Shown here in pieces: positions 1 through 58,757 of a stretch of 58,757 nucleotides of DNA. The notes beneath the pieces are model-generated. The model saw only the letters and a list, made by a program, of their open reading frames with translations. It did not search any database and was not told the origin of the DNA. The position numbers and the translations under genes are program-made. The stretch is from NCBI GenBank assembly GCA_021789915.1, contig JAJYIV010000004.1, positions 1 to 58,757 of the forward strand. Reading direction: 5' to 3'. How positions within the stretch are numbered: the first letter of the stretch is position 1; each line of letters begins with the position of its first letter. The DNA comes from a bacterium. Its GTDB lineage: Bacteria > Patescibacteriota > Patescibacteriia > UBA9934 > GWF2-40-263.

Positions 1-422
1 GCCACAAGGCGTTCGCGGCCGCCCAGGGCAAGGACCTCGACACCTACCGCGCCGCGCTGCGCGATTTCGGGATCGCGGACGTCCCGGCGCTGTTCTGGAC
101 CGCTTACGACTGTGGCCAGCTCATCAATTTGTCCAAGGAAGATCCCTTCCTGGTCGCCCAGCTCCCCAGGGTCGCGGCGCTGATGCACCGGGTCGAGGCG
201 CTGGATCCCACCTACTACCACGGCGGCGCTTACCTGTTCGACATGGTCGACGCAGCCGCCCGCCCGCCCATGCTGGGCGGTCAGCCCGCGGTGGCCAAGG
301 CGGCGTACGACAAGGCGCGGGCGATAGATGGCGGCAGGTTCCTGACCACCGACGTCATGTTCGCGCAGTACTACGCGGTGCAGGACATCATCCGCATGCT
401 GCTGCGGCCTTCCGGCTCCTGA
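1..422 (+). CDS. TatT-like protein, C-terminal part (5' truncated by window edge)
   Basis: The reading frame is open from base 3 and runs through the listed ORF, whose TTG start is internal; the true start lies upstream of the window. The visible roughly 139 residues contain ALFWTAYDCGQLINL, a run like VAALMHRVEALDPTYYHGGAYLF, and PPMLGG, which resemble the C-terminal part of TatT, a TPR-like periplasmic partner of TRAP transporters. In that family the protein is thought to help substrate capture next to the TRAP binding protein. No transporter genes are visible here, so the role is uncertain. An intrinsic terminator follows immediately. Confidence 0.55.
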   Translation, partial: HKAFAAAQGKDLDTYRAALRDFGIADVPALFWTAYDCGQLINLSKEDPFLVAQLPRVAALMHRVEALDPTYYHGGAYLFDMVDAAARPPMLGGQPAVAKAAYDKARAIDGGRFLTTDVMFAQYYAVQDIIRMLLRPSGS

Positions 423-438
423 CGCGCGCAGCGCTTCG

Positions 439-477
439 CCGGCCCTTTCGTCCCTCGGGACGTCGGGCCGGTTTTTC
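439..477 (+). terminator. intrinsic terminator after TatT-like gene
   Basis: CCGGCCC pairs with GGGCCGG, with an inner GTCCC/GGGAC stem, followed by five T. It separates the TatT-like gene from the infB promoter. Confidence 0.85.
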
Positions 478-498
478 GTTGCCTGCTGCGCGGAATTA

Positions 499-527
499 TT
501 GACGCTTCCTTCGTTCTCGCCTAGCAT
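499..527 (+). promoter_or_regulatory. infB promoter (TTGACG-17-TAGCAT)
   Basis: A -35 box TTGACG and a -10 box TAGCAT are separated by exactly 17 bases. The -10 box ends only 7 bases before the infB ATG, so the predicted start of transcription falls at or next to the A of the ATG. This implies a leaderless mRNA and argues against the upstream TTG start at 499 used by the ORF track, since that codon is part of the -35 box. Confidence 0.8.
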
Positions 528-534
528 ACCCGCC

Positions 535-2595
535 ATGAACCTCACCGAACTCGCCCGCCGCCTCCGCGTCGACCCCGATCTCCTGCGCGACAAACTGCCG
601 GAGCTCGGGTTTTCGATCGGCCGGCGCGCGATCAAGATCGACCCGCGCGTGGCCCAGCAAATCGTCGACGCCTGGGGCGAGATGCGCCGCCGCGAGCGCC
701 TCACGGAAAAAGTCGCGGAGCAGAAGCGCGAGCAGGAAATGCGCGAGATGCGCAAGCTGGCGCCGGATACGATGAAGGAAATCCGTCTGCCGAGCGTGCT
801 GTCCGTGCGCGATCTGGCCAGCAAGATGGAAGTGCCGGTGCCGCGCCTCATGCAGGAGCTGATGAAAAACGGCATCCTGGCCTCGATGAACGAACGCATT
901 GATTTCGATACGTCCGCCGTGCTGGCGGAGGATTTGGGGTTCCGCGCATTGCCGGAAGAGAAGGCGGCCGTCGAAACGGCCGAAACGGCGGCGTCGCAGG
1001 ATCGCGTGCGTCAGGCGGTCGAGGGCGAGAAAACGGAGGCCCTGAAGCCCCGTCCGCCGGTGGTGGTCGTCATGGGCCACGTGGACCACGGCAAGACGCG
1101 GCTCCTGGACGCCATCCGCTCCACACACGTCATGGAAACGGAAGCCGGCGGCATCACGCAGCACATCGGCGCCTATCAGGTGGAGCGCAACGGCCGCCAG
1201 CTTACGTTCATCGACACGCCGGGCCACGAAGCCTTCACGGTGATGCGATCGCGCGGCGCCAAGGTCGCCGACATCGCCATCCTCGTGGTCGCCGCCGACG
1301 ACGGCGTGCAGCCGCAGACCAAGGAAGCGATCAACATCATCAAGTCCGCGCGCCTGCCGTTCATCGTCGCGCTCAACAAGATGGACAAGCCGGACGCCAA
1401 CCCGGACCGCGTGAAGGGCCAGCTGGCGGAACTCGATCTGGTGCCCGAAGATTGGGGCGGCAAAACGGTCGTCGTGCCCGTCTCGGCGCGCGCGATGACG
1501 AACATCGACAAACTGCTTGACATGGTGATCCTGACCGCCGACGTGGAGCAGGACCGCATCCGCGCCAACCCGGACCGGCCGGCCATCGGTACCGTCATCG
1601 AGTCGCACGTGGACCCGGGCGCCGGCCCCGTGGCCACCGTGCTCGTGCAAAGCGGCACGCTGCGGCCGGGCGACACGCTGGGCGTACGCGGCGTCCATGA
1701 AGGCCGCGTGCGTTCGATGCAGGACTGGGAAGGCAAGATGGCCGCCAAGGCGCCGCCCTCGATGCCGGTGCAGATCCTTGGTTGGAAGGAGGCGCCGGCC
1801 GTCGGCGACATCATGGAGGTGCCGGCGGATCCGAAGACGCTGCGCAAGCTTAAATCGACGGAGACAAGCAGCCGCGCCACCGAGGAAGTCGCCGCCATCA
1901 AGCACGCGCCGGCGGAGACGTCGGAAGACGGCAAGCGCGTGCTGAACCTCATCGTGCGCGCCGACGTGCTCGGATCGCTGGAAGCGATCCTTGGCATGCT
2001 CGACACCATCCGGCACGAGGACGTGGCGGTGAAGGTGATCGGCAAGGGCCTGGGCCACATTACGGAAACCGACGTGCTGAACGCGGAAGCCGCGCAGGCC
2101 GTCATCATGGGGTTCAATGCGCGCCCGAACGCGACGGCGGAGAGCCTGGCGCGCGACAAGAACGTCGACGTGCGCGAGTACAGCATCATCTACCGCCTGT
2201 TCGAGGACGTCCTGGCGGAGCTGCGCAAGATGCTGCCGTCCGAAACCATCGTGACCGAGCTCGGCCAGTTCGAGGTGCTGGCGCTGTTCCGCAAATCCGA
2301 CGAAGGCCAGATCGTCGGCGGCAAGGTGAAGGGCGGAAAGCTGCTGCCGAAGGCCAAGCTGCGCGTGAAGCGCCTGCCTGCCGGCAGGCAGGCGGCGGAG
2401 ATGGAATACGTCGGCGAAGGCGAAATCGGCGCCCTGCAAATCGGCCGTTCCGACGTGAAGGAAGTGTTCGGCGGGCAGGAATGCGGATTGCAGTTCAAGG
2501 GCCGCGTGAAATTGGAAGTCGGCGACCTGCTCGAAGCGTACACGGAGGAGAAGAAAGCGCGCGACCTTGTCATCAAAGGCATCACGAGACGATGA
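535..2595 (+). CDS. infB: translation initiation factor IF-2
   Basis: IF-2 is the cytoplasmic GTPase that places initiator tRNA on the 30S subunit and promotes subunit joining. At 686 aa this is a short form with one N-terminal IF2_N-like region (MNLTELARRLRVDPDLLRDKL). The G domain shows GHVDHGKT (about 181-188), DTPGHE (about 227-232) and NKMD (about 281-284), followed by the beta-barrel domains and the conserved ECGL near the C-terminus. Start ATG 535 is chosen because the promoter -10 box ends 7 bases upstream. A dispersed palindrome is inserted in frame and encodes LPAGRQ at about 614-619, in a beta-barrel loop. trxA and trxB follow on the same strand. Confidence 0.96.
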   Translation: MNLTELARRLRVDPDLLRDKLPELGFSIGRRAIKIDPRVAQQIVDAWGEMRRRERLTEKVAEQKREQEMREMRKLAPDTMKEIRLPSVLSVRDLASKMEVPVPRLMQELMKNGILASMNERIDFDTSAVLAEDLGFRALPEEKAAVETAETAASQDRVRQAVEGEKTEALKPRPPVVVVMGHVDHGKTRLLDAIRSTHVMETEAGGITQHIGAYQVERNGRQLTFIDTPGHEAFTVMRSRGAKVADIAILVVAADDGVQPQTKEAINIIKSARLPFIVALNKMDKPDANPDRVKGQLAELDLVPEDWGGKTVVVPVSARAMTNIDKLLDMVILTADVEQDRIRANPDRPAIGTVIESHVDPGAGPVATVLVQSGTLRPGDTLGVRGVHEGRVRSMQDWEGKMAAKAPPSMPVQILGWKEAPAVGDIMEVPADPKTLRKLKSTETSSRATEEVAAIKHAPAETSEDGKRVLNLIVRADVLGSLEAILGMLDTIRHEDVAVKVIGKGLGHITETDVLNAEAAQAVIMGFNARPNATAESLARDKNVDVREYSIIYRLFEDVLAELRKMLPSETIVTELGQFEVLALFRKSDEGQIVGGKVKGGKLLPKAKLRVKRLPAGRQAAEMEYVGEGEIGALQIGRSDVKEVFGGQECGLQFKGRVKLEVGDLLEAYTEEKKARDLVIKGITRR
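2372..2393. repeat. perfect palindrome inside infB (GCCTGCCTGCC half-site)
   Basis: A 22-base perfect palindrome built from GCCTGCCTGCC and its complement lies in frame in infB and encodes LPAGRQ. Related copies occur at the 3' end of ugd (10158) and in the spacer at 14444. Confidence 0.9.
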
Positions 2596-2601
2596 ACGAG
2601 C

Positions 2602-2632
2602 CATTAGCCATTAGCCCTTAGCCTTTAGCGGG
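2602..2632. repeat. TTAGCC-type spacer repeat before trxA
   Basis: Four near-tandem copies of the heptamer TTAGCCN lie between infB and trxA. The same motif, in either orientation (GGCTAA or TTAGCC), occurs in at least nine other spacers of this window. Confidence 0.8.
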
Positions 2633-2662
2633 AGCGCGACTTCCCGCCAACGGCCTTCTCCT

Positions 2663-2986
2663 ATGCCAGAACTCACCCTGACCGAAGCGAATTTCGACCA
2701 AACCGTCCTGCCGTCCGCGACGCCCGTTCTGGTGGATTTTTGGGCGCCGTGGTGCGGGCCCTGCCGCATGATGGGACCGATCGTCGACGAGCTTGCCGAA
2801 GCATGGAACGGCCGGATCGCCGTCGGGAAAGTGAACGTGGACGATCATGGGGCGCTCGCGCAGCGCTACAACATCCTGTCGATCCCGACCTATATTCTCT
2901 TTAAGGGCGGCAAGCAGGTCGATCAGTTCTCCGGCGCCATGCCGAAAGAGGCGTTGAAGGCGCGCGTGGAGAAGTTCTTGAATTAG
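2663..2986 (+). CDS. trxA: thioredoxin
   Basis: A small cytoplasmic dithiol reductase that passes electrons from thioredoxin reductase to protein disulfides. The 107-aa length is normal. The active site WCGPC lies in the sequence VDFWAPWCGPCRMMGP, and the cis-proline motif SIPTYILF and the later FKGG turn are present. It lies 67 bases downstream of infB, after a TTAGCC repeat, and 25 bases upstream of trxB, so trxA and trxB form a functional reductase pair. No Shine-Dalgarno site is visible before the ATG. Confidence 0.95.
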   Translation: MPELTLTEANFDQTVLPSATPVLVDFWAPWCGPCRMMGPIVDELAEAWNGRIAVGKVNVDDHGALAQRYNILSIPTYILFKGGKQVDQFSGAMPKEALKARVEKFLN

Positions 2987-3011
2987 GGGCTAACGGATAA
3001 CGGCTTCCCCT

Positions 3012-3938
3012 ATGCCCGAGCACCTCATCATCATCGGCGCAGGCCCCGCCGGCTACACGGCCGCGATCTACGCGGCGCGGGCGAATCTTTCCCCGCTGCT
3101 GTTCGAGGGGCCTGAGCCGGGCGGCCAGCTGACGTCCACGACGGCCGTTGAAAACTTCCCGGGATTTCCCGACGGCATCCAAGGGCCGGAGCTCATGCAG
3201 ATCATGCGCAAACAGGCCGAGCGGTTCGGCGCGCGCCTCGTCGGCGAGACGGTGGAAAGCGTGGACGTCGCGGCCGCGCCGTTCTCCGTGCGCACGAACG
3301 GCGGAACGTACCAGGCCGAGGCCGTCATCCTGTCGATGGGCGCCTCCGCCCGCTGGCTCGGCGTGCCGGGCGAGAAGGAATACAAGGGACGCGGCGTGTC
3401 GGCCTGCGCCACGTGCGACGCGCCGTTCTTCCGCGGCAAGGACGTGCTGGTGGTGGGCGGCGGGGATGCCGCGATGGAAGAGGCGGACGACCTGGCGAAA
3501 TTCGCCGCGTCCGTTCGCATTCTCGTACGCACCGCCGAACTGCGCGCCTCGCCTATCATGCAGGAGCGCGCCAAGGCGAATTCGAAAATTTCCTTCCTGT
3601 GGAACACCGAAGCGAAGGAAGTCGTCGGCGACGGCGCGAAGATGACGGGCGTCAAGACGTTGAACAACAAAACGAACGAGATGGCGGAGCTCAAAGCCGA
3701 CGGCTTGTTCCTCGCGATCGGCCACCAGCCGAACACCGGCCTGCTGCAGGGCCAGCCCGTCGAGCTCGGGAAAGGCTACGTGATGGTGAAGCCGGGAACG
3801 ACGCAGACGAACGTGCCGGGCGTGTTCGCCGCCGGCGACGTGGCGGACTGGACGTACCGGCAGGCCATCACGGCTGCCGGCACGGGCTGCATGGCGGCGC
3901 TCGACGCGCAGCGGTTTTTGGCGCACGGGGAAAAGTAG
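3012..3938 (+). CDS. trxB: thioredoxin-disulfide reductase
   Basis: An FAD- and NADPH-dependent enzyme that reduces thioredoxin. At 308 aa it has the usual low-molecular-weight length. The N-terminal FAD-binding GAGPAGYTAAIYAAR is visible, followed by the redox-active CATC in ACATCDAPFF (about 136-139), the NADPH-binding GGGDAAMEEA and the C-terminal FAD motif GVFAAGDVAD. It sits directly after trxA, its substrate. All key motifs are intact. Confidence 0.96.
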   Translation: MPEHLIIIGAGPAGYTAAIYAARANLSPLLFEGPEPGGQLTSTTAVENFPGFPDGIQGPELMQIMRKQAERFGARLVGETVESVDVAAAPFSVRTNGGTYQAEAVILSMGASARWLGVPGEKEYKGRGVSACATCDAPFFRGKDVLVVGGGDAAMEEADDLAKFAASVRILVRTAELRASPIMQERAKANSKISFLWNTEAKEVVGDGAKMTGVKTLNNKTNEMAELKADGLFLAIGHQPNTGLLQGQPVELGKGYVMVKPGTTQTNVPGVFAAGDVADWTYRQAITAAGTGCMAALDAQRFLAHGEK

Positions 3939-3996
3939 TTGGGAGACGGAGAGACGGTTAAAAGTTAGACGATTAAACGCGGCTCTCGGCTCTTGA

Positions 3997-4030
3997 ACCC
4001 CTCCAGACCTCCCCTTGGCAGGGGAGGATA
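3997..4030. repeat. CTCCCC..GGGGAG palindromic spacer repeat
   Basis: CAGACCTCCCCTTGGCAGGG followed by GAGGAT forms a short hairpin. Longer relatives occur at 15917-15984 before murA, inside leuS (8097-8226) and inside the 5' end of the gene at 27746. Confidence 0.75.
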
Positions 4031-4099
4031 ACGCGTGCCGACATTCGTCTCATTCGCTGTCTTCGTAGGATTCGCAGGCGATTCGTTGATTGGTACACA

Positions 4100-4138
4100 A
4101 AGAAAATCCGGCCCGGCTCCGCCATGGAGCTCGGGCCG
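4100..4138 (-). terminator. terminator of the 4160-4744 gene
   Basis: Read on the minus strand, GGCCCGAGCTCC and GGAGCCGGGCC form a hairpin followed by a T-rich stretch. It closes the minus-strand gene and may also stop readthrough from the trx operon. Confidence 0.7.
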
Positions 4139-4159
4139 TTTGCGTCTTCGGACGGAACC

Positions 4160-4744
4160 TCAGAAGAGGCGCGGCTGGCCGACATCGGCCCAGTACTCTT
4201 CCACCTTCTTGAGATACGCGGCGAACGTCATGGCCTCCGGTTCATGATCGATAAGGTGCTCGACGACGTAGTCGCGCGCCGCGTCCCAGCGGAAGCGCAT
4301 GGGCGCGTGTCCGCTGTCGAGGTACAGGCGGAACACGCTTTCGCCGCCGTCCTCCGGGGTGCCTGGCTCCGGCTTCCACTGGCGGGGTTCCAGCGGCGAC
4401 CATTCATCCCGGCCGTCGGGGTGTCGCAGGACGAAGGCTTCGTGCGCCGGCACCGCTTCCCCGGCCACGGCAACGAAGAACGTCGCGTACGAAGACGGAT
4501 TCTTCTGCGGGAAGAAGACGTCACTGGTCACCAGGTCAGCCTGGGTCGGCACGTTCTGTTCGTCCACGTGGATACCGATCTCCGCGGCGCGGAGCACGCC
4601 CTCGAGCTCCGCCGCTTTCGCGTTGATCCGTACGCCTCGCCGCTTCCCGTCCTTCCAGACGAGCAGTACGTCGTCGGCGACGGATGGCTGCACGGCGACG
4701 CCCGACGTCAGTTTGCCGTCCGGCGTCAAGGTAAAGAACCGCAT
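4160..4744 (-). CDS. hypothetical protein
   Basis: A soluble-looking protein of 194 aa that I do not recognise. It starts MRFFTLTPDGKLTSG and contains TSDVFFPQKNPSSYATFFVAVAGEAVPAHE and RFRWDAARDYVVEHLIDHEPE; there is no signal peptide, membrane segment or cysteine cluster. The start is ATG 4744 rather than the longer ORF, because a G-rich Shine-Dalgarno-like AAAGGGGGC lies just upstream and a TTGACA-17-TACGCT promoter lies 59 bases before it. It is a single-gene transcript with its own terminator. Confidence 0.7.
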   Translation of the reverse strand: MRFFTLTPDGKLTSGVAVQPSVADDVLLVWKDGKRRGVRINAKAAELEGVLRAAEIGIHVDEQNVPTQADLVTSDVFFPQKNPSSYATFFVAVAGEAVPAHEAFVLRHPDGRDEWSPLEPRQWKPEPGTPEDGGESVFRLYLDSGHAPMRFRWDAARDYVVEHLIDHEPEAMTFAAYLKKVEEYWADVGQPRLF

Positions 4745-4802
4745 CGTTTTGCCCCCTTTCAAGGGCGCTTGGCGCGCGAAGGCGCGGCACAAGACGCGTC
4801 GA

Positions 4803-4831
4803 AGCGTAGGGGCGGCGCGGCCGCTTGTCAA
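4803..4831 (-). promoter_or_regulatory. promoter of the 4160-4744 gene (TTGACA-17-TACGCT)
   Basis: On the minus strand a perfect TTGACA is followed after 17 bases by TACGCT. The predicted transcript starts near 4796, about 50 bases upstream of the ATG. Confidence 0.8.
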
Positions 4832-4857
4832 GCGACGCAGCGCTTTGCACCGCGTCA

Positions 4858-4893
4858 AGAAAAACGCCCCGGCTCCAGCGAGGAGCGGGGCGA
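4858..4893 (-). terminator. terminator of the inositol-monophosphatase-like gene
   Basis: On the minus strand CGCCCCGCTCC and GGAGCCGGGGCG form a strong hairpin followed by TTTTTCTT. Confidence 0.85.
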
Positions 4894-4910
4894 GATGAAG
4901 GGAAGTGCGT

Positions 4911-5822
4911 CTAGGAGCCGTTCGCCGCCTGACACGCCTCCGAGTGCCGCAGGAACTTCTCGGCCGTGTCGCGGCGCGCGAGCGCGGTCCGAGCCTTCTT
5001 GGCGCGCGCGACGAGATCGTCGGCCAGCGCGGTATTGCCGGCGCAGATGGCCGGCGTCTTGCTGTGAAAGTCGAACGGCACGTCGTCGAGCGGACGGCCA
5101 TCGAAATCGCAGACCGTACCGCCCGCGCCCTTCACGATCGCATAGCCGGCGCCGAGCTCGCGCTGGCGCTGCGAGAGACAGAGCGTCGCGGCGGCGATGC
5201 CGGACGCCACGCAGGCCATCTCGTACGACGCGCAGCCCGGGCTGCGCAGCCATCCTTCCTCGCCGCGGAACATCTCGGCGGCGAGTTCCCGTGTGGGAGG
5301 GAAGAACAGATCAGGAAAGAAGTCCTTCGTGCCCAGGTCGATCTTCCGCTCCTGCGCGGGCGTCGGCGCCGTTTCGTGGTTGATGACCGTGCGGTACGCG
5401 CCCTTCTCGTCGCGCCACGCCGTCCACGTGTTGCCGGTGCGCAAATCGATCACGCCGGCGGAAAGCACGTCCTTGAACGTCGCGCGATCCGTACGGTCGA
5501 GCACGGTGAATACGCTCGTGAATGGGAGCCCGATCAGATGGTGTCGGTCCAGGAAGTTCCGCCGGCCGTCGAGCGGCTGGATGCAGATCCACACGCCGTC
5601 GCCTCTTCCTTGGTCAGGCCCTTCCTCGATGGTGAGACGGCCCAGTTTGTGGATCTTGCGCAGGCGATCCTCGAAAAACATGCCGATCTCACGCCGTGCG
5701 TTCGCGTCGCTCTGGACGATGCGGCCGAACTTTTCCCCGACAAGCCGCGAGAGCTTTGCGAGGTCGTAGGCGATGGCCTCTCCCGGCAGCAGGGGAATCG
5801 CCTGTTCGTTCTTCTGGTCCAT
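4911..5822 (-). CDS. inositol-monophosphatase-like protein with altered metal site
   Basis: The 303-aa protein matches the inositol monophosphatase fold by landmarks: an EEG (LTIEEGP), QPLDGRRNF in place of DPIDGTxNF, GCASYEMACVASG, and a C-terminal GAGYAIVKGAGGTVCDFDG that resembles the AGxxIVxEAGG segment. The first aspartate of the metal-binding DPxDGT is Gln, the threonine is Arg, and the WD before the last segment appears to be RE. Family members hydrolyse sugar, inositol or nucleotide phosphates with Mg2+; here activity may be lost or changed. The start ATG 5822 is supported by GGAGGAG 6 bases upstream and a TTGACG-17-TAGTCT promoter. The huge 1297-aa ORF reaching into leuS is a shadow. 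Confidence 0.75.
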   Translation of the reverse strand: MDQKNEQAIPLLPGEAIAYDLAKLSRLVGEKFGRIVQSDANARREIGMFFEDRLRKIHKLGRLTIEEGPDQGRGDGVWICIQPLDGRRNFLDRHHLIGLPFTSVFTVLDRTDRATFKDVLSAGVIDLRTGNTWTAWRDEKGAYRTVINHETAPTPAQERKIDLGTKDFFPDLFFPPTRELAAEMFRGEEGWLRSPGCASYEMACVASGIAAATLCLSQRQRELGAGYAIVKGAGGTVCDFDGRPLDDVPFDFHSKTPAICAGNTALADDLVARAKKARTALARRDTAEKFLRHSEACQAANGS

Positions 5823-5868
5823 GGATTTCTCCTCCGAAGCGGGCCCGTCGCCCGCGAAACCCGCCAGG

Positions 5869-5897
5869 AGACTAGCGCGCTCTCCGACGCCCGTCAA
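5869..5897 (-). promoter_or_regulatory. promoter of the inositol-monophosphatase-like gene
   Basis: On the minus strand TTGACG and TAGTCT are separated by 17 bases. It is arranged back to back with the leuS promoter, only 4 bases apart. Confidence 0.8.
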
Positions 5898-5901
5898 TCC
5901 G

Positions 5902-5930
5902 TTGCGGCTTTCCCGCGCGCCTGTTAGGAT
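5902..5930 (+). promoter_or_regulatory. leuS promoter (TTGCGG-17-TAGGAT)
   Basis: TTGCGG and TAGGAT with a 17-base spacer. The -10 box ends 9 bases before the leuS ATG, predicting a leader of at most about 3 bases. Confidence 0.8.
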
Positions 5931-5939
5931 TTTCGTCGT

Positions 5940-8555
5940 ATGCCAGGCTACGACCATCAAGCCGTCGAAAAGAAATGGCAGGACGTCTGGGAACGCGAGC
6001 AGCCCGGCCGCGTCGAGGAGGATCCGGCGCGCGCGGCGGACGCGCTCTATCATCTCGTCATGTTTCCGTACCCGTCTGGCGCGGGGCTGCACGTCGGCCA
6101 CGTCGAGTCCTACACGGCCGTGGACATCCTGACGCGCTATCGCCGCATGCAGGGCAGGCGCGTGCTGTTTCCGATCGGCTATGACGCGTTCGGTTTGCCG
6201 GCGGAAAACTACGCCATCAAGACGGGCATGCCGCCCGCCGAAAGCACGGCGGCCAACATCGCGAACTTCCACCGGCAGATGAAGGCGCTCGGTTTTTCTT
6301 TCAGCTGGGAGCGCGAATTCGCCACGTGCGATCCGTCGTATTACAAATGGACGCAGTGGATGTTCCTCGAGCTGTTCAAGCGCGGGCTTGCCTATAAAAA
6401 GAAGGCGCCGGTCAATTGGTGCGAGAAGGATCAGACCGTGCTCGCCAACGAGCAGGTCGTGAACGGGGCGTGCGAGCGCTGCGGCACGCCGGTCGTGCAG
6501 AAGGAGATGGAGCAATGGTTCTTCGGCATCACGAAGTATGCCGACCGCTTGCTGAACGGTTTGGACGCGATCGACTGGCCGGAGAAGATCAAATCGATGC
6601 AGCGCAACTGGATCGGGCGTAGCGAGGGGGCGGAAATTGTCTTTTCTTGTCATCCTGAAGGAGCGCAGCGACTGAAGGATCTGTCGTCGGATCCTTCGCC
6701 TGCGGCTCAGGATGACAAATACTCGATCACTGTTTTCACCACGCGTCCCGACACGCTCTTCGGCGTCTCGTACGTCGTGCTGGCGCCGGAGCATCCGCTG
6801 GTGGACATCCTTACGGTTCCCGAAAAGAAAACGGAGATGGACGCGTACCGCGCCGCCGCGCGCGGCAAGTCGGAACTCGAGCGCACGCAGTTGGAGAAGG
6901 ACAAGAGCGGCGTGTTTACCGGAAGTTTCGCGACGCACCCGCTCACGGGCGAACCGGTGCCGGTGTGGGTCAGCGATTACGTGCTGACGACGTACGGCAC
7001 GGGCGCCGTGATGGGCGTCCCCGCGCATGACGAGCGCGATTTCGCGTTCGCGAAGAAGTACGGGCTGGCGGTGAAACAGGTGATCGCCAATCAGTTTGGT
7101 GTGAGAAAACCTGACGGTGATCTTTCTCCCGTCGAGTGTTATACCGGCGACGGACCTCTCATCAATTCCGGGGAATTCGACCGGCTGTCGAATCAAATCG
7201 CCAAGCATAAGATTGTTGAGAAACTTGCCAAGGAAGGGAAGGGCGCGGCGGTGACGAAGTACCGCCTGCGCGACTGGCTCGTGTCGCGCCAGCGCTATTG
7301 GGGCGCGCCGATCCCGATCGTTTATGATCCCGACGGGAAGCCGCATCCGGTGAAGGAGGAACATCTGCCGCTGCGTTTGCCGGAGGACGTCGACTATCTG
7401 CCGCGCGGCACGTCGCCGATCGGCTCGTCCAAGAGCTACGTCGCGCTGGCCGAGAAACTCTACGGCCCCGGCTGGCGCTTCGAGACGGACACGATGGACA
7501 CCTTCGTGGATTCCTCGTGGTACTTCCTGCGTTATTGCGATCCGAAAAACGCGTCGTCCTTCGCCGACCGTTCCAAGATCGATTACTGGTGTCCGGTGGA
7601 TTTGTACGTCGGCGGCGCGGAGCACGCGGTGCTGCACCTGCTGTACGCGCGCTTCTTCGCGTACGCCCTGCATGATGCGGGCCGCATCGGCTTCGAGGAA
7701 CCGTTCCTCGCGCTGCGCAACCAGGGCATCATCCTGGGCCCCGACGGGGAGAAGATGTCGAAGTCGAAAGGGAACGTCGTGAATCCGGACGAGCTCGTGG
7801 CCGAGTACGGCGCGGATGCGCTGCGGCTCTACGAGATGTTCATGGGACCGCTCGAGGACATGAAGCCATGGGACACGAAAGGCATCGTCGGCACGCGGCG
7901 GTTCTTGGACAAGGTGTGGAAGCTGGCGGAGCGCGTCACGGACGTGGAAAACATCTTGGCGCTTCGTCCCGTGCAGAAGACCATCAAGAAAGTGACGGAG
8001 GACGTCGAAGCGATGCGCTTCAACACGGCCGTGTCCGCGCTGATGGTCTGCGCGAATGTGCTGCAGGAAGCCGTCGCGGCCGACCCCGCCGCCGGCCGCG
8101 CACACCCCCCGCCTGCCGACGGACGGCCAGCAGGCAGCCCCTCCTTCGGCTTCGCTCAGGACAGGCCTTGGCAGGGGGGCAATGTCGGCCGGCAGCCTTC
8201 CCCTGATAAGGGGGGGATTCCTCGCAACGCATTCGGCGACTTCGTGCGCCTGCTCGCCGCGTTCGCGCCGCATCTGGGGAGCGAATTGTGGGAGCGCGCC
8301 GGGCTCGACGGCTCCGTCTTCGACGCCTGGCCGTCGTACGAGCCGACGCTCGTGCAGGACGAAACGGTGAAGATCGCCGTGCAGGTGAACGGCAAGCTGC
8401 GCGGGTCGATCGAGGTTCCCGCGGACGCGTCCGCGGACGACATCGTCGCGCAGGCCAAGTCCGAGCCGAATGTCGCCAAGCACCTCGAAGGGAAGACGAT
8501 CGTCAAAACGATTTTCGTGCCAGGCAAGCTCGCGAACTTCGTGGTGGGGGAGTGA
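5940..8555 (+). CDS. leuS: leucyl-tRNA synthetase with two repeat-derived insertions
   Basis: A class I synthetase that charges tRNA-Leu in the cytoplasm. At 871 aa it is near normal length. HVGHV (51-55, the HIGH motif) and KMSKS (605-609) are intact, and the editing-domain motif TTRPDTLFG and the discriminating DERD segment are present. Two stretches are foreign: residues about 236-261 (SCHPEGAQRLKDL...) at the entrance of the CP1 editing domain, and residues about 719-763 (proline/glycine rich, GFAQDRPWQGG) in the anticodon-binding domain. Both are translated copies of palindromic repeats that elsewhere lie between genes. The promoter places transcription start about 2 bases before the ATG. 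Confidence 0.97.
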   Translation: MPGYDHQAVEKKWQDVWEREQPGRVEEDPARAADALYHLVMFPYPSGAGLHVGHVESYTAVDILTRYRRMQGRRVLFPIGYDAFGLPAENYAIKTGMPPAESTAANIANFHRQMKALGFSFSWEREFATCDPSYYKWTQWMFLELFKRGLAYKKKAPVNWCEKDQTVLANEQVVNGACERCGTPVVQKEMEQWFFGITKYADRLLNGLDAIDWPEKIKSMQRNWIGRSEGAEIVFSCHPEGAQRLKDLSSDPSPAAQDDKYSITVFTTRPDTLFGVSYVVLAPEHPLVDILTVPEKKTEMDAYRAAARGKSELERTQLEKDKSGVFTGSFATHPLTGEPVPVWVSDYVLTTYGTGAVMGVPAHDERDFAFAKKYGLAVKQVIANQFGVRKPDGDLSPVECYTGDGPLINSGEFDRLSNQIAKHKIVEKLAKEGKGAAVTKYRLRDWLVSRQRYWGAPIPIVYDPDGKPHPVKEEHLPLRLPEDVDYLPRGTSPIGSSKSYVALAEKLYGPGWRFETDTMDTFVDSSWYFLRYCDPKNASSFADRSKIDYWCPVDLYVGGAEHAVLHLLYARFFAYALHDAGRIGFEEPFLALRNQGIILGPDGEKMSKSKGNVVNPDELVAEYGADALRLYEMFMGPLEDMKPWDTKGIVGTRRFLDKVWKLAERVTDVENILALRPVQKTIKKVTEDVEAMRFNTAVSALMVCANVLQEAVAADPAAGRAHPPPADGRPAGSPSFGFAQDRPWQGGNVGRQPSPDKGGIPRNAFGDFVRLLAAFAPHLGSELWERAGLDGSVFDAWPSYEPTLVQDETVKIAVQVNGKLRGSIEVPADASADDIVAQAKSEPNVAKHLEGKTIVKTIFVPGKLANFVVGE
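6647..6718. repeat. TTGTCATCCTGA...TCAGGATGACAA element inside leuS
   Basis: A 72-base element bounded by a 12-base perfect inverted repeat lies in frame in leuS (24 codons, no stop). Its ends match the TCATCC(T/C)GAG..GGATC repeats found in spacers at 45598-45660, 55190 and 58480. Confidence 0.9.
8097..8226. repeat. composite palindromic repeat inside leuS
   Basis: This segment combines a GCCTGCCGACGG-type element, CTTCGGCTTCGCTCAGGACAG, GGCAGGGGGG and a CCCCTGATAAGGGGG palindrome. The same pieces occur in the spacer before murA and at the start of the 27746 gene. The reading frame is kept across it. Confidence 0.75.
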
Positions 8556-8573
8556 AGGAGTGGATAACATGTC

Positions 8574-8602
8574 TTGACAAAAAGGAACATTCGTGTTGAA
8601 AT
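8574..8602 (+). promoter_or_regulatory. promoter of RNA module R1 (TTGACA-17-TGAAAT)
   Basis: A perfect TTGACA, 17 bases, then TGAAAT. The predicted start (A8609) is the first base of pairing block a. Locus R2 has the same arrangement. Confidence 0.8.
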
Positions 8603-8608
8603 ACACGC

Positions 8609-8686
8609 AACGAGTGGAGGCCACCACGGCTTCAATCTCGGTGTCAGCAACATCCCCCACATCGGTTTTCCGATTGGGGGATTTTG
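8609..8686 (+). ncRNA. R1 leader RNA complementary to the downstream tRNA-like RNA
   Basis: Predicted RNA of about 78 bases. Block a (8609-8619, AACGAGTGGAG) is perfectly complementary over 11 bases to 8738-8748. Block b (8636-8646, TCTCGGTGTCA) is perfectly complementary over 11 bases to 8750-8760. The two blocks are 16 bases apart. The RNA ends in a hairpin (ATCCCCC/GGGGGAT with an inner ATCGG/CCGAT stem) followed by TTTT, which could act as a weak terminator. The R2 locus repeats this layout with different sequence. Function is unknown; an attenuator or antisense control of the tRNA-like RNA is an inference. Confidence 0.65.
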
Positions 8687-8715
8687 CGTTCATCCCGGAG
8701 TCCGTGGTCATGCGC

Positions 8716-8791
8716 GGGCCCGTGGGAGTAACGGCAGCTCCACTCGTTTTGACACCGAGAAGTACGGGTTCGAATCCCGTCGGGTCCACCA
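8716..8791 (+). ncRNA. R1 tRNA-like RNA with CCA end and G3-U70
   Basis: A 76-base tRNA-shaped sequence. The acceptor GGGCCCG pairs with CGGGTCC and includes a G3-U70 wobble, A73 and an encoded CCA. The D arm is GGAG/CTCC with GG in the loop and the T arm is ACGGG-TTCGAAT-CCCGT. The anticodon arm is odd: CTCGT/CCGAG with a T-C mismatch at the top, loop TTTGACA and C at position 37. Its anticodon would be TGA if read normally, while G3-U70 is the alanine identity element. It may be a charged but non-decoding RNA, a masked tRNA or a degenerate tRNA; standard tRNA status is doubtful. Confidence 0.65.
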
Positions 8792-8803
8792 CCTGTGTCC
8801 GCA

Positions 8804-8832
8804 TTGATTTCGCGGCGGCGTTTCTGTTAAGG
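8804..8832 (+). promoter_or_regulatory. ugd promoter (TTGATT-17-TTAAGG)
   Basis: TTGATT and TTAAGG at 17-base spacing, starting 12 bases after the CCA of R1. The -10 box ends 10 bases before the ugd ATG, so the leader would be about 4 bases. Confidence 0.55.
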
Positions 8833-8842
8833 TCAGTTCGCT

Positions 8843-10192
8843 ATGAACCTCGTCATCGTCGGCACCGGCTACGTCGGGTTGGTCAGCGGGCTGGGCTTTG
8901 CCAAGCTCGGCCATCAAGTCGCCTGCGTGGATACGGACGCGGGCCGCATCGCGCGGCTGGATCTGGGCGAGGCGCCGTTTTACGAGCCCGGCCTTAAGGA
9001 ACGCCTGGATGAAATGCAGCAGGCCGGCCGCGTCGTCTTCACGACGAGCCTCTCCACCGTGCTGCCGAACGCCGATATCGTGATGATTGCCGTCGGCACG
9101 CCGGCGCGGCCGACCGGCGAGGCCGACGTGGGCGCCGTCTTTTCCGTCGCGGACGAAATCGGGAGCCTGCTCGCCCACGAGGTCCTCCTTGTCGTCAAAA
9201 GCACGGTCCCTGTGGGCACCAACCGCCAGGTGCTCGCGCACGTCCGTGCGGCCATGGCGCAGGCGGGGCGCGCAGACAAGGCGGAGCTCGTCACGATTGC
9301 CTCGGTGCCGGAGTTCCTGGCCGAAGGCCGCGCCCTGGCCGATTTCGACCGCCCGACGCGCCTCGTGATCGGCACGGACACGGAGGCGGACCGCCTGCTG
9401 CTCGATCGCCTGCACGAAGGGGTGGAGGCGCCGCGCGTCTTCCTCTCCGTGGAGAGCGCCGAGCTCGCCAAATATGCCGCCAACGCGCTCCTGGCCACGA
9501 AAATCTCCTTCATCAACGAGATCGCGAACGTCGCCGAGCGCGTCGGCGCGGACGTGCGCGACGTCGTGCGCTCCATGAGCCTCGATCCGCGCATCGGGCC
9601 GCATTTCCTGCAGCCGGGCGTCGGCTACGGCGGCTCGTGCTTCCCGAAGGACGTCGCGGGCCTGTACCAGATGGCCGGCGCCAGCGGCTATGATTTCAAA
9701 CTGCTGTCCGCCGTCATCGAAGTGAACAACCGCCAGCGCGAACGGTTCGTGAAGCGCCTCGAGGAAGCGCTGGGCGGGCTGCAGAAGCGCGCGGTCGCCG
9801 TGTGGGGCCTGGCCTTCAAGGGGAACACGGACGACGTGCGCGAGAGCGCCGCGATCGACATCGTGCAGCGCCTGTTCGCGCGCGGCGCCGACGTGACGGT
9901 GTACGACCCGCAGGCCATGGATCCCGCGCGCCGGCACTTGTCCGACCGCGTGCAGTACGCCGCCACGGCGGTGGATGCGGCCGCAGGCGCGGAGGCGCTC
10001 CTCGTGCTTGCCGACTGGATCGAGTTCCGCGCCGTCTCCTGGTCGACGCTCAAGGGCGTGATGCTCGAGCCGCGCGTGTTCGACGGACGCAACTGGCTCG
10101 CCGACCTCGATTTGCCGTCGTTCGGGTTCGAGTATCACGGCGTGGGATTTTCCTCCGGCCTGCCTGCCGGCAGGCAAGCGCCGCGTGCCTGA
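8843..10192 (+). CDS. UDP-glucose 6-dehydrogenase
   Basis: An NAD+-dependent enzyme that oxidises UDP-glucose to UDP-glucuronate for surface polysaccharides. The 449-aa protein begins with the Rossmann motif GTGYVGLVSGLGFAKLGH, has the central helix region KYAANALLATKISFINE, the catalytic cysteine in GYGGSCFPKDV and the C-terminal NAD-binding domain VWGLAFKGNTDDVRES. The last residues (GLPAGRQAPRA) are encoded by the GCCTGCCTGCC palindrome, so the C-terminus was remodelled by a repeat. UDP-GlcNAc or UDP-ManNAc dehydrogenase is possible, but the motifs fit UDP-glucose dehydrogenase best. Confidence 0.9.
   Translation: MNLVIVGTGYVGLVSGLGFAKLGHQVACVDTDAGRIARLDLGEAPFYEPGLKERLDEMQQAGRVVFTTSLSTVLPNADIVMIAVGTPARPTGEADVGAVFSVADEIGSLLAHEVLLVVKSTVPVGTNRQVLAHVRAAMAQAGRADKAELVTIASVPEFLAEGRALADFDRPTRLVIGTDTEADRLLLDRLHEGVEAPRVFLSVESAELAKYAANALLATKISFINEIANVAERVGADVRDVVRSMSLDPRIGPHFLQPGVGYGGSCFPKDVAGLYQMAGASGYDFKLLSAVIEVNNRQRERFVKRLEEALGGLQKRAVAVWGLAFKGNTDDVRESAAIDIVQRLFARGADVTVYDPQAMDPARRHLSDRVQYAATAVDAAAGAEALLVLADWIEFRAVSWSTLKGVMLEPRVFDGRNWLADLDLPSFGFEYHGVGFSSGLPAGRQAPRA
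10158..10176. repeat. GCCTGCCTGCC palindrome at the 3' end of ugd
   Basis: A near-identical copy of the palindrome in infB. It encodes LPAGRQ again, in the same reading frame relative to the palindrome. Confidence 0.85.
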
Positions 10193-10211
10193 ATCACAAC
10201 CTTGAGGAGGA

Positions 10212-11690
10212 ATGTTTCGCAAAATTATTGGGGGATCTTTGCAAAACCCCATTCTCGTCATTGCGAGGAGCGAGTCCGCGAGCGACGAATCAATCTTTCC
10301 GCCGTCGGGCGGCAGGATTGCTTCGCCCCGACAAAACGTCGGGGCTCGCAATGACGAGAGGATTTTGAGGATATGGAAGATATGGACTCCGTCGCGCCTG
10401 TTCCGGCTGGGCGCGGTGGCGTTTTGCTGCGCCGTCGCCGTGTTTGATCTCTCCGCGCCGCCCGCCCAGCCCCCAGGCCTCGTCTTCGACGGCATGTCCG
10501 TCATCCGCGGCACCGTTGCCGGAGAAGTCGAGCAGCGCGTGTCGTCGCAGCGCGCCACGCTGGCACAGGTCCTGGTCAACGGGCACCCGACGCCCGCGCG
10601 CGTGCTCGCCTCCTTCGCCTTGGCGCCCGCGCTGCGGCCGGACGACGTCGTCTGGCTGCGCTGCCTGTTGGAGAAGCCGCAGCCGATCAGGGGGTTCGCG
10701 TACGGCCGCTATCTCGCCGCGCACGGCGTCTTCGCCGCCTGCTGGCGGCCGTCCAAGTCGGTCATCGGCCCGCCCGCGCACTCGACGGTTGCCGGCGCGC
10801 TGCAACGCGTGAAAGCCTGGCTGGACCTGCGCCTGCAATCCGCCGTGCCGGAGCCCGCCGCCTCCTTCCTCTCCGGCCTCGTCTTCGGCGGCAGCTCGTC
10901 GCTCTCGCCGGATCTGCAGGCCGCCTTCTCCGCCACGGGGACGTCGCACGTGCTCGCGGCTTCCGGTTTCAACGTGTCGCTTCTGACGGCCGTGTTCCTC
11001 GCCTGGGCGATGGAGGCGTTCGGGCGCCGGCGCGCGCTCGTCGTGACCGCCGTCCTGCTGCCGGCCTATGCCGTCATGGCCGGGGCTTCGGCGTCGGTGC
11101 TGCGCGCCGCGCTCATGGCCTCCGTGCTGCTCCTCGGCGCCTGGACGCGGCGGCAGGCGGATGCCGCGAACCTGCTCCTGGCGGCCGTGGTCCTCCTGCT
11201 CGTCGCTCAGCCGCGCCTGTTGACGGACGACCCGGGCTTCCAGCTGTCCGTCGCCGCCACGGCTGCGTTGATGGCGTTTGCGCCGTCCTGGGAGCCGCAT
11301 TTCGTCTGGCTGCCGAAGCGCTTCGGCATCCGCGCGTCCTTCGTCGCGAGCCTCGCGGCATCCGTGGCCACGCTGCCCGTCTCGCTGTGGCATTTCGGCA
11401 CCGTGTCCTGGATCGGTCCGCTCGCCAACCTGCTGCTGCTTCCGTTCGTGCCCGCCTTGGTCGGCCTCGGGCTGGCGGCCTTCGCGGCTGCGGCCGCGCA
11501 TCCGGCGGTCGGCGCCGTCGCCGGGCTGCCGGCGTGGGCGGGCGCCGTGCTTTTTCTGCGCGCGGAGCAGGCGCTCGCTTCCGTGCCGTTCGCCCAGACG
11601 TCCGTGCCGCATCCGCACGCGCTCGCCGTCGCCGCGTGCCTTCCCATCGCATTTCTCGTATGGCGCTGCGTTCCTCGTTCATCGGATTGA
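10212..11690 (+). CDS. comEC: ComEC/Rec2 channel (competence domain only)
   Basis: A membrane channel that carries single-stranded DNA into the cytoplasm during natural transformation. The conserved ComEC core is seen in SGLVFGGSSSLSPDLQAAFSATGTSHVLAASGFNVSLL, followed by many hydrophobic segments. The 492-aa product ends before the metallo-beta-lactamase domain, which is a separate overlapping gene. ATG 10212 has GAGGAGG only 1 base upstream, which is unusually close, and residues about 16-50 are encoded by a dispersed CATTGCGAG-type repeat. A start after the repeat (GTG near 10420) is therefore also possible. Confidence 0.8.
   Translation: MFRKIIGGSLQNPILVIARSESASDESIFPPSGGRIASPRQNVGARNDERILRIWKIWTPSRLFRLGAVAFCCAVAVFDLSAPPAQPPGLVFDGMSVIRGTVAGEVEQRVSSQRATLAQVLVNGHPTPARVLASFALAPALRPDDVVWLRCLLEKPQPIRGFAYGRYLAAHGVFAACWRPSKSVIGPPAHSTVAGALQRVKAWLDLRLQSAVPEPAASFLSGLVFGGSSSLSPDLQAAFSATGTSHVLAASGFNVSLLTAVFLAWAMEAFGRRRALVVTAVLLPAYAVMAGASASVLRAALMASVLLLGAWTRRQADAANLLLAAVVLLLVAQPRLLTDDPGFQLSVAATAALMAFAPSWEPHFVWLPKRFGIRASFVASLAASVATLPVSLWHFGTVSWIGPLANLLLLPFVPALVGLGLAAFAAAAAHPAVGAVAGLPAWAGAVLFLRAEQALASVPFAQTSVPHPHALAVAACLPIAFLVWRCVPRSSD
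10256..10366. repeat. TCGTCATTGCGAG...CTCGCAATGACGA inverted repeat
   Basis: A 111-base element with matching ends (CTCGTCATTGCGAG and CTCGCAATGACGAG) and internal palindromes (CCGCCGTCGGGCGG, CCCCGACAAAACGTCGGGG). It overlaps the 5' end of comEC. A relative is at 23207. Confidence 0.85.
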
Positions 11691-12550
11691 CAGGATGCCT
11701 GCTCCTGGTCGCCGTCGCGCGCGCCGTCCAGGCGGGGGCGGCGGGTTTCTCCGCGGCCGGGGAGTGCCGCGTCTGGTTCTTCGACGTGGGCGAGGGGGAC
11801 GCGGCGCTCGTTGAGGCGCCGGACGGCGCGCGGTTTTTGATCGACGGCGGGCCGGATCGAAGCGTCCTTGCCAAGCTCGGCGACGCACGGCCGCCGTGGA
11901 GCCGGAGATTGGACGCCGTCGTGCTGACGCGCCCGTCGCCCGCGCGGGCGACGGGGCTGCTTGACGTACGGGCGCGGTATCCCGTCGGCGCCCTGTACGC
12001 GTCCGACGCGGCGGAGACGAACGCGCCGGCGCAGGCGCTCGCGTCCGCGCCGTGGCGCTTCGTGCACGCGGGAGACACGTTCGACGTGGGCGAGGCGCAC
12101 GTGGAGGTCCTGTCGCCGCCGGCCGTGCCGGCAGGAGTCAGAAGTCAGGAGTCAGGAGTCGGGGCGAGCGCCGCGAGCCAGCGCCCCGCAGATTCCGGCG
12201 CGGCGCTCTCGCTCGTGCTGCGCGTCACCTGCGGCAGCGCGCGCCTCCTCTTCACCGGCGACGCGCCCGCCGCCGTCGAGCGGCGGCTCATCGCGTCCGA
12301 TCCGCGCGCCGACGTGCTCGTGGTCGGCGCGCACGGCGGTCTCTCGTCGTCCGATCCGTCGTTCTTGGACGCGGTGCATCCCGCCGCAGCCGTCGTCAGC
12401 GCCGACGGGAGCGCCGGCCACCCGCATCCGGCCGTGCTCGAGCGCCTCGCCGCGCGCGGCGTGCGCACGTGGATTACCGCGCGCGACGGCGACGTGCTGC
12501 TGCGGGCGGCGGGGACGTGGTCGCTCGCGCCGCATCCATTGCCTTTTTAG
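11660..12550 (+). CDS. ComEC-type metallo-beta-lactamase domain, catalytic residues lost
   Basis: The 296-aa protein corresponds to the C-terminal domain of ComEC. It has an N-terminal hydrophobic segment, FFDVGEGDAALVEAP, FLIDGG, LLFTGDAP and a GHPHPAVLERL segment. The HxxxDH metal site expected after VVLT is replaced (LTRPSPARATGL), and the usual HHGS is AHGG. The nuclease function proposed for this domain is therefore probably absent. It overlaps comEC by 31 bases. An ORF of GTCAGGAGTCAGG repeats adds VRSQESGVGASAAS in the middle. Base composition is extremely GC rich. Confidence 0.75.
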   Translation: MALRSSFIGLTGCLLLVAVARAVQAGAAGFSAAGECRVWFFDVGEGDAALVEAPDGARFLIDGGPDRSVLAKLGDARPPWSRRLDAVVLTRPSPARATGLLDVRARYPVGALYASDAAETNAPAQALASAPWRFVHAGDTFDVGEAHVEVLSPPAVPAGVRSQESGVGASAASQRPADSGAALSLVLRVTCGSARLLFTGDAPAAVERRLIASDPRADVLVVGAHGGLSSSDPSFLDAVHPAAAVVSADGSAGHPHPAVLERLAARGVRTWITARDGDVLLRAAGTWSLAPHPLPF

Positions 12551-12612
12551 CCTTTAGCCTTTAGCCTTTAGCCGTCAGCTCGCGTATCTCGTCTAACCGT
12601 CTAATCGTCTTT
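12549..12612. repeat. TTTAGCC and GTCTAA spacer repeats before ndk
   Basis: Three tandem TTTAGCC units are followed by a CGTCTAACCGTCTAATCGTC repeat directly before the ndk start. Confidence 0.8.
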
Positions 12613-12616
12613 CCGT

Positions 12617-13120
12617 ATGTCCGACCTGCAGCGCACGCTCGTTCTTCTGAAGCCCGACGCGATTGAACGTGGAATCGTAGGCGAAATCGTCAGCCGTTTC
12701 GAGCGCGTCGGCGCCAAAATGGTCGGTCTGAAACTTCTCGTGTCGCCGCAGGACACGGCGGCGAAGCACTACACGGAGGATCTGGCTCGCCGTCGCGGCG
12801 AGAAGGTGCGCGCGCTGATGATCAAGATGCTGACGTCCGGTCCCATTGTCGCCCTCGCCCTTGAGGGCGTCGAAATCGTCGAGGTCGTGCGCAAGATGGT
12901 CGGCACCACCGAGCCGAAGGCGGCGGCGCCCGGCACCATCCGCGGCGACTACGCGCACGTGTCGTTCAAGCATGCGGACGAGAAGGGCATCGGCGTGTTC
13001 AACTTGATCCACGCGTCCGGCTCGCCGGAGGAGGCGGAGACGGAAATCGCGGTCTGGTTCAAGCCGGAAGAGCTGGTCGCGCACCGCCCCGGCTACGCGA
13101 GGTTCACGCTGGGCGAGTAA
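12617..13120 (+). CDS. ndk: nucleoside diphosphate kinase
   Basis: Transfers gamma-phosphate among nucleoside triphosphates and diphosphates through a phosphohistidine. It starts QRTLVLLKPDAIERGIVGEI, the typical NDK N-terminus, and has the catalytic histidine in NLIHASGSPEEAETEI (normally NxIHGSDS). The 167-aa length is about 20 residues over the usual bacterial length, owing to an insertion before RGDYAHV and in the middle helices. It follows a repeat-filled spacer and has no visible Shine-Dalgarno site. Confidence 0.93.
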   Translation: MSDLQRTLVLLKPDAIERGIVGEIVSRFERVGAKMVGLKLLVSPQDTAAKHYTEDLARRRGEKVRALMIKMLTSGPIVALALEGVEIVEVVRKMVGTTEPKAAAPGTIRGDYAHVSFKHADEKGIGVFNLIHASGSPEEAETEIAVWFKPEELVAHRPGYARFTLGE

Positions 13121-13226
13121 AATGTTCACTCGCGCGTCCGCTTGACGGCCGCGCGGGTTTTTGATTGAGTTGATACAGCCGGCATGGGTGCCGGTGTTCC
13201 TTTTCCACGAGACCAGGAGAAACGAC

Positions 13227-14351
13227 GTGTCTTTGCTCCCCGACCTGATGCACTGGCAGCGCGACCACGCGGCTCGTCCGCGTCCGGATGCCGTCGAGCG
13301 CCGCCGGGTGTTGCTGGCATCCGGCACGCTGCCGATGCCGCGCGACCTGCTCGAATACGTGCTGATCCCGCGGGCGCTGCGCGGCCGCGAGCAGTTGATC
13401 CACGAGCATGCGGCGCCGATGGAGGGGCGCATCGGCTTGCGAACGGAAGTGCGCCTCGCCACGACGCTGGATGAACTGCTGGAGCTTGCCTTGGTCGGCG
13501 GCGACGGCGACCACGGCGAGCGGCGACAGCGGCTGGAAGCGCTCGCCACGTTCGACGCCGTTCTCGGCATGGCAGCCATGGAGGCACAGACGACGTTCGC
13601 GCAATCAAAGCACGCGCTCAAGACGTTCGTTTCGCGGCTCGAGAAGGCGCTTTTCGACGGGACGGTCGAAAGCCGCGTGTGGTCGTCGCACGATGTGAAT
13701 CGACACGGGTACGTGACGCGCGTGACGGATCAAGATCCGGGCCCGCATCGAACGCGCTACGTCATGTCCCATCTGCTGTCGCGTCGGCTGATGTATTTGG
13801 AAGGCAAACACGTTCCGACGATTTTCCACTATCGGCTGAAGGATCGCTACGCCGAATGGTTGAAAGTCTTGAAGCAGTGGAACGATCCGAAGCGGCGGGC
13901 GAACGCGTTCCACGTGCAGGACCGCTGCGGCCTCCTGCTGGTCGTGCCGGAGGCGCGGCACATCCAGCCGGCCGTCCAAGCCATTCTGCGTTTCCTTGCG
14001 ACGCTGCCGCATGCGGCCGTCATCGAGGAGCCTTCCGAGCACGACCACGGGAACCCGGACTCGAGCCATGAGTTCAAGGTGGTGAAGATGGTTGTCACCG
14101 TGGACGGCCATACGTTCGAGATCCAATTCCAGACGCTGGCCGACTGGTTCTCCGCATCCACGGCGACCGATACGGTCAATCACGACATGTATCGGTTCCT
14201 GCAGTGCCTTGGCTTCCACTTCCCGCGGCTGTTTCCCATGGACGCGTACGGGGTCGACTGGACGTCGGCTGCCGTGCGGCGCGGGTTGACGGAATACAAA
14301 CGTCGGTCGCTCGGTATCGTCTTTGAATACCGTATGCACCGTCTGCGCTGA
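13227..14351 (+). CDS. hypothetical protein, weak RelA/SpoT-fold resemblance
   Basis: I start this 374-aa protein at GTG 13227 because AGGAG lies 7 bases upstream; the ORF track start at 13161 has no such site. The second half contains RLKDRYAEWLKVLKQ, AFHVQDRCGLLLVVP and HTFEIQFQTLADWF. These resemble, in order, the basic substrate-binding helix, the xDxxGxR strand and the ExQxRT strand of RelA/SpoT nucleotidyltransferases. The match is weak and key residues are not all present. No membrane segments are seen. A terminator follows. Confidence 0.55.
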   Translation: MSLLPDLMHWQRDHAARPRPDAVERRRVLLASGTLPMPRDLLEYVLIPRALRGREQLIHEHAAPMEGRIGLRTEVRLATTLDELLELALVGGDGDHGERRQRLEALATFDAVLGMAAMEAQTTFAQSKHALKTFVSRLEKALFDGTVESRVWSSHDVNRHGYVTRVTDQDPGPHRTRYVMSHLLSRRLMYLEGKHVPTIFHYRLKDRYAEWLKVLKQWNDPKRRANAFHVQDRCGLLLVVPEARHIQPAVQAILRFLATLPHAAVIEEPSEHDHGNPDSSHEFKVVKMVVTVDGHTFEIQFQTLADWFSASTATDTVNHDMYRFLQCLGFHFPRLFPMDAYGVDWTSAAVRRGLTEYKRRSLGIVFEYRMHRLR

Positions 14352-14354
14352 TCT

Positions 14355-14397
14355 TCCGCCGCTCGCGTCCTCTCTGGACGCCGGGCGGACTTTTTTC
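14355..14397 (+). terminator. intrinsic terminator
   Basis: CCGCC/GGGCGG with an inner GCGTCC/GGACGC stem, followed by six T. Confidence 0.8.
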
Positions 14398-14443
14398 GTG
14401 TAACCGCTGCCGATGTCAGCCACGGGAGTCGACGGCGCCTTGA

Positions 14444-14474
14444 GCCTGCCTGCCGGTAGGCAGGGCCGGCAGGC
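14444..14474. repeat. GCCTGCCTGCC palindrome copy
   Basis: An imperfect copy of the infB/ugd palindrome followed by a GGCCGGCAGGCC extension. It is followed by CCCGTGGAACGTGGAACG, a relative of the spacer repeat before rplN. Confidence 0.75.
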
Positions 14475-14505
14475 CGGAGGGGCCCGTGGAACGTGGAACG
14501 ACGAG

Positions 14506-14535
14506 AAAAACGCCCCGCGGAGGCGGAGCGTTTTT
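14506..14535 (-). terminator. terminator of the nested tRNA-Pro transcript
   Basis: On the minus strand AAAAACGCTCCGC and GCGGGGCGTTTTT form a hairpin with a T tract, starting 2 bases after the CCA end of the outer tRNA. Confidence 0.8.
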
Positions 14536-14536
14536 C

Positions 14537-14810
14537 TGGTCGGGCTGGCGGGGCTTGAACCCGCGGCCTCTTCTCTTGTCGCACGCTGTGTCGGGCTAGC
14601 CGGACTTGAACCGGCGGCCTCTTGCACCCCATGCAAGCGCTCTAGCCATCTGAGCTATAGCCCGACACAGCGTGCGACTCGAGCCGGGGTTGTCCGGCCC
14701 GGCTTCCGCCGTGCATCGGTCAACCCGTTCAGCCGGCTCGGAGCAACGCCGGTTGCTCCTTGCTTCGGCTGAACCCCCATGCAAGCGCGCTACCACTGCG
14801 CCATAGCCCG
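14537..14810 (-). ncRNA. outer tRNA-Pro-like RNA split by a 190-base insert that holds a second tRNA-Pro
   Basis: On the minus strand the RNA begins CGGGCTATGGCGCAGTGG, a tRNA 5' half with acceptor, D arm (GCGC/GCGC) and CTTGCATGGGG, and ends with a tRNA 3' half (GCGGG-TTCAAGC-CCCGC T arm, CAGCCCG acceptor strand and ACCA). The acceptor halves pair at 6 of 7 positions. Between them lie a hairpin (GGAGCAAC/GTTGCTCC), a GTTCAGCCG/CGGCTGAAC helix, a GGGTTG/CAACCC helix and a complete tRNA-Pro(GGG) on a 14-bp extra stem. A TTGCCG-17-TACACT promoter lies just upstream and a terminator just downstream, so it is one transcript. Whether the outer RNA is spliced, functional as is or a relic is unknown. 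Confidence 0.55.
14591..14664 (-). tRNA. tRNA-Pro (anticodon GGG), nested
   Basis: On the minus strand: acceptor CGGGCTA/TAGCCCG, D arm GCTC/GAGC, anticodon arm CTTGC-ATGGGGT-GCAAG giving anticodon GGG, T arm GCCGG-TTCAAGT-CCGGC and discriminator A73. C1-G72 and A73 fit proline identity. CCA is not encoded. The acceptor stem continues outward for 14 further perfect base pairs (14578-14591 with 14665-14678), which would hinder normal end processing. The sequence lies inside the insert of the outer tRNA-Pro-like RNA. Confidence 0.75.
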
Positions 14811-14930
14811 AAGTGAGGCGAGTGTAGCCGATCCGCGCGGCGGCGGCAAGGAACCCTTCTGGCGTCCCGTTTCGTCCGTCAGTCTTTCCTGCGGCCGGAA
14901 TATCTTCTAGGATGGCGGGGATCCCATCCT

Positions 14931-15917
14931 ATGCGTCTGAACGATCCCGTGTACGGCTCCGCAGAGGTGACAGAGCCCTTGCTCGTCGCCTTGATCGAAA
15001 GCCCCGCGCTGCAGCGGCTCAAAGGCATCAGCCAAAACGGCTACATGACGCCGTGGCATTCCGGCGCGACGACGAGCCGCTTCGATCATTCCGTCGGCGT
15101 AATGCTGATGCTGTGCCGCGCGGGCACTTCGGTGGAAGAGCAGGCTGCCGGGTTGATCCACGACGTCTCTCACGGCGTGTTTTCCCATGCGATTGATTAT
15201 CTGCGCGGCGAAGCGGATTGGGAGTTCCAGGATCGGATCATGGGATCATTCCTGCAGGCGCGCACGGATCTTCCGGCGCGGACGGCGGCGCACGGGTATC
15301 CGATGGATCTTCTGCTGGATGACGCGCGCCATCCGCTCAAGGAGCGGCCGCTGCCGGACGTGTGTGCGGATCGTTTGGACTATTCGCTGCGCGACGGGCT
15401 CGCGTTCGGCGTCCTCTCCCGATCGGAAGCCCGACGTTTTTTGGACGCCCTGACGGCGGAAAACGGCCGCTGGGTGTTTCGCAACCTCGAGGCGGCACGG
15501 GCGTTCTCCGAGATGTTCCGCGTCATGAGTCGCGACTGGTGGTCCGGATTTCCGTCAGCGGTCGCCTTCACCTACACCGTGGCGTTTCTTCGCCATGCGT
15601 TGAAAGCCGGATACGTCACGGAGGATGATTTGTACGGGACGGAATCGGATTTCCTTGCTCGGGCGAATGCGCGGACGGATGACGCCGCCGCGTCCCGGCT
15701 CTGGCGCCGCATGCATGATCCGAACGGATGGCGCAACGATCCGTCGCAGCCGGACGCCAGGATCGTGTGCAAGTCGCGCATGGTCGATCCGCTCGTGAAA
15801 ACGGCGGGCGGCCCCGTCCGCCTCTCGGTGCTGCAGCCGGATTGGGCCGGCATCGTCGCGGCGGAATCCGCGCCGAGGGAGTGGTTTCCAGTGTACGACA
15901 GTGCGCGTGACACATGA
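14931..15917 (+). CDS. HD-domain phosphohydrolase
   Basis: A soluble 328-aa metal-dependent hydrolase of the HD superfamily. Metal-ligand motifs are clear: RFDHSVGV (His), GLIHDVSHGVFSHA (HD plus a following HxxxxH) and a later Asp in DVCADRLDYSLRD. This arrangement resembles the SAMHD1/dGTPase-like HD proteins that act on nucleotides. The N-terminal NDPVYGSAEVTEPL and LQRLKGISQ resemble that group as well. Substrate is not known. A TAGGAT -10 box lies about 18 bases before the ATG. Confidence 0.8.
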   Translation: MRLNDPVYGSAEVTEPLLVALIESPALQRLKGISQNGYMTPWHSGATTSRFDHSVGVMLMLCRAGTSVEEQAAGLIHDVSHGVFSHAIDYLRGEADWEFQDRIMGSFLQARTDLPARTAAHGYPMDLLLDDARHPLKERPLPDVCADRLDYSLRDGLAFGVLSRSEARRFLDALTAENGRWVFRNLEAARAFSEMFRVMSRDWWSGFPSAVAFTYTVAFLRHALKAGYVTEDDLYGTESDFLARANARTDDAAASRLWRRMHDPNGWRNDPSQPDARIVCKSRMVDPLVKTAGGPVRLSVLQPDWAGIVAAESAPREWFPVYDSARDT

Positions 15918-15984
15918 AACCCCTCCAGACCTCCCCCTTCGACTCGCTTCGCTCGCTCAGGGCAGGCTCTTGGCAGGGGAGGAT
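15917..15984. repeat. CTCCAGACCTCCCCC composite repeat before murA
   Basis: A longer version of the 3997 repeat that carries a CTTCGACTCGCTTCGCTCGC insert. It starts at the HD gene stop codon. It is followed by an ACGTTTCGCGTCCCACG repeat directly before the murA ATG. Confidence 0.8.
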
Positions 15985-16027
15985 GACACGTCGAATATTG
16001 CACGTTTCGCGTCCCACGCTCCACACT

Positions 16028-17329
16028 ATGCCTTCCCTTCGCATTACCGGCGGCCGGCCGCTCTCCGGCACGGTGGAGATTTCCGGCGCCAAGAACGCCG
16101 CGTCCAAATTGATCCTGGCGTCCCTGCTGACGGAAGAACCGGTCGTCCTGCGGAACGTTCCGCGCCAGCAGGAGACGGACATCGCCCGAGAAATCGTCGA
16201 GACGGTCGGCGCGTCGTTCGCGTGGACGGGCGACCACGACATCGAAATCAAGACGCCGTCCGTCCGCGAGACGTCCGTGCTCGGCCTGTCGCGCCGCAAC
16301 CGTCTGTCCATTCTGACGCTTGCGCCGCTCTTGCATCGCGCGGGCGAGGCGTACGTGCCGAAAGTCGGCGGCGACCGGATCGGCCCGCGCCCCGTCAACT
16401 TCCACCTTGATTTGCTGCGCGCGATGGGCGCCGAAATTGAGGAAACGGCGGAAGGCTATCATGCCACGGCGAAGCGGCGCCTGCGCGGCACGCTGATCAA
16501 GCTGCCGTATCCGTCCGTCGGCGCCACGGAGACGGCGCTTTTGGCGGGCGTGCTCGCGGACGGCCGCACCGTCATCCGCAACGCCGCGGGCGAGCCGGAA
16601 GTGAAGCAGCTCATCATGCTGCTGCAGAACATGGGCGCGCAGGTGCAGATCGACAGCGGACGCGCGATCGAGATCGACGGCGTGGATCGGCTCTCGGGCG
16701 CCTCGGCCACGGTCATGCCCGACCGGCTCGAAGCGGCGAGCTTTGCGTGCATGGCGCTCGGCACCGGCGGCGACGTCTTCGTGCGCGGCGCGCGGCAGGA
16801 GCATCTCATCACCTTCCTGAACGCCGTGCGCCAGGTCGGCGGTGCCTTCGAGGTGCGCGAGGACGGCATCCGTTTTTGGACACCCGAGCCGCTGCGGTCC
16901 CTCGAACTCGAGACGGACACGCATCCGGGATTCGCGACGGACTGGCAGCAGCCGTTCGTCGTCGTCCTGACGCAATCTCGCGGCACGTCCGTCGTGCACG
17001 AGACGGTGTACGAGGACCGCTTCGGCTACACGCAGACGCTGCGGGAGATGGGGGCGGACATCGTCGTGTCGCGCAAATGCCTGGGCGAGACGCCGTGCCG
17101 GTTCCGCGGCGGCAACTTCCGGCACTCCGCCATCGTCCGCGGCCCGTCGCCGCTGCGCGCGGCGGACATCGTCGTGCCCGACATCCGCGCGGGCCTGGCG
17201 TTCGTCGCGGCGGCATTGGTTGCCGACGGCGCGAGCACGCTCACCGGCTTGGAGCACTTGGATCGCGGCTACGAGCGGTTGGAAGAAAAACTCGCCTCGA
17301 TCGGAGCGGAGATCGTGCGCGAAGTCTGA
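16028..17329 (+). CDS. murA: UDP-N-acetylglucosamine 1-carboxyvinyltransferase (Asp at the fosfomycin cysteine)
   Basis: Catalyses the first committed step of peptidoglycan synthesis, transferring enolpyruvate to UDP-GlcNAc. The 433-aa product begins LRITGGRPLSGTVEISGAKNAASKLI. I start it at ATG 16028 because upstream residues are repeat-encoded. At the position of E. coli Cys115 the sequence reads GGDRIGPRPVN, with Asp at residue 116. In MurA of Mycobacterium and Chlamydia the same change keeps activity and gives fosfomycin resistance. The C-terminal DIRAGLAFVAAALVADG and HLDRGYERLEEKL are intact. The HIT gene starts 3 bases downstream. Confidence 0.94.
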   Translation: MPSLRITGGRPLSGTVEISGAKNAASKLILASLLTEEPVVLRNVPRQQETDIAREIVETVGASFAWTGDHDIEIKTPSVRETSVLGLSRRNRLSILTLAPLLHRAGEAYVPKVGGDRIGPRPVNFHLDLLRAMGAEIEETAEGYHATAKRRLRGTLIKLPYPSVGATETALLAGVLADGRTVIRNAAGEPEVKQLIMLLQNMGAQVQIDSGRAIEIDGVDRLSGASATVMPDRLEAASFACMALGTGGDVFVRGARQEHLITFLNAVRQVGGAFEVREDGIRFWTPEPLRSLELETDTHPGFATDWQQPFVVVLTQSRGTSVVHETVYEDRFGYTQTLREMGADIVVSRKCLGETPCRFRGGNFRHSAIVRGPSPLRAADIVVPDIRAGLAFVAAALVADGASTLTGLEHLDRGYERLEEKLASIGAEIVREV

Positions 17330-17331
17330 GT

Positions 17332-17775
17332 ATGGATTGTCCATTTTGCGGGAACGTTGAGGTGAAGGAAACCCGCCGCTTCGTCTGCGGCGACGATTTG
17401 GTGTATTGTGTCGTGAACTTCGAGCCGTTGAAGCCGCACCACGTCCTGGTCATCCCGCGTCGACACGTGCAACGGCTGTCGGAACTTACGCCGGACGAAG
17501 CGCACGCGCTGAACGTCCTCGTCGACCGCCTCGTGGACATCATCTCCGCGCTGCATCCGAACGAGACGCCCGCGATTCGGGTCAATCACGGGCGGCACAA
17601 GTCGCAGCCGCACCTGCATGTCCATGTGCTGCCCTCCAAGGGCGACCTGCGCGACCACATCAGCACGTTCGAGGGCGTGCCGTGGCGCATGCGGGCGGAA
17701 GACGATGCGCTTACCGCCATGGCCGAGCATCTGCGCGCGGCGCTGGCGGATGCCGACATCCGGCGCGAAGAATAA
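17332..17775 (+). CDS. HIT family protein
   Basis: A 147-aa histidine-triad nucleotide hydrolase or transferase. The catalytic triad appears as HLHVHV within QPHLHVHVLPSK. A CxxC (MDCPFCGN) at the N-terminus is typical of HIT members with a small zinc site, although the second cysteine pair is not evident. NFEPLKPHHVLVIPRRHV is the standard HIT core strand. It follows murA by 2 bases and is probably cotranscribed. The substrate is likely an adenosine mono- or dinucleotide conjugate. Confidence 0.88.
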   Translation: MDCPFCGNVEVKETRRFVCGDDLVYCVVNFEPLKPHHVLVIPRRHVQRLSELTPDEAHALNVLVDRLVDIISALHPNETPAIRVNHGRHKSQPHLHVHVLPSKGDLRDHISTFEGVPWRMRAEDDALTAMAEHLRAALADADIRREE

Positions 17776-17780
17776 CCCGT

Positions 17781-17882
17781 AAACCTTTAACCGTTAGCCG
17801 TTCGCACGCGAGCCTTTGGCCATTAGGGGAAACCGCGTACACCATCCTAAAAGCTAATGGCTAACGGCTAAAAGCTAACTGT
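17781..17882. repeat. TTAGCCGTTAGCC...GGCTAACGGCTAA inverted repeat
   Basis: The spacer is mostly an imperfect inverted repeat made of TTAGCC and GGCTAA units, ending 6 bases before the M50 protease start. Confidence 0.8.
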
Positions 17883-17888
17883 TTCAAC

Positions 17889-18563
17889 ATGTTCCTCGCT
17901 CTGCTGTTCCAAAACCCGGCGCTGTTTGTCGCCTTCCTTGCGGCCGTGCTCATTTCACTCACGCTGCACGAGTTCTCGCACGCGCTCGTCGCCCGCGCCC
18001 GCGGCGATCACACGGCCGAGCGGGAAGGCCGGCTCTCGCTCAATCCGTTCGCCCACCTCGATCCACTGGGATTTTTGGCCTTCCTGATCGTCGGCTTCGG
18101 CTGGGCCAAGCCGGTGCCGTACAATCCGTACAATCTCAAGGATCCGAAATGGGATGCGGTCAAGATCGCCTTGGCCGGGCCTGGCATGAACCTGATCCTG
18201 GCCGCCGTCTCCGCCGCCCTGTGGCGTCTGCTGTCGCCGTCGTTCGGCGTCCTGAACCTGCTCTCCGCCTTCCTGTACCTGATGGTGTTCCTGAACGTGA
18301 TGCTCATGGTCTTCAACGTCATCCCCGTGCATCCGTTGGACGGCTCCAAGCTGTTCTTCGCGCTCTTCGACGCGCCGAAATACGAAGGCCTGCGCCGCTT
18401 CGTCGCCGTGCGCGGCCCGCAAATCCTCATCCTGCTCGTCATCGTCTCGCTGTTCACACCGTTCAACCCGTTCTTTTTCGTGACCGATCCCGCCAACGCC
18501 CTGTGCTCGGCCTTCACGCGCACGGATTGTCTGAACATGGTGTACCAGCTGTTCGGAGGATGA
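17889..18563 (+). CDS. M50 (site-2 protease family) membrane metalloprotease
   Basis: A polytopic zinc protease of 224 aa. The catalytic HEFSH lies at the end of the first hydrophobic segment, LISLTLHEFSHALVARARGD, and the third metal ligand region is seen in NVIPVHPLDGSKL. LNPFAHLDPLGFLAFLIVGFGWAKPVPYNP is characteristic of the short, PDZ-less group. Members cleave substrates within the membrane; the substrate is unknown. The stop overlaps a possible ATG of the next ORF, but a terminator hairpin lies between the genes. Confidence 0.9.
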   Translation: MFLALLFQNPALFVAFLAAVLISLTLHEFSHALVARARGDHTAEREGRLSLNPFAHLDPLGFLAFLIVGFGWAKPVPYNPYNLKDPKWDAVKIALAGPGMNLILAAVSAALWRLLSPSFGVLNLLSAFLYLMVFLNVMLMVFNVIPVHPLDGSKLFFALFDAPKYEGLRRFVAVRGPQILILLVIVSLFTPFNPFFFVTDPANALCSAFTRTDCLNMVYQLFGG

Positions 18564-18589
18564 GCTTGAAATCCAACGGACGCCGTGGG

Positions 18590-18619
18590 AACATGAGGCA
18601 AATTCGCTCTCATGTTTTT
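18590..18619 (+). terminator. terminator after the M50 protease
   Basis: AACATGAG pairs with CTCATGTT and is followed by a T tract. It lies within the extended ORF upstream of ATG 18623, which argues for the later start of the next gene. Confidence 0.65.
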
Positions 18620-18622
18620 GCT

Positions 18623-19894
18623 ATGAGTGAACGTTTGCGCTCCGCACCGAAGCCGGAGGAGTCGTCGAAGCCGGGAGCGGAACATACGCCCGTTAGGCCG
18701 CCGACTTCCAAAAATCGTCCGCCCGCCAAGCCGTCGGACAAACCGCAGCCCGCTTTTACGTCGAAGGAACAGGCTGCCGCCGTCGCAGAGGCGCTGACGG
18801 CGCAGGTTGGGATGATTCCGAAGGCGCAGCGCACGCGCCTGTTGCTTGCTTTGGCGCAGGAGTACATGGGCGAGGCGCGCAATGCGCAGCTCACGGATGA
18901 GGCGTCCGAAGCCGCTCGGGACATCCAGCAGGCGGAAGAGGCGGATCCGGCGCTGATGTTTTTGAACACGTTTTATCTGCAGCAGCTCGCCTTGGCTCGA
19001 GGGAAGCGTCTCGTCGACAGCGCATTGGTCAACAAAAGCCTCAACGAGATCCGCGCCGCGCGCAAAAAGCGTGGGTTTTTCGCCCGCGCGTTCAAGCCGG
19101 AAACGGATACAGCCGTGATCAAAGCCCTGGAAGAAGTACAGGCGGCACTTTCGGAACGCGAAGCGGAGTTGGGAAAAGCGCGTTTGGAACTGGCGCAGGC
19201 GCAGACGAAGCGCGAAGACTTGTTGAAGCAGACGGCGGCGGAAGCGGATCAGCTGTTGGCAAACGCACGGACGCAGTCAGCCGAGATCATCGCCGCGGCG
19301 CGCAAGGAAGCGGACGAGATCGCTTCGACGGCACGCACGGAGGCACGGCAGTCGGCGCAGAGCGCGGAAGAAAAAGCGGATCAGATCGTCGATGAAGCAA
19401 GAAAGGAAGCAAAGATGCAAAAAGAAAAAGTTGAACAATTGGAAAGCAAAATCTCCGAGCTGCAAGCGCTCGAACAGCGGCTTTTGAAAAATCCAGATCT
19501 TTTGGCCGTATACGAGAAAAAACAGGCGACGGCAGAGTTTGAAAGTGAAAAACGCCTCCAAGAGCAATATGTAGAAAAAATATTCACCGATCTTAAATCT
19601 ACGGGCATTCTTTCTTCCAATGCTCTGCCTTTTAATAGCCCTCAATACTTTTCACACTTGTGGAACGCACGTGAGTTTTATTCCAGCCTGTTCTCCCTCG
19701 TAAAACTGCTTCGTTCCGCTTCCAATCACCTTTTATTGTCAGATCTTCGTTTCATTGCTGAAAAAGATGAAGATGACAATAAATTTGCACCTCCTTGGCT
19801 GTCTTCCATTTTGGAATCTGCGAAATCGGTTAGCGATGTCATCGCTTCCCTTGAAAAGATTCTTAAACTTCAAGGCGCCAGCACCAGTGAGTAG
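18623..19894 (+). CDS. coiled-coil hypothetical protein
   Basis: A 423-aa protein with no family I recognise. The first 60 residues are low-complexity, rich in Pro, Lys and Ser. A helical segment follows, then from about residue 170 to 310 a long Ala/Glu/Lys/Gln coiled coil (EVQAALSEREAELGKARLELAQAQTKRED, SAQSAEEKADQIVDEARKEAKMQKEKVEQL). The last 120 residues are globular and aromatic (FNSPQYFSHLWNAREFYSSLFSLVKLL). Codon use shifts toward A/T from about 19400 onward, so the C-terminal part may have a different origin. A role in cell shape, division or a surface complex is possible, but nothing shows it. Confidence 0.7.
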   Translation: MSERLRSAPKPEESSKPGAEHTPVRPPTSKNRPPAKPSDKPQPAFTSKEQAAAVAEALTAQVGMIPKAQRTRLLLALAQEYMGEARNAQLTDEASEAARDIQQAEEADPALMFLNTFYLQQLALARGKRLVDSALVNKSLNEIRAARKKRGFFARAFKPETDTAVIKALEEVQAALSEREAELGKARLELAQAQTKREDLLKQTAAEADQLLANARTQSAEIIAAARKEADEIASTARTEARQSAQSAEEKADQIVDEARKEAKMQKEKVEQLESKISELQALEQRLLKNPDLLAVYEKKQATAEFESEKRLQEQYVEKIFTDLKSTGILSSNALPFNSPQYFSHLWNAREFYSSLFSLVKLLRSASNHLLLSDLRFIAEKDEDDNKFAPPWLSSILESAKSVSDVIASLEKILKLQGASTSE

Positions 19895-19908
19895 AAACCG
19901 GCCATTTC

Positions 19909-19937
19909 TTGACGCGAAAACGGCGTCATGATACTTT
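19909..19937 (+). promoter_or_regulatory. str operon promoter (TTGACG-17-TACTTT)
   Basis: TTGACG and TACTTT are spaced by 17 bases. The transcript would carry a leader of about 90 bases, most of it repeat, before rpsL. Confidence 0.7.
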
Positions 19938-19970
19938 TCCGGCACCTTTATACGAAACGGCCCTTGGCGC

Positions 19971-20029
19971 TCGGCTTTCGGCGCTCGGAAGACCGAGAGC
20001 CGAATGCCGAGAGCCGAATGCCGAACCCA
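19971..20029. repeat. GCGCTCGG / CCGAGAGCCGAATG repeat in the rpsL leader
   Basis: CGGCTTTCGGCGCTCGG is followed by its approximate complement and by two tandem CCGAGAGCCGAATG units, giving a hairpin directly before rpsL. Confidence 0.75.
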
Positions 20030-20032
20030 CTT

Positions 20033-20452
20033 ATGCCCACGATCAATCAGCTCATCCGCAAGGGGCGCCGCACGGCCAAAGCCAAGAGCAAGACACCGGC
20101 CATGCAGTACCGGCAGGACTCGCTGCACCGCGTGCGCACCTTCCAGAACTCGCCGTTCAAGCGCGGCGTGTGCGTCAAAGTCACGACGCAGACTCCGAAG
20201 AAGCCGAACTCGGCCATCCGCAAGATCGCCCGCGTGCGCCTGTCCAACGGGACGGAAGTCACGGCCTACATCCCGGGCGAAGGCCATAATTTGCAGGAAC
20301 ACTCCATCGTGATGCTGCGCGGCGGCCGCGTGAAGGACTTGCCGGGCGTGCGCTACCACGTCGTCCGCGGCGTGTACGACACGCAGGGCGTCGCCGACCG
20401 CAAGCGCGGCCGTTCCGTCTACGGCGCGAAGAAGCCGAAGGCGAAGAAATAA
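20033..20452 (+). CDS. rpsL: 30S ribosomal protein S12
   Basis: A decoding-centre protein of the small subunit. The start is ATG 20033 ([12 protein letters not shown]), not the ORF-track start. The 139-aa sequence holds the conserved streptomycin-contact segments [11 protein letters not shown] and [10 protein letters not shown], both of wild-type sensitive form. A short [21 protein letters not shown] tail ends the protein. It heads the str operon with rpsG and fusA. Confidence 0.97.
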
Positions 20453-20547
20453 AAAACTCGTCGGAGTACCCGTACGCACGGGGAAGCCACCCGCCTACGC
20501 TCCTGACGGAGCTTCGGCGGGCAGGTCCGACAGAATCCATCCTTTTT

Positions 20548-21013
<466 letters not shown>

Positions 21014-21015
<2 letters not shown>

Positions 21016-21106
21016 CCGATAGCCATGAGCCGATAGCCATGAGCCGTGAGGAAACACGGCAACGGCTCCGGCGAAAAGCTAAAGGCTAAAAGCTAAAGGC
21101 TATCCC
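21014..21106. repeat. GCCGATAGCCATGA and GCTAAAGGCTAA repeats before fusA
   Basis: Tandem TAGCCGATAGCCATGAGCCG units are followed by AAAGCTAAAGGCTAAAAGCT. The repeat ends 3-4 bases before the fusA ATG, so it forms the ribosome-binding region. Confidence 0.85.
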
Positions 21107-21107
21107 T

Positions 21108-23201
21108 ATGCCCCGCGAATACTCGCTGGAAAACACCCGCAACTTCGGCATCATCGCCCATATCGACGCCGGCAAGACGACCACGTCCGAACGCGTCTTG
21201 TTTTACACGGGCAAGAAGCACAAGATCGGCGAAGTGCACGAAGGCGAAGCGACGATGGACTGGATGGAACAGGAGCGCGAGCGCGGCATCACCATCACCG
21301 CGGCCGCCACGACGTGCTTCTGGAAAGACCACCGCCTGAACCTGATCGACACCCCGGGCCACATCGACTTCACCGTCGAAGTGAAGCGCTCGCTGCGCGT
21401 GCTCGACGGCGCCGTCATGGTGTTCGACGGCGTGGCCGGCGTGGAGCCGCAGTCGGAGACGAACTGGCGCTACGCCGAGGACTACCGCGTGCCGCGCCTG
21501 TGCTTCGTGAACAAGCTGGATCGCACCGGCGCCGATTTCTTCAAGGACGTGGAATCGATTTGGGGCCGCTTGTCCAAGCGCGCGCACCCGATCCAGCTCC
21601 CGATCGGCACCGAGGCGGACTTCAACGGCATCGTCGACCTTTTGAAAATGAAGGCGTTTTTTTACCGCGACGAGCTTGGCAAGCAGATCGACGAGACCGA
21701 CATCCCTGCGGCGTATCTGGAGAGGGCGAAGGAGTGGCGCCACAAGCTCGTCGAGGCGATCGCGGAGACCGACGAGACGCTGATGAACAAGTATCTCGAC
21801 GGCCAGGAACTGACGCTTGCCGAGCTGAAGGCGGCGCTGCGCAAGGCGACCATCGCCAATGACGTCTTCCCGGTCTTGTGCGGATCGGCGCTCAAGAACA
21901 AAGGCGTGCAGCTCATGCTGGACGCGGTCGTGGACTATCTTCCGTCGCCGCTGGACATCCCGCCGGTCAAAGGCACGGATCCGAACGACGAGACGGTCGC
22001 CGTCGAGCGCCACGCGAGCGACCGCGAGCCGTTCACGGCGCTCGCCTTCAAGATCGCCGCGGATCCGTTCGTCGGCAAGCTTGCCTTTTTCCGCGTCTAT
22101 TCGGGGACGGTCAAGGCCGGCTCGTACGTGCTGAATTCCAGCACGGGCGAGCGCGAGCGCATCGGCCGCATCGTGCGCCTGCACGCAAACGCCCGCGAGG
22201 AAGTGCAGGACGTGTACGCCGGCGACATCGCCGCGGCCGTGGGTTTCAAGAACACGTTCACCGGCCACACGCTGTGCGACCCTGACCATCCGATCCTGCT
22301 CGAGCCGATCGTCTTTCCGGAGCCGGTCATTTCCATCGCCATCGAGCCGAAGACCAAGGCCGATCAGGAAAAGATGGGCATCGCGCTGCAGAAGCTCGCG
22401 GAGGAGGATCCGACGTTCCGCGTCCGCACGGACGAGGAGACCGGCCAGGTCATCATCTCCGGCATGGGCGAGCTGCACCTTGACATCATCGTCGACCGCA
22501 TGAAGCGCGAGTACAACGTCGAGGCGAACGTCGGCAAGCCGCAGGTGTCGTACCGCGAGACGATCCGCGGCAGCGCCGAAGGCGAGGGCAAGTACATCCG
22601 CCAGACGGGCGGCCGCGGCCAGTACGGCCACGCCGTCGTCCGCGTGGAGCCGAACGAAAAGGGCAAAGGCTTCGAGTTCGTGGAAGAAATCAAGGGCGGC
22701 GCCGTGCCGAAGGAGTTCATCAAGCCGATCGCCCAGGGCGCGGAAGAAGCCGCGCAGCGCGGCGTGCTGGCCGGCTATCCGGTGCTCGACGTGAAGGTGA
22801 CGCTCTTCGACGGCTCCTACCACGACGTCGATTCCTCGGAAGCGGCTTTCAAGATCGCCGGTTCCATGGCGTTCCAGGACGGCGCCAAGAAGGCGGGCCT
22901 CGCCCTGCTCGAGCCGATGATGAAGGTGGAAGTGACGACGCCGGAAGAATTCATGGGCGCCATCGTCGGGGACTTGAACGCCAAGCGCGGGCAGATCCAG
23001 GAAATGGGCGAGCGCGGGGGCGCCAGGCTCGTCGTCGCCTTCGTTCCGCTCTCAGAGATGTTCGGCTATGTGACGACGCTGCGCTCCATCAGCCAGGGCC
23101 GCGCCAACTCGTCGATGACCTTCGACCACTACGAGGAGGTTCCGCCGAACGTGGCCAAGACGATCATCGAATCCCGCGCCGGCATTTCCCGCCGCGCGTA
23201 G
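21108..23201 (+). CDS. fusA: elongation factor G
   Basis: The GTPase that drives translocation on the ribosome. At 697 aa it is full length. Domain I shows [22 protein letters not shown], a switch I RGITI, DTPGH and [12 protein letters not shown]. The later domains contain GMGELHLDI and the C-terminal [27 protein letters not shown]. It closes the str operon and is followed by a repeat and terminator-like hairpins. Confidence 0.97.
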
Positions 23202-23206
23202 CTTTC

Positions 23207-23292
23207 CTCGTCATTGCGAGGACCCCGCCTGCATGCAGACGGGGGACGAAGCATCCTGTTTTCCAAGAACGACCCCGTGCGAGGTCGTTCTT
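23207..23292 (+). repeat. CATTGCGAG repeat plus GAACGACCCC/GGTCGTTC hairpin after fusA
   Basis: A partial CGTCATTGCGAGGA element with a GCATGCAG palindrome is followed by AAGAACGACCCCGTGCGAGG and its complement with TT. The second hairpin could act as the fusA terminator. Confidence 0.7.
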
Positions 23293-23358
23293 ACGTTGTG
23301 CACAAGTGGCCTTGTCGGATGCCATCGTGGGGGGGTAGACTTTGGCCATCTTATGGGC

Positions 23359-23386
23359 AAAACGACCCCCGCGCGGGGTCGTTTTG
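23359..23386 (+). terminator. AAAACGACCCC/GGGGTCGTTTT hairpin
   Basis: A bidirectional terminator-like hairpin between fusA and the coiled-coil gene. It is nearly identical to the hairpin at 23790 on the other side of that gene. Confidence 0.75.
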
Positions 23387-23421
23387 GTTTTCTCCTCGTC
23401 CTTTGGTATAGTGTCTGCACT

Positions 23422-23790
23422 ATGGCGAACGGCGACGTCACGACGGGGGAAATCATGGAGTTCCTGAAGGAACACATGGTTACCAAGGAAGAACTCCATC
23501 AGGAGCTTTCTCGCACCAAGGAAGAACTCCATCAGGAGATTTTGGGTGTCAAAGAGGAACTCCGACAGGAACTTTTTGGTACCAAGGAAGAACTCCGTCA
23601 GGAGCTTTCGCACTTTGCGACGAAAGAAGAGCTGGTGCAATTCAAAGATGAAATTCTCTCCGCCGTGGACGGCCTCGTGGTTCAGTACAAGAATTTCGAC
23701 GTGGAACTGGCGGCCCTGCGCAGTACGACGGGGCGCCATGAAGATCGTCTCGAAGTTGTGGAAAAGAAACTCGGCTTGTCCGCCGCCTGA
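23422..23790 (+). CDS. short coiled-coil protein with KEEL repeats
   Basis: A 122-aa protein starting at ATG 23422. Residues 18-75 hold four to five tandem 11-residue units (TKEELHQELSR, TKEELHQEILG, VKEELRQELFG, TKEELRQELSH), predicted as a continuous amphipathic helix. The C-terminal half (FKDEILSAVDGLVVQYKNFDVELAAL..HEDRLEVVEKKLGL) resembles small uncharacterised proteins common in CPR genomes. No catalytic motif is seen. The gene is flanked by the same palindromic terminator on both sides, suggesting a self-contained cassette. Confidence 0.75.
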   Translation: MANGDVTTGEIMEFLKEHMVTKEELHQELSRTKEELHQEILGVKEELRQELFGTKEELRQELSHFATKEELVQFKDEILSAVDGLVVQYKNFDVELAALRSTTGRHEDRLEVVEKKLGLSAA

Positions 23791-23817
23791 AAAGCGACCC
23801 CGCGCGGGGTCGTTTTG
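23790..23817 (+). terminator. AAAGCGACCCC/GGGGTCGTTTT terminator
   Basis: The hairpin starts at the stop codon of the coiled-coil gene and is followed by TTTT. Confidence 0.8.
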
Positions 23818-23854
23818 CATTTTTGTCGTCGCCGGTTTACCCTATCAACAATCT

Positions 23855-24124
23855 ATGGCTTCCAAGACGCTCGTAAAAAACCGAGCCGTCGGTACTCGTC
23901 ACCGCGACCTGCTGCAAGCGGTGCGTCGGTTGAATTCCAACCAATCGAAAATTGCCTTGGAGATGCTCCGTTCGCTGCGCCTCCATGAAGACGAATGGGC
24001 TGCGACGACGGAAATCCTCTCCGACAAGAAGCTCATGAAAGACCTTGCGGCCGCCCGAAAGGAAATGCGGACGTCGCCGTCGACCCTCACCCCTTGGCGC
24101 AAAATTCGATCCGCGCATGTTTGA
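23855..24124 (+). CDS. putative antitoxin of a RelE-type pair
   Basis: An 89-aa protein, start ATG 23855, directly before and overlapping by 8 bases a RelE/ParE-like toxin gene. The sequence is basic and helical (HRDLLQAVRRLNSNQSKIALEMLRSLRLHEDEW, then SDKKLMKDLAAARKEMR). I do not recognise the DNA-binding family; the assignment rests on gene order, size and overlap. The tail with KDLAAARKEMR resembles the toxin-binding end of several RelB-like antitoxins. Confidence 0.6.
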   Translation: MASKTLVKNRAVGTRHRDLLQAVRRLNSNQSKIALEMLRSLRLHEDEWAATTEILSDKKLMKDLAAARKEMRTSPSTLTPWRKIRSAHV

Positions 24125-24374
24125 GATCGTCTTTACGACAAAAGCGCGGAAAGCTTACGAACGGCTTTCGAAACGGGCCGTTCGTCTTGTTGATCGAGCC
24201 TTGGCGAGCGTCGAGCGCGATCCTTACGCCGGTCCGCAGATCAAACGGTTGCACGGAACGTTGGACGGCCTGCTCCGCATCCGCGCCGGCGAGTACCGGA
24301 TTCTGTACGAGATTCAGGATAGCAAGCGTGTCGTCGCCGTGCTCGTCATCGGGACGCGCGGTAACGTCTATTGA
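24117..24374 (+). CDS. RelE/ParE family toxin
   Basis: An 85-aa protein, start ATG 24117. FEIVFTTKARKAYERLSKRAVRLVDRALASVERDPYAGPQIKRLHG, LLRIRAGEYRILYEIQDSKRVVAVLVIGTRGNVY is the typical RelE/ParE layout. RelE members cleave mRNA on the ribosome and ParE members poison gyrase; this sequence, with RIRAGEYRILYEI and a C-terminal GTRGNVY, is closer to RelE. It overlaps the antitoxin gene by 8 bases, consistent with coupled translation. Confidence 0.82.
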   Translation: MFEIVFTTKARKAYERLSKRAVRLVDRALASVERDPYAGPQIKRLHGTLDGLLRIRAGEYRILYEIQDSKRVVAVLVIGTRGNVY

Positions 24375-24375
24375 T

Positions 24376-24906
24376 ATGCGCATCCACGTCGGCTCGAAGA
24401 ATCAGATGAAAATCGACGCCGTCCGCGAGACCTTCGCCGATTATCCGCTGTTCGCGGGCGCCGAGATCGTCGGTGTCGACGTGCCAGTGGAAGAGTTTGG
24501 CCACCCGAAAAGCCTGGAGGAAACCATGCGCGGCGCTTGCGAACGCGCCGAGGCGGCCCATGCGGGCGCAGACTATGGCGTGGGGATCGAAGGCGGTCTC
24601 ATCGCCGTGTCCGGCGCCGAGACGCAGTACGTGGAGACGACCGCCTGCGTCGTGTTCGACGGGACACGCCGCTACGTCGGTTTTTCCCCGGGCTACGAGT
24701 GGCCGAAACGCGTTCTCAATCTCATTCTCGGCGGCCTCGACGGCAGTCAGGCCTTGCGTGCTGTCGGATGGACGGACCATCCAAAGATCGGCACGGCGCA
24801 GGGCGGCATCTGGCTGCTGACGGACGGACGTCTGAATCGCAAGGAGTTCATGAAACAGGGACTGATGATGGCGCTCGTGCGCTTGGAGCATCCCGAACAC
24901 GATTGA
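24376..24906 (+). CDS. inosine/xanthosine triphosphatase (DUF84)
   Basis: A 176-aa house-cleaning enzyme that hydrolyses ITP and XTP to prevent their use in nucleic acids. The start RIHVGSKNQMKIDAVRETFADYP and the motif EETMRGACERAEAAH match this family, followed by DYGVGIEGGLI and a C-terminal AQGGIWLLTDGRLNRKEFMKQGLMMAL. It begins 1 base after the toxin stop and is followed 1 base later by the first kinase gene, so toxin, nucleotidase and kinases may be cotranscribed. Confidence 0.85.
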   Translation: MRIHVGSKNQMKIDAVRETFADYPLFAGAEIVGVDVPVEEFGHPKSLEETMRGACERAEAAHAGADYGVGIEGGLIAVSGAETQYVETTACVVFDGTRRYVGFSPGYEWPKRVLNLILGGLDGSQALRAVGWTDHPKIGTAQGGIWLLTDGRLNRKEFMKQGLMMALVRLEHPEHD

Positions 24907-24907
24907 T

Positions 24908-25930
24908 ATGCCCTTCGCCATCCCCGACGACGTCCTCGCCGCCTTTCCGCTCGGCGACGTGCACGCGGTCACGCCGGCGACCGCCGGACTCATCCACTCC
25001 ACGTTCCGTGTCGACGCCGAGCGGGGGAGTTTCATCCTGCAGCGTCTGCATCCCGTGCTGTCGTCGGAAGCGATCGCGGAGGACTTTTGGCAGGTGACGG
25101 AGTTTCTCCGTGGGAAAAATTTCCCTGCGCCGCGCTGCGTGCGCTCGAACGCCGGTTCCGTCCTCGTGCAGGACGCCGAGGGGAAGCCCTGGCGCGCGCA
25201 GACCTTCCTGCCGGACGGCGTCACGCATCTGCGCGTGCGCACGCCGGCGATGGCGGCCGAAGCGGCAGGCTTGTACGCGCGGTTCCATCGCGTCATGTTG
25301 GATTTTTCCCATCCATTCGCTTCCGCGCGCCGCCTTCCTTCGCCGCGCGTCTTTGCCGACTTCGATGAGACGGCGCAGTCACACGAAGGGTCAGATCTTT
25401 TTGATGCGGTGACCGAAGAAGTCGCCTTCATCCGTCAGGAAATGCCGCGCCTGTTCCTGCCCGATGGGTTGAGGGCGCGCGCCGTCCACGGGGATCCGAA
25501 AATTTCGAACATCCTATTCGACACGTCAGATCGCGCGATGGCCTTGGTCGATTTGGACACGTGCGGCCGCCGGCCGATCGCCTTGGAGCTTGGCGACGCG
25601 TTCCGCTCGTGGTGCGGCCTAGAGGAAGACCGCGCGGACAACGCGTTCCGCCTCGACGTCTTCGAAGCGGGATGGAAGGCATACCATGCGGCGGCGGATT
25701 TTCTGACGCCGCAGGAAATCGGCACGGTGGGGCAGGGCATTGCGCTCATCACGATGGAACTTGCGTCGCGCTTCCTCGCCGACTATTTCAACGACCGCTA
25801 CTTCGGGTGGGACGCCGCGCGCTATCCGTCGCGTCGCGCGCACAATCTCGCCCGCGCCCGCGGAGGGCTCGCGCTTTATCGCAACTTCGTCGCCAAGCGC
25901 GATGAGGTGGAAAGGATCCTGCACGACTAA
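24908..25930 (+). CDS. APH-family small-molecule kinase (first of two)
   Basis: A 340-aa protein with the aminoglycoside-phosphotransferase/choline-kinase fold. The Brenner motif AVHGDPKISNILFD and the metal-binding ALVDLDTCG are intact. The N-terminal AGLIHSTFRVDAERGSFILQRLHP forms the nucleotide-binding lobe and resembles N-acetylhexosamine 1-kinase types. The substrate is probably a sugar or sugar-like alcohol, not necessarily an antibiotic. Its stop overlaps the ATG of the next kinase. Confidence 0.8.
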   Translation: MPFAIPDDVLAAFPLGDVHAVTPATAGLIHSTFRVDAERGSFILQRLHPVLSSEAIAEDFWQVTEFLRGKNFPAPRCVRSNAGSVLVQDAEGKPWRAQTFLPDGVTHLRVRTPAMAAEAAGLYARFHRVMLDFSHPFASARRLPSPRVFADFDETAQSHEGSDLFDAVTEEVAFIRQEMPRLFLPDGLRARAVHGDPKISNILFDTSDRAMALVDLDTCGRRPIALELGDAFRSWCGLEEDRADNAFRLDVFEAGWKAYHAAADFLTPQEIGTVGQGIALITMELASRFLADYFNDRYFGWDAARYPSRRAHNLARARGGLALYRNFVAKRDEVERILHD

Positions 25931-26922
25931 TGCAACGCTTCCTTTCGAACCAGGAGCTCACCCCCTTCGTCTCCGCCCACGTGCACGGGGCTTTTTCGCT
26001 GCGCGCGCTCTCCGGCGGTCTGCTGAATCAGAGCGCGTTGATTGAAGCCGGGCGGCAGCGTCTGTTGCTGAAGGTGTATCGCGACAAGATGGATAACGCC
26101 GCCGTCGCGGAAACGCACCGCCTCATGGCGTTCGTCGCCGCGCGTGGCATCCCCGTGCCGCTGCCCGTCGCCGTCGGCGAGGTGGGCGGGCGCGTCGTGG
26201 CTCTCTATCCCTTCGTGGCGGGCGTCCATCCGCCGAAATTCAACGATCCTTACGTGGAGGTAATGGGCGGCATGCTCGGCCGCATCGACGCCGTCTTGGA
26301 CGGGTTCCGCCCGTCCGCACCGAAACCGTTGGCGGCTTCCTTGTCCCGCGCGCAGGACGTACCAGGGTTCCTGCGCGAGATGGACGAAGTTCGAGCGCAG
26401 CTGCACGTCTTGCGGCCGTCGGATCGCGCGTACATCGGACGGTGTCTGGATGATTTGGCATGGGCCGTCCGCGAGGTGCCTTGGCAGGAGACGAACACGG
26501 ACGATCTGCCCGTGCGCGTGTGCCACAACGACTTCCACTCGTACAACGTGCTCATGCGCGGCGGACGCATTACGGCGGTGCTCGATTGGGAAAAGGCCGG
26601 GTGGCAGTTCCGCGGCTTCGAGGCCATGCGTTCGGTCATCTTCAATTGCCGTTCTTCCTGGCGGAAGGTTGACGGAGACTCGGCGGACGCGTACCTGCGC
26701 GCGTATGCGCGGCACGTGCGTTTGAGCGTGCGCGAACGCGAGACGGCGTTTGTCTGCGGGCTGCGCGAAATGACGTTCAGCCTCTGGGCGGTGAGGGAAT
26801 ATCTGCGCGGCCACGCGGCCGTGCGCGCGAACATCCGGCGCCGCACCGCCGTCGTCCGATTTCTTGCCGCGCACCGAGAGGCGTTTGCCGAACGCGTCGC
26901 GCGAGCTTTGACACGGACGTGA
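25930..26922 (+). CDS. APH-family small-molecule kinase (second of two)
   Basis: A 330-aa kinase with LSGGLLNQSALIEAGRQRLLLKVYRD in the N-lobe, the catalytic VCHNDFHSYNVLMRGGR and the metal motif AVLDWEKAG. It overlaps the first kinase by one base and is likely translated by reinitiation. The two proteins share the fold but little sequence, so they are not a recent duplication. Homoserine-kinase-like or aminosugar-kinase-like activity is possible. A promoter for the next gene lies inside its 3' end. Confidence 0.8.
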   Translation: MQRFLSNQELTPFVSAHVHGAFSLRALSGGLLNQSALIEAGRQRLLLKVYRDKMDNAAVAETHRLMAFVAARGIPVPLPVAVGEVGGRVVALYPFVAGVHPPKFNDPYVEVMGGMLGRIDAVLDGFRPSAPKPLAASLSRAQDVPGFLREMDEVRAQLHVLRPSDRAYIGRCLDDLAWAVREVPWQETNTDDLPVRVCHNDFHSYNVLMRGGRITAVLDWEKAGWQFRGFEAMRSVIFNCRSSWRKVDGDSADAYLRAYARHVRLSVRERETAFVCGLREMTFSLWAVREYLRGHAAVRANIRRRTAVVRFLAAHREAFAERVARALTRT

Positions 26923-26936
26923 AAACGTGCTAGCTT
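26908..26936 (+). promoter_or_regulatory. promoter of the 27029 gene (TTGACA-17-TAGCTT)
   Basis: A perfect TTGACA, 17 bases and TAGCTT, located over the stop codon of the second kinase. The leader would be about 85 bases and holds a GGAGG site before ATG 27029. Confidence 0.75.
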
Positions 26937-27028
26937 CGCCGTCTGCTTTCCGATGCCCCTGATCGGGTGTCCGGCGCATGGGGCGCCGTCCATGGAGGGG
27001 AAAGCGGAAAACCGGCCTGGAGGGCCAG

Positions 27029-27628
27029 ATGCGGAAAAACAAGAAGGAAATGTCTGAGCTCGAGAAGAAGTATCAGCGGTTCCTGGTGGCGCTCCGGACC
27101 ACGCTGTGGTCGTCGTCCGTCAGCATCCGGCTCGTCAACGGCCAAGATCCGTTGCTCGCCCTGCAGTACGCGCTCGCCAAGCACTTCCCGCCGGAGGCGA
27201 GCTGTATCGGCAGCTGCGTATCGGACGACGGGATGGTGATGATCCCGTACTCCGATCTCGTCCTCGCTCTTTATCGGATCGCCATGCAGCCGGAGAACTC
27301 CGACCATCATCCGGACTCGGACGATCTGCATCTCGTCACGAAGGTGCTCGACCGCTGCAGCAACCACGAGTTCAGGCAGTTCGTGCGGCTCACGAATCGC
27401 CGGCACAATCCGAACCAGCTGACCCGTCGGTGGGCCATCCAGAAGCTGGTGGACATCGTGAAGGGCGTGGCGCCGGAGCACGAACCCTTCGCGTCGCCGG
27501 TGCGCGCGAGCTGGAAGAAGGGCGCCCGGCGCCGGCTTCACGAGCTGTGGAAGTCCGGCCAGCTCGACGACGACGGCATGATCCCCAAACTGCTCGGCCT
27601 TGCCAAAGCCGACCTGACGAACGCCTAG
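27029..27628 (+). CDS. hypothetical protein
   Basis: A 199-aa soluble protein, unrecognised. ATG 27029 is chosen because GGAGGG lies about 6 bases upstream. It begins with a basic, charged stretch (MRKNKKEMSELEKKYQRFLVALRTTL) and contains CIGSCVSDDGMVMIPYSDLVLALYRIAM, HLVTKVLDRCSNHEFRQFVRLTNRRHNPNQLTRRWAIQKLVDI. No signal or membrane segment is seen. It is a monocistronic unit with its own promoter and terminator. Confidence 0.7.
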   Translation: MRKNKKEMSELEKKYQRFLVALRTTLWSSSVSIRLVNGQDPLLALQYALAKHFPPEASCIGSCVSDDGMVMIPYSDLVLALYRIAMQPENSDHHPDSDDLHLVTKVLDRCSNHEFRQFVRLTNRRHNPNQLTRRWAIQKLVDIVKGVAPEHEPFASPVRASWKKGARRRLHELWKSGQLDDDGMIPKLLGLAKADLTNA

Positions 27629-27633
27629 CACGC

Positions 27634-27686
27634 ACGCGTCTGCGGAACGCGCGGCCCACGCCGCATCGCAGACGCGTTTTCTTTTT
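27634..27686 (+). terminator. intrinsic terminator
   Basis: ACGCGTCTGCG pairs with CGCAGACGCGT over 11 bases, followed by T-rich sequence. Confidence 0.85.
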
Positions 27687-27745
27687 GCGCGCGCCTTGAC
27701 GCCGCGCGTGTGATACAATGAAAGCCAAACGGGCTTTCTCTTCGT

Positions 27746-29662
27746 ATGGGAAATCGCGACCACTCCCACCCCCCTGTCCGCCGCCGTGCGGCCGGCGGAC
27801 GTTCCCCCCTCGGGCAGGGGGGAACGCGTGCTTCCGTTCGCGCGCGGCCGACCGTTCGTTCCGCGCGTCTTCGCGTGCATGCGCGCACGGCGCTCAAGAC
27901 CGTCCTCGTTCTTTGCGGCGCCGCCGCTTTGGCCGCCTCGGCCGCCTTTCTGACCGTCCGCCAGTCCGCCACGTATCTTTCGGTTTCCGCGGAAACGCCC
28001 CCGACTTCTTCCGTGCAGCAACCCGGCGCCAAGGATGTGCCGATGCTCGGCCTTCGCCTGCAGGCGTACGCGCAGCCGGTCATGGTTTCGTCGATCAGCT
28101 TCGCCGTGCTGACGGATCGCGACGGCCGGTTCGAAAACGGCATTGCCGACGACGTGGATCCGGCGCAGGCCTTGGAAGCGTGCACGCTGCTGGATGCGTC
28201 CAGCGCGCGACTCTCCGGTCCCGTTGCGCCGTCGTCCGCTTCGCGCACGCTGACCTTCGCGCTCAGCCTCCCGCTTGCGCCGTTGCAGGCGGCGGGGTTG
28301 CAGGTCCATTGCACGTTGGGCGCGCAGACGCTGCCCGGTCCCGGATCGGATCAGATCGCCCTGGCCCTGCTTGGTCCGCAGGACGTCCAGGCAATGACCG
28401 GCGGTTCGGTGCTGCCCGTGTCCGCCGTGTCCTTCGGCTGGTTCTCCTCCTCCATCAATGCCCGCGGAGCGGTTTCCGTGTGGCGGAATCGACCGGCGGC
28501 GTCAAAGCAGGCGGTCGCTTCGTCCGTTTCGCCCGCGGCCGCGCCGGAGGCGGCGTCCGTATCCGTCCAGGCTCTGCCGCTGCCCGCGCGCCAATATCTC
28601 CTGCCGCGCGAGCAAGGCGTGGAAGTCGCGCGCTTCCGGCTGGGCGCGACGCAGGCGACGACCGTGCGCGCGCTGACCTTCGTCGATTGCCTCGGGTATC
28701 AGGGCGGGGACAACTGCCTGTCCGACGGCCAAGCGGCGGGGAATGCACGCTTCATCGCGGCCGCCCACCTGACGTTTGACGACGCTTCCGGCGCTCCGCA
28801 CCGCGTTTCCGCCGTTCCGGACGCCGACGGCACGCTGTTCTTCCGCGACGTTTCCATCCCCGTTGCAACGTCCGCCACGCTTTCCTTGTCGGTGGACACG
28901 TCGGCCTTCGATCCTTCCTTGGAAGGGGCCGCGATCTCCTACGCCTTCGTCGACTCCGGTTCATTCGCGCTCACGCCCGCGCGCCGCATAGCCGCGTCGT
29001 TTGCGAGCGACGGAACGTCTCCCGGTCTCTTTTCGACGGACGACGCCGTGCCGGGCTTGAACGGCGTTTCGTCGGGGACGGCGGCGGTTTTCGTGAAAAG
29101 CCGTCCGGCCTTTTCGATCGCTTCCGGCGGTCCGGACGGATCGGCTCCCGCCGCCATGGGCGAAGTCTTCCGTTTTACGGTCTCGACCCAGGGCGCGGGG
29201 GCCGTTGACCTGTACCGTCTGGCCTTCCGCCTGCATGCGACGGACCGTGCCAAGAGCGGTTGGACCTCGTGCGACCAGCTCGCGACGAGCGCCAAGTGGG
29301 GATTGCGCGACGCTGATGATCCCGGCACGCGCCTGGAAGACCCGGGCGACTGGATTTTTTACCAGGAGGACGGCTCGCCCTGCGTCTCCGGCGGGACGCT
29401 GGCGTACGCGGTCGTGGATTTCACGCGCGCCGGCGACCCGCAGCCGAAGGCCGTGGGGCTGGACGTCCCGCGCACGTGGCTGCTGCGCGTGGACGCTTCG
29501 GGCGCCGCCTCCGGCGACACGCTGCGCGTGGACATCCCCGCCGGGCCGCTCCCCGCGTCCATCGTCTCGCCCGTGAGCTGGACGGACGCGTGGGCGTTGA
29601 AGACGCTTGACGCCTCCGGCCTGCCGGGGCTGCCGCTTTCCGGCGGCACGCTGCGGTTTTGA
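27746..29662 (+). CDS. membrane-anchored surface protein, unrecognised
   Basis: A 638-aa protein. Residues 1-40 are encoded mostly by a palindromic CCCCCC..GGGGGG repeat and are Arg/Pro/Gly rich. A hydrophobic anchor follows (TALKTVLVLCGAAALAASAAFLTV), then an extracytoplasmic region rich in Ser, Ala, Asp and beta-type sequence. Two related modules are visible, around VEVARFRLGATQATTVRALTFVDC and FRFTVSTQGAGAVDLYRLAFRLHA, as in repeated beta-sandwich surface proteins. It has cysteines that could form disulfides. A TGATACAAT extended -10 box lies upstream, followed by a GAAAGCC/GGGCTTTC hairpin just before the ATG. It could be an adhesin or S-layer-like protein of a host-attached cell, which is inference. 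Confidence 0.65.
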   Translation: MGNRDHSHPPVRRRAAGGRSPLGQGGTRASVRARPTVRSARLRVHARTALKTVLVLCGAAALAASAAFLTVRQSATYLSVSAETPPTSSVQQPGAKDVPMLGLRLQAYAQPVMVSSISFAVLTDRDGRFENGIADDVDPAQALEACTLLDASSARLSGPVAPSSASRTLTFALSLPLAPLQAAGLQVHCTLGAQTLPGPGSDQIALALLGPQDVQAMTGGSVLPVSAVSFGWFSSSINARGAVSVWRNRPAASKQAVASSVSPAAAPEAASVSVQALPLPARQYLLPREQGVEVARFRLGATQATTVRALTFVDCLGYQGGDNCLSDGQAAGNARFIAAAHLTFDDASGAPHRVSAVPDADGTLFFRDVSIPVATSATLSLSVDTSAFDPSLEGAAISYAFVDSGSFALTPARRIAASFASDGTSPGLFSTDDAVPGLNGVSSGTAAVFVKSRPAFSIASGGPDGSAPAAMGEVFRFTVSTQGAGAVDLYRLAFRLHATDRAKSGWTSCDQLATSAKWGLRDADDPGTRLEDPGDWIFYQEDGSPCVSGGTLAYAVVDFTRAGDPQPKAVGLDVPRTWLLRVDASGAASGDTLRVDIPAGPLPASIVSPVSWTDAWALKTLDASGLPGLPLSGGTLRF

Positions 29663-29687
29663 AGGTCAAGCGAGCTCCCGTTCCCCT

Positions 29688-30818
29688 ATGCCGTGGCAAT
29701 CGTACGCCGGCCCCTTCGCGCTGTATTTTGCGCTGCTGCTCATTCTGGCGGCGCTGTTTTTCGCGCGCCGCCGTCCGCGTGCGCCGTCCGCCGCCTTCCT
29801 GCGCGACCTCACGCAGGCGGCGCGGGAAGGGAAGATCGATCCGGTCGTCGGGCGCATGGACGAAGTCGAGCGCCTCATCCACATCATCTCGCGGCGCACG
29901 AAAAACAATCCACTCCTGATCGGCGCGCCGGGCGTCGGCAAGACGGCGATCGTGGAAGGCCTGGCGCATCGGATGGCATCAGGCGACGTGCCCGACGTCC
30001 TCGCGGGCGCGCGCCTGCTGCAGCTCGACGTGAGCGATCTCATCGCCGGCACGCGCTACCGCGGCGATTTCGAGCAGCGCCTGCGCCGCGTGATGCGCCG
30101 GCTGGAAGCGTTGCCGCGCGCGACGATCCTGTTCATCGACGAGATCCATCTGCTCGAGCAGACCAAAGGTGTGGAAGGCGCGCTGTCGGCATCCGACGTC
30201 CTGAAGCCCGCGCTGGCGCGCGGCGACCTGCCGGTGATCGGCGCGACGACGATGGCGGAGTACGAAAAATACATCCGCGCGGAGCCGGCGCTCGACCGCC
30301 GCTTCCAGCCGGTGTACGTCGGCGAGCCGACGCCGGAGGAGGCGCTGGCCGTGCTGCGCGGCGTAAAAGGGCTTTACGAAGAACACCATGGCGTGGACAT
30401 CGACGACGCGGCTTTGGCGGTCGCCGTCGAGGGATCGAAAAGGCTCAAGACCCGCTCGCTTCCGGACAAGGCCATCGATTTGATCGACGAAGCCTGCGCA
30501 AAGGTCGCCATCGACGCGTCGGAGGCGCATCGCGTGCCGTTCGGCGTGCTGCACGGCGCCGCGCAACGTGCCAAGCAGCGTCAAGAACAAGAAGGATTGT
30601 CGCCGGAACAAACGAAGCGCCGCCGTGCGGCGCGCCGAGCCTTTCGGACGGACGCGACCGGGAAGGAGGCCGACGCCGTGCTGCGGAAGCATCTGCGCGG
30701 GCTTGGCGTGACGAGCGCTTCGACGTGCGCGGGACAGCGGCCGTGCGTCTGCGTCCAGGACGTCGAGTCGGTGCTGAACGAGTGGAACGCGTTGGCGAAG
30801 AGAGAAGCGGGCCGGTAA
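29688..30818 (+). CDS. membrane-anchored single-domain Clp/Hsp100-type AAA+ ATPase
   Basis: A 376-aa protein. Residues 9-26 form a transmembrane anchor, followed by [50 protein letters not shown] (Walker A at 79-86), [24 protein letters not shown], Walker [11 protein letters not shown], sensor [12 protein letters not shown] and arginine-finger [11 protein letters not shown]. This is the D1 domain of ClpA/ClpB/ClpC including its helical lid ([15 protein letters not shown]). The D2 ring, ClpP-binding loop and N-domain are absent. It may unfold or extract membrane-associated proteins. It follows the surface-protein gene by 25 bases. Confidence 0.85.
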
Positions 30819-30820
30819 TC

Positions 30821-30849
30821 GCCAGTGGATAAACCCGCTGGCTTTTTTT
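30821..30849 (+). terminator. intrinsic terminator
   Basis: GCCAGTGG pairs with CCGCTGGC, followed by seven T. Confidence 0.85.
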
Positions 30850-30914
30850 ATCGATCTTCTATGATGGCACCAGCTTAATTTTCAAGAGACTTCTGCGTTT
30901 CAGACGTCTCGTCA

Positions 30915-31625
30915 ATGAGTATGACCGTGGAAAAACCTCCCGTGAGCGCAGAAAAATTCAATCCGCGCGATAAAAAATACAAAAGAGTTGCCGATTTGCC
31001 GGAGCCAATTCGTAAAAAATATGTGAACCTGCCGAAAGATGGGTTCATACGAAAGGCAGCTGCTGAGTTTGATGCGGAGCATAGTGACTACAAAGAGTCG
31101 ACTTTCTTGCACCGGATTATTTTGTTAGCTTCGAGACATCGCCAACACGAATTAGCAGCGGAAAAAGATCCCATAGACATGCTAAAGGAACAAGCGGCGC
31201 TAGAAATAGATGATCAGGTCGATATTGAAGAAGCGGAAAGATGGGAGGAAATGAAAAGGAAATTGACAGAGATGGGTCACACGGGTTACGTCGAAAAATC
31301 TCTACATTCCAGTTTTGAAATGAGGGGAGAAATTGATGGCATCAAGTTTTGGGCTTACAGGGATGGTGGAATGGTTAATGACGTTCAACTCTCCCAAAGA
31401 GAAGCAGAAGAAATTGTTTCGAAATACGAAGACATTGCCTTCGACAGAGATATAGCTAAAGAAGCCAGAGAAGAAAGGAGAAGGAAGGCAAATGCAGAGA
31501 TCGATAAAATACACGGGTCGAATCCTGACATGAATCTTTGGCTGAGGCAGCAGCTGGAGCTTGAACGTAGGGAGGCTGCTGAACAAGGGAAAAAAAGGGA
31601 TCTGCTAGCAAAGCTCGGCTTCTAA
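30915..31625 (+). CDS. hypothetical protein in an A+T-rich island
   Basis: A highly charged, helical protein of 236 aa, unrecognised. It contains FNPRDKKYKRVADLPEPIRKKYVNLPKDGFIRKAAAEF and a C-terminal helix EEIVSKYEDIAFDRDIAKEAREERRRKANAEI. No membrane segment, signal or catalytic motif is seen. Base composition is strikingly A+T rich compared with every neighbour, with codons such as AAA, GAA and TTT favoured, which points to recent acquisition. It is bounded by terminators on both sides. Confidence 0.7.
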   Translation: MSMTVEKPPVSAEKFNPRDKKYKRVADLPEPIRKKYVNLPKDGFIRKAAAEFDAEHSDYKESTFLHRIILLASRHRQHELAAEKDPIDMLKEQAALEIDDQVDIEEAERWEEMKRKLTEMGHTGYVEKSLHSSFEMRGEIDGIKFWAYRDGGMVNDVQLSQREAEEIVSKYEDIAFDRDIAKEAREERRRKANAEIDKIHGSNPDMNLWLRQQLELERREAAEQGKKRDLLAKLGF

Positions 31626-31652
31626 TGAAGCCTTAATCCGACGCAAGCAAGT

Positions 31653-31685
31653 AAAACGCCCCCGCGGAAAGCGGAGGCGTTTTTC
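31653..31685 (+). terminator. intrinsic terminator
   Basis: AAAACGCCCCCGC pairs with GCGGAGGCGTTTT, followed by TTT. Confidence 0.85.
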
Positions 31686-31863
31686 CATTCGGACGGAAGA
31701 TCTGGATCAGGCTTTCAATGTGATTTCATCCTGTCTTTTCTTCACGAGCTTCTGTACTCATCTGCCCATGCGGGGCCGTCGGAACGTCTGGGTTGCAACC
31801 AACAGAAGACGGCAGCATAGCAGAACGGGCGGATTCCGTCAAGGGGGTCGGTCCAATCCTGGC

Positions 31864-31892
31864 TTGACGCCGCGGCGTTTCCATGCTAGGTT
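31864..31892 (+). promoter_or_regulatory. promoter of the 31944 gene (TTGACG-17-TAGGTT)
   Basis: TTGACG, 17 bases and TAGGTT. The leader is about 45 bases and holds two AGGAG sites. Confidence 0.75.
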
Positions 31893-31943
31893 CGCCCCAT
31901 CTTGGCCCTCGCAAGACAACCGGCCAGGAGAGGAGAACGGAAG

Positions 31944-32405
31944 ATGACGGTGAAAGAGTGGAAAGAATTGTACATCCTCCTGGCGATCGCGGCGTTTGGC
32001 GCGATCTGGGGCTTGTACGTTTCCTGGTATCACGAGGTCGCGTCTCGGGAAGCACTGCGAGCCGCGCGCGCGGAGACCGTCGCATGGCAGGAGGTCGGCG
32101 CGTACGCGATCAAACGCTTGCGCGCGCAGGACTGCTCGCGGATCGAAACCGGAGCGGTCGCGTCGTGGCTGACGGGAGTCGACGACGGCGGCAATGACGT
32201 GCTCGAGCTCTTCCCTCCGGAAAAAGGTGGCGACCGCGGATTCCTGACGGTACTGACGCCTGTCCCGGGAGCCGCCGGGTCAAAGCAGGCGGCGAACTTC
32301 TGCGTTACCTACGACCGTACGAACACGACCGACGCGGGCAAGCCGTTTTCCGGGTTCATCACAAGCATCGTTTACCGTGGGGACAAAGCGACGGACTGCC
32401 GCTGA
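31944..32405 (+). CDS. single-pass membrane hypothetical protein
   Basis: A 153-aa protein with one N-terminal transmembrane segment (LYILLAIAAFGAIWGLYVSWY) and an outward domain with three cysteines (DCSRIETG, FCVTYDRT, DCR). ATG 31944 is preceded by AGGAGAGGAG. The domain looks like a small secreted or tethered module (YAIKRLRAQDCSRIETGAVASWL), with no known family. It is its own transcription unit. Confidence 0.65.
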   Translation: MTVKEWKELYILLAIAAFGAIWGLYVSWYHEVASREALRAARAETVAWQEVGAYAIKRLRAQDCSRIETGAVASWLTGVDDGGNDVLELFPPEKGGDRGFLTVLTPVPGAAGSKQAANFCVTYDRTNTTDAGKPFSGFITSIVYRGDKATDCR

Positions 32406-32420
32406 CGGCTCGCGTCTTAT

Positions 32421-32451
32421 CCCGCCTCCTTCTTCGGAGGTGGGCTTTTTT
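32421..32451 (+). terminator. intrinsic terminator
   Basis: CCCGCCTCC pairs with GGAGGTGGG, followed by six T. Confidence 0.9.
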
Positions 32452-32496
32452 CGTCTTGACACGCCCGGGTCTGCCTGCGCAAGATGGATGCGTTCT

Positions 32497-32898
32497 ATGC
32501 ATGATGCTATTAAACGACTCTTGGATCTGGCCCGCCGCACCGGCGATCGGCTCATTGTCACGGATCCCGAAGGCCGTGAGCCCTACGTCCTTTTATCGCT
32601 GGACCAGTACGAGGAGCTTCTTGGCGGCCCTCTGGAAGAGGCGCCTTTGCCCCCTCCGCCTCCGAAAGAAGCCGCGTCCGAAACTTCCGCACCGCCCGTG
32701 GAGCTTCGGTCGCCGCCCGTGGCGACGGACGCATCAGCCATCGCTGCGGCGGACGATTCTCCTCGCGCCATTCCTGTCCGTCGCCTGGATGCCGATCCTG
32801 CCCAGATTCCCGCGCCGATCCCCCCTGTTTCTTCGGTCGAAGACGACCAGACGGGGGAGGCTGGCGAGGAGCAGTTTTACCTGGAACCCGTGGAATAA
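32497..32898 (+). CDS. small CPR-type protein with Phd-like N-terminus
   Basis: A 133-aa protein starting HDAIKRLLDLARRTGDRLIVTDPEGREPYVLLSLDQYEELL. This short beta-alpha module resembles the N-terminal part of Phd/YefM antitoxins and recurs in many CPR genomes as I recall, usually without a toxin partner. The rest is low-complexity, rich in Pro, Ala and Glu, and ends in an acidic tail (EEQFYLEPVE). A TTGACA is seen 36 bases before the ATG with a weak -10. No toxin gene is adjacent; tuf lies downstream. Confidence 0.65.
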   Translation: MHDAIKRLLDLARRTGDRLIVTDPEGREPYVLLSLDQYEELLGGPLEEAPLPPPPPKEAASETSAPPVELRSPPVATDASAIAAADDSPRAIPVRRLDADPAQIPAPIPPVSSVEDDQTGEAGEEQFYLEPVE

Positions 32899-32925
32899 AA
32901 ATCGCCTCTATTTAGGCGGTTTTTC
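32897..32925 (+). terminator. intrinsic terminator
   Basis: ATCGCC pairs with GGCGGT around an A/T-rich loop, followed by TTTTT. Confidence 0.85.
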
Positions 32926-32941
32926 CTTTTAGCGTCAGCTC

Positions 32942-32970
32942 TTGCGGGATTTACGGGCTTCTGCTACACT
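32942..32970 (+). promoter_or_regulatory. tuf promoter (TTGCGG-17-TACACT)
   Basis: TTGCGG and TACACT with a 17-base spacer. Unlike infB or leuS, this transcript has a leader of about 86 bases with a CCTTA/TAAGG hairpin and a GGGTC/GACCC hairpin. It probably drives the whole ribosomal protein cluster. Confidence 0.75.
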
Positions 32971-33062
32971 TCGCCTCACCTTAATCCTAAGGCTCTTAAT
33001 TTCTTGAGGCCGCCGCGCTCCGCCGCCTGGGTCGGGACGCGACGGACCCGACGATCCAACGT

Positions 33063-34256
<1,194 letters not shown>

Positions 34257-34320
34257 CTTACTCATCCGTTCTTTTCGGTCGCTTGTGCCTTCCGCCCGCA
34301 AAACTGAAACGACGGCTGAG

Positions 34321-34623
34321 ATGCCGCGCATCCGGATCAAAATCCGCGCGTATGATCACAAGATCATCGACCAGGCCACCCAGACCATCATCCGCACCGC
34401 GGAACGGTCTGGCGCCAAAGTTCTCGGCCCGGTTCCGTTGCCGACCGAAAAGCGCCGGTATACCGTGAACCGCTCGACGTTCGTCCACAAGGACGCGCGC
34501 GAGCAGTATGAGATGCGCGTTCACAAGCGTCTCATCGATATCGCCGGACCGAATGAGAAGACGATCGACGCCTTGATGACGTTGAACCTTCCCGCCGGCG
34601 TGGACGTTGAGATCAAGACGTAA
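34321..34623 (+). CDS. rpsJ: 30S ribosomal protein S10
   Basis: Located in the 30S head. I start it at ATG 34321 ([16 protein letters not shown]), which gives a normal 100-aa protein; GTG 34285 in the ORF track would add 12 unlikely residues. [42 protein letters not shown] is diagnostic. It is separated from rplC by an unusually long structured spacer. Confidence 0.96.
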
Positions 34624-34631
34624 GTGCGAAG

Positions 34632-34725
34632 CGTTCCCGTTCTTGCCTCTGCCCCGCATGGCTCCATGTGGGGCAGGACGGAGGAACGGGGACCCGCCTC
34701 CGCCGAGCTTCGGCGGGCAGGCATG
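34632..34725. repeat. nested palindromic repeats after rpsJ
   Basis: GTTCCCGTTC pairs distantly with GGAACGGGGAC around a CTGCCCCGCATGG.../CCATGTGGGGCAG hairpin. CCGCCGAGCTTCGGCGGGC follows, a relative of the rpsL-rpsG spacer repeat. Confidence 0.75.
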
Positions 34726-34825
34726 ACGGACGAAGAACCCGGAAGAAAGATCCGCGCCGCTTGGGCGGGGAAAACCTTCCGGACGCTTCCGACCCCGTCT
34801 CCAGGAGGCTTTCATTCCCATTCCA

Positions 34826-34974
34826 CCTAACGCCTTCTCATTTCCGTGCAGGCCAGACCCTGGCCGCGGAACCTCAATGATTTTCCGAGACGTTTGAAGC
34901 CCGAGAGGGGTTTTGCGCGTTTTTCGGAAAACATTGTTCGGCGTTCGCGTTCCGTGTCTGGCTTTTACGTTAGG
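34826..34974 (+). ncRNA. structured leader RNA before rplC
   Basis: The 149-base segment contains five helices in strictly nested order: CCTAACG/CGTTAGG (34826-34832 with 34968-34974), GCCAGAC/GTCTGGC (34852-34858 with 34956-34962), GCGGAAC/GTTCCGT (34866-34872 with 34949-34955), CAATG/CATTG and TTTTCCGA/TCGGAAAA (34875-34888 with 34924-34936, one bulged A). A GGGAGGG site follows 20 bases later and rplC begins 37 bases after the structure. It is probably a ribosomal-protein autoregulatory leader, by analogy with known r-protein leaders; which protein binds it is unknown. Confidence 0.65.
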
Positions 34975-35011
34975 GAAGCCAGGGTATGTCCCCGGGAGGG
35001 ACCAATGCACT

Positions 35012-35638
35012 ATGCCTTTCATCATCGGTCGCAAGCTCGAAATGAGCCAGGAATTCAAGGGGGACGGAACGGTCGTGCCGGTGACGATCGTCGCCGTCGA
35101 GCCGAACACGGTGACGCAGGTTCGGACGCCGGAGGCGGACGGCTATGCGGCTGTCCAGTTGGGAACGGATCCGCACGGAGGGCTCAACAAACCGGAAGCC
35201 GGCCATCTCAAGGACCTGTCAGCCTTCTCGGTTCTGCGCGAATTCCGCGTTGAGAAGACGGACTTGAAGCGTGGCGACACGATCGACGTCTCCGCGTTCG
35301 CTCCCGGCATGAAAGTCGACGTGGTCGGCACGTCCAAGGGCCGCGGGTTCCAGGGTGTCATGAAGCGCCACCATTTCTCCGGGGGGCCGGCCACGCACGG
35401 CCAGAAGGACCAGATGCGCATGCCGGGTTCCATCGCTTCGCAGCGCCAAGGCCCGGTGTCCAAGGGACAGCGCATGGCTGGCCACATGGGGGATGACCGC
35501 GTGACCGTGAAGAACCTCGAAGTCATCTCCGTGGATCCCGGCGCGCGCGTGCTCGCCGTGAAGGGCGCCGTTCCCGGCGCGCGCGGCGGACTCCTCCTCA
35601 TTATCGCCCGCGAGGGCCAGACCGTATGGCAACGGTGA
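35012..35638 (+). CDS. rplC: 50S ribosomal protein L3
   Basis: A core 23S rRNA-binding protein. The start is ATG 35012 (PFIIGRKLEMSQEF), 208 aa, downstream of a G-rich ribosome-binding site. GTSKGRGFQGVMKRHHFSGGPATHGQK and RMAGHMGDDRVTVKNLEV are diagnostic. It follows the structured leader and overlaps rplD by 13 bases. Confidence 0.97.
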   Translation: MPFIIGRKLEMSQEFKGDGTVVPVTIVAVEPNTVTQVRTPEADGYAAVQLGTDPHGGLNKPEAGHLKDLSAFSVLREFRVEKTDLKRGDTIDVSAFAPGMKVDVVGTSKGRGFQGVMKRHHFSGGPATHGQKDQMRMPGSIASQRQGPVSKGQRMAGHMGDDRVTVKNLEVISVDPGARVLAVKGAVPGARGGLLLIIAREGQTVWQR

Positions 35639-36258
35639 AACTCTATAACCAGCAAGGCGACATGGTTGGCGACCTGGCTTTGAACGCGAAGCTTTTCAGC
35701 GTGAAGCCGAATGCGGCCCTGGTCCATGAGGCGGCCGTCGCGCAGGCGGCGGAGCGCCGCGTCGCCCTGGCTCACACGAAGGGCCGCGGCGAGGTGGCGG
35801 GCACAGGCAAGAAGCCGTGGAAGCAGAAGGGAACCGGTCGCGCCCGCCACGGGTCGCGCCGTTCCCCGATCTGGGTCGGCGGAGGCATCACCTTCGGGCC
35901 GACGTCGGAACGTGTCTTTGCCGTGAAGATGAACCGCAAGGCGCGCCGCAAAGCCTTGGCCATGGTTTTGACGGACAAGGTCAACGACGGCTGCCTGGTG
36001 GCCGTGGACTCGCTGAAACTCGACGCGCCGAAGACGAAAGCCTTCGCCGGCATCCTGAAGAGGCTCCCGACCTCCGGCAGAAAGACGCTCGTCATTCTGG
36101 AGCCGAAGAACGCGGAGACGTTCCGCGCCGCGCGCAATCTGCCCCGCGTTTCCACCCTCCCGGCAGACAGCTTGAACGTGGTGGATCTGCTCGCGCACGA
36201 CTGCGTACTCGCCTCGAAGGAGGCGATCGAAGTCATGACCAAGACCTTCACGCGCTGA
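35626..36258 (+). CDS. rplD: 50S ribosomal protein L4
   Basis: Lines the exit tunnel with its extended loop [36 protein letters not shown]. At 210 aa it is complete. In many bacteria L4 represses its own operon by binding the leader mRNA, so it is a candidate ligand of the leader upstream of rplC. Start overlaps rplC by 13 bases. Confidence 0.97.
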
Positions 36259-36259
36259 T

Positions 36260-36712
36260 ATGGGCATTCTCGACCGCTTTATATCGAAGAAGGAACGGGA
36301 AGTGAAGGCGTCCGTCGGGGCCAAAGCGCCGACGAAGGCTTCCCCGCCGGCCAAAAAGTCTGTCGCCAAGCCGGTTCCCGCCGCCAAGGCCGAAGCGCCG
36401 AAAGCGGTCGCGAAAGGCCCCGTTCCGGCCCACCTGCTCCGCGTGCTCGTGAAGCCGCTCGTGACGGAACAGGCCGCCATCCTCGCGTCTCACGGGCAGT
36501 ATGTTTTCCGCGTCGCCCTGAGCGCCAACCGCGTGGAGGTCAAAAACGCGATGAAGGCCGTCTACGGCATTGTGCCGGCGTCCGTCAACATCCAGCGCGT
36601 GCGCGGCAAGGCCGTCCGATACGGCAAAACCTACGGCCGCCGCCAGACGTGGAAAAAAGCCATCGTAACGCTCCCGAAGGGAGCCGCCATCGACGTTTAC
36701 GCCGGCGTCTAA
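36260..36712 (+). CDS. rplW: 50S ribosomal protein L23 with N-terminal extension
   Basis: Sits at the tunnel exit and serves as a docking site for trigger factor and SRP. The 150-aa protein has an added N-terminal region of about 55 residues ([15 protein letters not shown], then an Ala/Lys/Pro-rich linker) before the normal L23 fold starting at [41 protein letters not shown] is the conserved core. The extension is unusual and might reach the membrane or the exit site. Confidence 0.95.
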
Positions 36713-36716
36713 CCCT

Positions 36717-37568
36717 ATGCCCGTCAAACGCTATCATCCGACCTCCGCGGGCCGCCGCCTCTCGTCCGTCGACACGTTCGACGACGTGACGAAACAGCGC
36801 CCGGAGAAGTCGCTCACCATTCCGCGCAAGGAGTTCGCGGGCCGTTCGCGCGGCAAAATCACCGTTCGCCACAAAGGCGGAGGCGCCAAGCAGCGCATCC
36901 GCCTGGTGGACGGCCTGCGCCACAAGTTCGACGTGCCGGCGGTCGTGAAGGCCATCGAGTACGATCCGAACCGCGGCGCGCGCCTTGCCCTCCTCGTCTA
37001 CCGCGATGGCGCGAAAAGCTACATCGTGGCGCCCCTCGGCCTGAAGGTCGGGGACGCCGTGGTTTCGACGCGCGGCAAGGGAGACATCCAGATTGGCAAC
37101 CGCTTCCCGCTGGAGCACATCCCCGTGGGCCTCATGGTCCATGATGTGGAGCTCACGCCGGGGAAGGGCGCGCAGATCGCGCGCGGCGCGGGAACCGGCG
37201 TCCAGCTCATGGCCGTCGAAGGCCCGTATGCCACGCTGAAGCTTCCGTCCGGGGAAATGCGCCTGGTCTTCAAGTCATGCATGGCCACGATCGGCCAGAC
37301 GTCCAATCCGGACCGCCGCCTCATCCGCTGGGGCAAGGCCGGCCGCTCCCGCCATCGCGGCATCCGTCCGACCGTCCGCGGCAAGGTCATGAACCCGGTC
37401 GACCACCCGCATGGCGGCGGCGAGGGCCGCAACTCGATCGGCTTGAAGCATCCGAAGACGCCGCAGGGCAAGCCCGCCCTCGGCGTCAAGACGCGCCGAC
37501 GGAAGGCTTCGGACGCGCTCATCATTCAGCGCCGTCCGAAGGGCCGCTTCGTGGGCGGCGCGAGCTAA
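36717..37568 (+). CDS. rplB: 50S ribosomal protein L2
   Basis: One of the largest and most conserved 50S proteins, close to the peptidyl transferase centre. At 283 aa it is complete. GRSRGKITVRHKGGGAKQRIRLVD, the central GAGTGVQLMA and the near-invariant GVAMNPVDHPHGGGEGR segment (here GKVMNPVDHPHGGGEGRN) are present. Confidence 0.98.
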   Translation: MPVKRYHPTSAGRRLSSVDTFDDVTKQRPEKSLTIPRKEFAGRSRGKITVRHKGGGAKQRIRLVDGLRHKFDVPAVVKAIEYDPNRGARLALLVYRDGAKSYIVAPLGLKVGDAVVSTRGKGDIQIGNRFPLEHIPVGLMVHDVELTPGKGAQIARGAGTGVQLMAVEGPYATLKLPSGEMRLVFKSCMATIGQTSNPDRRLIRWGKAGRSRHRGIRPTVRGKVMNPVDHPHGGGEGRNSIGLKHPKTPQGKPALGVKTRRRKASDALIIQRRPKGRFVGGAS

Positions 37569-37590
37569 CGGCTAAAGGCTAACGGCTCCT
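37567..37590. repeat. GGCTAAAGGCTAACGGC repeat before rpsS
   Basis: Two GGCTAA units fill the rplB-rpsS spacer and end 3 bases before the rpsS ATG. Confidence 0.85.
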
Positions 37591-37592
37591 CT

Positions 37593-37916
37593 ATGTCCCG
37601 TAGTTCCAAAAAAGGTCCCTTCGTGGATCCGAAACTCCTCAAGAAGGTGATGGCGCTGAAGCCGGGCGGCAAGACGGTCGTCAAAACCTGGTCCCGCGCC
37701 TCCGCCATTGCGCCGGAAATGGTCGGGTACACCATCGGCGTCCACAACGGCAAGGATTTCATTCCCGTCCGCGTGGTGGAAAACATGGTGGGACACAAGC
37801 TCGGCGAGTTCTCGCCGACGCGCAAGTTCGTCCGCCATGGCGGCAAGCTGCAAAAAGGCATGGAGGCTTCCGCGGCCGCCGCCCCTGCCGCCGCCCCTGC
37901 CGCGGCCAAGAAATAA
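37593..37916 (+). CDS. rpsS: 30S ribosomal protein S19
   Basis: A 30S head protein next to S13. [18 protein letters not shown] and [24 protein letters not shown] are diagnostic. The 107-aa length includes an Ala/Pro-rich C-terminal tail ([14 protein letters not shown]) of about 15 residues. Confidence 0.97.
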
Positions 37917-37945
37917 CGTCGCTGGCCCGTCCCTATCTCTCATGT

Positions 37946-38314
37946 ATGGAAGTCCGTGCCTACGCCCGTCATATCCGCCAGTCGCCGCGCAAGATCCGAC
38001 TGGTCGTCGACGCCATCCGCGGCAAGCGCGTGGATGACGCCTTGACCCAGCTGCGCTTCATCAACAAGGCGGCCGCGCTGCCCGTGATGAAGCTCCTTCA
38101 CTCGGCGATCGCGAATGCCGAACACAATTTCAAGCTGGAACGGTCGGCCCTGTCCGTACAGGCGATCGCGGTGGACGGCGGCCCCGTGCTCGAGCGCTGG
38201 CGCGCCCGCGCGTTCGGCCGCGCGGCCCCGATCCGCAGGCGCACGTCGCACATCTCGATCGTGCTCTCCGACCTGCCCGCCGTTCAGGCGGCCGCCCCTA
38301 AGTCGCATGCCTAA
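37946..38314 (+). CDS. rplV: 50S ribosomal protein L22
   Basis: Its beta hairpin lines the exit tunnel. The 122-aa protein shows ARHIRQSPRKIRLVVDAIRGK at the start and ERWRARAFGRAAPIRRRTSHISIVLSD in the hairpin, with a short tail. It is followed 6 bases later by rpsC. Confidence 0.97.
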   Translation: MEVRAYARHIRQSPRKIRLVVDAIRGKRVDDALTQLRFINKAAALPVMKLLHSAIANAEHNFKLERSALSVQAIAVDGGPVLERWRARAFGRAAPIRRRTSHISIVLSDLPAVQAAAPKSHA

Positions 38315-38320
38315 ACCGCT

Positions 38321-39028
38321 ATGGGTCACAAAGTACATCCGAAAGCCTTCCGGCTCGCGGTCACCCGCGGTTGGGACGCCTCCTGGTTCGCCGCGAAGCG
38401 CGACGCGTTCAGCGCCCTCCTGCGCGAAGACGTGCTGATCCGCGCCTTCCTCCGGAAGGAGCTTCGCGAGGCCCTGGTCGACCGCATCGAGATCGAGCGG
38501 GCGCGCGGGAAGGTGACCGCCACCATCCACGCCGCCAAGCCGGGCATCGTGATCGGCCGCGCCGGCGCCGGCATCGAGGAGCTCGTCAAGAAGCTCAAGC
38601 AACGCTTCTACCGCGGTCGCAAGGTGAACCTGCAGCTGCAGGTGCGCGAAGTTGCGAATCCGAACCTGTCGGCGGCCGTCGTGGCCACGCAGATCGCCTT
38701 CGACCTGGAAAAGCGCATGCCGTTCCGCCGCAGCATGAAATCCGCCATCGAGCGCGTGCTGAAGAGCGGCGCGGAAGGCATCAAGATCACGATCGGCGGC
38801 CGACTGAACGGCGCCGAAATTGCCCGCGTGGAAACCCTTTCCCAGGGAAAGATCCCGCTGCACAACCTGCGCGCCGACGTGAATTTCGCTTCCGTACAGG
38901 CCAATACCATCGCCGGCGCCATCGGCGTGAAAGCGTGGATCAACCGCGGCGAAGTCTTCCAAAAGGCGTCGGAAGCCGAGGCTTCCGGCAAACCCGTGTC
39001 CGGCCCCGTCGGACGGAAGGCCGCCTAA
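38321..39028 (+). CDS. rpsC: 30S ribosomal protein S3
   Basis: An mRNA-entry-site protein with KH domain. GHKVHPKAFRLAVTRGWDASWFA opens the protein, the KH motif reads KPGIVIGRAGAGIEEL, and the C-domain contains GIKITIGGRLNGAEIARVE. Length 235 aa is normal, with a short C-terminal tail. Confidence 0.97.
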   Translation: MGHKVHPKAFRLAVTRGWDASWFAAKRDAFSALLREDVLIRAFLRKELREALVDRIEIERARGKVTATIHAAKPGIVIGRAGAGIEELVKKLKQRFYRGRKVNLQLQVREVANPNLSAAVVATQIAFDLEKRMPFRRSMKSAIERVLKSGAEGIKITIGGRLNGAEIARVETLSQGKIPLHNLRADVNFASVQANTIAGAIGVKAWINRGEVFQKASEAEASGKPVSGPVGRKAA

Positions 39029-39040
39029 CCGCTTCGTCGT

Positions 39041-39460
39041 ATGCTTATTCCGAAAAAGGTCAAGCACCGCAAGTGGCACAAGGGCCGCGCCCGCGGCAAG
39101 CGCGTGGCCTCACAAAAGACCACGCTCGCCTTCGGCTCGGTCGGCCTCAAGGCCATCACGGAAGGGTGGGTGACCTCCCGCCAGATCGAGGCTGCCCGGC
39201 GCGCGCTGACCCGCACGATCAAGCGCGGTGGCAAAGTCTGGATCCGCATTTTCCCCGACAAGCCGGTGACGACCAAGGGATCCGAAATGCCGATGGGGAA
39301 GGGCAAGGGCGCCGTCGACCATTACGTCGCGGTCGTGCGTCCGGGCACCGTCATGTTCGAGATGGACGGCGTGCCGGCCCACCTCGCCCGCGAAGCGATG
39401 TCGCTGGCGGCCTACAAGCTGCCCGTGCAAACCAGGATCGTGAACCGTGACCTTCCCTGA
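39041..39460 (+). CDS. rplP: 50S ribosomal protein L16
   Basis: Located near the tRNA elbows in the 50[20 protein letters not shown] and [27 protein letters not shown] are diagnostic, as is [26 protein letters not shown]. 139 aa, complete. Confidence 0.97.
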
Positions 39461-39461
39461 T

Positions 39462-39665
39462 ATGGACGCGAACATGCTGCCCAAGACGCCCGCGGCCGTC
39501 CGCGCCGCGATCGAGGACGCGCAGCAGAAGCTGCACGACCTGCGCCTGCAGGCTTCGGCGAACCAATTGAAGCGCGTCCGCGACATCCGCGCGGCGCGCC
39601 GGTCCGTCGCCCGCCTCAAGACCGCCCTGCGGGAAATGAAAAATGAAGGGGGACCCCTCGTATGA
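39462..39665 (+). CDS. rpmC: 50S ribosomal protein L29
   Basis: A short helical-hairpin protein near the tunnel exit. I start it at ATG 39462, one base after the rplP stop, giving 67 aa. EDAQQKLHDLRLQASANQLKRVRDIRAARRSVARLKTALRE matches the family. Its 3' end overlaps rpsQ by 4 bases (ATGA). Confidence 0.93.
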   Translation: MDANMLPKTPAAVRAAIEDAQQKLHDLRLQASANQLKRVRDIRAARRSVARLKTALREMKNEGGPLV

Positions 39666-39910
39666 ACACGCCTCAACAAACCATGCCGGCCGTCCGCACG
39701 CTCCGCGGCGTCGTGGTCTCCGACAAGATGGACAAGACCATCGTCGTCCGCGTCGACCGCACGGTCGTGCATGCCAAGTACGGCAAACGGTACCTCCGCA
39801 GCCAGACCTATAAAGTGCACGACGAAAAAAACGCCCACAAGACGGGGGACACGGTTTCCTTCGCCGAGTGCCGCCCTCTGTCGCGCGACAAGCGCTGGCG
39901 AGTCGTGTAA
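39662..39910 (+). CDS. rpsQ: 30S ribosomal protein S17
   Basis: A primary 16S rRNA-binding protein. RTLRGVVVSDKMDKTIVVRVDRTVVHAKYGKRYLRSQTYKVHDEKN and FAECRPLSRDKRWRVV are diagnostic. 82 aa. Overlaps rpmC by 4 bases. Confidence 0.96.
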   Translation: MNTPQQTMPAVRTLRGVVVSDKMDKTIVVRVDRTVVHAKYGKRYLRSQTYKVHDEKNAHKTGDTVSFAECRPLSRDKRWRVV

Positions 39911-39972
39911 ATGTGTAACGGGTAGCGTGCGGCGCGTAGCGTCTGAAGACGCGCGGACTTCCGCGTCCTCTC

Positions 39973-40014
39973 AAACGTTCCGCGTTCCACGTTCCACGAT
40001 ACACGCCCCACACA
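39973..40014. repeat. CGTTCCGCGTTCCACGTTCC repeat before rplN
   Basis: Tandem GTTCCACGTTCCACG-type units end just before the rplN start. Relatives occur before murA (15994-16025) and at 14481-14500 in the other orientation. Confidence 0.75.
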
Positions 40015-40018
40015 TCCT

Positions 40019-40390
40019 ATGGTTCAACACCGCACCATGCTCCAGGTCGCCGACAACTCCGGCGCCCAGAAGCTCCAGGTGATCCGCGTGCGCGGCGGGT
40101 TCCGCAAGCACTACGCCGGCATCGGCGACATCGTCAACGCCGTCGTGAAGCAGGCGGTTCCGCACGGCGCCGTGAAAAAATCGGACGTCGTAACGGCCGT
40201 GATCGTCCGCACGCGCAAGGAAACGCGCCGCACCGACGGAACGTACATCCGTTTCGATGAAAATGCCGGCGTCATCATCGACCCAAAGACGAAAGAGCCG
40301 AAGGGGACGCGCATCTTCGGCCCGGTCTCGCGCGACCTGCGCGCCCGCGGCTTCGTGAAGATCATCTCGCTCGCCCCGGAAGTGCTGTAA
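40019..40390 (+). CDS. rplN: 50S ribosomal protein L14
   Basis: [27 protein letters not shown] and the C-terminal [28 protein letters not shown] identify L14, which forms intersubunit bridges. 123 aa, complete. Confidence 0.97.
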
Positions 40391-40496
40391 ATGTAGAACG
40401 TAGAAATCGTAGAAACGACTCGCTTCTAGATCCGACGTTTCTACAAGGCCCGTCAGCGGGCCGATTCTACGCCTTCTACGTTTTCTACATCATCCT
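40391..40496. repeat. TAGAA/TTCTA palindromic spacer between rplN and rplX
   Basis: TGTAGAACGTAGAAATCGTAG and its approximate complement CTACGCCTTCTACGTTTTCTACA bound the spacer, with an inner GGCCCGTCAGCGGGCC hairpin. It ends directly at the rplX ATG and fills the spacer. Confidence 0.85.
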
Positions 40497-40820
40497 ATGA
40501 AAATCAAAACCGGCGACAAGGTCCGCGTCATCGCGGGCAAAGACAAGGGAAAGACCGGCAGCGTGCTGCAGGTTTTCCGCGCCGAGGCGCGCGTCGTGGT
40601 CGAAGGGGTGAATGTGGCCACCCGCCATCTGCGCGCCCGCGAGGGCGTCGCGCCCGGCCAAAAAATCACGTACCCGGCTCCGCTTCACGCGAGCAACGTG
40701 CAGCTGCTCTCCCCGTCGGGGAAGGTCGGCCGCGCAGGGGCCAAGCTCGTGAAGACGGACAAGGGGTTCAAGAAAATCCGCGTCGTCCGCTCCAAGGGGA
40801 TGGCGGAAGAGATCGCCTAA
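40497..40820 (+). CDS. rplX: 50S ribosomal protein L24
   Basis: An assembly-initiating 23S binder. MKIKTGDKVRVIAGKDKGKTGSVLQVFRAEARVVVEGVNVATRHLR contains the KOW motif. 107 aa, complete. Confidence 0.96.
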   Translation: MKIKTGDKVRVIAGKDKGKTGSVLQVFRAEARVVVEGVNVATRHLRAREGVAPGQKITYPAPLHASNVQLLSPSGKVGRAGAKLVKTDKGFKKIRVVRSKGMAEEIA

Positions 40821-40824
40821 GCCT

Positions 40825-41373
40825 ATGCCTCTCCACGCCATCTACGCCAAGGACGCCGTGCCCGCGCTCAGGAAGGAGTTCGGCTACCGCAACGTCCACC
40901 AAGTCCCGGCGGTCCGCCAAGTCACGCTGAACGTGGGGCTTGGTAAGGGCCTCAAGGACGCCAAATACCTCGAGACGGCCGAGCGCACCCTGCGCCGCAT
41001 CAGCGGCCAGCAGCCGGTGAAGACGCGCTCCCGCAAGTCGATTTCCAATTTCAAGATCCGCAAGGACATGGTGATCGGCATGAAAGTCACGCTGCACGGC
41101 AAGCGCATGTGGGACTTCCTGGAGAAACTCGTCCGCGTCTCGCTGCCGCGCGTGCGCGACTTCCGCGGTCTTTCGCCCTCTTCCTTCGACCGGAACGGAA
41201 ACTACTCGATCGGGTTCACGGAACACATCGCCTTCCCGGAAATCCACAGCGACGAAGTGGAAGTGATCCACGGCCTGCAAGTGACCGTGGGCACGACGGC
41301 CAAGACGCCCGAGGAAGGCCGGGCCCTGCTCACCCATCTCGGTTTCCCGTTCCGGGACCGGACGAATGCCTAA
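40825..41373 (+). CDS. rplE: 50S ribosomal protein L5
   Basis: Binds 5S rRNA and contacts P-site t[42 protein letters not shown] and [19 protein letters not shown] are diagnostic. 182 aa. Confidence 0.97.
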
Positions 41374-41374
41374 T

Positions 41375-41560
41375 ATGGCCACTGCGAACCAAATCGCCAA
41401 ATCCAACCGCAAGCCAAAATTCACGACGCGCGTCGTGAACCGGTGCTGGCGTTGCGGCCGCCGTCACGGGTATCTGCGCGACTTCAAGCTTTGCCGCATC
41501 TGTTTCCGCGAGCTGGCGAACCGCGGCGAGATCCCCGGCGTCACCAAGGCCAGCTGGTAA
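41375..41560 (+). CDS. rpsN: 30S ribosomal protein S14, zinc-binding type
   Basis: ATG 41375, one base after the rplE stop, gives the standard 61-aa type Z S14. The zinc site is [20 protein letters not shown] (CxxC-x12-CxxC). The ORF-track start at 41366 would add three residues. Confidence 0.96.
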
Positions 41561-41572
41561 GCCACCCCTCCT

Positions 41573-41965
41573 ATGATGACCGACCCCATCTCCGACATGC
41601 TGACCCGGCTGCGCAACGCTTCGGCGGTGCGCAAGACCGAGGTCGTCCTTCCGGCTTCCGCGCTGAAGTTCAGCATCGCGAAGATCCTGGAAAAAGAGGG
41701 ATACGTGGCCCGCGCCGAGCGGATCGAGCAGAACAAGCGTCCGATGCTCCGCGTCACGCTTGCCTATGAGGGCAAGCAGCCGCGCCTGCGTTCCGTGAAG
41801 CGCGTGAGCCGCCCGGGCTTGCGCGTGTACGCGAAGGCGGACGGACTGCCGCGCGTGATGTCCGGATTCGGCCTGGCGATCATCTCGACGCCGAACGGCC
41901 TCATGACGAACAAGGAAGCCCGCGCCCGCCGTCTGGGCGGGGAAGTGATTTGCGAAGTGTCGTAG
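41573..41965 (+). CDS. rpsH: 30S ribosomal protein S8
   Basis: A primary 16S binder. TDPISDMLTRLRNASAVRKTEVVLPASALKFSIAKIL opens it, and the C-terminal GLAIISTPNGLMTNKEARARRLGGEVICEVS is diagnostic. Start is ATG 41573 or the next codon. 130 aa. Confidence 0.97.
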   Translation: MMTDPISDMLTRLRNASAVRKTEVVLPASALKFSIAKILEKEGYVARAERIEQNKRPMLRVTLAYEGKQPRLRSVKRVSRPGLRVYAKADGLPRVMSGFGLAIISTPNGLMTNKEARARRLGGEVICEVS

Positions 41966-41966
41966 A

Positions 41967-42040
41967 AAAGCCGTTAGCCGTTAGCCCTTAGCCATTCGGT
42001 GACGGGCTCAGGCTAAAGGCTAAAAGCTAAAGGCTAAAAG
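41967..42040. repeat. TTAGCC...GGCTAA inverted repeat before rplF
   Basis: GCCGTTAGCCGTTAGCCCTTAGCC faces GGCTAAAGGCTAAAAGCTAAAGGC across a short loop. The repeat ends about 7 bases before the rplF ATG. Confidence 0.9.
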
Positions 42041-42047
42041 CTTCTCT

Positions 42048-42623
42048 ATGTCGCGCATCGGCAAAAAACCCATCATCCTTCCCGCCGGCGTCACCGCCGA
42101 GGTACGCGCCGAAGGCGGAAAGAGCACGCAGGTGACCGTGAAAGGTCCCAAGGGCGCGCTGACTCACGCCTTTGATCCACGCGCCGCCGTGGAGGTGACG
42201 GACCGGGACGGGGCCAAGGCGCTGGCCGTACGCGTCGCGCATGAGGAAGAGCCGTTCGAGCGTTCCTTGTGGGGAACCGTCCGGGCCGTGCTCGCCAACG
42301 CGGTCACGGGCGTGACGCAGGGATTCAGCACGTCCCTGGAAATCAACGGCGTCGGCTATCGCGCGACCGTGCAGGGCCGCAAGGTCGTCTTGGTCGTCGG
42401 CTTCAGCCATGACGTGGAGGTTGATCTTCCCCAAGGCGTCGAAGCCAAGGTGGAGAAGAACGTCATCACCGTGGCCGGCTTCGACCGGCAGCTGGTCGGC
42501 GAAACGGCGGCCAGGATCCGCGCCGTGCGTCCGCCGGAGCCGTATCTCGGCAAGGGGATTAAATACGTCGGCGAGATCGTCCGCCGCAAAGCGGGCAAGG
42601 CCGCCGGCAAAGCCGCCGCGTAA
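42048..42623 (+). CDS. rplF: 50S ribosomal protein L6
   Basis: [18 protein letters not shown] and the C-terminal [38 protein letters not shown] are diagnostic. 191 aa, complete with a slightly Ala/Lys-rich tail. Confidence 0.97.
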
Positions 42624-42629
42624 GTCATG

Positions 42630-42705
42630 ACCGGCATCTGGCAGGCGGCATCTCGCGTCTGGCATGGAAGCCAGCCGCCAGAAGCCGGCCGCCAGAAGCC
42701 CTTTG
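42630..42705. repeat. GGCATCTGGC / GCCAGCCGCCAGAAGCC spacer repeat before rplR
   Basis: GGCATCTGGCAGGCGGCATC and CGTCTGGCATGGAAGCCAG form an imperfect inverted repeat, then GCCGCCAGAAGCCG repeats. It occupies the whole rplF-rplR spacer. Confidence 0.75.
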
Positions 42706-42706
42706 T

Positions 42707-43063
42707 ATGCCCATCAGCATGAAAGCCAAACGCGCCCGCGCCCTTCGGCGCGCGCATCGCACGCGCGCCCGCGTCCGCGGAACGGCGCAACGTCCCCGCC
42801 TGTCGGTGAAGCGCAGCCTCAAGCACATCTACGCCCAGTTGATCGATGATGCCGCCGGCAAGACGCTGGTCGCCGCGAGCGACCGATCGGCCCAGGCCTC
42901 CGGCAAGCCGTTGGAAGTCGCCAAGCGCGTTGGCCAGGCGCTGGGGGAGAAGGCGAAAGCCGCCGGCATTGCCGCGGCGGTGTTCGACCGCGGTCCCTAC
43001 CGCTATCATGGCCGCGTGGCCGCGCTGGCGGACGGCGCCCGTGAAGGAGGGCTGCAGTTCTAA
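42707..43063 (+). CDS. rplR: 50S ribosomal protein L18
   Basis: Binds 5S rRNA with L5. [29 protein letters not shown] and [29 protein letters not shown] are diagnostic. 118 aa. Confidence 0.96.
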
Positions 43064-43083
43064 GACGGGAACGCACATACTTT

Positions 43084-43758
43084 ATGGAACAGCAAACGAC
43101 CCGTCCCTCCGCCGCGCCCCGCGGCGCGGCTTCCTCCCGCGGCGCGCGCGCCGGCGGCTTTGGCGCCCGAGGCGGCTCCCGCGGGCCTCGCGCCGGCTCC
43201 GACGGACGCCGGAGCGGCGGCCGCGGCCGTCCCGAGCGCGAGGTGCGCGAGTTCGAGCAGAAGACGCTGGCCCTGGACCGCGTGACGCGCGTGACGGCCG
43301 GCGGCAAGCGCATGACGTTCCGCGCCGCCCTGCTGATCGGCGACCGCAAGGGCCGCGTCGGGCTCGCCGTGGAAAAAGGCCTGGACGTGCAGATCGCGAT
43401 GGACAAGGCGTACCGCCAGGCGAAGAAACACCTCGTCCGCGTGCCGCTCGTCAACGACACGATCCCGCATCCCGTCTCAACCAAGTTCGGCTCCGCCGTC
43501 GTGATGCTCAAGCCCGCCCCGCGCGGAACCGGCCTCAAGTGCGGCGGCGCCGTACGCGCCGTGCTTGAGCTGGCCGGCGTGCCGAACGCCGTGTCGAAGA
43601 TCATGAACTCCAGCAACAAGATCAATATCGCCAAGGCGACGTTCGAAGCGATTGCCCAGCTGCGCGCGCCCAGGGCGCCGAAGGCGGAAGATGGGAAGGC
43701 TCAGGAGGCAGGAGTCGGGAGTCAGGACGAGAAACGCGAGCGAACGGCTAAAAGCTAA
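43084..43758 (+). CDS. rpsE: 30S ribosomal protein S5 with both ends extended
   Basis: A decoding-fidelity protein. The core runs from EKTLALDRVTRVTAGGKRMTFRAALLIGDRKGRVG to NAVSKIMNSSNKINIAKATFEAI. The 224-aa length is larger than usual: the N-terminus has a Gly/Arg/Ala-rich tail (GGFGARGGSRGPRAGSDGRRSGGRGR), and the C-terminus from about residue 200 (QEAGVGSQDEKRERTAKS) is encoded by GGAGTCGGGAGTCAGG and GGCTAAAAGC repeats. rpmD (L30), normally next, is absent. Confidence 0.96.
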   Translation: MEQQTTRPSAAPRGAASSRGARAGGFGARGGSRGPRAGSDGRRSGGRGRPEREVREFEQKTLALDRVTRVTAGGKRMTFRAALLIGDRKGRVGLAVEKGLDVQIAMDKAYRQAKKHLVRVPLVNDTIPHPVSTKFGSAVVMLKPAPRGTGLKCGGAVRAVLELAGVPNAVSKIMNSSNKINIAKATFEAIAQLRAPRAPKAEDGKAQEAGVGSQDEKRERTAKS

Positions 43759-43777
43759 CGGCTGACGGCTTCCCCAT

Positions 43778-44215
43778 ATGGCTCTCCGCCTCCACACCAT
43801 CAAGCCCAACCAGGGCGCCCGCAAAAAGGCGTTCGTGATTGGCCGCGGCCTTGCCAGCAAGGGCACGTATTCCGGCCGCGGCGCCAAGGGCCAGCGCGCC
43901 CGTTCCGGCGGCCGCGCCGGCTTGCAGCTCAAGGGCATCCGCAAGCTCATGCTTTCGATGCCGAAATCCCGCGGCTTCCACTCCGCCGCGCCCAAGGCGG
44001 CGATCGTGAGCCTGGGGGCCATTTCCAAGGCCTTCCAGAACGGCGCGGCGGTGACGCCGAAAGCGCTGTACGAGAAGGGGCTGGTCGCCGACCTGTCCCA
44101 TGGCGTCAAGATCCTGTCGGACGGCGGCATCGCTCTCAAGGTGCACGTCGAAGGCTGCCGCTTGTCCGCCGCCGCGCGCGCCAGGGTCGAAGAGGCCGGC
44201 GGCAGCGTGAAATAA
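43778..44215 (+). CDS. rplO: 50S ribosomal protein L15
   Basis: LHTIKPNQGARKKAFVIGRGLASKGTYSGRGAKGQRARSGGRAGLQLKG is diagnostic. 145 aa. It follows rpsE directly, with no rpmD gene between, and precedes secY by 7 bases. Confidence 0.96.
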   Translation: MALRLHTIKPNQGARKKAFVIGRGLASKGTYSGRGAKGQRARSGGRAGLQLKGIRKLMLSMPKSRGFHSAAPKAAIVSLGAISKAFQNGAAVTPKALYEKGLVADLSHGVKILSDGGIALKVHVEGCRLSAAARARVEEAGGSVK

Positions 44216-44222
44216 AAAACGT

Positions 44223-45491
44223 ATGATCAACCTCGGCCGCATCTGGCGCACGAAGGAGGTCCGCAACAGCCTGCTGTACGTCGCGGCGATGCTGCTCGCG
44301 TTCCGCGTGGCGGCGCACATTCCGGTGCCGGGCGTGAACGCGTCGGCGCTGGCCAATTTGTTCAACGGCAACCAGTTTCTCGGCCTGCTGAACGTCTTTT
44401 CCGGCGGGACGCTGGCGTCCTTTTCCATCGTGGCGCTCGGGGTCGGTCCCTTCATCACGGCGTCCATCGTGTTCCAGCTTCTGGGGATGATTTTCCCGAA
44501 GTTCGAGGAGATGCAGAAGGAGGAAGCCGGCCAGCGGAAGATCAACCAATGGTCGCGCCTGCTCACCGTCCCGCTCGCCGTCCTGCAGGCCTACGGCCTG
44601 CTCCTGCTGTTCAAGCAACAGACGGGCGGCGCGCTGTTTTCGGCTACGGACCTGTGGACGCAGGTCGTCGCCATCGGCAGCATGACGGCCGGCACGATTT
44701 TCCTCATGTGGGTCGGCGAGCTGATTTCGGAGAAGAACGTCGGCAACGGCACGTCCATCATCATCTTCTCCGGCATCATCGCCGGATTGCCGACCTTCCT
44801 GTCGCAGGCGGCGGCCGTGTACGATCCGAGCATGCTCGTGACGGCCATCCTGTTCATCGCCCTGGCGGTCGTCACGGTGGTCGCCATCGTGATCATCAAC
44901 GAGGCGCAGCGTGACATCCCGGTGCAGTACGCGCGCCAGGTGCGCGGCTCGCGACTTTCGGGCGCCGTCACGTCGCACATCCCGCTCAAGCTCAACCTGG
45001 GCGGCGTGATCCCGATCATCTTCGCCGTGTCGGTCATTCTGTTCCCGAGCGTCATGGCGCAGTTCTTCGTGAACGCGCGTTCGGCATGGGTCCGCTCGGC
45101 GGCGACGTGGACGCTGCAGACGTTCCAGAACCAGCTCGTGTACGGCATCGTCTTCTTCCTGCTGGTGTTCGCCTTCACGTATTTCTACGCCGGCGTCATT
45201 TTCCATCCCGACACGGTGGCGGAGAACCTGCAGAAGCAGGGAAGTTTCATCCCGGGCATCCGGCCGGGCGCTCCGACGTCGCAGTATCTCGGTTGGGTGA
45301 CCAACCGCCTGATGCTGACCGGAGGCCTGTTCCTCGCCCTGGTGGCGGTGCTGCCCGTGGCCGTCCGCCAGTGGACGGGCAACCAGAACATCGCGATCGG
45401 CGGCACGTCCATCCTGATCGTCGTCGCGGTCGTGATCGAATCGATCAAGGCCATCGAGGCGCAGATGTCGATGCACGAGTACGAAATGTAG
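44223..45491 (+). CDS. secY: protein translocase subunit SecY
   Basis: The channel of the Sec translocon, in the inner membrane. At 422 aa it has ten hydrophobic segments starting LLYVAAMLLAFRVAAHIPVPGVN. GIGPFITASIVFQLL-like (GVGPFITASIVFQLL), EEAGQRKINQWSR and the cytoplasmic loop QRDIPVQYARQV are present, as is the C-terminal GTSILIVVAVVIESIKAIEAQMSMHEYEM. Confidence 0.97.
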   Translation: MINLGRIWRTKEVRNSLLYVAAMLLAFRVAAHIPVPGVNASALANLFNGNQFLGLLNVFSGGTLASFSIVALGVGPFITASIVFQLLGMIFPKFEEMQKEEAGQRKINQWSRLLTVPLAVLQAYGLLLLFKQQTGGALFSATDLWTQVVAIGSMTAGTIFLMWVGELISEKNVGNGTSIIIFSGIIAGLPTFLSQAAAVYDPSMLVTAILFIALAVVTVVAIVIINEAQRDIPVQYARQVRGSRLSGAVTSHIPLKLNLGGVIPIIFAVSVILFPSVMAQFFVNARSAWVRSAATWTLQTFQNQLVYGIVFFLLVFAFTYFYAGVIFHPDTVAENLQKQGSFIPGIRPGAPTSQYLGWVTNRLMLTGGLFLALVAVLPVAVRQWTGNQNIAIGGTSILIVVAVVIESIKAIEAQMSMHEYEM

Positions 45492-45660
45492 CCGCGGGTC
45501 GCACCGGAGGCGGCTACATCCTGAGGCCAGCAGGCCGAAGGATCCCGTGCGGGTCGCACCGGATGAGGTGACACCGCTGGCCTCAACGGAGGCGGTGTCA
45601 TCCCGAGCGCACCAGCGCGAGGGACCACGTCATCCTGAGCGCACCAGCGCGAAGGATCCC
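45491..45660. repeat. cluster of GGGTCGCACCGG / TCATCCTGAGCGCACC repeats after secY
   Basis: The first 55 bases (CGGGTCGCACCGGAGGCGGC...) are the near-exact reverse complement of the tandem unit at 58659-58757. Then two GTCATCC(T/C)GAGCGCACCAGC units follow. No gene is seen in the 239-base spacer. Confidence 0.85.
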
Positions 45661-45669
45661 AGACGCATG

Positions 45670-45696
45670 AAAACCGCTCCGCACGGGAGCGGTTTT
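45670..45696 (+). terminator. intrinsic terminator after secY
   Basis: AAAACCGCTCC pairs with GGAGCGGTTTT. Confidence 0.8.
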
Positions 45697-45730
45697 GAAA
45701 TCGCGCGCGACCGTGCGAGAATAGGAGCCT

Positions 45731-46294
45731 ATGCGACCCGACATCGTCGCCCAAGCTGATTTCCACAGCGCCGATTTGGCCGGGCGATCCTTTGAGGACG
45801 TCGTCTTTTGGAAGGGCAACTTCGCCTCGACGAAATGGCGCGGCGCCTCGTGCGTCAACGCCGTGTTCGATCATGGCGATTTCACGTTGGCGAATGTGGC
45901 GGACGGCGTCTTCCGCGACGTGCGGTTCAAAGGCTGCAAGCTCGTCGGCGTCGATTTCCGGAAATGCCGCACCGCTCTGCTGGTCATCGCGTTCGAAGAT
46001 TGTTTGCTGGATATGTGCCTTTTCGATCGTTTGTCGTTGGCGGGAACGTGTTTCCGGTCATGCGTGGCGCGGGATTGCCATTTTGACGGCGCCGATCTGC
46101 AGCGGGCGGATTTCCACGGGACGGATCTTGAGCGGTCGTCCTTCGACGGGGCGGATCTGCGTCATGCGGATTTTACCGGCGCGAAGAACTACGCCATCGA
46201 CCCTCGGCACACGAACGTGCAGGGCGCGGCGTTTTCGCTGCCGGAGGCCATCTCATTGCTGGCGGCATTCGACGTGAACCTGCGCGGGGAGTGA
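45731..46294 (+). CDS. pentapeptide repeat protein
   Basis: A 187-aa right-handed beta-helix protein. Repeats of A(D/N)(L/F)xx are visible, such as ADFHSADLAGRSFEDVVF, GASCVNAVFDHGDFTLANVADGVF and the very regular ADLQRADFHGTDLERSSFDGADLRHADFTGAK. Many members with this length and pattern resemble Qnr/McbG DNA mimics that protect gyrase, but the function here is not shown. It interrupts the usual secY-adk order. The ATG follows a TTGAAA and AGAATA about 17 bases apart. Confidence 0.85.
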   Translation: MRPDIVAQADFHSADLAGRSFEDVVFWKGNFASTKWRGASCVNAVFDHGDFTLANVADGVFRDVRFKGCKLVGVDFRKCRTALLVIAFEDCLLDMCLFDRLSLAGTCFRSCVARDCHFDGADLQRADFHGTDLERSSFDGADLRHADFTGAKNYAIDPRHTNVQGAAFSLPEAISLLAAFDVNLRGE

Positions 46295-46339
46295 CCGTGG
46301 ACAATCCGCGACGGTCTGTTATCCTGCGCACGGGAAGCG

Positions 46340-46404
46340 TTTAGCCATTAGCCATTAGGCGTTAGGACCGACCTAATAGCTAACGGCTAAAAGCTAAAGG
46401 CTCG
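46340..46404. repeat. TTAGCC...GGCTAA inverted repeat before adk
   Basis: TTTAGCCATTAGCCATTAGGC faces TAATAGCTAACGGCTAAAAG across a short loop and ends shortly before the adk start. Confidence 0.9.
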
Positions 46405-46411
46405 CGCAACT

Positions 46412-47035
46412 ATGCCATACAAGATCCTCGTGGCCGGTCCCCAAGGCAGCGGCAAAGGCACCCAGTCCGAACGGTTGTCCGAAGCGCTCGGCGTTCCCGC
46501 GCTGTCCATGGGGCAGCTGCTGCGCGACGAGATCGCGGCGGGGACGGAACTGGGCAAGCAGATGAAGGAACTGGTGGACACGGGCCGCTTGGTGCCCGCC
46601 GCACTGTCGGTGGCCGTCCTGCAGGCGCGCCTGGCCAAGCCGGACGCGGAGAGAGGCTATGTCCTCGACGGCTTTCCGCGCAGTCTGGACCAGTACGACG
46701 TCTTCACGGACCAACCAACCCATCTCATCGTCCTGAACATTCCGCGCGAGGAGAGCCTGCGCCGTCTGACGCATCGTCTGACCTGCAGCGCCTGCGGCGC
46801 CGTGGCTTCCGAGCTCGACGGCAAGATGGAAGGCGACGCCTGCGCCTGCGGCGGCCGTTTCCAAAAGCGCAAGGACGACAACACCGAAGCGATTGACCGC
46901 CGGCTCGGCATCTACGAGGAAGAAACGCGCCCCGTGATCGACGCGTACCGCGCGCGCGGCATCGTGCGCGACGTCGACGGCGTGGGGAGCATCGTCGAGG
47001 TGGGCGGGCGCGTCATGGACGCTTTGAAATCCTAG
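46412..47035 (+). CDS. adk: adenylate kinase
   Basis: Interconverts ATP, ADP and AMP. The P-loop GPQGSGKGTQ lies at the start, AMP binding and DGFPR (YVLDGFPRSLDQYD) follow. The LID domain is of the zinc type: CSACGAV and ACACGGRF supply CxxC and CxC. 207 aa. The pair adk-map follows secY as in many bacterial spc operons, here with the pentapeptide gene inserted. Confidence 0.95.
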   Translation: MPYKILVAGPQGSGKGTQSERLSEALGVPALSMGQLLRDEIAAGTELGKQMKELVDTGRLVPAALSVAVLQARLAKPDAERGYVLDGFPRSLDQYDVFTDQPTHLIVLNIPREESLRRLTHRLTCSACGAVASELDGKMEGDACACGGRFQKRKDDNTEAIDRRLGIYEEETRPVIDAYRARGIVRDVDGVGSIVEVGGRVMDALKS

Positions 47036-47043
47036 GGCGACCT

Positions 47044-47856
47044 ATGGCGCTCACCAAAACTCCGCAGGAAATCGAGATCATGCGCCGGGGAGGCGCGATC
47101 CTGTCGCGCGCGCTGGCCGCGGCGGCGGCTTTGGCAAGGCCGGGCGCCATCATCCGGGATCTGGATGCGGCCGCGGAAGCCTCCATGCGCGCGGAAGGCG
47201 CCGCGCCGGCGTTCAAGGGCTATCAAACGGCCCCGTCGGATCCGCCCTTCCCGTCCACGGTGTGCATTTCCGTCAATCAGGAAGTCGTCCACGGTTTGGG
47301 CAATCGCGGCCTCGCGCTCAGGGAAGGCGACATCGTCGGGCTGGACATCGGCTGTTGGTACCAGGGCCTGTGCACGGACATGGCCATCACCGTTCCGGTG
47401 GGGAAGGTGAGCGCGGAAGACCGCGCGCTCATGGACGCGACGCGCGCGGCGACGCTCGCGGGCGTGGCGGCGGCCAAAGTCGGCAATGCCATCCGCGACA
47501 TCAGCGCGGCCGTGGAAGGCTCGATCTCCGCCGCAAGCGGATCCGCCTCTGGCGGAAAGCCGCACGGCTACGGCATCGTGCGCGCGCTGGTCGGCCACGG
47601 CGTAGGCCACAAGGTGCATGAGGCGCCGCAGGTACCCAATTACGTCTCCCCGCTTTACAGGAACGTGAAAATCACCGACGGCATGTGCCTCGCGATCGAG
47701 CCGATGGTCACGCGCGGCGGCTGGCAGGTGAAGACGGCGCCGGACGAATGGACCGTCGTCACCGTGGACGGCTCTCGCGCCGCGCATTTCGAGCTGACGG
47801 TGGCGTGCACGGAGCAGGGGACGGAGATTCTCACGCCGTGGCCGGTCGGCTATTAG
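47044..47856 (+). CDS. map: methionine aminopeptidase, type I
   Basis: Removes the initiator methionine from nascent proteins. At 270 aa, TPQEIEIMRRGGAIL opens it, VCISVNQEVVHGLGN carries the first active-site His, DIVGLDIGCWYQGLCTDMAITVPVG the first metal aspartates, and GHGVGHKVHEAPQVPN, AIEPMV and VTVACTEQGTEIL the remaining ligands. It begins 8 bases after adk. Confidence 0.95.
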   Translation: MALTKTPQEIEIMRRGGAILSRALAAAAALARPGAIIRDLDAAAEASMRAEGAAPAFKGYQTAPSDPPFPSTVCISVNQEVVHGLGNRGLALREGDIVGLDIGCWYQGLCTDMAITVPVGKVSAEDRALMDATRAATLAGVAAAKVGNAIRDISAAVEGSISAASGSASGGKPHGYGIVRALVGHGVGHKVHEAPQVPNYVSPLYRNVKITDGMCLAIEPMVTRGGWQVKTAPDEWTVVTVDGSRAAHFELTVACTEQGTEILTPWPVGY

Positions 47857-47912
47857 CTTTTGGCCATTGGCTGTTGGCCGGAGTTGTCGTAAGAGCTAAA
47901 GGCTAACGGCTG
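47856..47912. repeat. TTTTGGCCATTGGC / GCTAAAGGCTAACGGC repeat before ruvX
   Basis: GCTTTTGGCCATTGGCTG and TAAGAGCTAAAGGCTAACGG form an imperfect inverted repeat ending about 10 bases before the ruvX ATG. Confidence 0.75.
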
Positions 47913-47921
47913 CGATTTCTT

Positions 47922-48314
47922 ATGCGCATATTCGGGATTGATTACGGCGACCGAAAGATCGGGCTGGCCTTCGGCGACGGAGACACGGGCGTGGCCGTGC
48001 CGCTGGACGTCGTGCCAAACGCGGGCGACGCGACCGTCCGCGCGCTCGCCGCGCAGGTGACGCGCGAGGATATCGATCTGATCGTGGTCGGCGCGCCGCT
48101 CTCGTCGATCTCCACGCAGCAGCTGGACAAGACGCGCGCGTTCATCGCCAAGCTCCGCGCCGCGGTGACGGTGCCGATCTTCGAAGAAGACGAATCGTTC
48201 ACGTCGGTGGAGAGCCGGCGCCTGCAGCGCGAGGAAGACGCGAAGGCCGATGAGGACGCGCTGGCCGCGATGCTCATCGTGCAGCAGTATTTGAATGGAT
48301 TTCACGGCCTTTAG
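47922..48314 (+). CDS. ruvX: YqgF/RuvX pre-16S rRNA nuclease (Holliday junction resolvase-like)
   Basis: An RNase H-fold nuclease, 130 aa. FGIDYGDRKIGLAFGDGDTGVAVPL holds the first catalytic Asp, IDLIVVGAPLS the second strand, and EEDESFTSVESRRL plus KADEDALAAMLIVQQYL the last acidic pair. YqgF members process the 5' end of pre-16S rRNA. It follows map in the same direction. Confidence 0.93.
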   Translation: MRIFGIDYGDRKIGLAFGDGDTGVAVPLDVVPNAGDATVRALAAQVTREDIDLIVVGAPLSSISTQQLDKTRAFIAKLRAAVTVPIFEEDESFTSVESRRLQREEDAKADEDALAAMLIVQQYLNGFHGL

Positions 48315-48392
48315 CTTTTAGCCATTGGCCAGAAGGAAACCCGTTCGTTTTCTTCTCTGGCCAAAAGCCAAAGGCTAATAGCCAACAGCCTG
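48306..48392. repeat. TTTAGCTTTTAGCCATTGGCC...GGCCAAAAGCCAAAGGC inverted repeat before recO
   Basis: Two arms of about 30 bases face each other across a GAAGGAAACCCG-type loop. The second arm ends with TAATAGCCAACAGCCTG just before the recO start. Confidence 0.85.
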
Positions 48393-48398
48393 TTCCAC

Positions 48399-49172
48399 AT
48401 GTCCGCCACGTACACCGCCACCGGCATCGTACTCGGCTGGAGCGACCGCCGCGAGGCGGACCGTTGGTATTCGGTGTTCACGCGCGAGCACGGCAAGCTG
48501 GAGCTCGTGGCGCGCGGGTCGCACAAGCCGCTCGCCAAGCTCGCGCCGCATTTGGAGATGCCGGCGGAAGCCGAGCTGCTCTTGGTTCGCGGCCGTCAAT
48601 ATGATCTCATCGCGGGGGTCGAGCGCCGCTCGGCCTTCCCCGGCCTGTACGGGAATTTGTCGCGGCTCGTCTTGGCACGCAATGCGCTGCACTTGATCGA
48701 CATCGGGGTCCGGCCGATGGAAGCGGATCCGGCCCTGTACGACGTCGTCGCGGGCTGGCTTGGTTTTCTCAACGGCAGTCCGCCGCTCACTGGCGACCGT
48801 GCCGGTTTCCTGCTCGGCGCCTTCGCCTTGAAGCTGTTGGCGCTGATCGGCTATCGGCCGGAGCTGTCGCACTGCCTTTCGTGCAAGGCGCCGTTGGTGC
48901 CTGGCGCGTACCGTTGGCACGCGCTGAAGGGCGGGGTGGTGTGCGAGGCGTGCGCACAGCGCCAGCAGGAACAGTGGTTTGCCGCCCGCGCGATGACGGA
49001 TGCGGCGCTGAAGCTTCTGCGGTTTGCCTTGGAACGCGGGTTCGACGAGCAGCTCCGTCCGCATTTGCCCGGCGCGGCGCTTGCCGAGTACCACGAGGCG
49101 GTCGAGTCCCTCATCGTCGCGCACTTCCCGACGATCCCGGCGAATTCGCTGCGCGCCGCCTGCGCGGTATGA
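48399..49172 (+). CDS. recO: DNA repair protein RecO
   Basis: A 257-aa recombination mediator that loads RecA on SSB-coated DNA with RecR. The N-terminal OB fold starts TYTATGIVLGWSDRREADRWYSVFTREHGKLELVARGSHKPLAKL. The C-terminal zinc site is CLSCKAPLVPGAYRWHALKGGVVCEAC. It follows ruvX. Confidence 0.92.
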   Translation: MSATYTATGIVLGWSDRREADRWYSVFTREHGKLELVARGSHKPLAKLAPHLEMPAEAELLLVRGRQYDLIAGVERRSAFPGLYGNLSRLVLARNALHLIDIGVRPMEADPALYDVVAGWLGFLNGSPPLTGDRAGFLLGAFALKLLALIGYRPELSHCLSCKAPLVPGAYRWHALKGGVVCEACAQRQQEQWFAARAMTDAALKLLRFALERGFDEQLRPHLPGAALAEYHEAVESLIVAHFPTIPANSLRAACAV

Positions 49173-49223
49173 CGCTTGTATCCGCCTGCCGGACGCGGCG
49201 TTTTGTATTACCATGGTCGTCGT

Positions 49224-49919
49224 ATGGCCTACGCATGGTTCGAATGGTCGCTGCTGTTCCTGGCCGTGTGGGTGTTGGTCTTCGCGACGCTTCGCCGCCG
49301 AGAGAGCCGGCGCGAGATGTGGCGAACCAGCCTTTGGACGTCGCTGTTCGGGCTCATGGAGCCGCTCTTCGTCCCGGCGTACTGGCGCCCGCCGTCGCTG
49401 TTTGACCTGGCCGCGCGCACGCGTTTCGACCTCGAGAGCTTCCTCTTCTGCTTCGCCGTGGGCGGGCTGGCCGTCGCGCTGTACGAGCGGATCGCGTCCG
49501 CAACTCATCGCACAATCGCCGAGCGCATCCGGCGGCACCCGCGGTTCCACCGCTGGTTTTTCGTCTCGGGCCCGCTGCTGTTCGCCGTCTGCTATCTTCT
49601 GACGCCGTTCAATCCGATCTACGACGTGCTGATCGGCCTTTACGGCGGGGGACTGGCCACACTGTATTGCCGGCCGGACCTCGCGCGCAAGATGCTGATC
49701 AGCGCCGCGGCCTTCGGCGCGCTGTATTTCGCCTGTTTCGTGACGCTGAACCTGGCGTACCCCGGCTACGTCGCGCGGACATGGAACCTGTCGGCGCTCT
49801 CCGGCGTCCTTGTGGCCGGCGTGCCGATTGAAGAGGTGCTCTTCGGCGTCGGCGTCGGCTTTTATTGGTCGAGCATTTACGATCATCTCGCGTGGCGAAG
49901 GGTGAAGCAGACGACGTGA
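49224..49919 (+). CDS. lycopene cyclase domain membrane protein
   Basis: A 231-aa integral membrane protein, start ATG 49224. It has six to seven hydrophobic helices. The signature is the C-terminal LSALSGVLVAGVPIEEVLFGVGVGFYWSSIYDHL, which matches the PxEExxF motif of the CarR/CrtYcd-type lycopene cyclase domain. The N-terminal half also has the matching PLFVPAYWRPPSLFD segment. No carotenoid genes are visible in the window, so the substrate is unclear; CPR genomes often carry this domain in isolation, as I recall. Confidence 0.75.
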   Translation: MAYAWFEWSLLFLAVWVLVFATLRRRESRREMWRTSLWTSLFGLMEPLFVPAYWRPPSLFDLAARTRFDLESFLFCFAVGGLAVALYERIASATHRTIAERIRRHPRFHRWFFVSGPLLFAVCYLLTPFNPIYDVLIGLYGGGLATLYCRPDLARKMLISAAAFGALYFACFVTLNLAYPGYVARTWNLSALSGVLVAGVPIEEVLFGVGVGFYWSSIYDHLAWRRVKQTT

Positions 49920-49939
49920 ATCTTCAAAACCAGCGGTGT

Positions 49940-49968
49940 TTGACAAAGAGCAAAAAACGTGATTCAAT
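49940..49968 (+). promoter_or_regulatory. promoter of RNA module R2 (TTGACA-17-TTCAAT)
   Basis: A perfect TTGACA, 17 bases and TTCAAT. The predicted start (A49975 or A49976) is the first base of pairing block a, exactly as in R1. Confidence 0.8.
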
Positions 49969-49974
49969 GTCGTC

Positions 49975-50049
49975 AACCTAGATGAGTCCTCCATGGACAA
50001 TCCTGGTGGCGAAACAAAACCCCCGCTCAAGGCAGGGGTTTTGTTTTTT
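49975..50049 (+). ncRNA. R2 leader RNA complementary to the downstream tRNA-like RNA
   Basis: Predicted RNA of about 75 bases. Block a (49976-49986, ACCTAGATGAG) pairs with 50096-50106 over 11 bases with one G-U. Block b (50003-50011, CTGGTGGCG) pairs perfectly with 50107-50115. The linker between a and b is 16 bases, the same as in R1, with a shared CCNCCANGG motif. The RNA ends in AACAAAACCCC/GGGGTTTTGTT plus TTTTTT, a strong intrinsic terminator. Sequence of a and b is unrelated to R1, but position and pairing are conserved. Confidence 0.7.
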
Positions 50050-50071
50050 GCATCGACCCGGGCAGGACCTC

Positions 50072-50148
50072 GGGCCCGTGGAGGTAATAGGCAACCTCGT
50101 CTAGGTCGCCACCAGAAGTTACGGGTTCGACTCCCGTCGGGTCCACCA
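50072..50148 (+). ncRNA. R2 tRNA-like RNA with CCA end and G3-U70
   Basis: A 77-base tRNA-shaped sequence with the same acceptor (GGGCCCG/CGGGTCC, G3-U70, A73) and encoded CCA as R1. The D arm is GAGG/CCTC with GG in the loop, and the T arm is ACGGG-TTCGACT-CCCGT. The anticodon arm TCTAG/CCAGA has an A-C mismatch, loop GTCGCCA and C at position 37; a formal anticodon would be CGC (Ala). The anticodon arm equals blocks a'-b' that pair with the leader RNA. A CCACG/CGTGG hairpin overlaps the CCA end and a G/T-rich terminator-like hairpin follows at about 50173-50215. Confidence 0.65.
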
Positions 50149-50308
50149 CGCTTCGCGTGGAACATATTGTCCAGGACCACCACTGCCTCGACGCGGAAGT
50201 CGGGGTGGTTTGGTTTGCGCCTTTCTTGGCGTTTGCTACACTAAAACGGCTCTGATCGTGATGAACGGACGTTTAGAAATTAGACGATTAGACGGTTAGA
50301 CAACCGTT

Positions 50309-51604
50309 ATGCCCGCCCTTCGCATCGAAGAAATATCATCTCACGTTGGAGAAAAAATAGAGCTGCAGGGCTGGGCGTACAACTTTCGTTCCAGCGGCAA
50401 GATCTTCTTTCTCCAGCTGCGCGACGGTTCCGGCCGCGTGCAAATCGTCTACTCCGCCGCCAATCTTCCGGCGGAGCAGTGGGAGCTGCTAAACAAGCTG
50501 CGCATCGAATCGTCCGTGCGCGTTTCCGGCACGGTGAAGGAAGGCCGCCAGCCGGGGAGCTTCGAACTCGACGGCGCTTCGTTCGAGGTGGTGCAGATGG
50601 CGCCGGAGGATTATCCGATCGGCAAAAAGGAGCATGGCCCGGATTTCCTGCTGGACATGCGCCACCTGTGGCTGCGCAGCGAGCGCCAGTGGGCGATCCA
50701 GCGCGTGCGCAACACGATCATCAACGCCACGTTCGCCTATTTCAACGAGCGCGGCTTCATCAAGATCGACACGCCGATCCTGACGCCGACGGCCTGCGAG
50801 GGCACGACGGAGCTGTTCGAGATGGACTACTTCGACCTCGGCAAGGCGTATCTCGCGCAGTCGGGACAACTGTACCTCGAAGCGGCGGTGATGAGCGTCG
50901 GCCGCGCCTTTGACTTCGGGCCAGTGTTCCGCGCGGAAAAGAGCAAGACCCGCCGGCACCTCACGGAGTTCTGGATGATGGACGCGGAAGCCGCGTTCGC
51001 CGACCACGAGCAGAACCTCAAGACGCAGGAGGAACTCGTCTGCCGCATCGTCAAGGACGTGCTCGCGAAGAATCGGGCCGAGCTGGCCACGCTGGAACGC
51101 GACGTCGCGGCGCTGGAAAAGGTCCAGGCGCCGTTCGTGCGGCTCACGCACGCCGAGGCGGTCGGGAAGCTGCGCGCGCTCGGGAGCGACATCGGGCCGC
51201 TGGACGATCTGGGCGGCGACGATGAAACGATCCTCACCAAGCAGTACGACCGGCCCGTGTTCGTGGAGAAATATCCGGCGGCCGTGAAGGCGTTTTACAT
51301 GAAGCGCGATCCCGCGGATCCGCTGCGCGTGTTGAACGACGATCTGCTCGCGCCGGAAGGCTACGGCGAAGTGATCGGCGGCAGCCAGCGCGAGGACGAT
51401 TACGACGAGCTCCTCAAGCGCATCCGCGAGCACCAGCTGCCGGAGGAGGCGTTCCGGTGGTACCTCGATTTGCGGACGTACGGATCGGTGCCGCACAGCG
51501 GCTTCGGCTACGGCCTGGAGCGCCTCGTGACGTGGATCTGCGGCTTGCCGCACGTGCGCGAGTCGATTCCGTTCCCGCGCCTGATCAACCGTCTGACGCC
51601 GTAG
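50309..51604 (+). CDS. asnS: asparaginyl-tRNA synthetase
   Basis: A class IIb synthetase of 431 aa. The anticodon-binding OB fold has KIFFLQLRDGSGRVQIVYSA. Motif 2 region reads GPVFRAEKSKTRRHLTEFWMMDAEAAF and motif 3 is YGSVPHSGFGYGLERLVTWICGLPHVRESIPFPR. EVIGGSQREDDYDELLKRI is typical of AsnRS rather than AspRS. Its presence suggests direct Asn charging. A TTTGCG-17-TACACT promoter lies at 50214-50242, with a GATTAGACGGTTAGAC repeat before the ATG. Confidence 0.93.
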   Translation: MPALRIEEISSHVGEKIELQGWAYNFRSSGKIFFLQLRDGSGRVQIVYSAANLPAEQWELLNKLRIESSVRVSGTVKEGRQPGSFELDGASFEVVQMAPEDYPIGKKEHGPDFLLDMRHLWLRSERQWAIQRVRNTIINATFAYFNERGFIKIDTPILTPTACEGTTELFEMDYFDLGKAYLAQSGQLYLEAAVMSVGRAFDFGPVFRAEKSKTRRHLTEFWMMDAEAAFADHEQNLKTQEELVCRIVKDVLAKNRAELATLERDVAALEKVQAPFVRLTHAEAVGKLRALGSDIGPLDDLGGDDETILTKQYDRPVFVEKYPAAVKAFYMKRDPADPLRVLNDDLLAPEGYGEVIGGSQREDDYDELLKRIREHQLPEEAFRWYLDLRTYGSVPHSGFGYGLERLVTWICGLPHVRESIPFPRLINRLTP

Positions 51605-51743
51605 TATGTCCTCATCCCTTTCGTCCACGGCCGCCGCGCGTCTGCCCGTCGCCGCCTTCGCCCACGTCGCGTACCGGCGCCAGACGCCGTCCCTGCCGCG
51701 GCGCGCTCCGTCGCCGCCCGGCGCCCCGTCATCTTCCGTATGA
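51605..51743 (+). CDS. possible 45-aa bridging ORF between asnS and aspS
   Basis: An ATG directly abuts the asnS stop codon and opens a 45-codon frame (MSSSLSSTAAARLPVAAF...) that ends at a TGA overlapping the aspS ATG (ATGA). The frame fills the spacer exactly, which would allow coupled translation. The composition (Ser, Ala, Pro, Arg) looks like random high-GC sequence, so it may not be a real gene. Confidence 0.25.
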
Positions 51744-53056
51744 AAAACCGCCTTCTCATCGCCGACCTGCCGTCCAAGCTTGGTCAGCGCGTCCTCGTCG
51801 CCGGCTGGCTGCACCGCCTGCGCGACTTGAAGAACTTCGGCTTCGCCATCCTGCGCGACCGCACGGGCTTGGTTCAAGCCGTGCTGACGCCCGAGCAGCT
51901 CGAGCAGTTGCGCGGTCTGCAGGTCGAGACGGTCCTGTCCGTCGCCGGCACGGTCGTGGAAAAGAAATCCAAGGATCCGAATGCGCCGAAAGAGATCGAA
52001 GTGCAGGCTGAAACGCTGACGGTGCTGGCGCCCGTCACGGACGTGCCCCCCGTGGAGATCAATAACGCAGACCTGAACGTCAACCTCGACACACTGCTCG
52101 ACAACCGCGTCGTGACGCTTCGGCATCCGAAGCAGCGCGCGATTTTCCGCGTGCAGGCGGCGCTCGTGCGCGGGTTTCGGGAGTACATGCACGGCCAGGG
52201 ATTCACGGAGATCTTCTTCCCGGTGCTCTCGGGCGCCGCATCCGAGGGCGGCGCGGAGTTCTTCGACGTCAACTACTACGGCCGCCCGGCGACGCTCTCG
52301 CAGTCGGCGCAGCTTTACAAGCAGATCACCATGGGCGTGTACGAAGGCGTGTACGGGCTGTCGTATTCGTTCCGTGCGGAGAAGTTCGCCACGTCACGCC
52401 ACATCACGGAGTTCAACCAGCTCGAGTTCGAGCTCGGCTTCGTCGACGACCTGGGCGAGCTGATGGACCACGAAGAGGCGGCGATCCGCTCCATGTACGC
52501 CGCCGTCCTGCGCGAGTGCGCGGACGATTTGAAGACGATGGGCGTCACCTTGCCACCGCTCGGCGAACGCTTCCCGCGCATCACCTTGAAGGAGGCGCTG
52601 CGCCTGTACCACGACGAGGGCGGCGTGGACGAGACCGATGAGCCGGACTTGTCGCCGGCGGCGGAGAAGTGGCTGTCGCTCGAGTGGGCGCCCAAGGCGC
52701 ACGGCTCGAGCTTCGTGTTCGTGACGGATTGGTCCACGGCCAAGCGTCCGTTCTACGCGCTGCCAGACCCGAAGGATCCGAAGAACACGCTGACCTTCGA
52801 CGTGATCGGCGCCGGCAGTGAAGTGACGTCCGGCGGCATGCGCATCAACCGCTACGACCAGCAGCGGCAGCGGCTCGTCGAGAAAGGCCTGGATCCGTCG
52901 GATTTCGCGGACTACTTGATGATGCACAAGTTCGGCATCCCGCCGGAGGGCGGCTGGGCCATCGGATTGCAACGCTTCACGCAGAACGTGCTTGGACTGC
53001 CCAACATCAAGGAAGCGACGATCTTCCCGCGCGACGTGCAGCGGCTGAGGCCGTAG
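51740..53056 (+). CDS. aspS: aspartyl-tRNA synthetase, archaeal type
   Basis: A class IIb synthetase of 438 aa. At this length it lacks the bacterial GAD insertion domain and is the archaeal/eukaryotic type. PVLSGAASEGGAEFFDVNYYGRPATLSQSAQLYKQ, SFRAEKFATSRHITEFNQLEFELGF (motif 2) and HKFGIPPEGGWAIGLQRFTQNVLGLPNIKEATIFPRD (motif 3) are diagnostic. Archaeal-type enzymes can be non-discriminating, but asnS is present next door. Confidence 0.92.
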   Translation: MKNRLLIADLPSKLGQRVLVAGWLHRLRDLKNFGFAILRDRTGLVQAVLTPEQLEQLRGLQVETVLSVAGTVVEKKSKDPNAPKEIEVQAETLTVLAPVTDVPPVEINNADLNVNLDTLLDNRVVTLRHPKQRAIFRVQAALVRGFREYMHGQGFTEIFFPVLSGAASEGGAEFFDVNYYGRPATLSQSAQLYKQITMGVYEGVYGLSYSFRAEKFATSRHITEFNQLEFELGFVDDLGELMDHEEAAIRSMYAAVLRECADDLKTMGVTLPPLGERFPRITLKEALRLYHDEGGVDETDEPDLSPAAEKWLSLEWAPKAHGSSFVFVTDWSTAKRPFYALPDPKDPKNTLTFDVIGAGSEVTSGGMRINRYDQQRQRLVEKGLDPSDFADYLMMHKFGIPPEGGWAIGLQRFTQNVLGLPNIKEATIFPRDVQRLRP

Positions 53057-53132
53057 CTTTGCTTTCGTCCGTCACCTGTGAGAAAGTCACGTCGCTGGCA
53101 ACCGTGCCGGCCGTTCGCAAAGGAGTCCTTTG

Positions 53133-53837
53133 ATGGGTTGGCCCGAGTTGATCGTGTTCGTCCGGCACGGCGAGTCCGCCGGCAATGTGCTGACGGTGGA
53201 GGAGCGCGCGGCGTTCGAGCAGCCGACGCACGCCTATCCGCTCACGGAGCGGGGACGGCGGCAGGCCGAAATCACGGGGGCATACGTGCGTGAACGCTTC
53301 CGTCCCTTCGACGTCTGTTGGTCTTCCTATTACCGTCGCGCCAAGGAGACGGCCGCGCTCGTGTTCCACGGGAAGGTGTACGAAGACGCGCGCCTGGCGG
53401 AAGGCCAGCGCGGCATCTATCACACGTACACGCGCGACGAATTGATGCGGTACTTTCCGAAGGAGATCGAACGCAAGAAGCGCGAAGGCCTCTACCATCA
53501 CCGGCCGATCGGCGGGGAGAACTGGCCGGACATCGAGCTGCGCATCCACAGCTTCCTCGGGACGCTCGCCCGCGACGGCGATGGGAAGCGCGTGCTGATC
53601 GTGGGCCACGGGCATTGGCTCATCCTGTTTCAGAAGCTCCTGGAGCACTTCGGCATCGAAGAAGCCGAGCGGCGGTATCGCGAAGGCGCCGTGGCGAACG
53701 CATCCGTCACGATGTTCGAGGGTTTTCCGCGCAAGACGTCCGTCTTCACGCGGCTGGTGGAGAACAAGGGAATGTACGCGGTTCCCTGGAAGGGGATACT
53801 CGAGGAAAATCCCCTGACCGTCGCCCCGCCCGTCTGA
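53133..53837 (+). CDS. histidine phosphatase (phosphoglycerate-mutase-like) family protein
   Basis: A 234-aa enzyme with the phosphohistidine motif VRHGESAGN near the N-terminus and GHGHW in LIVGHGHWLILFQKLL as the second catalytic His. ATG 53133 is preceded by AAAGGAG at 7 bases, one of the few good Shine-Dalgarno sites here. CWSSYYRRAKETAAL and GGENWPDIELRI fit broad-specificity phosphatases. It lacks features that would single out glycolytic phosphoglycerate mutase. Confidence 0.85.
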   Translation: MGWPELIVFVRHGESAGNVLTVEERAAFEQPTHAYPLTERGRRQAEITGAYVRERFRPFDVCWSSYYRRAKETAALVFHGKVYEDARLAEGQRGIYHTYTRDELMRYFPKEIERKKREGLYHHRPIGGENWPDIELRIHSFLGTLARDGDGKRVLIVGHGHWLILFQKLLEHFGIEEAERRYREGAVANASVTMFEGFPRKTSVFTRLVENKGMYAVPWKGILEENPLTVAPPV

Positions 53838-53880
53838 CGATCCTGCCCCGTCCCCGGGGCCTTTTCTTTCCATCACAACT

Positions 53881-54330
53881 TCACATCGTCTTGCTCTTGA
53901 GGAGGTCCGCCAGTCGGCCGACTTTGGCCGCGTCAGGTCCGATGACGCAGAAATAGTAGCCGGCCCTGGAGTTGCAGACGCTCGCACGGCCGGAAAAGTC
54001 ATTCGTCTGGGCCGTGCCCCCCGTCACCGCATCGGGCGACCAGGGGGTGGGGAGGATGGAAACGGCGACCAAATTGGTCGTCCCCTGTTCCGCGCCGGCA
54101 ACGGATTCGCCTACGCGGAAATAGCTGACGCCCTTCACTTGGAAACGCGAACCGGATGGGGCCTGCACGACGGGGCGCGTGAACCCCGCGGATTGCAAAT
54201 CGCTTGTGGACACGGTCAGCGACGGCGGCGCCGCCGCGCGCGAAACGGGCGGCGTCAGGAGCGCCTTTCCCGCCGCGGCGACAAGGCACAGGCCGAGGAG
54301 CGAAGCCAGGACATTGAAGGATGTGCGCAT
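53881..54330 (-). CDS. secreted hypothetical protein
   Basis: A 149-aa protein on the minus strand with an N-terminal signal-type segment (FNVLASLLGLCLVAAAGKAL). The mature part has VSTSDLQSAGFTRPVVQAPSGSRFQVKGVSYFRVGESVAG and two cysteines (SVCNSRAGYYFCVIGP) that could form a disulfide. It is unrecognised. Transcription is divergent from scpA; a TATACT -10 box lies about 22 bases before the ATG. Confidence 0.65.
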   Translation of the reverse strand: MRTSFNVLASLLGLCLVAAAGKALLTPPVSRAAAPPSLTVSTSDLQSAGFTRPVVQAPSGSRFQVKGVSYFRVGESVAGAEQGTTNLVAVSILPTPWSPDAVTGGTAQTNDFSGRASVCNSRAGYYFCVIGPDAAKVGRLADLLKSKTM

Positions 54331-54412
54331 AGACGATGATTGGTTGCCGCCAGTATAGCTCGAAATTCCCCTTTTGTATTTTCCATGCCGGAATCCTTTG
54401 GTTTTCCCCGGT

Positions 54413-54441
54413 TTGCGGTGTCGGGAACGGGCCGGTAGAAT
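54413..54441 (+). promoter_or_regulatory. scpA promoter (TTGCGG-17-TAGAAT)
   Basis: TTGCGG and TAGAAT at 17-base spacing. The -10 box ends 9 bases before the scpA ATG, predicting a 0-3 base leader. Confidence 0.8.
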
Positions 54442-54450
54442 GGCCCTGCT

Positions 54451-55143
54451 ATGGCGTTTGAAGTCGTGTTGGAGCCGTTTTCCGGACCGCTTCCCCTGCT
54501 TCTTGAACTGATCGAGGATGAGAAGCTGCCGATCACAGAGGTCGCGCTCGCCCAGGTGGCGGAGGCATACCTGCGGTATCTGGACGCGCGCGAGGTGCCG
54601 TCCTCGGATCTCGCCGACTTCCTCGTTGTGGCATCCAAGCTGCTGCTCATCAAGTCCCAGGCGATCTTGCCCGAGCCGGAACCGGAAACGGAGGACGCCT
54701 CCAGGCTGGCCGACCAGCTGCGTCTGTACAAGCTCTTCGCCGATGCCGCCGGGGAGATTGAGGCCCGCTTCGGCGCCGCACCGTCCTTTGCGCGCGAGCG
54801 GCCTGCCGTCGTGCGCGCGGAAGCGTTCGCGCCGCCGGAAGGCGTCGTCCCGGACGATCTGCGCGCGTATTTCGAGCAGCTGCTCAAGCGCCTGGAGCCG
54901 TTCTTCTCCCTGCGCCAGCAATCGCTCGAGCGCGCGGTGTCCGTGCAGCAGCGCATGGAGGACATCCGCCAGGCCGTCCTCGAGCGTTCGCGCCTGAGCT
55001 TCAAGGACGTGATGGCCGGCGCGAAATCGAAAATCGACGTCGTCGTGAGCTTTCTCGCCCTGCTGGAGCTCGTGAAGCAGCGCGTCGTCCGCGCCGCCCA
55101 GTCGGACGCGTATGGCGACATCGTCATCCGGCGTATAGAGTAA
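54451..55143 (+). CDS. scpA: segregation and condensation protein A
   Basis: The kleisin subunit of the SMC-ScpAB chromosome condensin. FEVVLEPFSGPLPLLLELIEDEKLPITEVALAQVAEAYLRYL and DLADFLVVASKLLLIKSQAILP are diagnostic. 230 aa. The C-terminal winged-helix segment SFLALLELVKQRVVRAAQSDAYGDIVIRRI closes it. scpB follows after a palindromic spacer. Confidence 0.93.
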   Translation: MAFEVVLEPFSGPLPLLLELIEDEKLPITEVALAQVAEAYLRYLDAREVPSSDLADFLVVASKLLLIKSQAILPEPEPETEDASRLADQLRLYKLFADAAGEIEARFGAAPSFARERPAVVRAEAFAPPEGVVPDDLRAYFEQLLKRLEPFFSLRQQSLERAVSVQQRMEDIRQAVLERSRLSFKDVMAGAKSKIDVVVSFLALLELVKQRVVRAAQSDAYGDIVIRRIE

Positions 55144-55149
55144 AGAGAC

Positions 55150-55250
55150 GGGACCTCTGAAAAACTCAGTTCTCGTCGAGCAATCTCCCCCGTGTCATCC
55201 CTCGCTGCGCTCGGGATGACACAAGAAGAGTTTTGCAGAGGTCTCAGACC
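55150..55250. repeat. GACCTCTG...CAGAGGTC palindrome with inner GTGTCATCCC hairpin
   Basis: GACCTCTGAAAAACTC faces GAGTTTTGCAGAGGTC, and inside it GTGTCATCCC faces GGGATGACAC. The element fills the scpA-scpB spacer and ends 3-4 bases before the scpB ATG. Confidence 0.9.
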
Positions 55251-55253
55251 GCT

Positions 55254-55802
55254 ATGAACCTGACTGCCACGATCGAATCCCTCCTGTTCGCCTCGGCCAA
55301 GCCGGTGTCCTTGGCGTCGCTCAAAAAGGCGCTGCAGGTCGAAGAGACGGCATTGCGCGAAGCCGTGGAGGACATCCGCCGCCGCTTCAACGTCGACAGC
55401 TCCGGCATCCATCTGCTGGCGCACGAGGGCCAGCTGCAGCTCATCACGAATCCGCTCGCCGCCGAGACCGTCCGCGCGTTCCTGAAGCAGGAGCAGACGG
55501 CCGAGCTGACGCGTCCGTCGCTGGAGACGCTCACGGTGATCGCGTACCGCGGGCCGATCACCAAGCCGGAGCTCGAGCAGATCCGCGGCGTCAACTGCTC
55601 GCTCATCCTGCGCAACCTCGCGGTGCGCGGGCTGGTCGAGGAGCGCGACGACGCCGCGCGCCTGCAAACGGTCTACGTCGTGTCGGTCGAGTTTCTCCGC
55701 CATCTTGGATTGCACGCCGTCGACGAGCTGCCGCGCTACGAGGAGTTCCACGCCAACGAGCACATCGACCAGATGCTGAAGGAATTGGCCGGACAGCTAT
55801 GA
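55254..55802 (+). CDS. scpB: segregation and condensation protein B
   Basis: A winged-helix dimer that binds ScpA in the SMC complex. NLTATIESLLFASAKPVSLASLKKAL and LTRPSLETLTVIAYRGPITKPELEQIRGVN are diagnostic. 182 aa. I start it at ATG 55254, after the palindrome. It overlaps the next gene by 4 bases. Confidence 0.93.
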   Translation: MNLTATIESLLFASAKPVSLASLKKALQVEETALREAVEDIRRRFNVDSSGIHLLAHEGQLQLITNPLAAETVRAFLKQEQTAELTRPSLETLTVIAYRGPITKPELEQIRGVNCSLILRNLAVRGLVEERDDAARLQTVYVVSVEFLRHLGLHAVDELPRYEEFHANEHIDQMLKELAGQL

Positions 55803-56779
55803 TATTCCAGCTCTTGCTCCAAACCATCGTGGCTATCGGGCTCCTGCAGATGTATCCGCATGATGCGGGGGCGGTGGAACGCCGCGCGACGCTGCCGCAG
55901 GCCGCGCCGCGCGCCGGCGTGTACGAGGCGCTGTCCCTGTTGAACCACGCGCTGCCGCAGGCCGCCGCGTCCGGCCGCGGTCCGACCAAAGTCGACAAGA
56001 CGTCCATCGGCGTCGTGACGTCGGCCGTCAGCGCCATCGTCATGGACCGCCAAACCGGCGAGATCCTGTACGAAAAGAACGCGGACACGCCGCGTTCCAT
56101 CGGAAGCATCAGCAAGCTGATGGCGGTTCTCGTCTTCTTGCAGGGAAAGCCGAATCTGGACGCGTCCGCCTCCATACAGCCGGAGGACGTCCGATTCGGC
56201 GGCGAGCAGCACGTGGCGGTCGGCGACCAGGTGACGGTGCGGGATCTGCTGAAAGCCGCCCTGATCGGTTCGGACAACACGTCCGTCTATGCGCTCATGC
56301 GCCTGTCGGGCATGTCCGAAGGCGATTTCGTTTCCCGCATGAATGAGACGGCGGCGGACATGGGGCTGGAAAACACGACCTTCGAGGACCCGTCGGGACT
56401 GTCCCCGGAGAACCGCTCCATCGCGCCCGATCTCGCCCGCCTCGTGGACGAAGCGGTGAAGAATCCCATCATCCGGTCCCTGACCGAAATGCCGTCGGCG
56501 GACATCGTCGGCACGTCGGGCCGCGTGTACAAGGTGGAAACGACCGACGACCTGCTCGGCAGTTTCCTGAACAAGCCGCCGTATCAGATCGTCGGCGGCA
56601 AGACGGGCTATCTTCCGGAAGCCGGATATTGTTTCGGGTCCGTGTTCTCCAAAAACGGCAAGGACGAGATCGTCGTGGTCGTGCTGGGCAGCCATTCCAT
56701 GCAGGGCCGCTTCCAGGATGCCAAGGCGCTGGCGGCGTGGGCCTACAAGGCGTATGCCTGGCCGGGAGAAAACATCTGA
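55799..56779 (+). CDS. D-alanyl-D-alanine carboxypeptidase (PBP5/DacA type)
   Basis: A periplasmic or surface serine peptidase that trims peptidoglycan stem peptides. The 326-aa protein has an N-terminal hydrophobic segment (LLLQTIVAIGLLQM). The SxxK motif is SISK (103-106), SDN is in LIGSDNTSVYAL and KTG is in VGGKTGYLPEAG. It overlaps scpB by 4 bases (ATGA) and is followed 3 bases later by a membrane-protein gene. Confidence 0.92.
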   Translation: MIFQLLLQTIVAIGLLQMYPHDAGAVERRATLPQAAPRAGVYEALSLLNHALPQAAASGRGPTKVDKTSIGVVTSAVSAIVMDRQTGEILYEKNADTPRSIGSISKLMAVLVFLQGKPNLDASASIQPEDVRFGGEQHVAVGDQVTVRDLLKAALIGSDNTSVYALMRLSGMSEGDFVSRMNETAADMGLENTTFEDPSGLSPENRSIAPDLARLVDEAVKNPIIRSLTEMPSADIVGTSGRVYKVETTDDLLGSFLNKPPYQIVGGKTGYLPEAGYCFGSVFSKNGKDEIVVVVLGSHSMQGRFQDAKALAAWAYKAYAWPGENI

Positions 56780-56782
56780 GAT

Positions 56783-57271
56783 ATGCATCCGCTCGCTTCT
56801 TTTTTTCTCGGCTGGCCGCCGTGGCTCGCCACGGCGGCCCTCGCGGCCGTCCCGCTGACGGAGGTGCGCGCGGCCGTGCCTCTCGGGCTGGAAGTCTTCC
56901 GTCTTTCGCCGTGGGCCGCCGTCTGGTGGTCTTTCCTCGGGAGCCTCGTCCCCATGCCTTTCGTGTTTTGGCTGTTCCCGCCGTTTTTGCGCCTTGCGGA
57001 ACGCCGCCTGCCGCCCCTGCACCGCTTTCTGGACAAGCACATCCGGGCCTTGGAGGCCAGGCATCGCTCCTCCTACGAGCGGTGGGGCACGTTCACACTT
57101 TTCCTTTTTATCGCCCTGCCGATCCCGGGCTCCGGCGTGTGGAGCGCCTCGCTCCTGGCCATTCTGTTCGACATCAAGCGGCCGTATGCCGCGGCCGCCA
57201 TCGTCGCGGGAGTTTTCGCCGCCTGCTTGTTCGTCCTCGGCGTGACGCTTGGGGCCGTGAGGATTTTTTAG
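56783..57271 (+). CDS. small multidrug export family membrane protein
   Basis: A 162-aa integral membrane protein. ALAAVPLTEVRAAVPLGLEVFRLSPWAAVWW matches the PxTExRxAIP-type start of the Sm_multidrug_ex family (COG2426). The later FLFIALPIPGSGVWSASLLAILF is also typical. Despite the family name, function is unproven. Follows the DacA-like gene by 3 bases. Confidence 0.82.
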   Translation: MHPLASFFLGWPPWLATAALAAVPLTEVRAAVPLGLEVFRLSPWAAVWWSFLGSLVPMPFVFWLFPPFLRLAERRLPPLHRFLDKHIRALEARHRSSYERWGTFTLFLFIALPIPGSGVWSASLLAILFDIKRPYAAAAIVAGVFAACLFVLGVTLGAVRIF

Positions 57272-57294
57272 CGGGCATCGTGTATGCTCCCTCC

Positions 57295-57303
57295 AAAGGA
57301 GGT
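57295..57303 (+). promoter_or_regulatory. strong Shine-Dalgarno site (AAAGGAGGT)
   Basis: A perfect match to the anti-Shine-Dalgarno lies 13 bases before ATG 57317. Such sites are rare in this window. A TGTATGCT extended -10 box lies just upstream. Confidence 0.6.
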
Positions 57304-57316
57304 CTGACCACCGCAC

Positions 57317-58465
57317 ATGCGCATTGCCATTGACGCGCGGACGATTTGCGACGCCGGCGGCGGCCCCGGCGCCGGGATCGAACATTACACGCAGGCCGTG
57401 TTGACGCATCTTGTCCGGCGCCATCCGCGGGATGCGTTTTTGGTTTTCGTGCCGCCGTCCTTGACGATGGAAGGGCACCGCGCCCTGGCGGAGGGGCGCG
57501 CCAACGTGCGCGTGCTCACGCTGCCGGCACGGCCGCCCATCGTCGGCCGCCAGATCCTGATGCCGCTCATCGCCCTGGCATGGCGCGCCGACGTTCTCTT
57601 CTGTCCGACGCCGCATCTGCCGGCCTTGTGGCCGCGCCCGTCCGTCATTGCCGTGCACGATCTCTCCATTTTCCGGCACCCGGAATGGTTCCCGGCGCAG
57701 GATGCCGCAGGCCTTTCCACGCGCCGTCTGGTGCCGCGCGCGCTGCGACGGGCGACGCGCATCGTCGCCGTTTCGGATTTTGCCGCGCGCCAGGCCGGAG
57801 ACATGGTTCCCGGCGCCTTCGCCAAAGTGGACGTCGTGCCGCCGGGCGTCCGTGTTCCCGCCGAGGTCTCTGGCACGGACCGCTTCGAGATTCCCGGGGA
57901 ATTCGTCCTGTGCCTCGGCACCGTCGAGCCGCGCAAGAATGTCGAAGCCGCCATCGCGGCCTTCGGCCGGTTTCTCGCGGATCACCCGGAGCGCGCATAC
58001 AAGCTGCGGCTCGTGCTGGCGGGGAAGTGGGGATGGAAAACGGAAGGCCCGGAGGCAGCCATGCGGGAGGCGAACAAGCGCTGGCGCATGGAAGCGCCGG
58101 ACGGCGTCGTGCGGGCGACGGGGCCGGTGACGGAGGAGGAAAAATGGGAGCTGCTCTCGCGCGCCGCCGCGCTCATGATGTCGTCGTGGGAGGAAGGCTT
58201 CGGGCTTCCGGCCCTGGAAGCGATGGCGCTCGGCGTGCCCGTGATCGCCTCGGATCGCGGCGCCCTGCCGGACGTGGTCGGCGACGCCGGCTTTCTGTGT
58301 GCGCCGGAGGATGTCGAAGAGATGGCGCTGCTGCTGGCACAGGTTCTGCTCATGCCGGAAGCCGTCGTGTCGGTGGCCGAAGCGGGCGCTGCGCGTGCCG
58401 CGGCGTTCACCTGGGAAGCGACCGCTGACGGCGTGATGGAGGCGCTGCGCAAGGCGATACGGTAA
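57317..58465 (+). CDS. glycosyltransferase family 4
   Basis: A 382-aa GT-B retaining glycosyltransferase. The N-lobe begins RIAIDARTICDAGGGPGAGIEHYTQAVL. The C-lobe has FVLCLGTVEPRKNVEAAIAAFGRFL, the sugar-nucleotide binding EEGFGLPALEAMALGVPVIASDRGALPDVVGDAG and a C-terminal helix. It probably builds surface polysaccharide from nucleotide sugars, perhaps with the UDP-glucose dehydrogenase at 8.8 kb, but the acceptor is unknown. Confidence 0.9.
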   Translation: MRIAIDARTICDAGGGPGAGIEHYTQAVLTHLVRRHPRDAFLVFVPPSLTMEGHRALAEGRANVRVLTLPARPPIVGRQILMPLIALAWRADVLFCPTPHLPALWPRPSVIAVHDLSIFRHPEWFPAQDAAGLSTRRLVPRALRRATRIVAVSDFAARQAGDMVPGAFAKVDVVPPGVRVPAEVSGTDRFEIPGEFVLCLGTVEPRKNVEAAIAAFGRFLADHPERAYKLRLVLAGKWGWKTEGPEAAMREANKRWRMEAPDGVVRATGPVTEEEKWELLSRAAALMMSSWEEGFGLPALEAMALGVPVIASDRGALPDVVGDAGFLCAPEDVEEMALLLAQVLLMPEAVVSVAEAGAARAAAFTWEATADGVMEALRKAIR

Positions 58466-58757
58466 GCCGGCCCGAATTTGTCATCCCGAGCGAAGCGAAG
58501 GATCTCGAGTATCATGCGCCGGAAGCCTCCGGCAAGCCCAACTTCATCTCGTCATTGGGTTGTAGAAGAATCCGCCGGCGTACCAAGACATACGAAAACG
58601 GAGAAACCGTCCGCAGACGACTCAAGAGATCCTTCGCCCCGCCTGCATGCAGGCGGGGCTCAGGATGTAGCCGCCTCCGATGCGACCCGCGGGATCCTTC
58701 GGCCTGCTGGCCTCAGGATGTAGCCGCCTCCGATGCGACCCGCGGGATCCTTCGGCC
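58466..58757. repeat. repeat-filled end of the window
   Basis: No gene is seen. It holds a TGTCATCCCGAGCGAAGCGA unit, a GCCTGCATGCAGGC palindrome and a tandem duplication of a 53-base unit (58659-58711 and 58712-58757, cut by the window edge) containing CAGGATGTAGCCGCCTCCGA. The unit is the reverse complement of the element at 45491-45545. Confidence 0.85.

Follow-up and report, generated by a model that had tools for sequence, protein, structure and literature searches.

A dispersed palindromic repeat lies in frame at the tip of an editing-domain hairpin in a patescibacterial leucyl-tRNA synthetase

The 72-nt segment at positions 6647-6718 (+ strand) of the window, the whole 58,757-nt stretch of bacterial DNA analysed in this study, is a full copy of a dispersed palindromic repeat family, as judged from its inverted ends, its fold z-scores and its copies in the genome. 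It lies in frame in the leuS gene, at codons 236-260 (CHPEGAQRLKDLSSDPSPAAQDDK). Very probably this is a palindromic repeat that is non-autonomous, mostly intergenic and similar to MITEs or REPs, and that was inserted at the tip of a hairpin in the CP1 editing domain of leucyl-tRNA synthetase (LeuRS) and tolerated there. Dozens of other genes in this genome carry in-frame repeats, and comparison of LeuRS sequences indicates that the same hairpin has been filled separately by several repeat families and by whole domains in related genera.

Results

The element and its host gene

The leuS gene was recognised from its open frame and translation at 5940-8555 (+ strand, stop included) and encodes 871 aa. 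Pfam matches of its product were to the editing domain, tRNA-synt_1 and Anticodon_1, and the best structure matches were the LeuRS of T. thermophilus and E. coli. The source genome is a draft of 41 contigs and 1.06 Mb. An earlier reading of the letters alone (the sequence-only reading) had described a 72-base element with 12-base inverted ends that introduces neither a stop nor a frameshift into leuS. The left end, TTGTCATCCTGA (6647-6658, + strand), and the right end, TCAGGATGACAA (6707-6718, - strand), are indeed perfect reverse complements of 12 nt, and the leuS frame runs through the element without interruption. Compared with dinucleotide shuffles, the single-strand fold of the element gave z-scores of -5.45 as RNA and -6.13 as DNA. 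Its composition is non-coding, with a hexamer score of -7.9 against +559 for the whole of leuS. An example of a predicted tryptic peptide spanning LeuRS residues 230-270 is DLSSDPSPAAQDDK.

The insertion site in LeuRS

In the CP1 editing domain, the element falls on the tip of the first beta-hairpin, according to both alignment and modelling. An AlphaFold2 model built with 46 diverse LeuRS had a mean pLDDT of 88.9 and a pTM of 0.84, and its best Foldseek matches were LeuRS structures (TM ~0.84). Both strands of the hairpin were retained in the model: the first at residues 227-238 (6618-6653, + strand; E227-238 in DSSP, with the turn placed by alignment to T. thermophilus LeuRS, 1h3n), and the second at residues 261-267 (6720-6740, + strand), leading into the conserved editing motif TTRPDT (residues 267-272). 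By sequence, neither this motif nor the conserved aspartates of PAHDERD are disrupted. At the position of the element, T. thermophilus LeuRS shows a short turn, and the alignment has a gap. The insert itself was modelled with low confidence (pLDDT 54-62) and no ordered structure. The model thus agrees with the suggestion of the sequence-only reading that the insertion lies near the start of CP1 in a surface loop, and such a loop appears compatible with the LeuRS fold. The same reading had also stated that exactly 24 codons were added. Although the element does amount to 24 codons, the hairpin is 34 residues long here, compared with 15-20 in most insert-free relatives (15 in most LeuRS), so that the net gain is only about 14-19 residues; about five native turn residues seem, from the alignment, to have been lost or overwritten.

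For the presence of the insert, 59 genomes from the same family and order were examined; the nearest of them belong to other genera, and the comparison was made at the protein level. A LeuRS match was obtained in 59/59 genomes, with an overall identity of 56-64%. None of the LeuRS sequences read from the relatives shared the insert residues; of 54 LeuRS from the order, that of the source genome alone contains them. Ancestral residues present in all relatives and unlike any repeat, the result that would have told against an insertion, were therefore not what was observed: the residues are unique and match repeats of their own genome.

Copies of the repeat across the genome

When the element was compared with its own genome, 24 matches reached E<=0.001; among full copies, the two closest were 93% and 91% identical. 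The end motif GTCATYCYGA of this first family occurred 97 times in the 1.06-Mb genome, while the reversed control gave 0 matches. Elsewhere in the window the motif was found at 45597, 45629, 55211 and 58480, each time between called genes, in keeping with the intergenic matches to the element ends noticed in the sequence-only reading. These sites correspond to two left halves (the D14 copies) at 45597-45660 (+ strand) and to half copies at 55165-55222 (- strand) and 58478-58520 (+ strand), all intergenic. Many intergenic gaps of the window also contain a short tandem family distinct from this one (AGCCNTTAGCC / GGCTAAAAGCTAA), for example at 2599-2628, 12549-12578, 17845-17895, 41969-42047 and 46336-46401, among others. 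Searches with the element matched no Rfam family and no plasmid; a search of viral sequences returned 10 viral contigs of uncertain origin.

Copies were sorted as genic or intergenic with a simple coding model trained on the fetched surroundings of the repeats. In these fetched stretches, full copies of the first family measured 60-114 nt and were in the majority intergenic. Copies well within genes were found in leuS, tgt, miaA, miaB and truB, and copies at 3' ends in grpE, dnaK and rmlD. The in-gene copies are entered in phase 1 or 2, and their length class fits the entry phase. Those in leuS, tgt, miaA, miaB, truB and grpE are always left in phase 2, which gives QDDK or QDDN ends, or NDT in grpE. 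The inserts of tgt, miaA, miaB and truB align to short loops or to alignment breaks in solved structures. Fourteen of 20 intergenic full copies (L081-L118) had a length of 3n+1 even though they are non-coding, a skew missing from the G004 and G022 lists. In-frame first-family copies were also seen in another genus (G025; L264 and L266), in genes named from sequence context as UvrB-like and IleRS-like.

A second repeat in leuS and in-frame repeats in other genes

A second in-frame repeat, rich in proline and glycine, occupies leuS residues ~716-758 (about 8085-8215, + strand) and defines a second family with 31 matches in its own genome. This insertion (~46 aa) was absent from the LeuRS of all the relatives, and residues 718-756 were modelled as disordered (pLDDT <50). 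Its fold was no better than that of shuffled sequences (z 0.22). In the fetched stretches, the second family lay within genes at 26/30 sites, against 4/17 for the first family, with a coding fraction of 0.84.

Self-comparison of the 377 kb fetched around repeats yielded 142 repeat blocks, 49 of them within genes, counts that thus come from stretches chosen for their repeats; two or three of the 49 were protein-level repeats. Blocks at the KMSKS region of MetRS and in FG-GAP sequences were such protein-level repeats and were rejected as insertions. Genes with in-frame repeats include those for IleRS and ValRS (both named from Pfam class and context), CysRS, MnmA, KsgA and GatC, as well as QueA with three insertions (L256, 1598-2986). 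Two insertions each were found in TruB (L100, 2284-3150) and ValRS (L113, 5731-6900). Other repeat-bearing genes encode GreA, UvrC, SecA, GyrB, YebC, YceG and an EF-Tu-like GTPase (LepA by context). In the last of these (L252, 1843-2526), a 48-aa repeat insertion directly precedes a motif of 11 residues. Genes related to tRNA made up 11/35 repeat-bearing ORFs and 2/40 length-weighted random ORFs (p = 0.004, a post hoc comparison).

The same hairpin in related genera

The CP1 hairpin exceeded 20 aa in 24/54 LeuRS of the order as against 6/80 diverse LeuRS (p = 1e-6, with related species not independent), and two of the latter six also came from candidate-phyla genomes. In several relatives the hairpin contains a repeat of the host's own genome: a copy of GTCATTCTGA in G051, a GTCATTGYGAG repeat in G022 (59 motif copies, control 0), a CTTCGACNNGCTCAGG repeat in G004 and G031 (132 and 44 motif copies, control 0), and a CCCTCCTT palindrome in G010 and G040, with a variant in G021. 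A Moranbacteria LeuRS carries the first family there in another frame (VILNEAERNEESRKNKTRSFANAQDDK; 75 motif copies in the genome, control 2). Controls for the hairpin repeats of relatives were all at or near 0. The inserts are mutually unrelated, and each of them reflects the repeats present in its host genome. One candidate, GTCATCCTGA in leuS of G001, was rejected, as ordinary coding sequence (QDDR) was judged to match there by chance. In genus g5 (L142, L144 and L146), reading of the sequence by eye, where automatic alignment was not clean, showed an apparent nesting of the G004/G031 copy in the remains of a GTCATTG palindrome of the G022 type. Further palindromes were seen elsewhere in leuS of G022.

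Whole domains occupied the same hairpin in other relatives (L119, L120, L123, L127, L137, L143 and L153). These were an ASCH domain (G003/G029), a Ham1 domain (G047), a serine hydrolase domain (G044/G036/G041) and, in G005, a DUF559 nuclease with short palindromic repeats on both flanks. Two further LeuRS loops of relatives, near residues 387-391 and 466, held Nudix, hydrolase or unknown domains, or repeats (L132, L133, L140, L145, L125, L126, L135 and L124). An 85-aa domain common to L125, L126 and L135 had no Pfam match when L126 was searched.

Discussion

Origin of the insertion

In the mechanism proposed here, a repeat of about 60-110 nt would multiply in a reduced genome, mainly between genes, and one copy would have entered the first CP1 hairpin of leuS at its tip. 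This copy would have survived because it has no stop in the frame that it entered, because its length restores the frame, and because the hairpin tip faces the solvent. The catalytic and editing cores of LeuRS would be kept, and the enzyme would carry a flexible loop of 24 residues. The hairpin would be one of a few tolerant loops in this lineage, so that the same site was filled independently by other repeat families and, in certain related genomes, by entire domains. We infer a transposition-like spread, translation of the loop and a near-neutral effect on LeuRS.

The possibility that a REP/BIME element moved by a REP-associated tyrosine transposase (RAYT) was caught by chance in leuS fits the palindromic, dispersed and mainly intergenic character of the family and its double-hairpin halves, and one Y1_Tnp hit was indeed present in the genome. 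That sole hit, however, was partial, IS200-like and located at a contig end. Across 59 genomes, motif counts did not correlate with Y1_Tnp counts (Spearman -0.03), and four genomes rich in the motif had no Y1_Tnp at all (G042, 126 copies; G025, 111; G039, 59; G012, 37). A target-site duplication was sought at 27 full copies, and no excess over the control was found for k = 2-9. Since Y1 transposases do not track copy number, RAYT does not appear to be the driver, which makes this explanation improbable. Adaptive insertion, in which the loop is held by positive selection, for example through altered editing or tRNA contacts, is rated slightly lower still. The repeated gain of sequence by this hairpin in related genera, entire enzyme domains included, and the excess of tRNA enzymes among repeat-bearing genes might be expected under selection, but the mutual unrelatedness of the hairpin inserts, each drawn from the repeats of its genome, argues against it, as do the non-coding composition of the insert, its lack of order in the model and the many unrelated genes that also bear repeats (SecA, GyrB, UvrC and YceG).

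Misplacement of the repeat into leuS by a short-read assembler would be conceivable in a draft of this kind, as assemblers fail at repeats. Such a chimera is very improbable, given that the frame is exactly restored in leuS and likewise in the tgt, miaA, miaB and truB copies, and that in-frame repeats arise at the same hairpin independently in several other assemblies. There is next to no likelihood that these are ancestral LeuRS residues resembling a repeat by chance. Some relatives (g15) do have a hairpin of 28-29 aa with ordinary sequence, but the near-identical full copies elsewhere in the genome, the excess of end motifs over the control and the confinement of the insert residues to this one LeuRS refute it. 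Insertion of a tolerated palindromic repeat is therefore the explanation that we prefer.

A bolder extension, which we put forward tentatively and regard as doubtful, is that the CP1 hairpin in this order has been a gateway to new multidomain enzymes. A selfish repeat might lengthen and disorder the loop, after which whole domains (ASCH, Ham1, serine hydrolase or DUF559) could enter; the nested repeat of g5 and the palindrome-flanked DUF559 of G005 would then be intermediates that are still visible.

Significance and comparison with known repeat systems

Protein-coding palindromes are known mainly from Rickettsia and its relatives. The same process would be operating here at high density, through several repeat families unrelated to one another, in a small-genome lineage akin to the candidate phyla and apparently close to Parcubacteria, to judge from genome size and named neighbours. 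In genus after genus it has returned to a single loop of an essential enzyme, which would constitute a natural record of stray DNA becoming protein. Comparison alone could test where in a protein random peptide is accepted, and whether junk loops are a first step to new domains. Caution is also indicated in annotation, as such loops in annotated proteins may be recent DNA and not conserved sequence. A search of the open-access literature gave no earlier description of insertions of this kind in LeuRS from the group.

Among known systems, the short and mostly intergenic palindromes of REP/BIME with RAYT are similar in form, but the element described here has no RAYT association and has in-frame coding copies. 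Correia/NEMIS, ERIC and RU MITEs are likewise small and non-autonomous, and their ORFs can become joined in frame to those of the host (PMC2229807, PMC2759123). The element shares with MITEs its terminal inverted repeats, its small size and the lack of a transposase ORF; most of those families are listed with target-site duplications, whereas none was detected here. Protein-coding palindromic repeats outside Rickettsia were described in Wolbachia (Ogata et al. 2005, as cited in PMC2229807), and by that description they are alike in being protein-coding repeats beyond Rickettsia.

The closest parallel, already drawn in the sequence-only reading, is with the Rickettsia palindromic elements (RPE; Ogata et al. 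2000, 2002; reviewed in PMC10969869, PMC2229807), which are 105-146 (about 150) nt long with inverted ends listed as 12 bp, and of which one, in guanylate kinase (gmk), was reported to be translated and to leave the enzyme active (PMC10969869, PMC2229807). Both are small dispersed palindromes with inverted ends, inter- and intragenic, open in the frame entered, found in conserved proteins and without an autonomous enzyme; here the frame is free of stops in leuS, tgt, miaA, miaB and truB, and the leuS site is a hairpin tip. The present element differs in its length (60-110 nt) and in its phylum, in the occurrence of two or more unrelated families in one genome, the second mostly intragenic, and in that the loop of one enzyme has been struck repeatedly across genera. 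The parallel holds for the behaviour, that of a repeat tolerated in frame, and the analogy drawn is one of mechanism only.

Follow-up and report, generated by a model that had tools for sequence, protein, structure and literature searches.

The DNA described here is a contig of 58,757 nucleotides, referred to below as the window. It is contig 38 of the 41 contigs of a small, ultra-reduced 1.06-Mb genome (G000) that stands alone in its own genus, within a family of what appear to be Ca. Uhrbacteria-like Patescibacteria; the rest of this genome was covered as stretches around its tRNA genes. The minus strand of the window carries, between positions 14810 and 14537, a complete tRNA-Pro(GGG) nested within another, tRNA-Pro-like sequence, whose anticodon loop it interrupts. 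An earlier note on this DNA had described such a nesting, and direct reading, ARAGORN and Rfam all agree with it; the end points that it gave for the outer sequence, 14810 and 14537, are exact. Read from 14810 to 14537, the unit consists of the outer 5' half, two hairpins, a 14-nt arm, the complete tRNA-Pro(GGG), a second 14-nt arm, and the outer 3' half with its CCA, and is followed by a terminator.

All parts of the unit lie on the minus strand. The outer 5' half (14775..14810, CGGGCTATGGCGCAGTGGTAGCGCGCTTGCATGGGG), recognized by direct reading and comparison with relatives, supplies the 5' strand of the acceptor stem, the D arm, the 5' strand of the anticodon stem, and ATGGGG. Two hairpins of the MFE fold separate this half from the inner tRNA: GTTCAGCCG...CGGCTGAAC at 14774-14727, the sequence of which is unique in the genome, and GGGTTG...CAACCC at 14726-14687. 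The inner tRNA (14590..14664) is flanked by a 5' arm, GTCGCACGCTGTGT (14665..14678), identified by folding and a genome-wide null, and by a 3' arm, ACACAGCGTGCGAC (14578..14591), identified by folding, which includes discriminator A73. The outer 3' half (about 14537..14577), read directly and through its 97% identity to ordinary tRNA-Pro(CGG/GGG) genes, contains a variable region with an extra AAGAG, the T arm, the acceptor 3' strand, and CCA, ending in CCCGACCA. Behind it, a scan located an intrinsic terminator (14506..14535), with a stem at 14525-14511(-) and then TTTTT. One promoter and one terminator had been proposed to bound the unit; the terminator is there, but the scan gave no consensus sigma-70 promoter, and by eye there is only a weak TTGCCG-17-TACACT. 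As a whole, the 270-nt unit folds with z = -7.1 relative to shuffles. Adjoining it at 14931-15917 is a gene for an HD-domain-like protein, named from its sequence only, with a match in one other genome of the family (41% identity). A search for an empty site by way of this gene gave no match in genome contigs and one distant match in the family, beside a tRNA-Ala.

The inner tRNA was called by ARAGORN at 14590-14664(-) and matches the Rfam tRNA model with 64 bits (E = 5e-13). All 21 of its cloverleaf pairs are canonical and its anticodon is GGG, as in a functional tRNA-Pro; the discriminator is followed by CAC instead of CCA, and CCA is not encoded. The genome's tRNA list, which the earlier note had suggested checking for another such gene, contains no other tRNA-Pro(GGG), with Pro-TGG and Pro-CGG found elsewhere in the genome. 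The inner copy is 97% identical to a tRNA-Pro(GGG) of another genus (G012) that likewise lacks CCA and about 90% identical to the others, so that by comparison it looks imported. The G012 gene has a long acceptor extension of its own with a sequence unrelated to that of the window helix; thus it is the pairing that recurs and not the letters. An IS200-like Y1 transposase gene (G012 C20:293-748, L089) is present about 2 kb from this tRNA.

The two arms form a perfect helix of 14 bp (14678-14665 with 14591-14578, 14/14 pairs), which lengthens the acceptor stem of the inner tRNA to a 21-bp helix, just as the earlier note had it. The 101-nt hairpin that holds the inner tRNA has a folding energy of -66.6 kcal/mol (z = -8.6), and none of the shuffles was as good. 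Among 48 tRNA genes of the window genome, six have a leader/trailer pairing score of at least 10, compared to 0.085 expected when leaders and trailers from different tRNAs of the same genome are paired at random. These are Trp, Pro-GGG, Ala-TGC, Phe, Ser-TGA and Gln-TTG, with Trp and the inner Pro at the top, and pairing as long as that of the inner Pro is not due to chance. We considered the helix as a required clamp against mispairing between the inner tRNA and the outer halves, but the effect in silico is modest, with cloverleaf pairing of the inner tRNA going from 0.83 to 0.79 once the arms are held open.

The outer copy is in a different state. Its D and T stems are still paired and its CCA is encoded, but the acceptor stem has an A7-C66 mismatch, and the anticodon stem is interrupted and damaged in its 3' strand, so that it lacks the intact stems of a functional tRNA-Pro. 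Its 5' half is of a common type: eight relatives have the identical sequence, if one gap is allowed, as the 5' half of an ordinary tRNA-Pro(GGG) gene. The differences between the two copies in the D and T stems, which had been taken as compensated changes, do exist; they predate the nesting, however, and are old differences between tRNA lineages. Since the outer halves match ordinary tRNA-Pro genes of relatives, the "compensated" stems existed before the break, and the paired D and T stems are inherited from the time when the outer copy was a normal gene. The further claim that the outer tRNA has been under selection for structure is unsupported, in view of these matches to single-copy genes, the lost anticodon stem, the A7-C66 mismatch, and the RtcB search described below.

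Could both tRNAs nevertheless function, the insert and its inner tRNA being an intron whose excision joins the outer halves? Both halves keep their D and T stems, CCA, and a single terminator, as such a reading would need. A cmscan search of Rfam at E<=1, however, gave only tRNA and sub-threshold chance matches at the unit, with no covariance-model match to a group I intron or any other Rfam family. Among the four genomes searched for the RtcB ligase, it was not found in G000, G005 or G019 and was found in G060, a genome with a nested tRNA-Pro whose outer copy is without an anticodon altogether. Together with the damage to the anticodon stem and to pair 7-66, this makes splicing of the outer copy unlikely and a pair of working tRNAs extremely improbable.

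The insert is unique in its own genome, where the best other match is 88% over 24 nt, and is therefore not a dispersed repeat; nor is there a phage or plasmid origin to be seen for the nested unit, which has only ordinary tRNA-Pro-like matches. Nor is the insert conserved in the 60 relatives searched. This uniqueness, and the restriction to a single lineage, weigh against the idea that the whole 270-nt RNA is functional and that its outer halves are kept in the role of a scaffold or of a decoy, for instance for integrases or for toxins that cut tRNAs, as does the small loss of inner cloverleaf pairing when the helix arms are opened (0.83 to 0.79). The strong fold of the unit would fit such a role, as would two features of the relatives described below, namely, outer shells that keep their acceptor and T stems in several genomes and T-loop elements in which a covarying core is retained on the T stem of the host. 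On balance, we regard it as very unlikely.

Ordinary, uninterrupted tRNA-Pro genes occur throughout the family and order. The comparative search that the earlier note had called for showed that the nested arrangement nonetheless recurs in the same family, in G019, G005 and G060; the G005 and G019 cases came from listing the tRNAs of those genomes. In G019, the only tRNA-Pro(GGG) sits within a broken tRNA-Pro(GGG), of which the D loop and variable loop are interrupted by hairpins; a long leader/trailer helix encloses the inner copy, and the outer end of one helix arm copies the GCAT of the outer tRNA itself. The flanks of this locus are those of an uninterrupted gene in the congener G001. Relatives with ordinary tRNA genes and no conserved insert had been named in advance as evidence against the reading of the earlier note, and this holds in half, in that relatives have them at other loci and G001 is uninterrupted where G019 is nested. 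G060 has a tRNA-Pro(CGG) within a tRNA-Pro that has lost its anticodon. In G005, a tRNA-Pro(TGG) occupies the T loop of a tRNA-Pro that is otherwise identical to it, a tRNA-Val(CAC) lies within the D loop of a broken copy, and a tRNA-Ala(TGC) is flanked by what is left of another tRNA-Ala, its 5' part on one side and its 3' part on the other. Given these independent cases, in assemblies of 10 contigs (G005) and two contigs (G019) as well as in G060, an assembly error at the window locus is unlikely. Within the window genome, the only tRNA-Trp (C28:11732-11802, L074) has a leader/trailer helix of about 20 bp. Behind it lies the 3' part of another tRNA-Trp, its T loop occupied by a hairpin, and the Ser-TGA and Leu-CAG genes adjoin broken copies. 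The loop that is broken can be the D, anticodon, variable or T loop, and GC-rich hairpins fill the breaks.

Two further observations concern these genomes. The D loops of tRNA-Pro, Met, Thr and Ala copies in G019 (L004, L143, L123, L132) share a common two-hairpin unit, CCCCGACGC...AGGTCGGGG plus GTCCGACC...GCGTCGGAC, placed after the CAG of the D loop. The window genome has at least seven copies of a tRNA-Ala-like RNA (window 8716-8791 (+) and 50072-50148 (+); L080, L081, L082, L083, L084), with a similar one in G019. These have G3-U70, mostly CCA, and an irregular anticodon arm, score 36-46 bits, are often flanked by CCCGGG and GGGACCAACCGCCCC, and are labeled Ser-TGA or Ala by ARAGORN.

Counts were compared with a null of 1857 trials, in which the flanks of tRNAs for other amino acids were used. 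By a strict automatic test, nesting was seen for 6 of 399 distinct tRNA genes in the collected loci, compared to 0/1857 in the null, with one or two of the six (L222, L333) weak, as they rest on a 13-nt 5' match. The window case misses this strict test, since its outer 5' half is not similar enough to the inner copy. A 3' fragment alone accompanies 63/399 genes (null, 7/1857), a rate that is inflated by the nonrandom choice of loci, many of which were fetched through a tRNA-associated pattern; a 5' fragment alone accompanies 6/399 (null, 5/1857). Long acceptor helices are associated with nesting or a close broken copy: they are found in 7 of 18 such genes, compared to 10 of 374 others (Fisher p = 1.8e-6).

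A second, related structured element, of about 110 nt, is found beside tRNAs in 17 of the 60 relatives. It occurs at 58 sites that have a tRNA upstream, these tRNAs being of 15 identities, and its hosts include Uhrbacteria, Kaiserbacteria, Moranbacteria and Taylorbacteria, among others. Its pattern is GAAC-GCCGGAG-hairpin-CGAGGCGGTG(C/G)CCAGCCCGA-hairpin-CGAGAGGCG...GGC, with a core, CGAGGCGGTGSCCAGCCCGA, between the two hairpins (L219-L326; e.g., L226:1311-1700, L223:1311-1700 and L318), and tandem copies occur. The remaining pattern matches are in part copies at contig ends and in part due to chance, in GC-rich genes from bacteria that are not related. A complete tRNA usually precedes the element, at a distance of 112-125 nt. 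The left arm of the element is complementary to the T stem of that tRNA and is the reverse complement of the 3' half of the host tRNA; its right side leads into an exact repeat, 20-21 nt long, of the 3' end of the tRNA, starting at the T loop. There is covariation in the stems, and no Rfam family matches it. In L318, the element sits squarely in the T loop of a near-intact tRNA-Arg, which is followed by a complete duplicate, in what is a plain tandem duplication including the leader. This T-loop element is undescribed and extends across Patescibacteria; it supports the notion that hairpin elements target tRNA loops in these bacteria.

Several of these features could also come from errors of replication or repair, in which duplication of a tRNA and template switching at hairpins, with self-primed copying of one arm, produced the inverted arms and the nested second copy. 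The arms are perfect and unrelated in sequence from site to site, the G019 arm copies GCAT from the outer tRNA, the left arm of the T-loop element is the reverse complement of part of the host tRNA, and L318 is a simple duplication. Such errors leave unexplained why four G019 tRNAs have the two-hairpin unit at one and the same place in the D loop, and why the inner sequence in the window looks foreign, and we consider them a possible but unlikely cause.

The explanation that we favor, as probable though well short of certain, is that hairpin-rich DNA has invaded single-copy tRNA genes, leaving a working inner copy in the wreckage of the outer one. In the window, an ordinary single-copy tRNA-Pro would have been broken in its anticodon loop by the insertion, which may have brought along a complete tRNA-Pro(GGG) from another lineage or been immediately followed by one. 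This inner copy would now be the only working tRNA-Pro(GGG) of the cell and the outer halves a nonfunctional relic, probably still transcribed through to the old terminator. The perfect leader/trailer helix would make the inner tRNA fold as a closed domain, to be opened by RNase III and/or RNase P before CCA addition; the cell must cut such helices open, because the tRNAs that have them include its only tRNA-Trp. Similar insertions, palindromic and noncoding, appear to recur in the family, the hairpin-forming DNA being either inserted in tRNA loops or made there by hairpin-primed copying. Their tolerance would come from an intact copy of the same tRNA within or beside the wreck; every tRNA is nearly single copy, and therefore only cells that keep an intact copy survive. 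A possible mover of the hairpins is a Y1 (IS200/REP-type) transposase, with a PF01797 match in all six genomes searched, that in G019 falling below the curated cutoff; no excision product, target-site duplication or mobilizing enzyme was tied to the window insert. Other observations also count against the invasion of a now-dead outer gene: the insert occurs only once in its genome, where a dispersed element would typically be repeated; the search through the HD gene brought up no relative with an empty site at this locus; and the outer D and T stems still pair, which those of a long-dead relic need not do. More tentatively, as something that may be so but is rather less than probable, the nested Pro could be one of a group of undescribed noncoding mini-elements of Patescibacteria that live in the loops of single-copy tRNA genes and carry or regenerate a replacement tRNA in a long hairpin, so that breaking an essential gene is tolerated.

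In the literature searched, we came across no description of tRNA genes nested in this manner. As far as that literature goes, what is novel is that insertions break essential single-copy tRNA genes in every loop, with a whole replacement tRNA nested in the wreck. The locus makes several questions testable, namely, how a tRNA matures within a 21-bp helix, how cells with reduced genomes live through such insertions, and by what means the hairpins move. For annotation it is a warning as well, since broken outer tRNAs can be miscounted.

Mobile DNA classically lands in tRNA genes. Integrative elements are known to leave tRNA gene fragments and attL/attR sites, as cataloged by Islander, and tRNA genes are known targets of integrases, whose islands leave one complete and one partial tRNA (PMC4383910; PMC9897764). 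The window resembles these in having a complete tRNA next to a partial copy that is broken within a loop. Many tRNAs here also have, beside them, an exact duplicate, 20-21 nt long, of a tRNA 3' end. The locus might accordingly be read as the relic of a site-specific element, whose tyrosine integrase recombined in the tRNA loop and restored a complete tRNA before the element shrank to a scar. It differs, though, in that the complete tRNA is flanked by an outer half on either side, and att exchange would not leave a 5' half beyond the complete tRNA; in that the inner and outer 3' parts are about 81-88% identical and so form no identical direct repeat; in that about 200 nt of hairpins and tRNA hold no integrase or other genes; and in that the inner copy lies in a long perfect hairpin. 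We therefore hold such an origin to be distinctly unlikely.

Palindromic insertion elements are known from Rickettsia. Other palindromic elements include REP/BIME and the GTAG- and CGTC-tagged repeats (PMC3733652). Like these, the window insert has short GC-rich hairpins within a gene, and the six genomes searched have a Y1-type transposase; here, however, the hairpins have no dispersed copies, lie in a tRNA loop, and in one case hold a complete tRNA. Intron-containing, split and permuted tRNAs, with archaeal BHB introns (PMC4090602) and bacterial group I introns, share the interruption of the anticodon loop, but the window has neither an intron family match nor an RtcB that was found in its genome, its insert contains a whole tRNA, and the outer anticodon stem is damaged. 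The tRNA-Sec gene nested within selB (PMC8124441) is likewise a tRNA gene within another gene; its host is protein coding, whereas the host in the window is a broken tRNA for the same amino acid.
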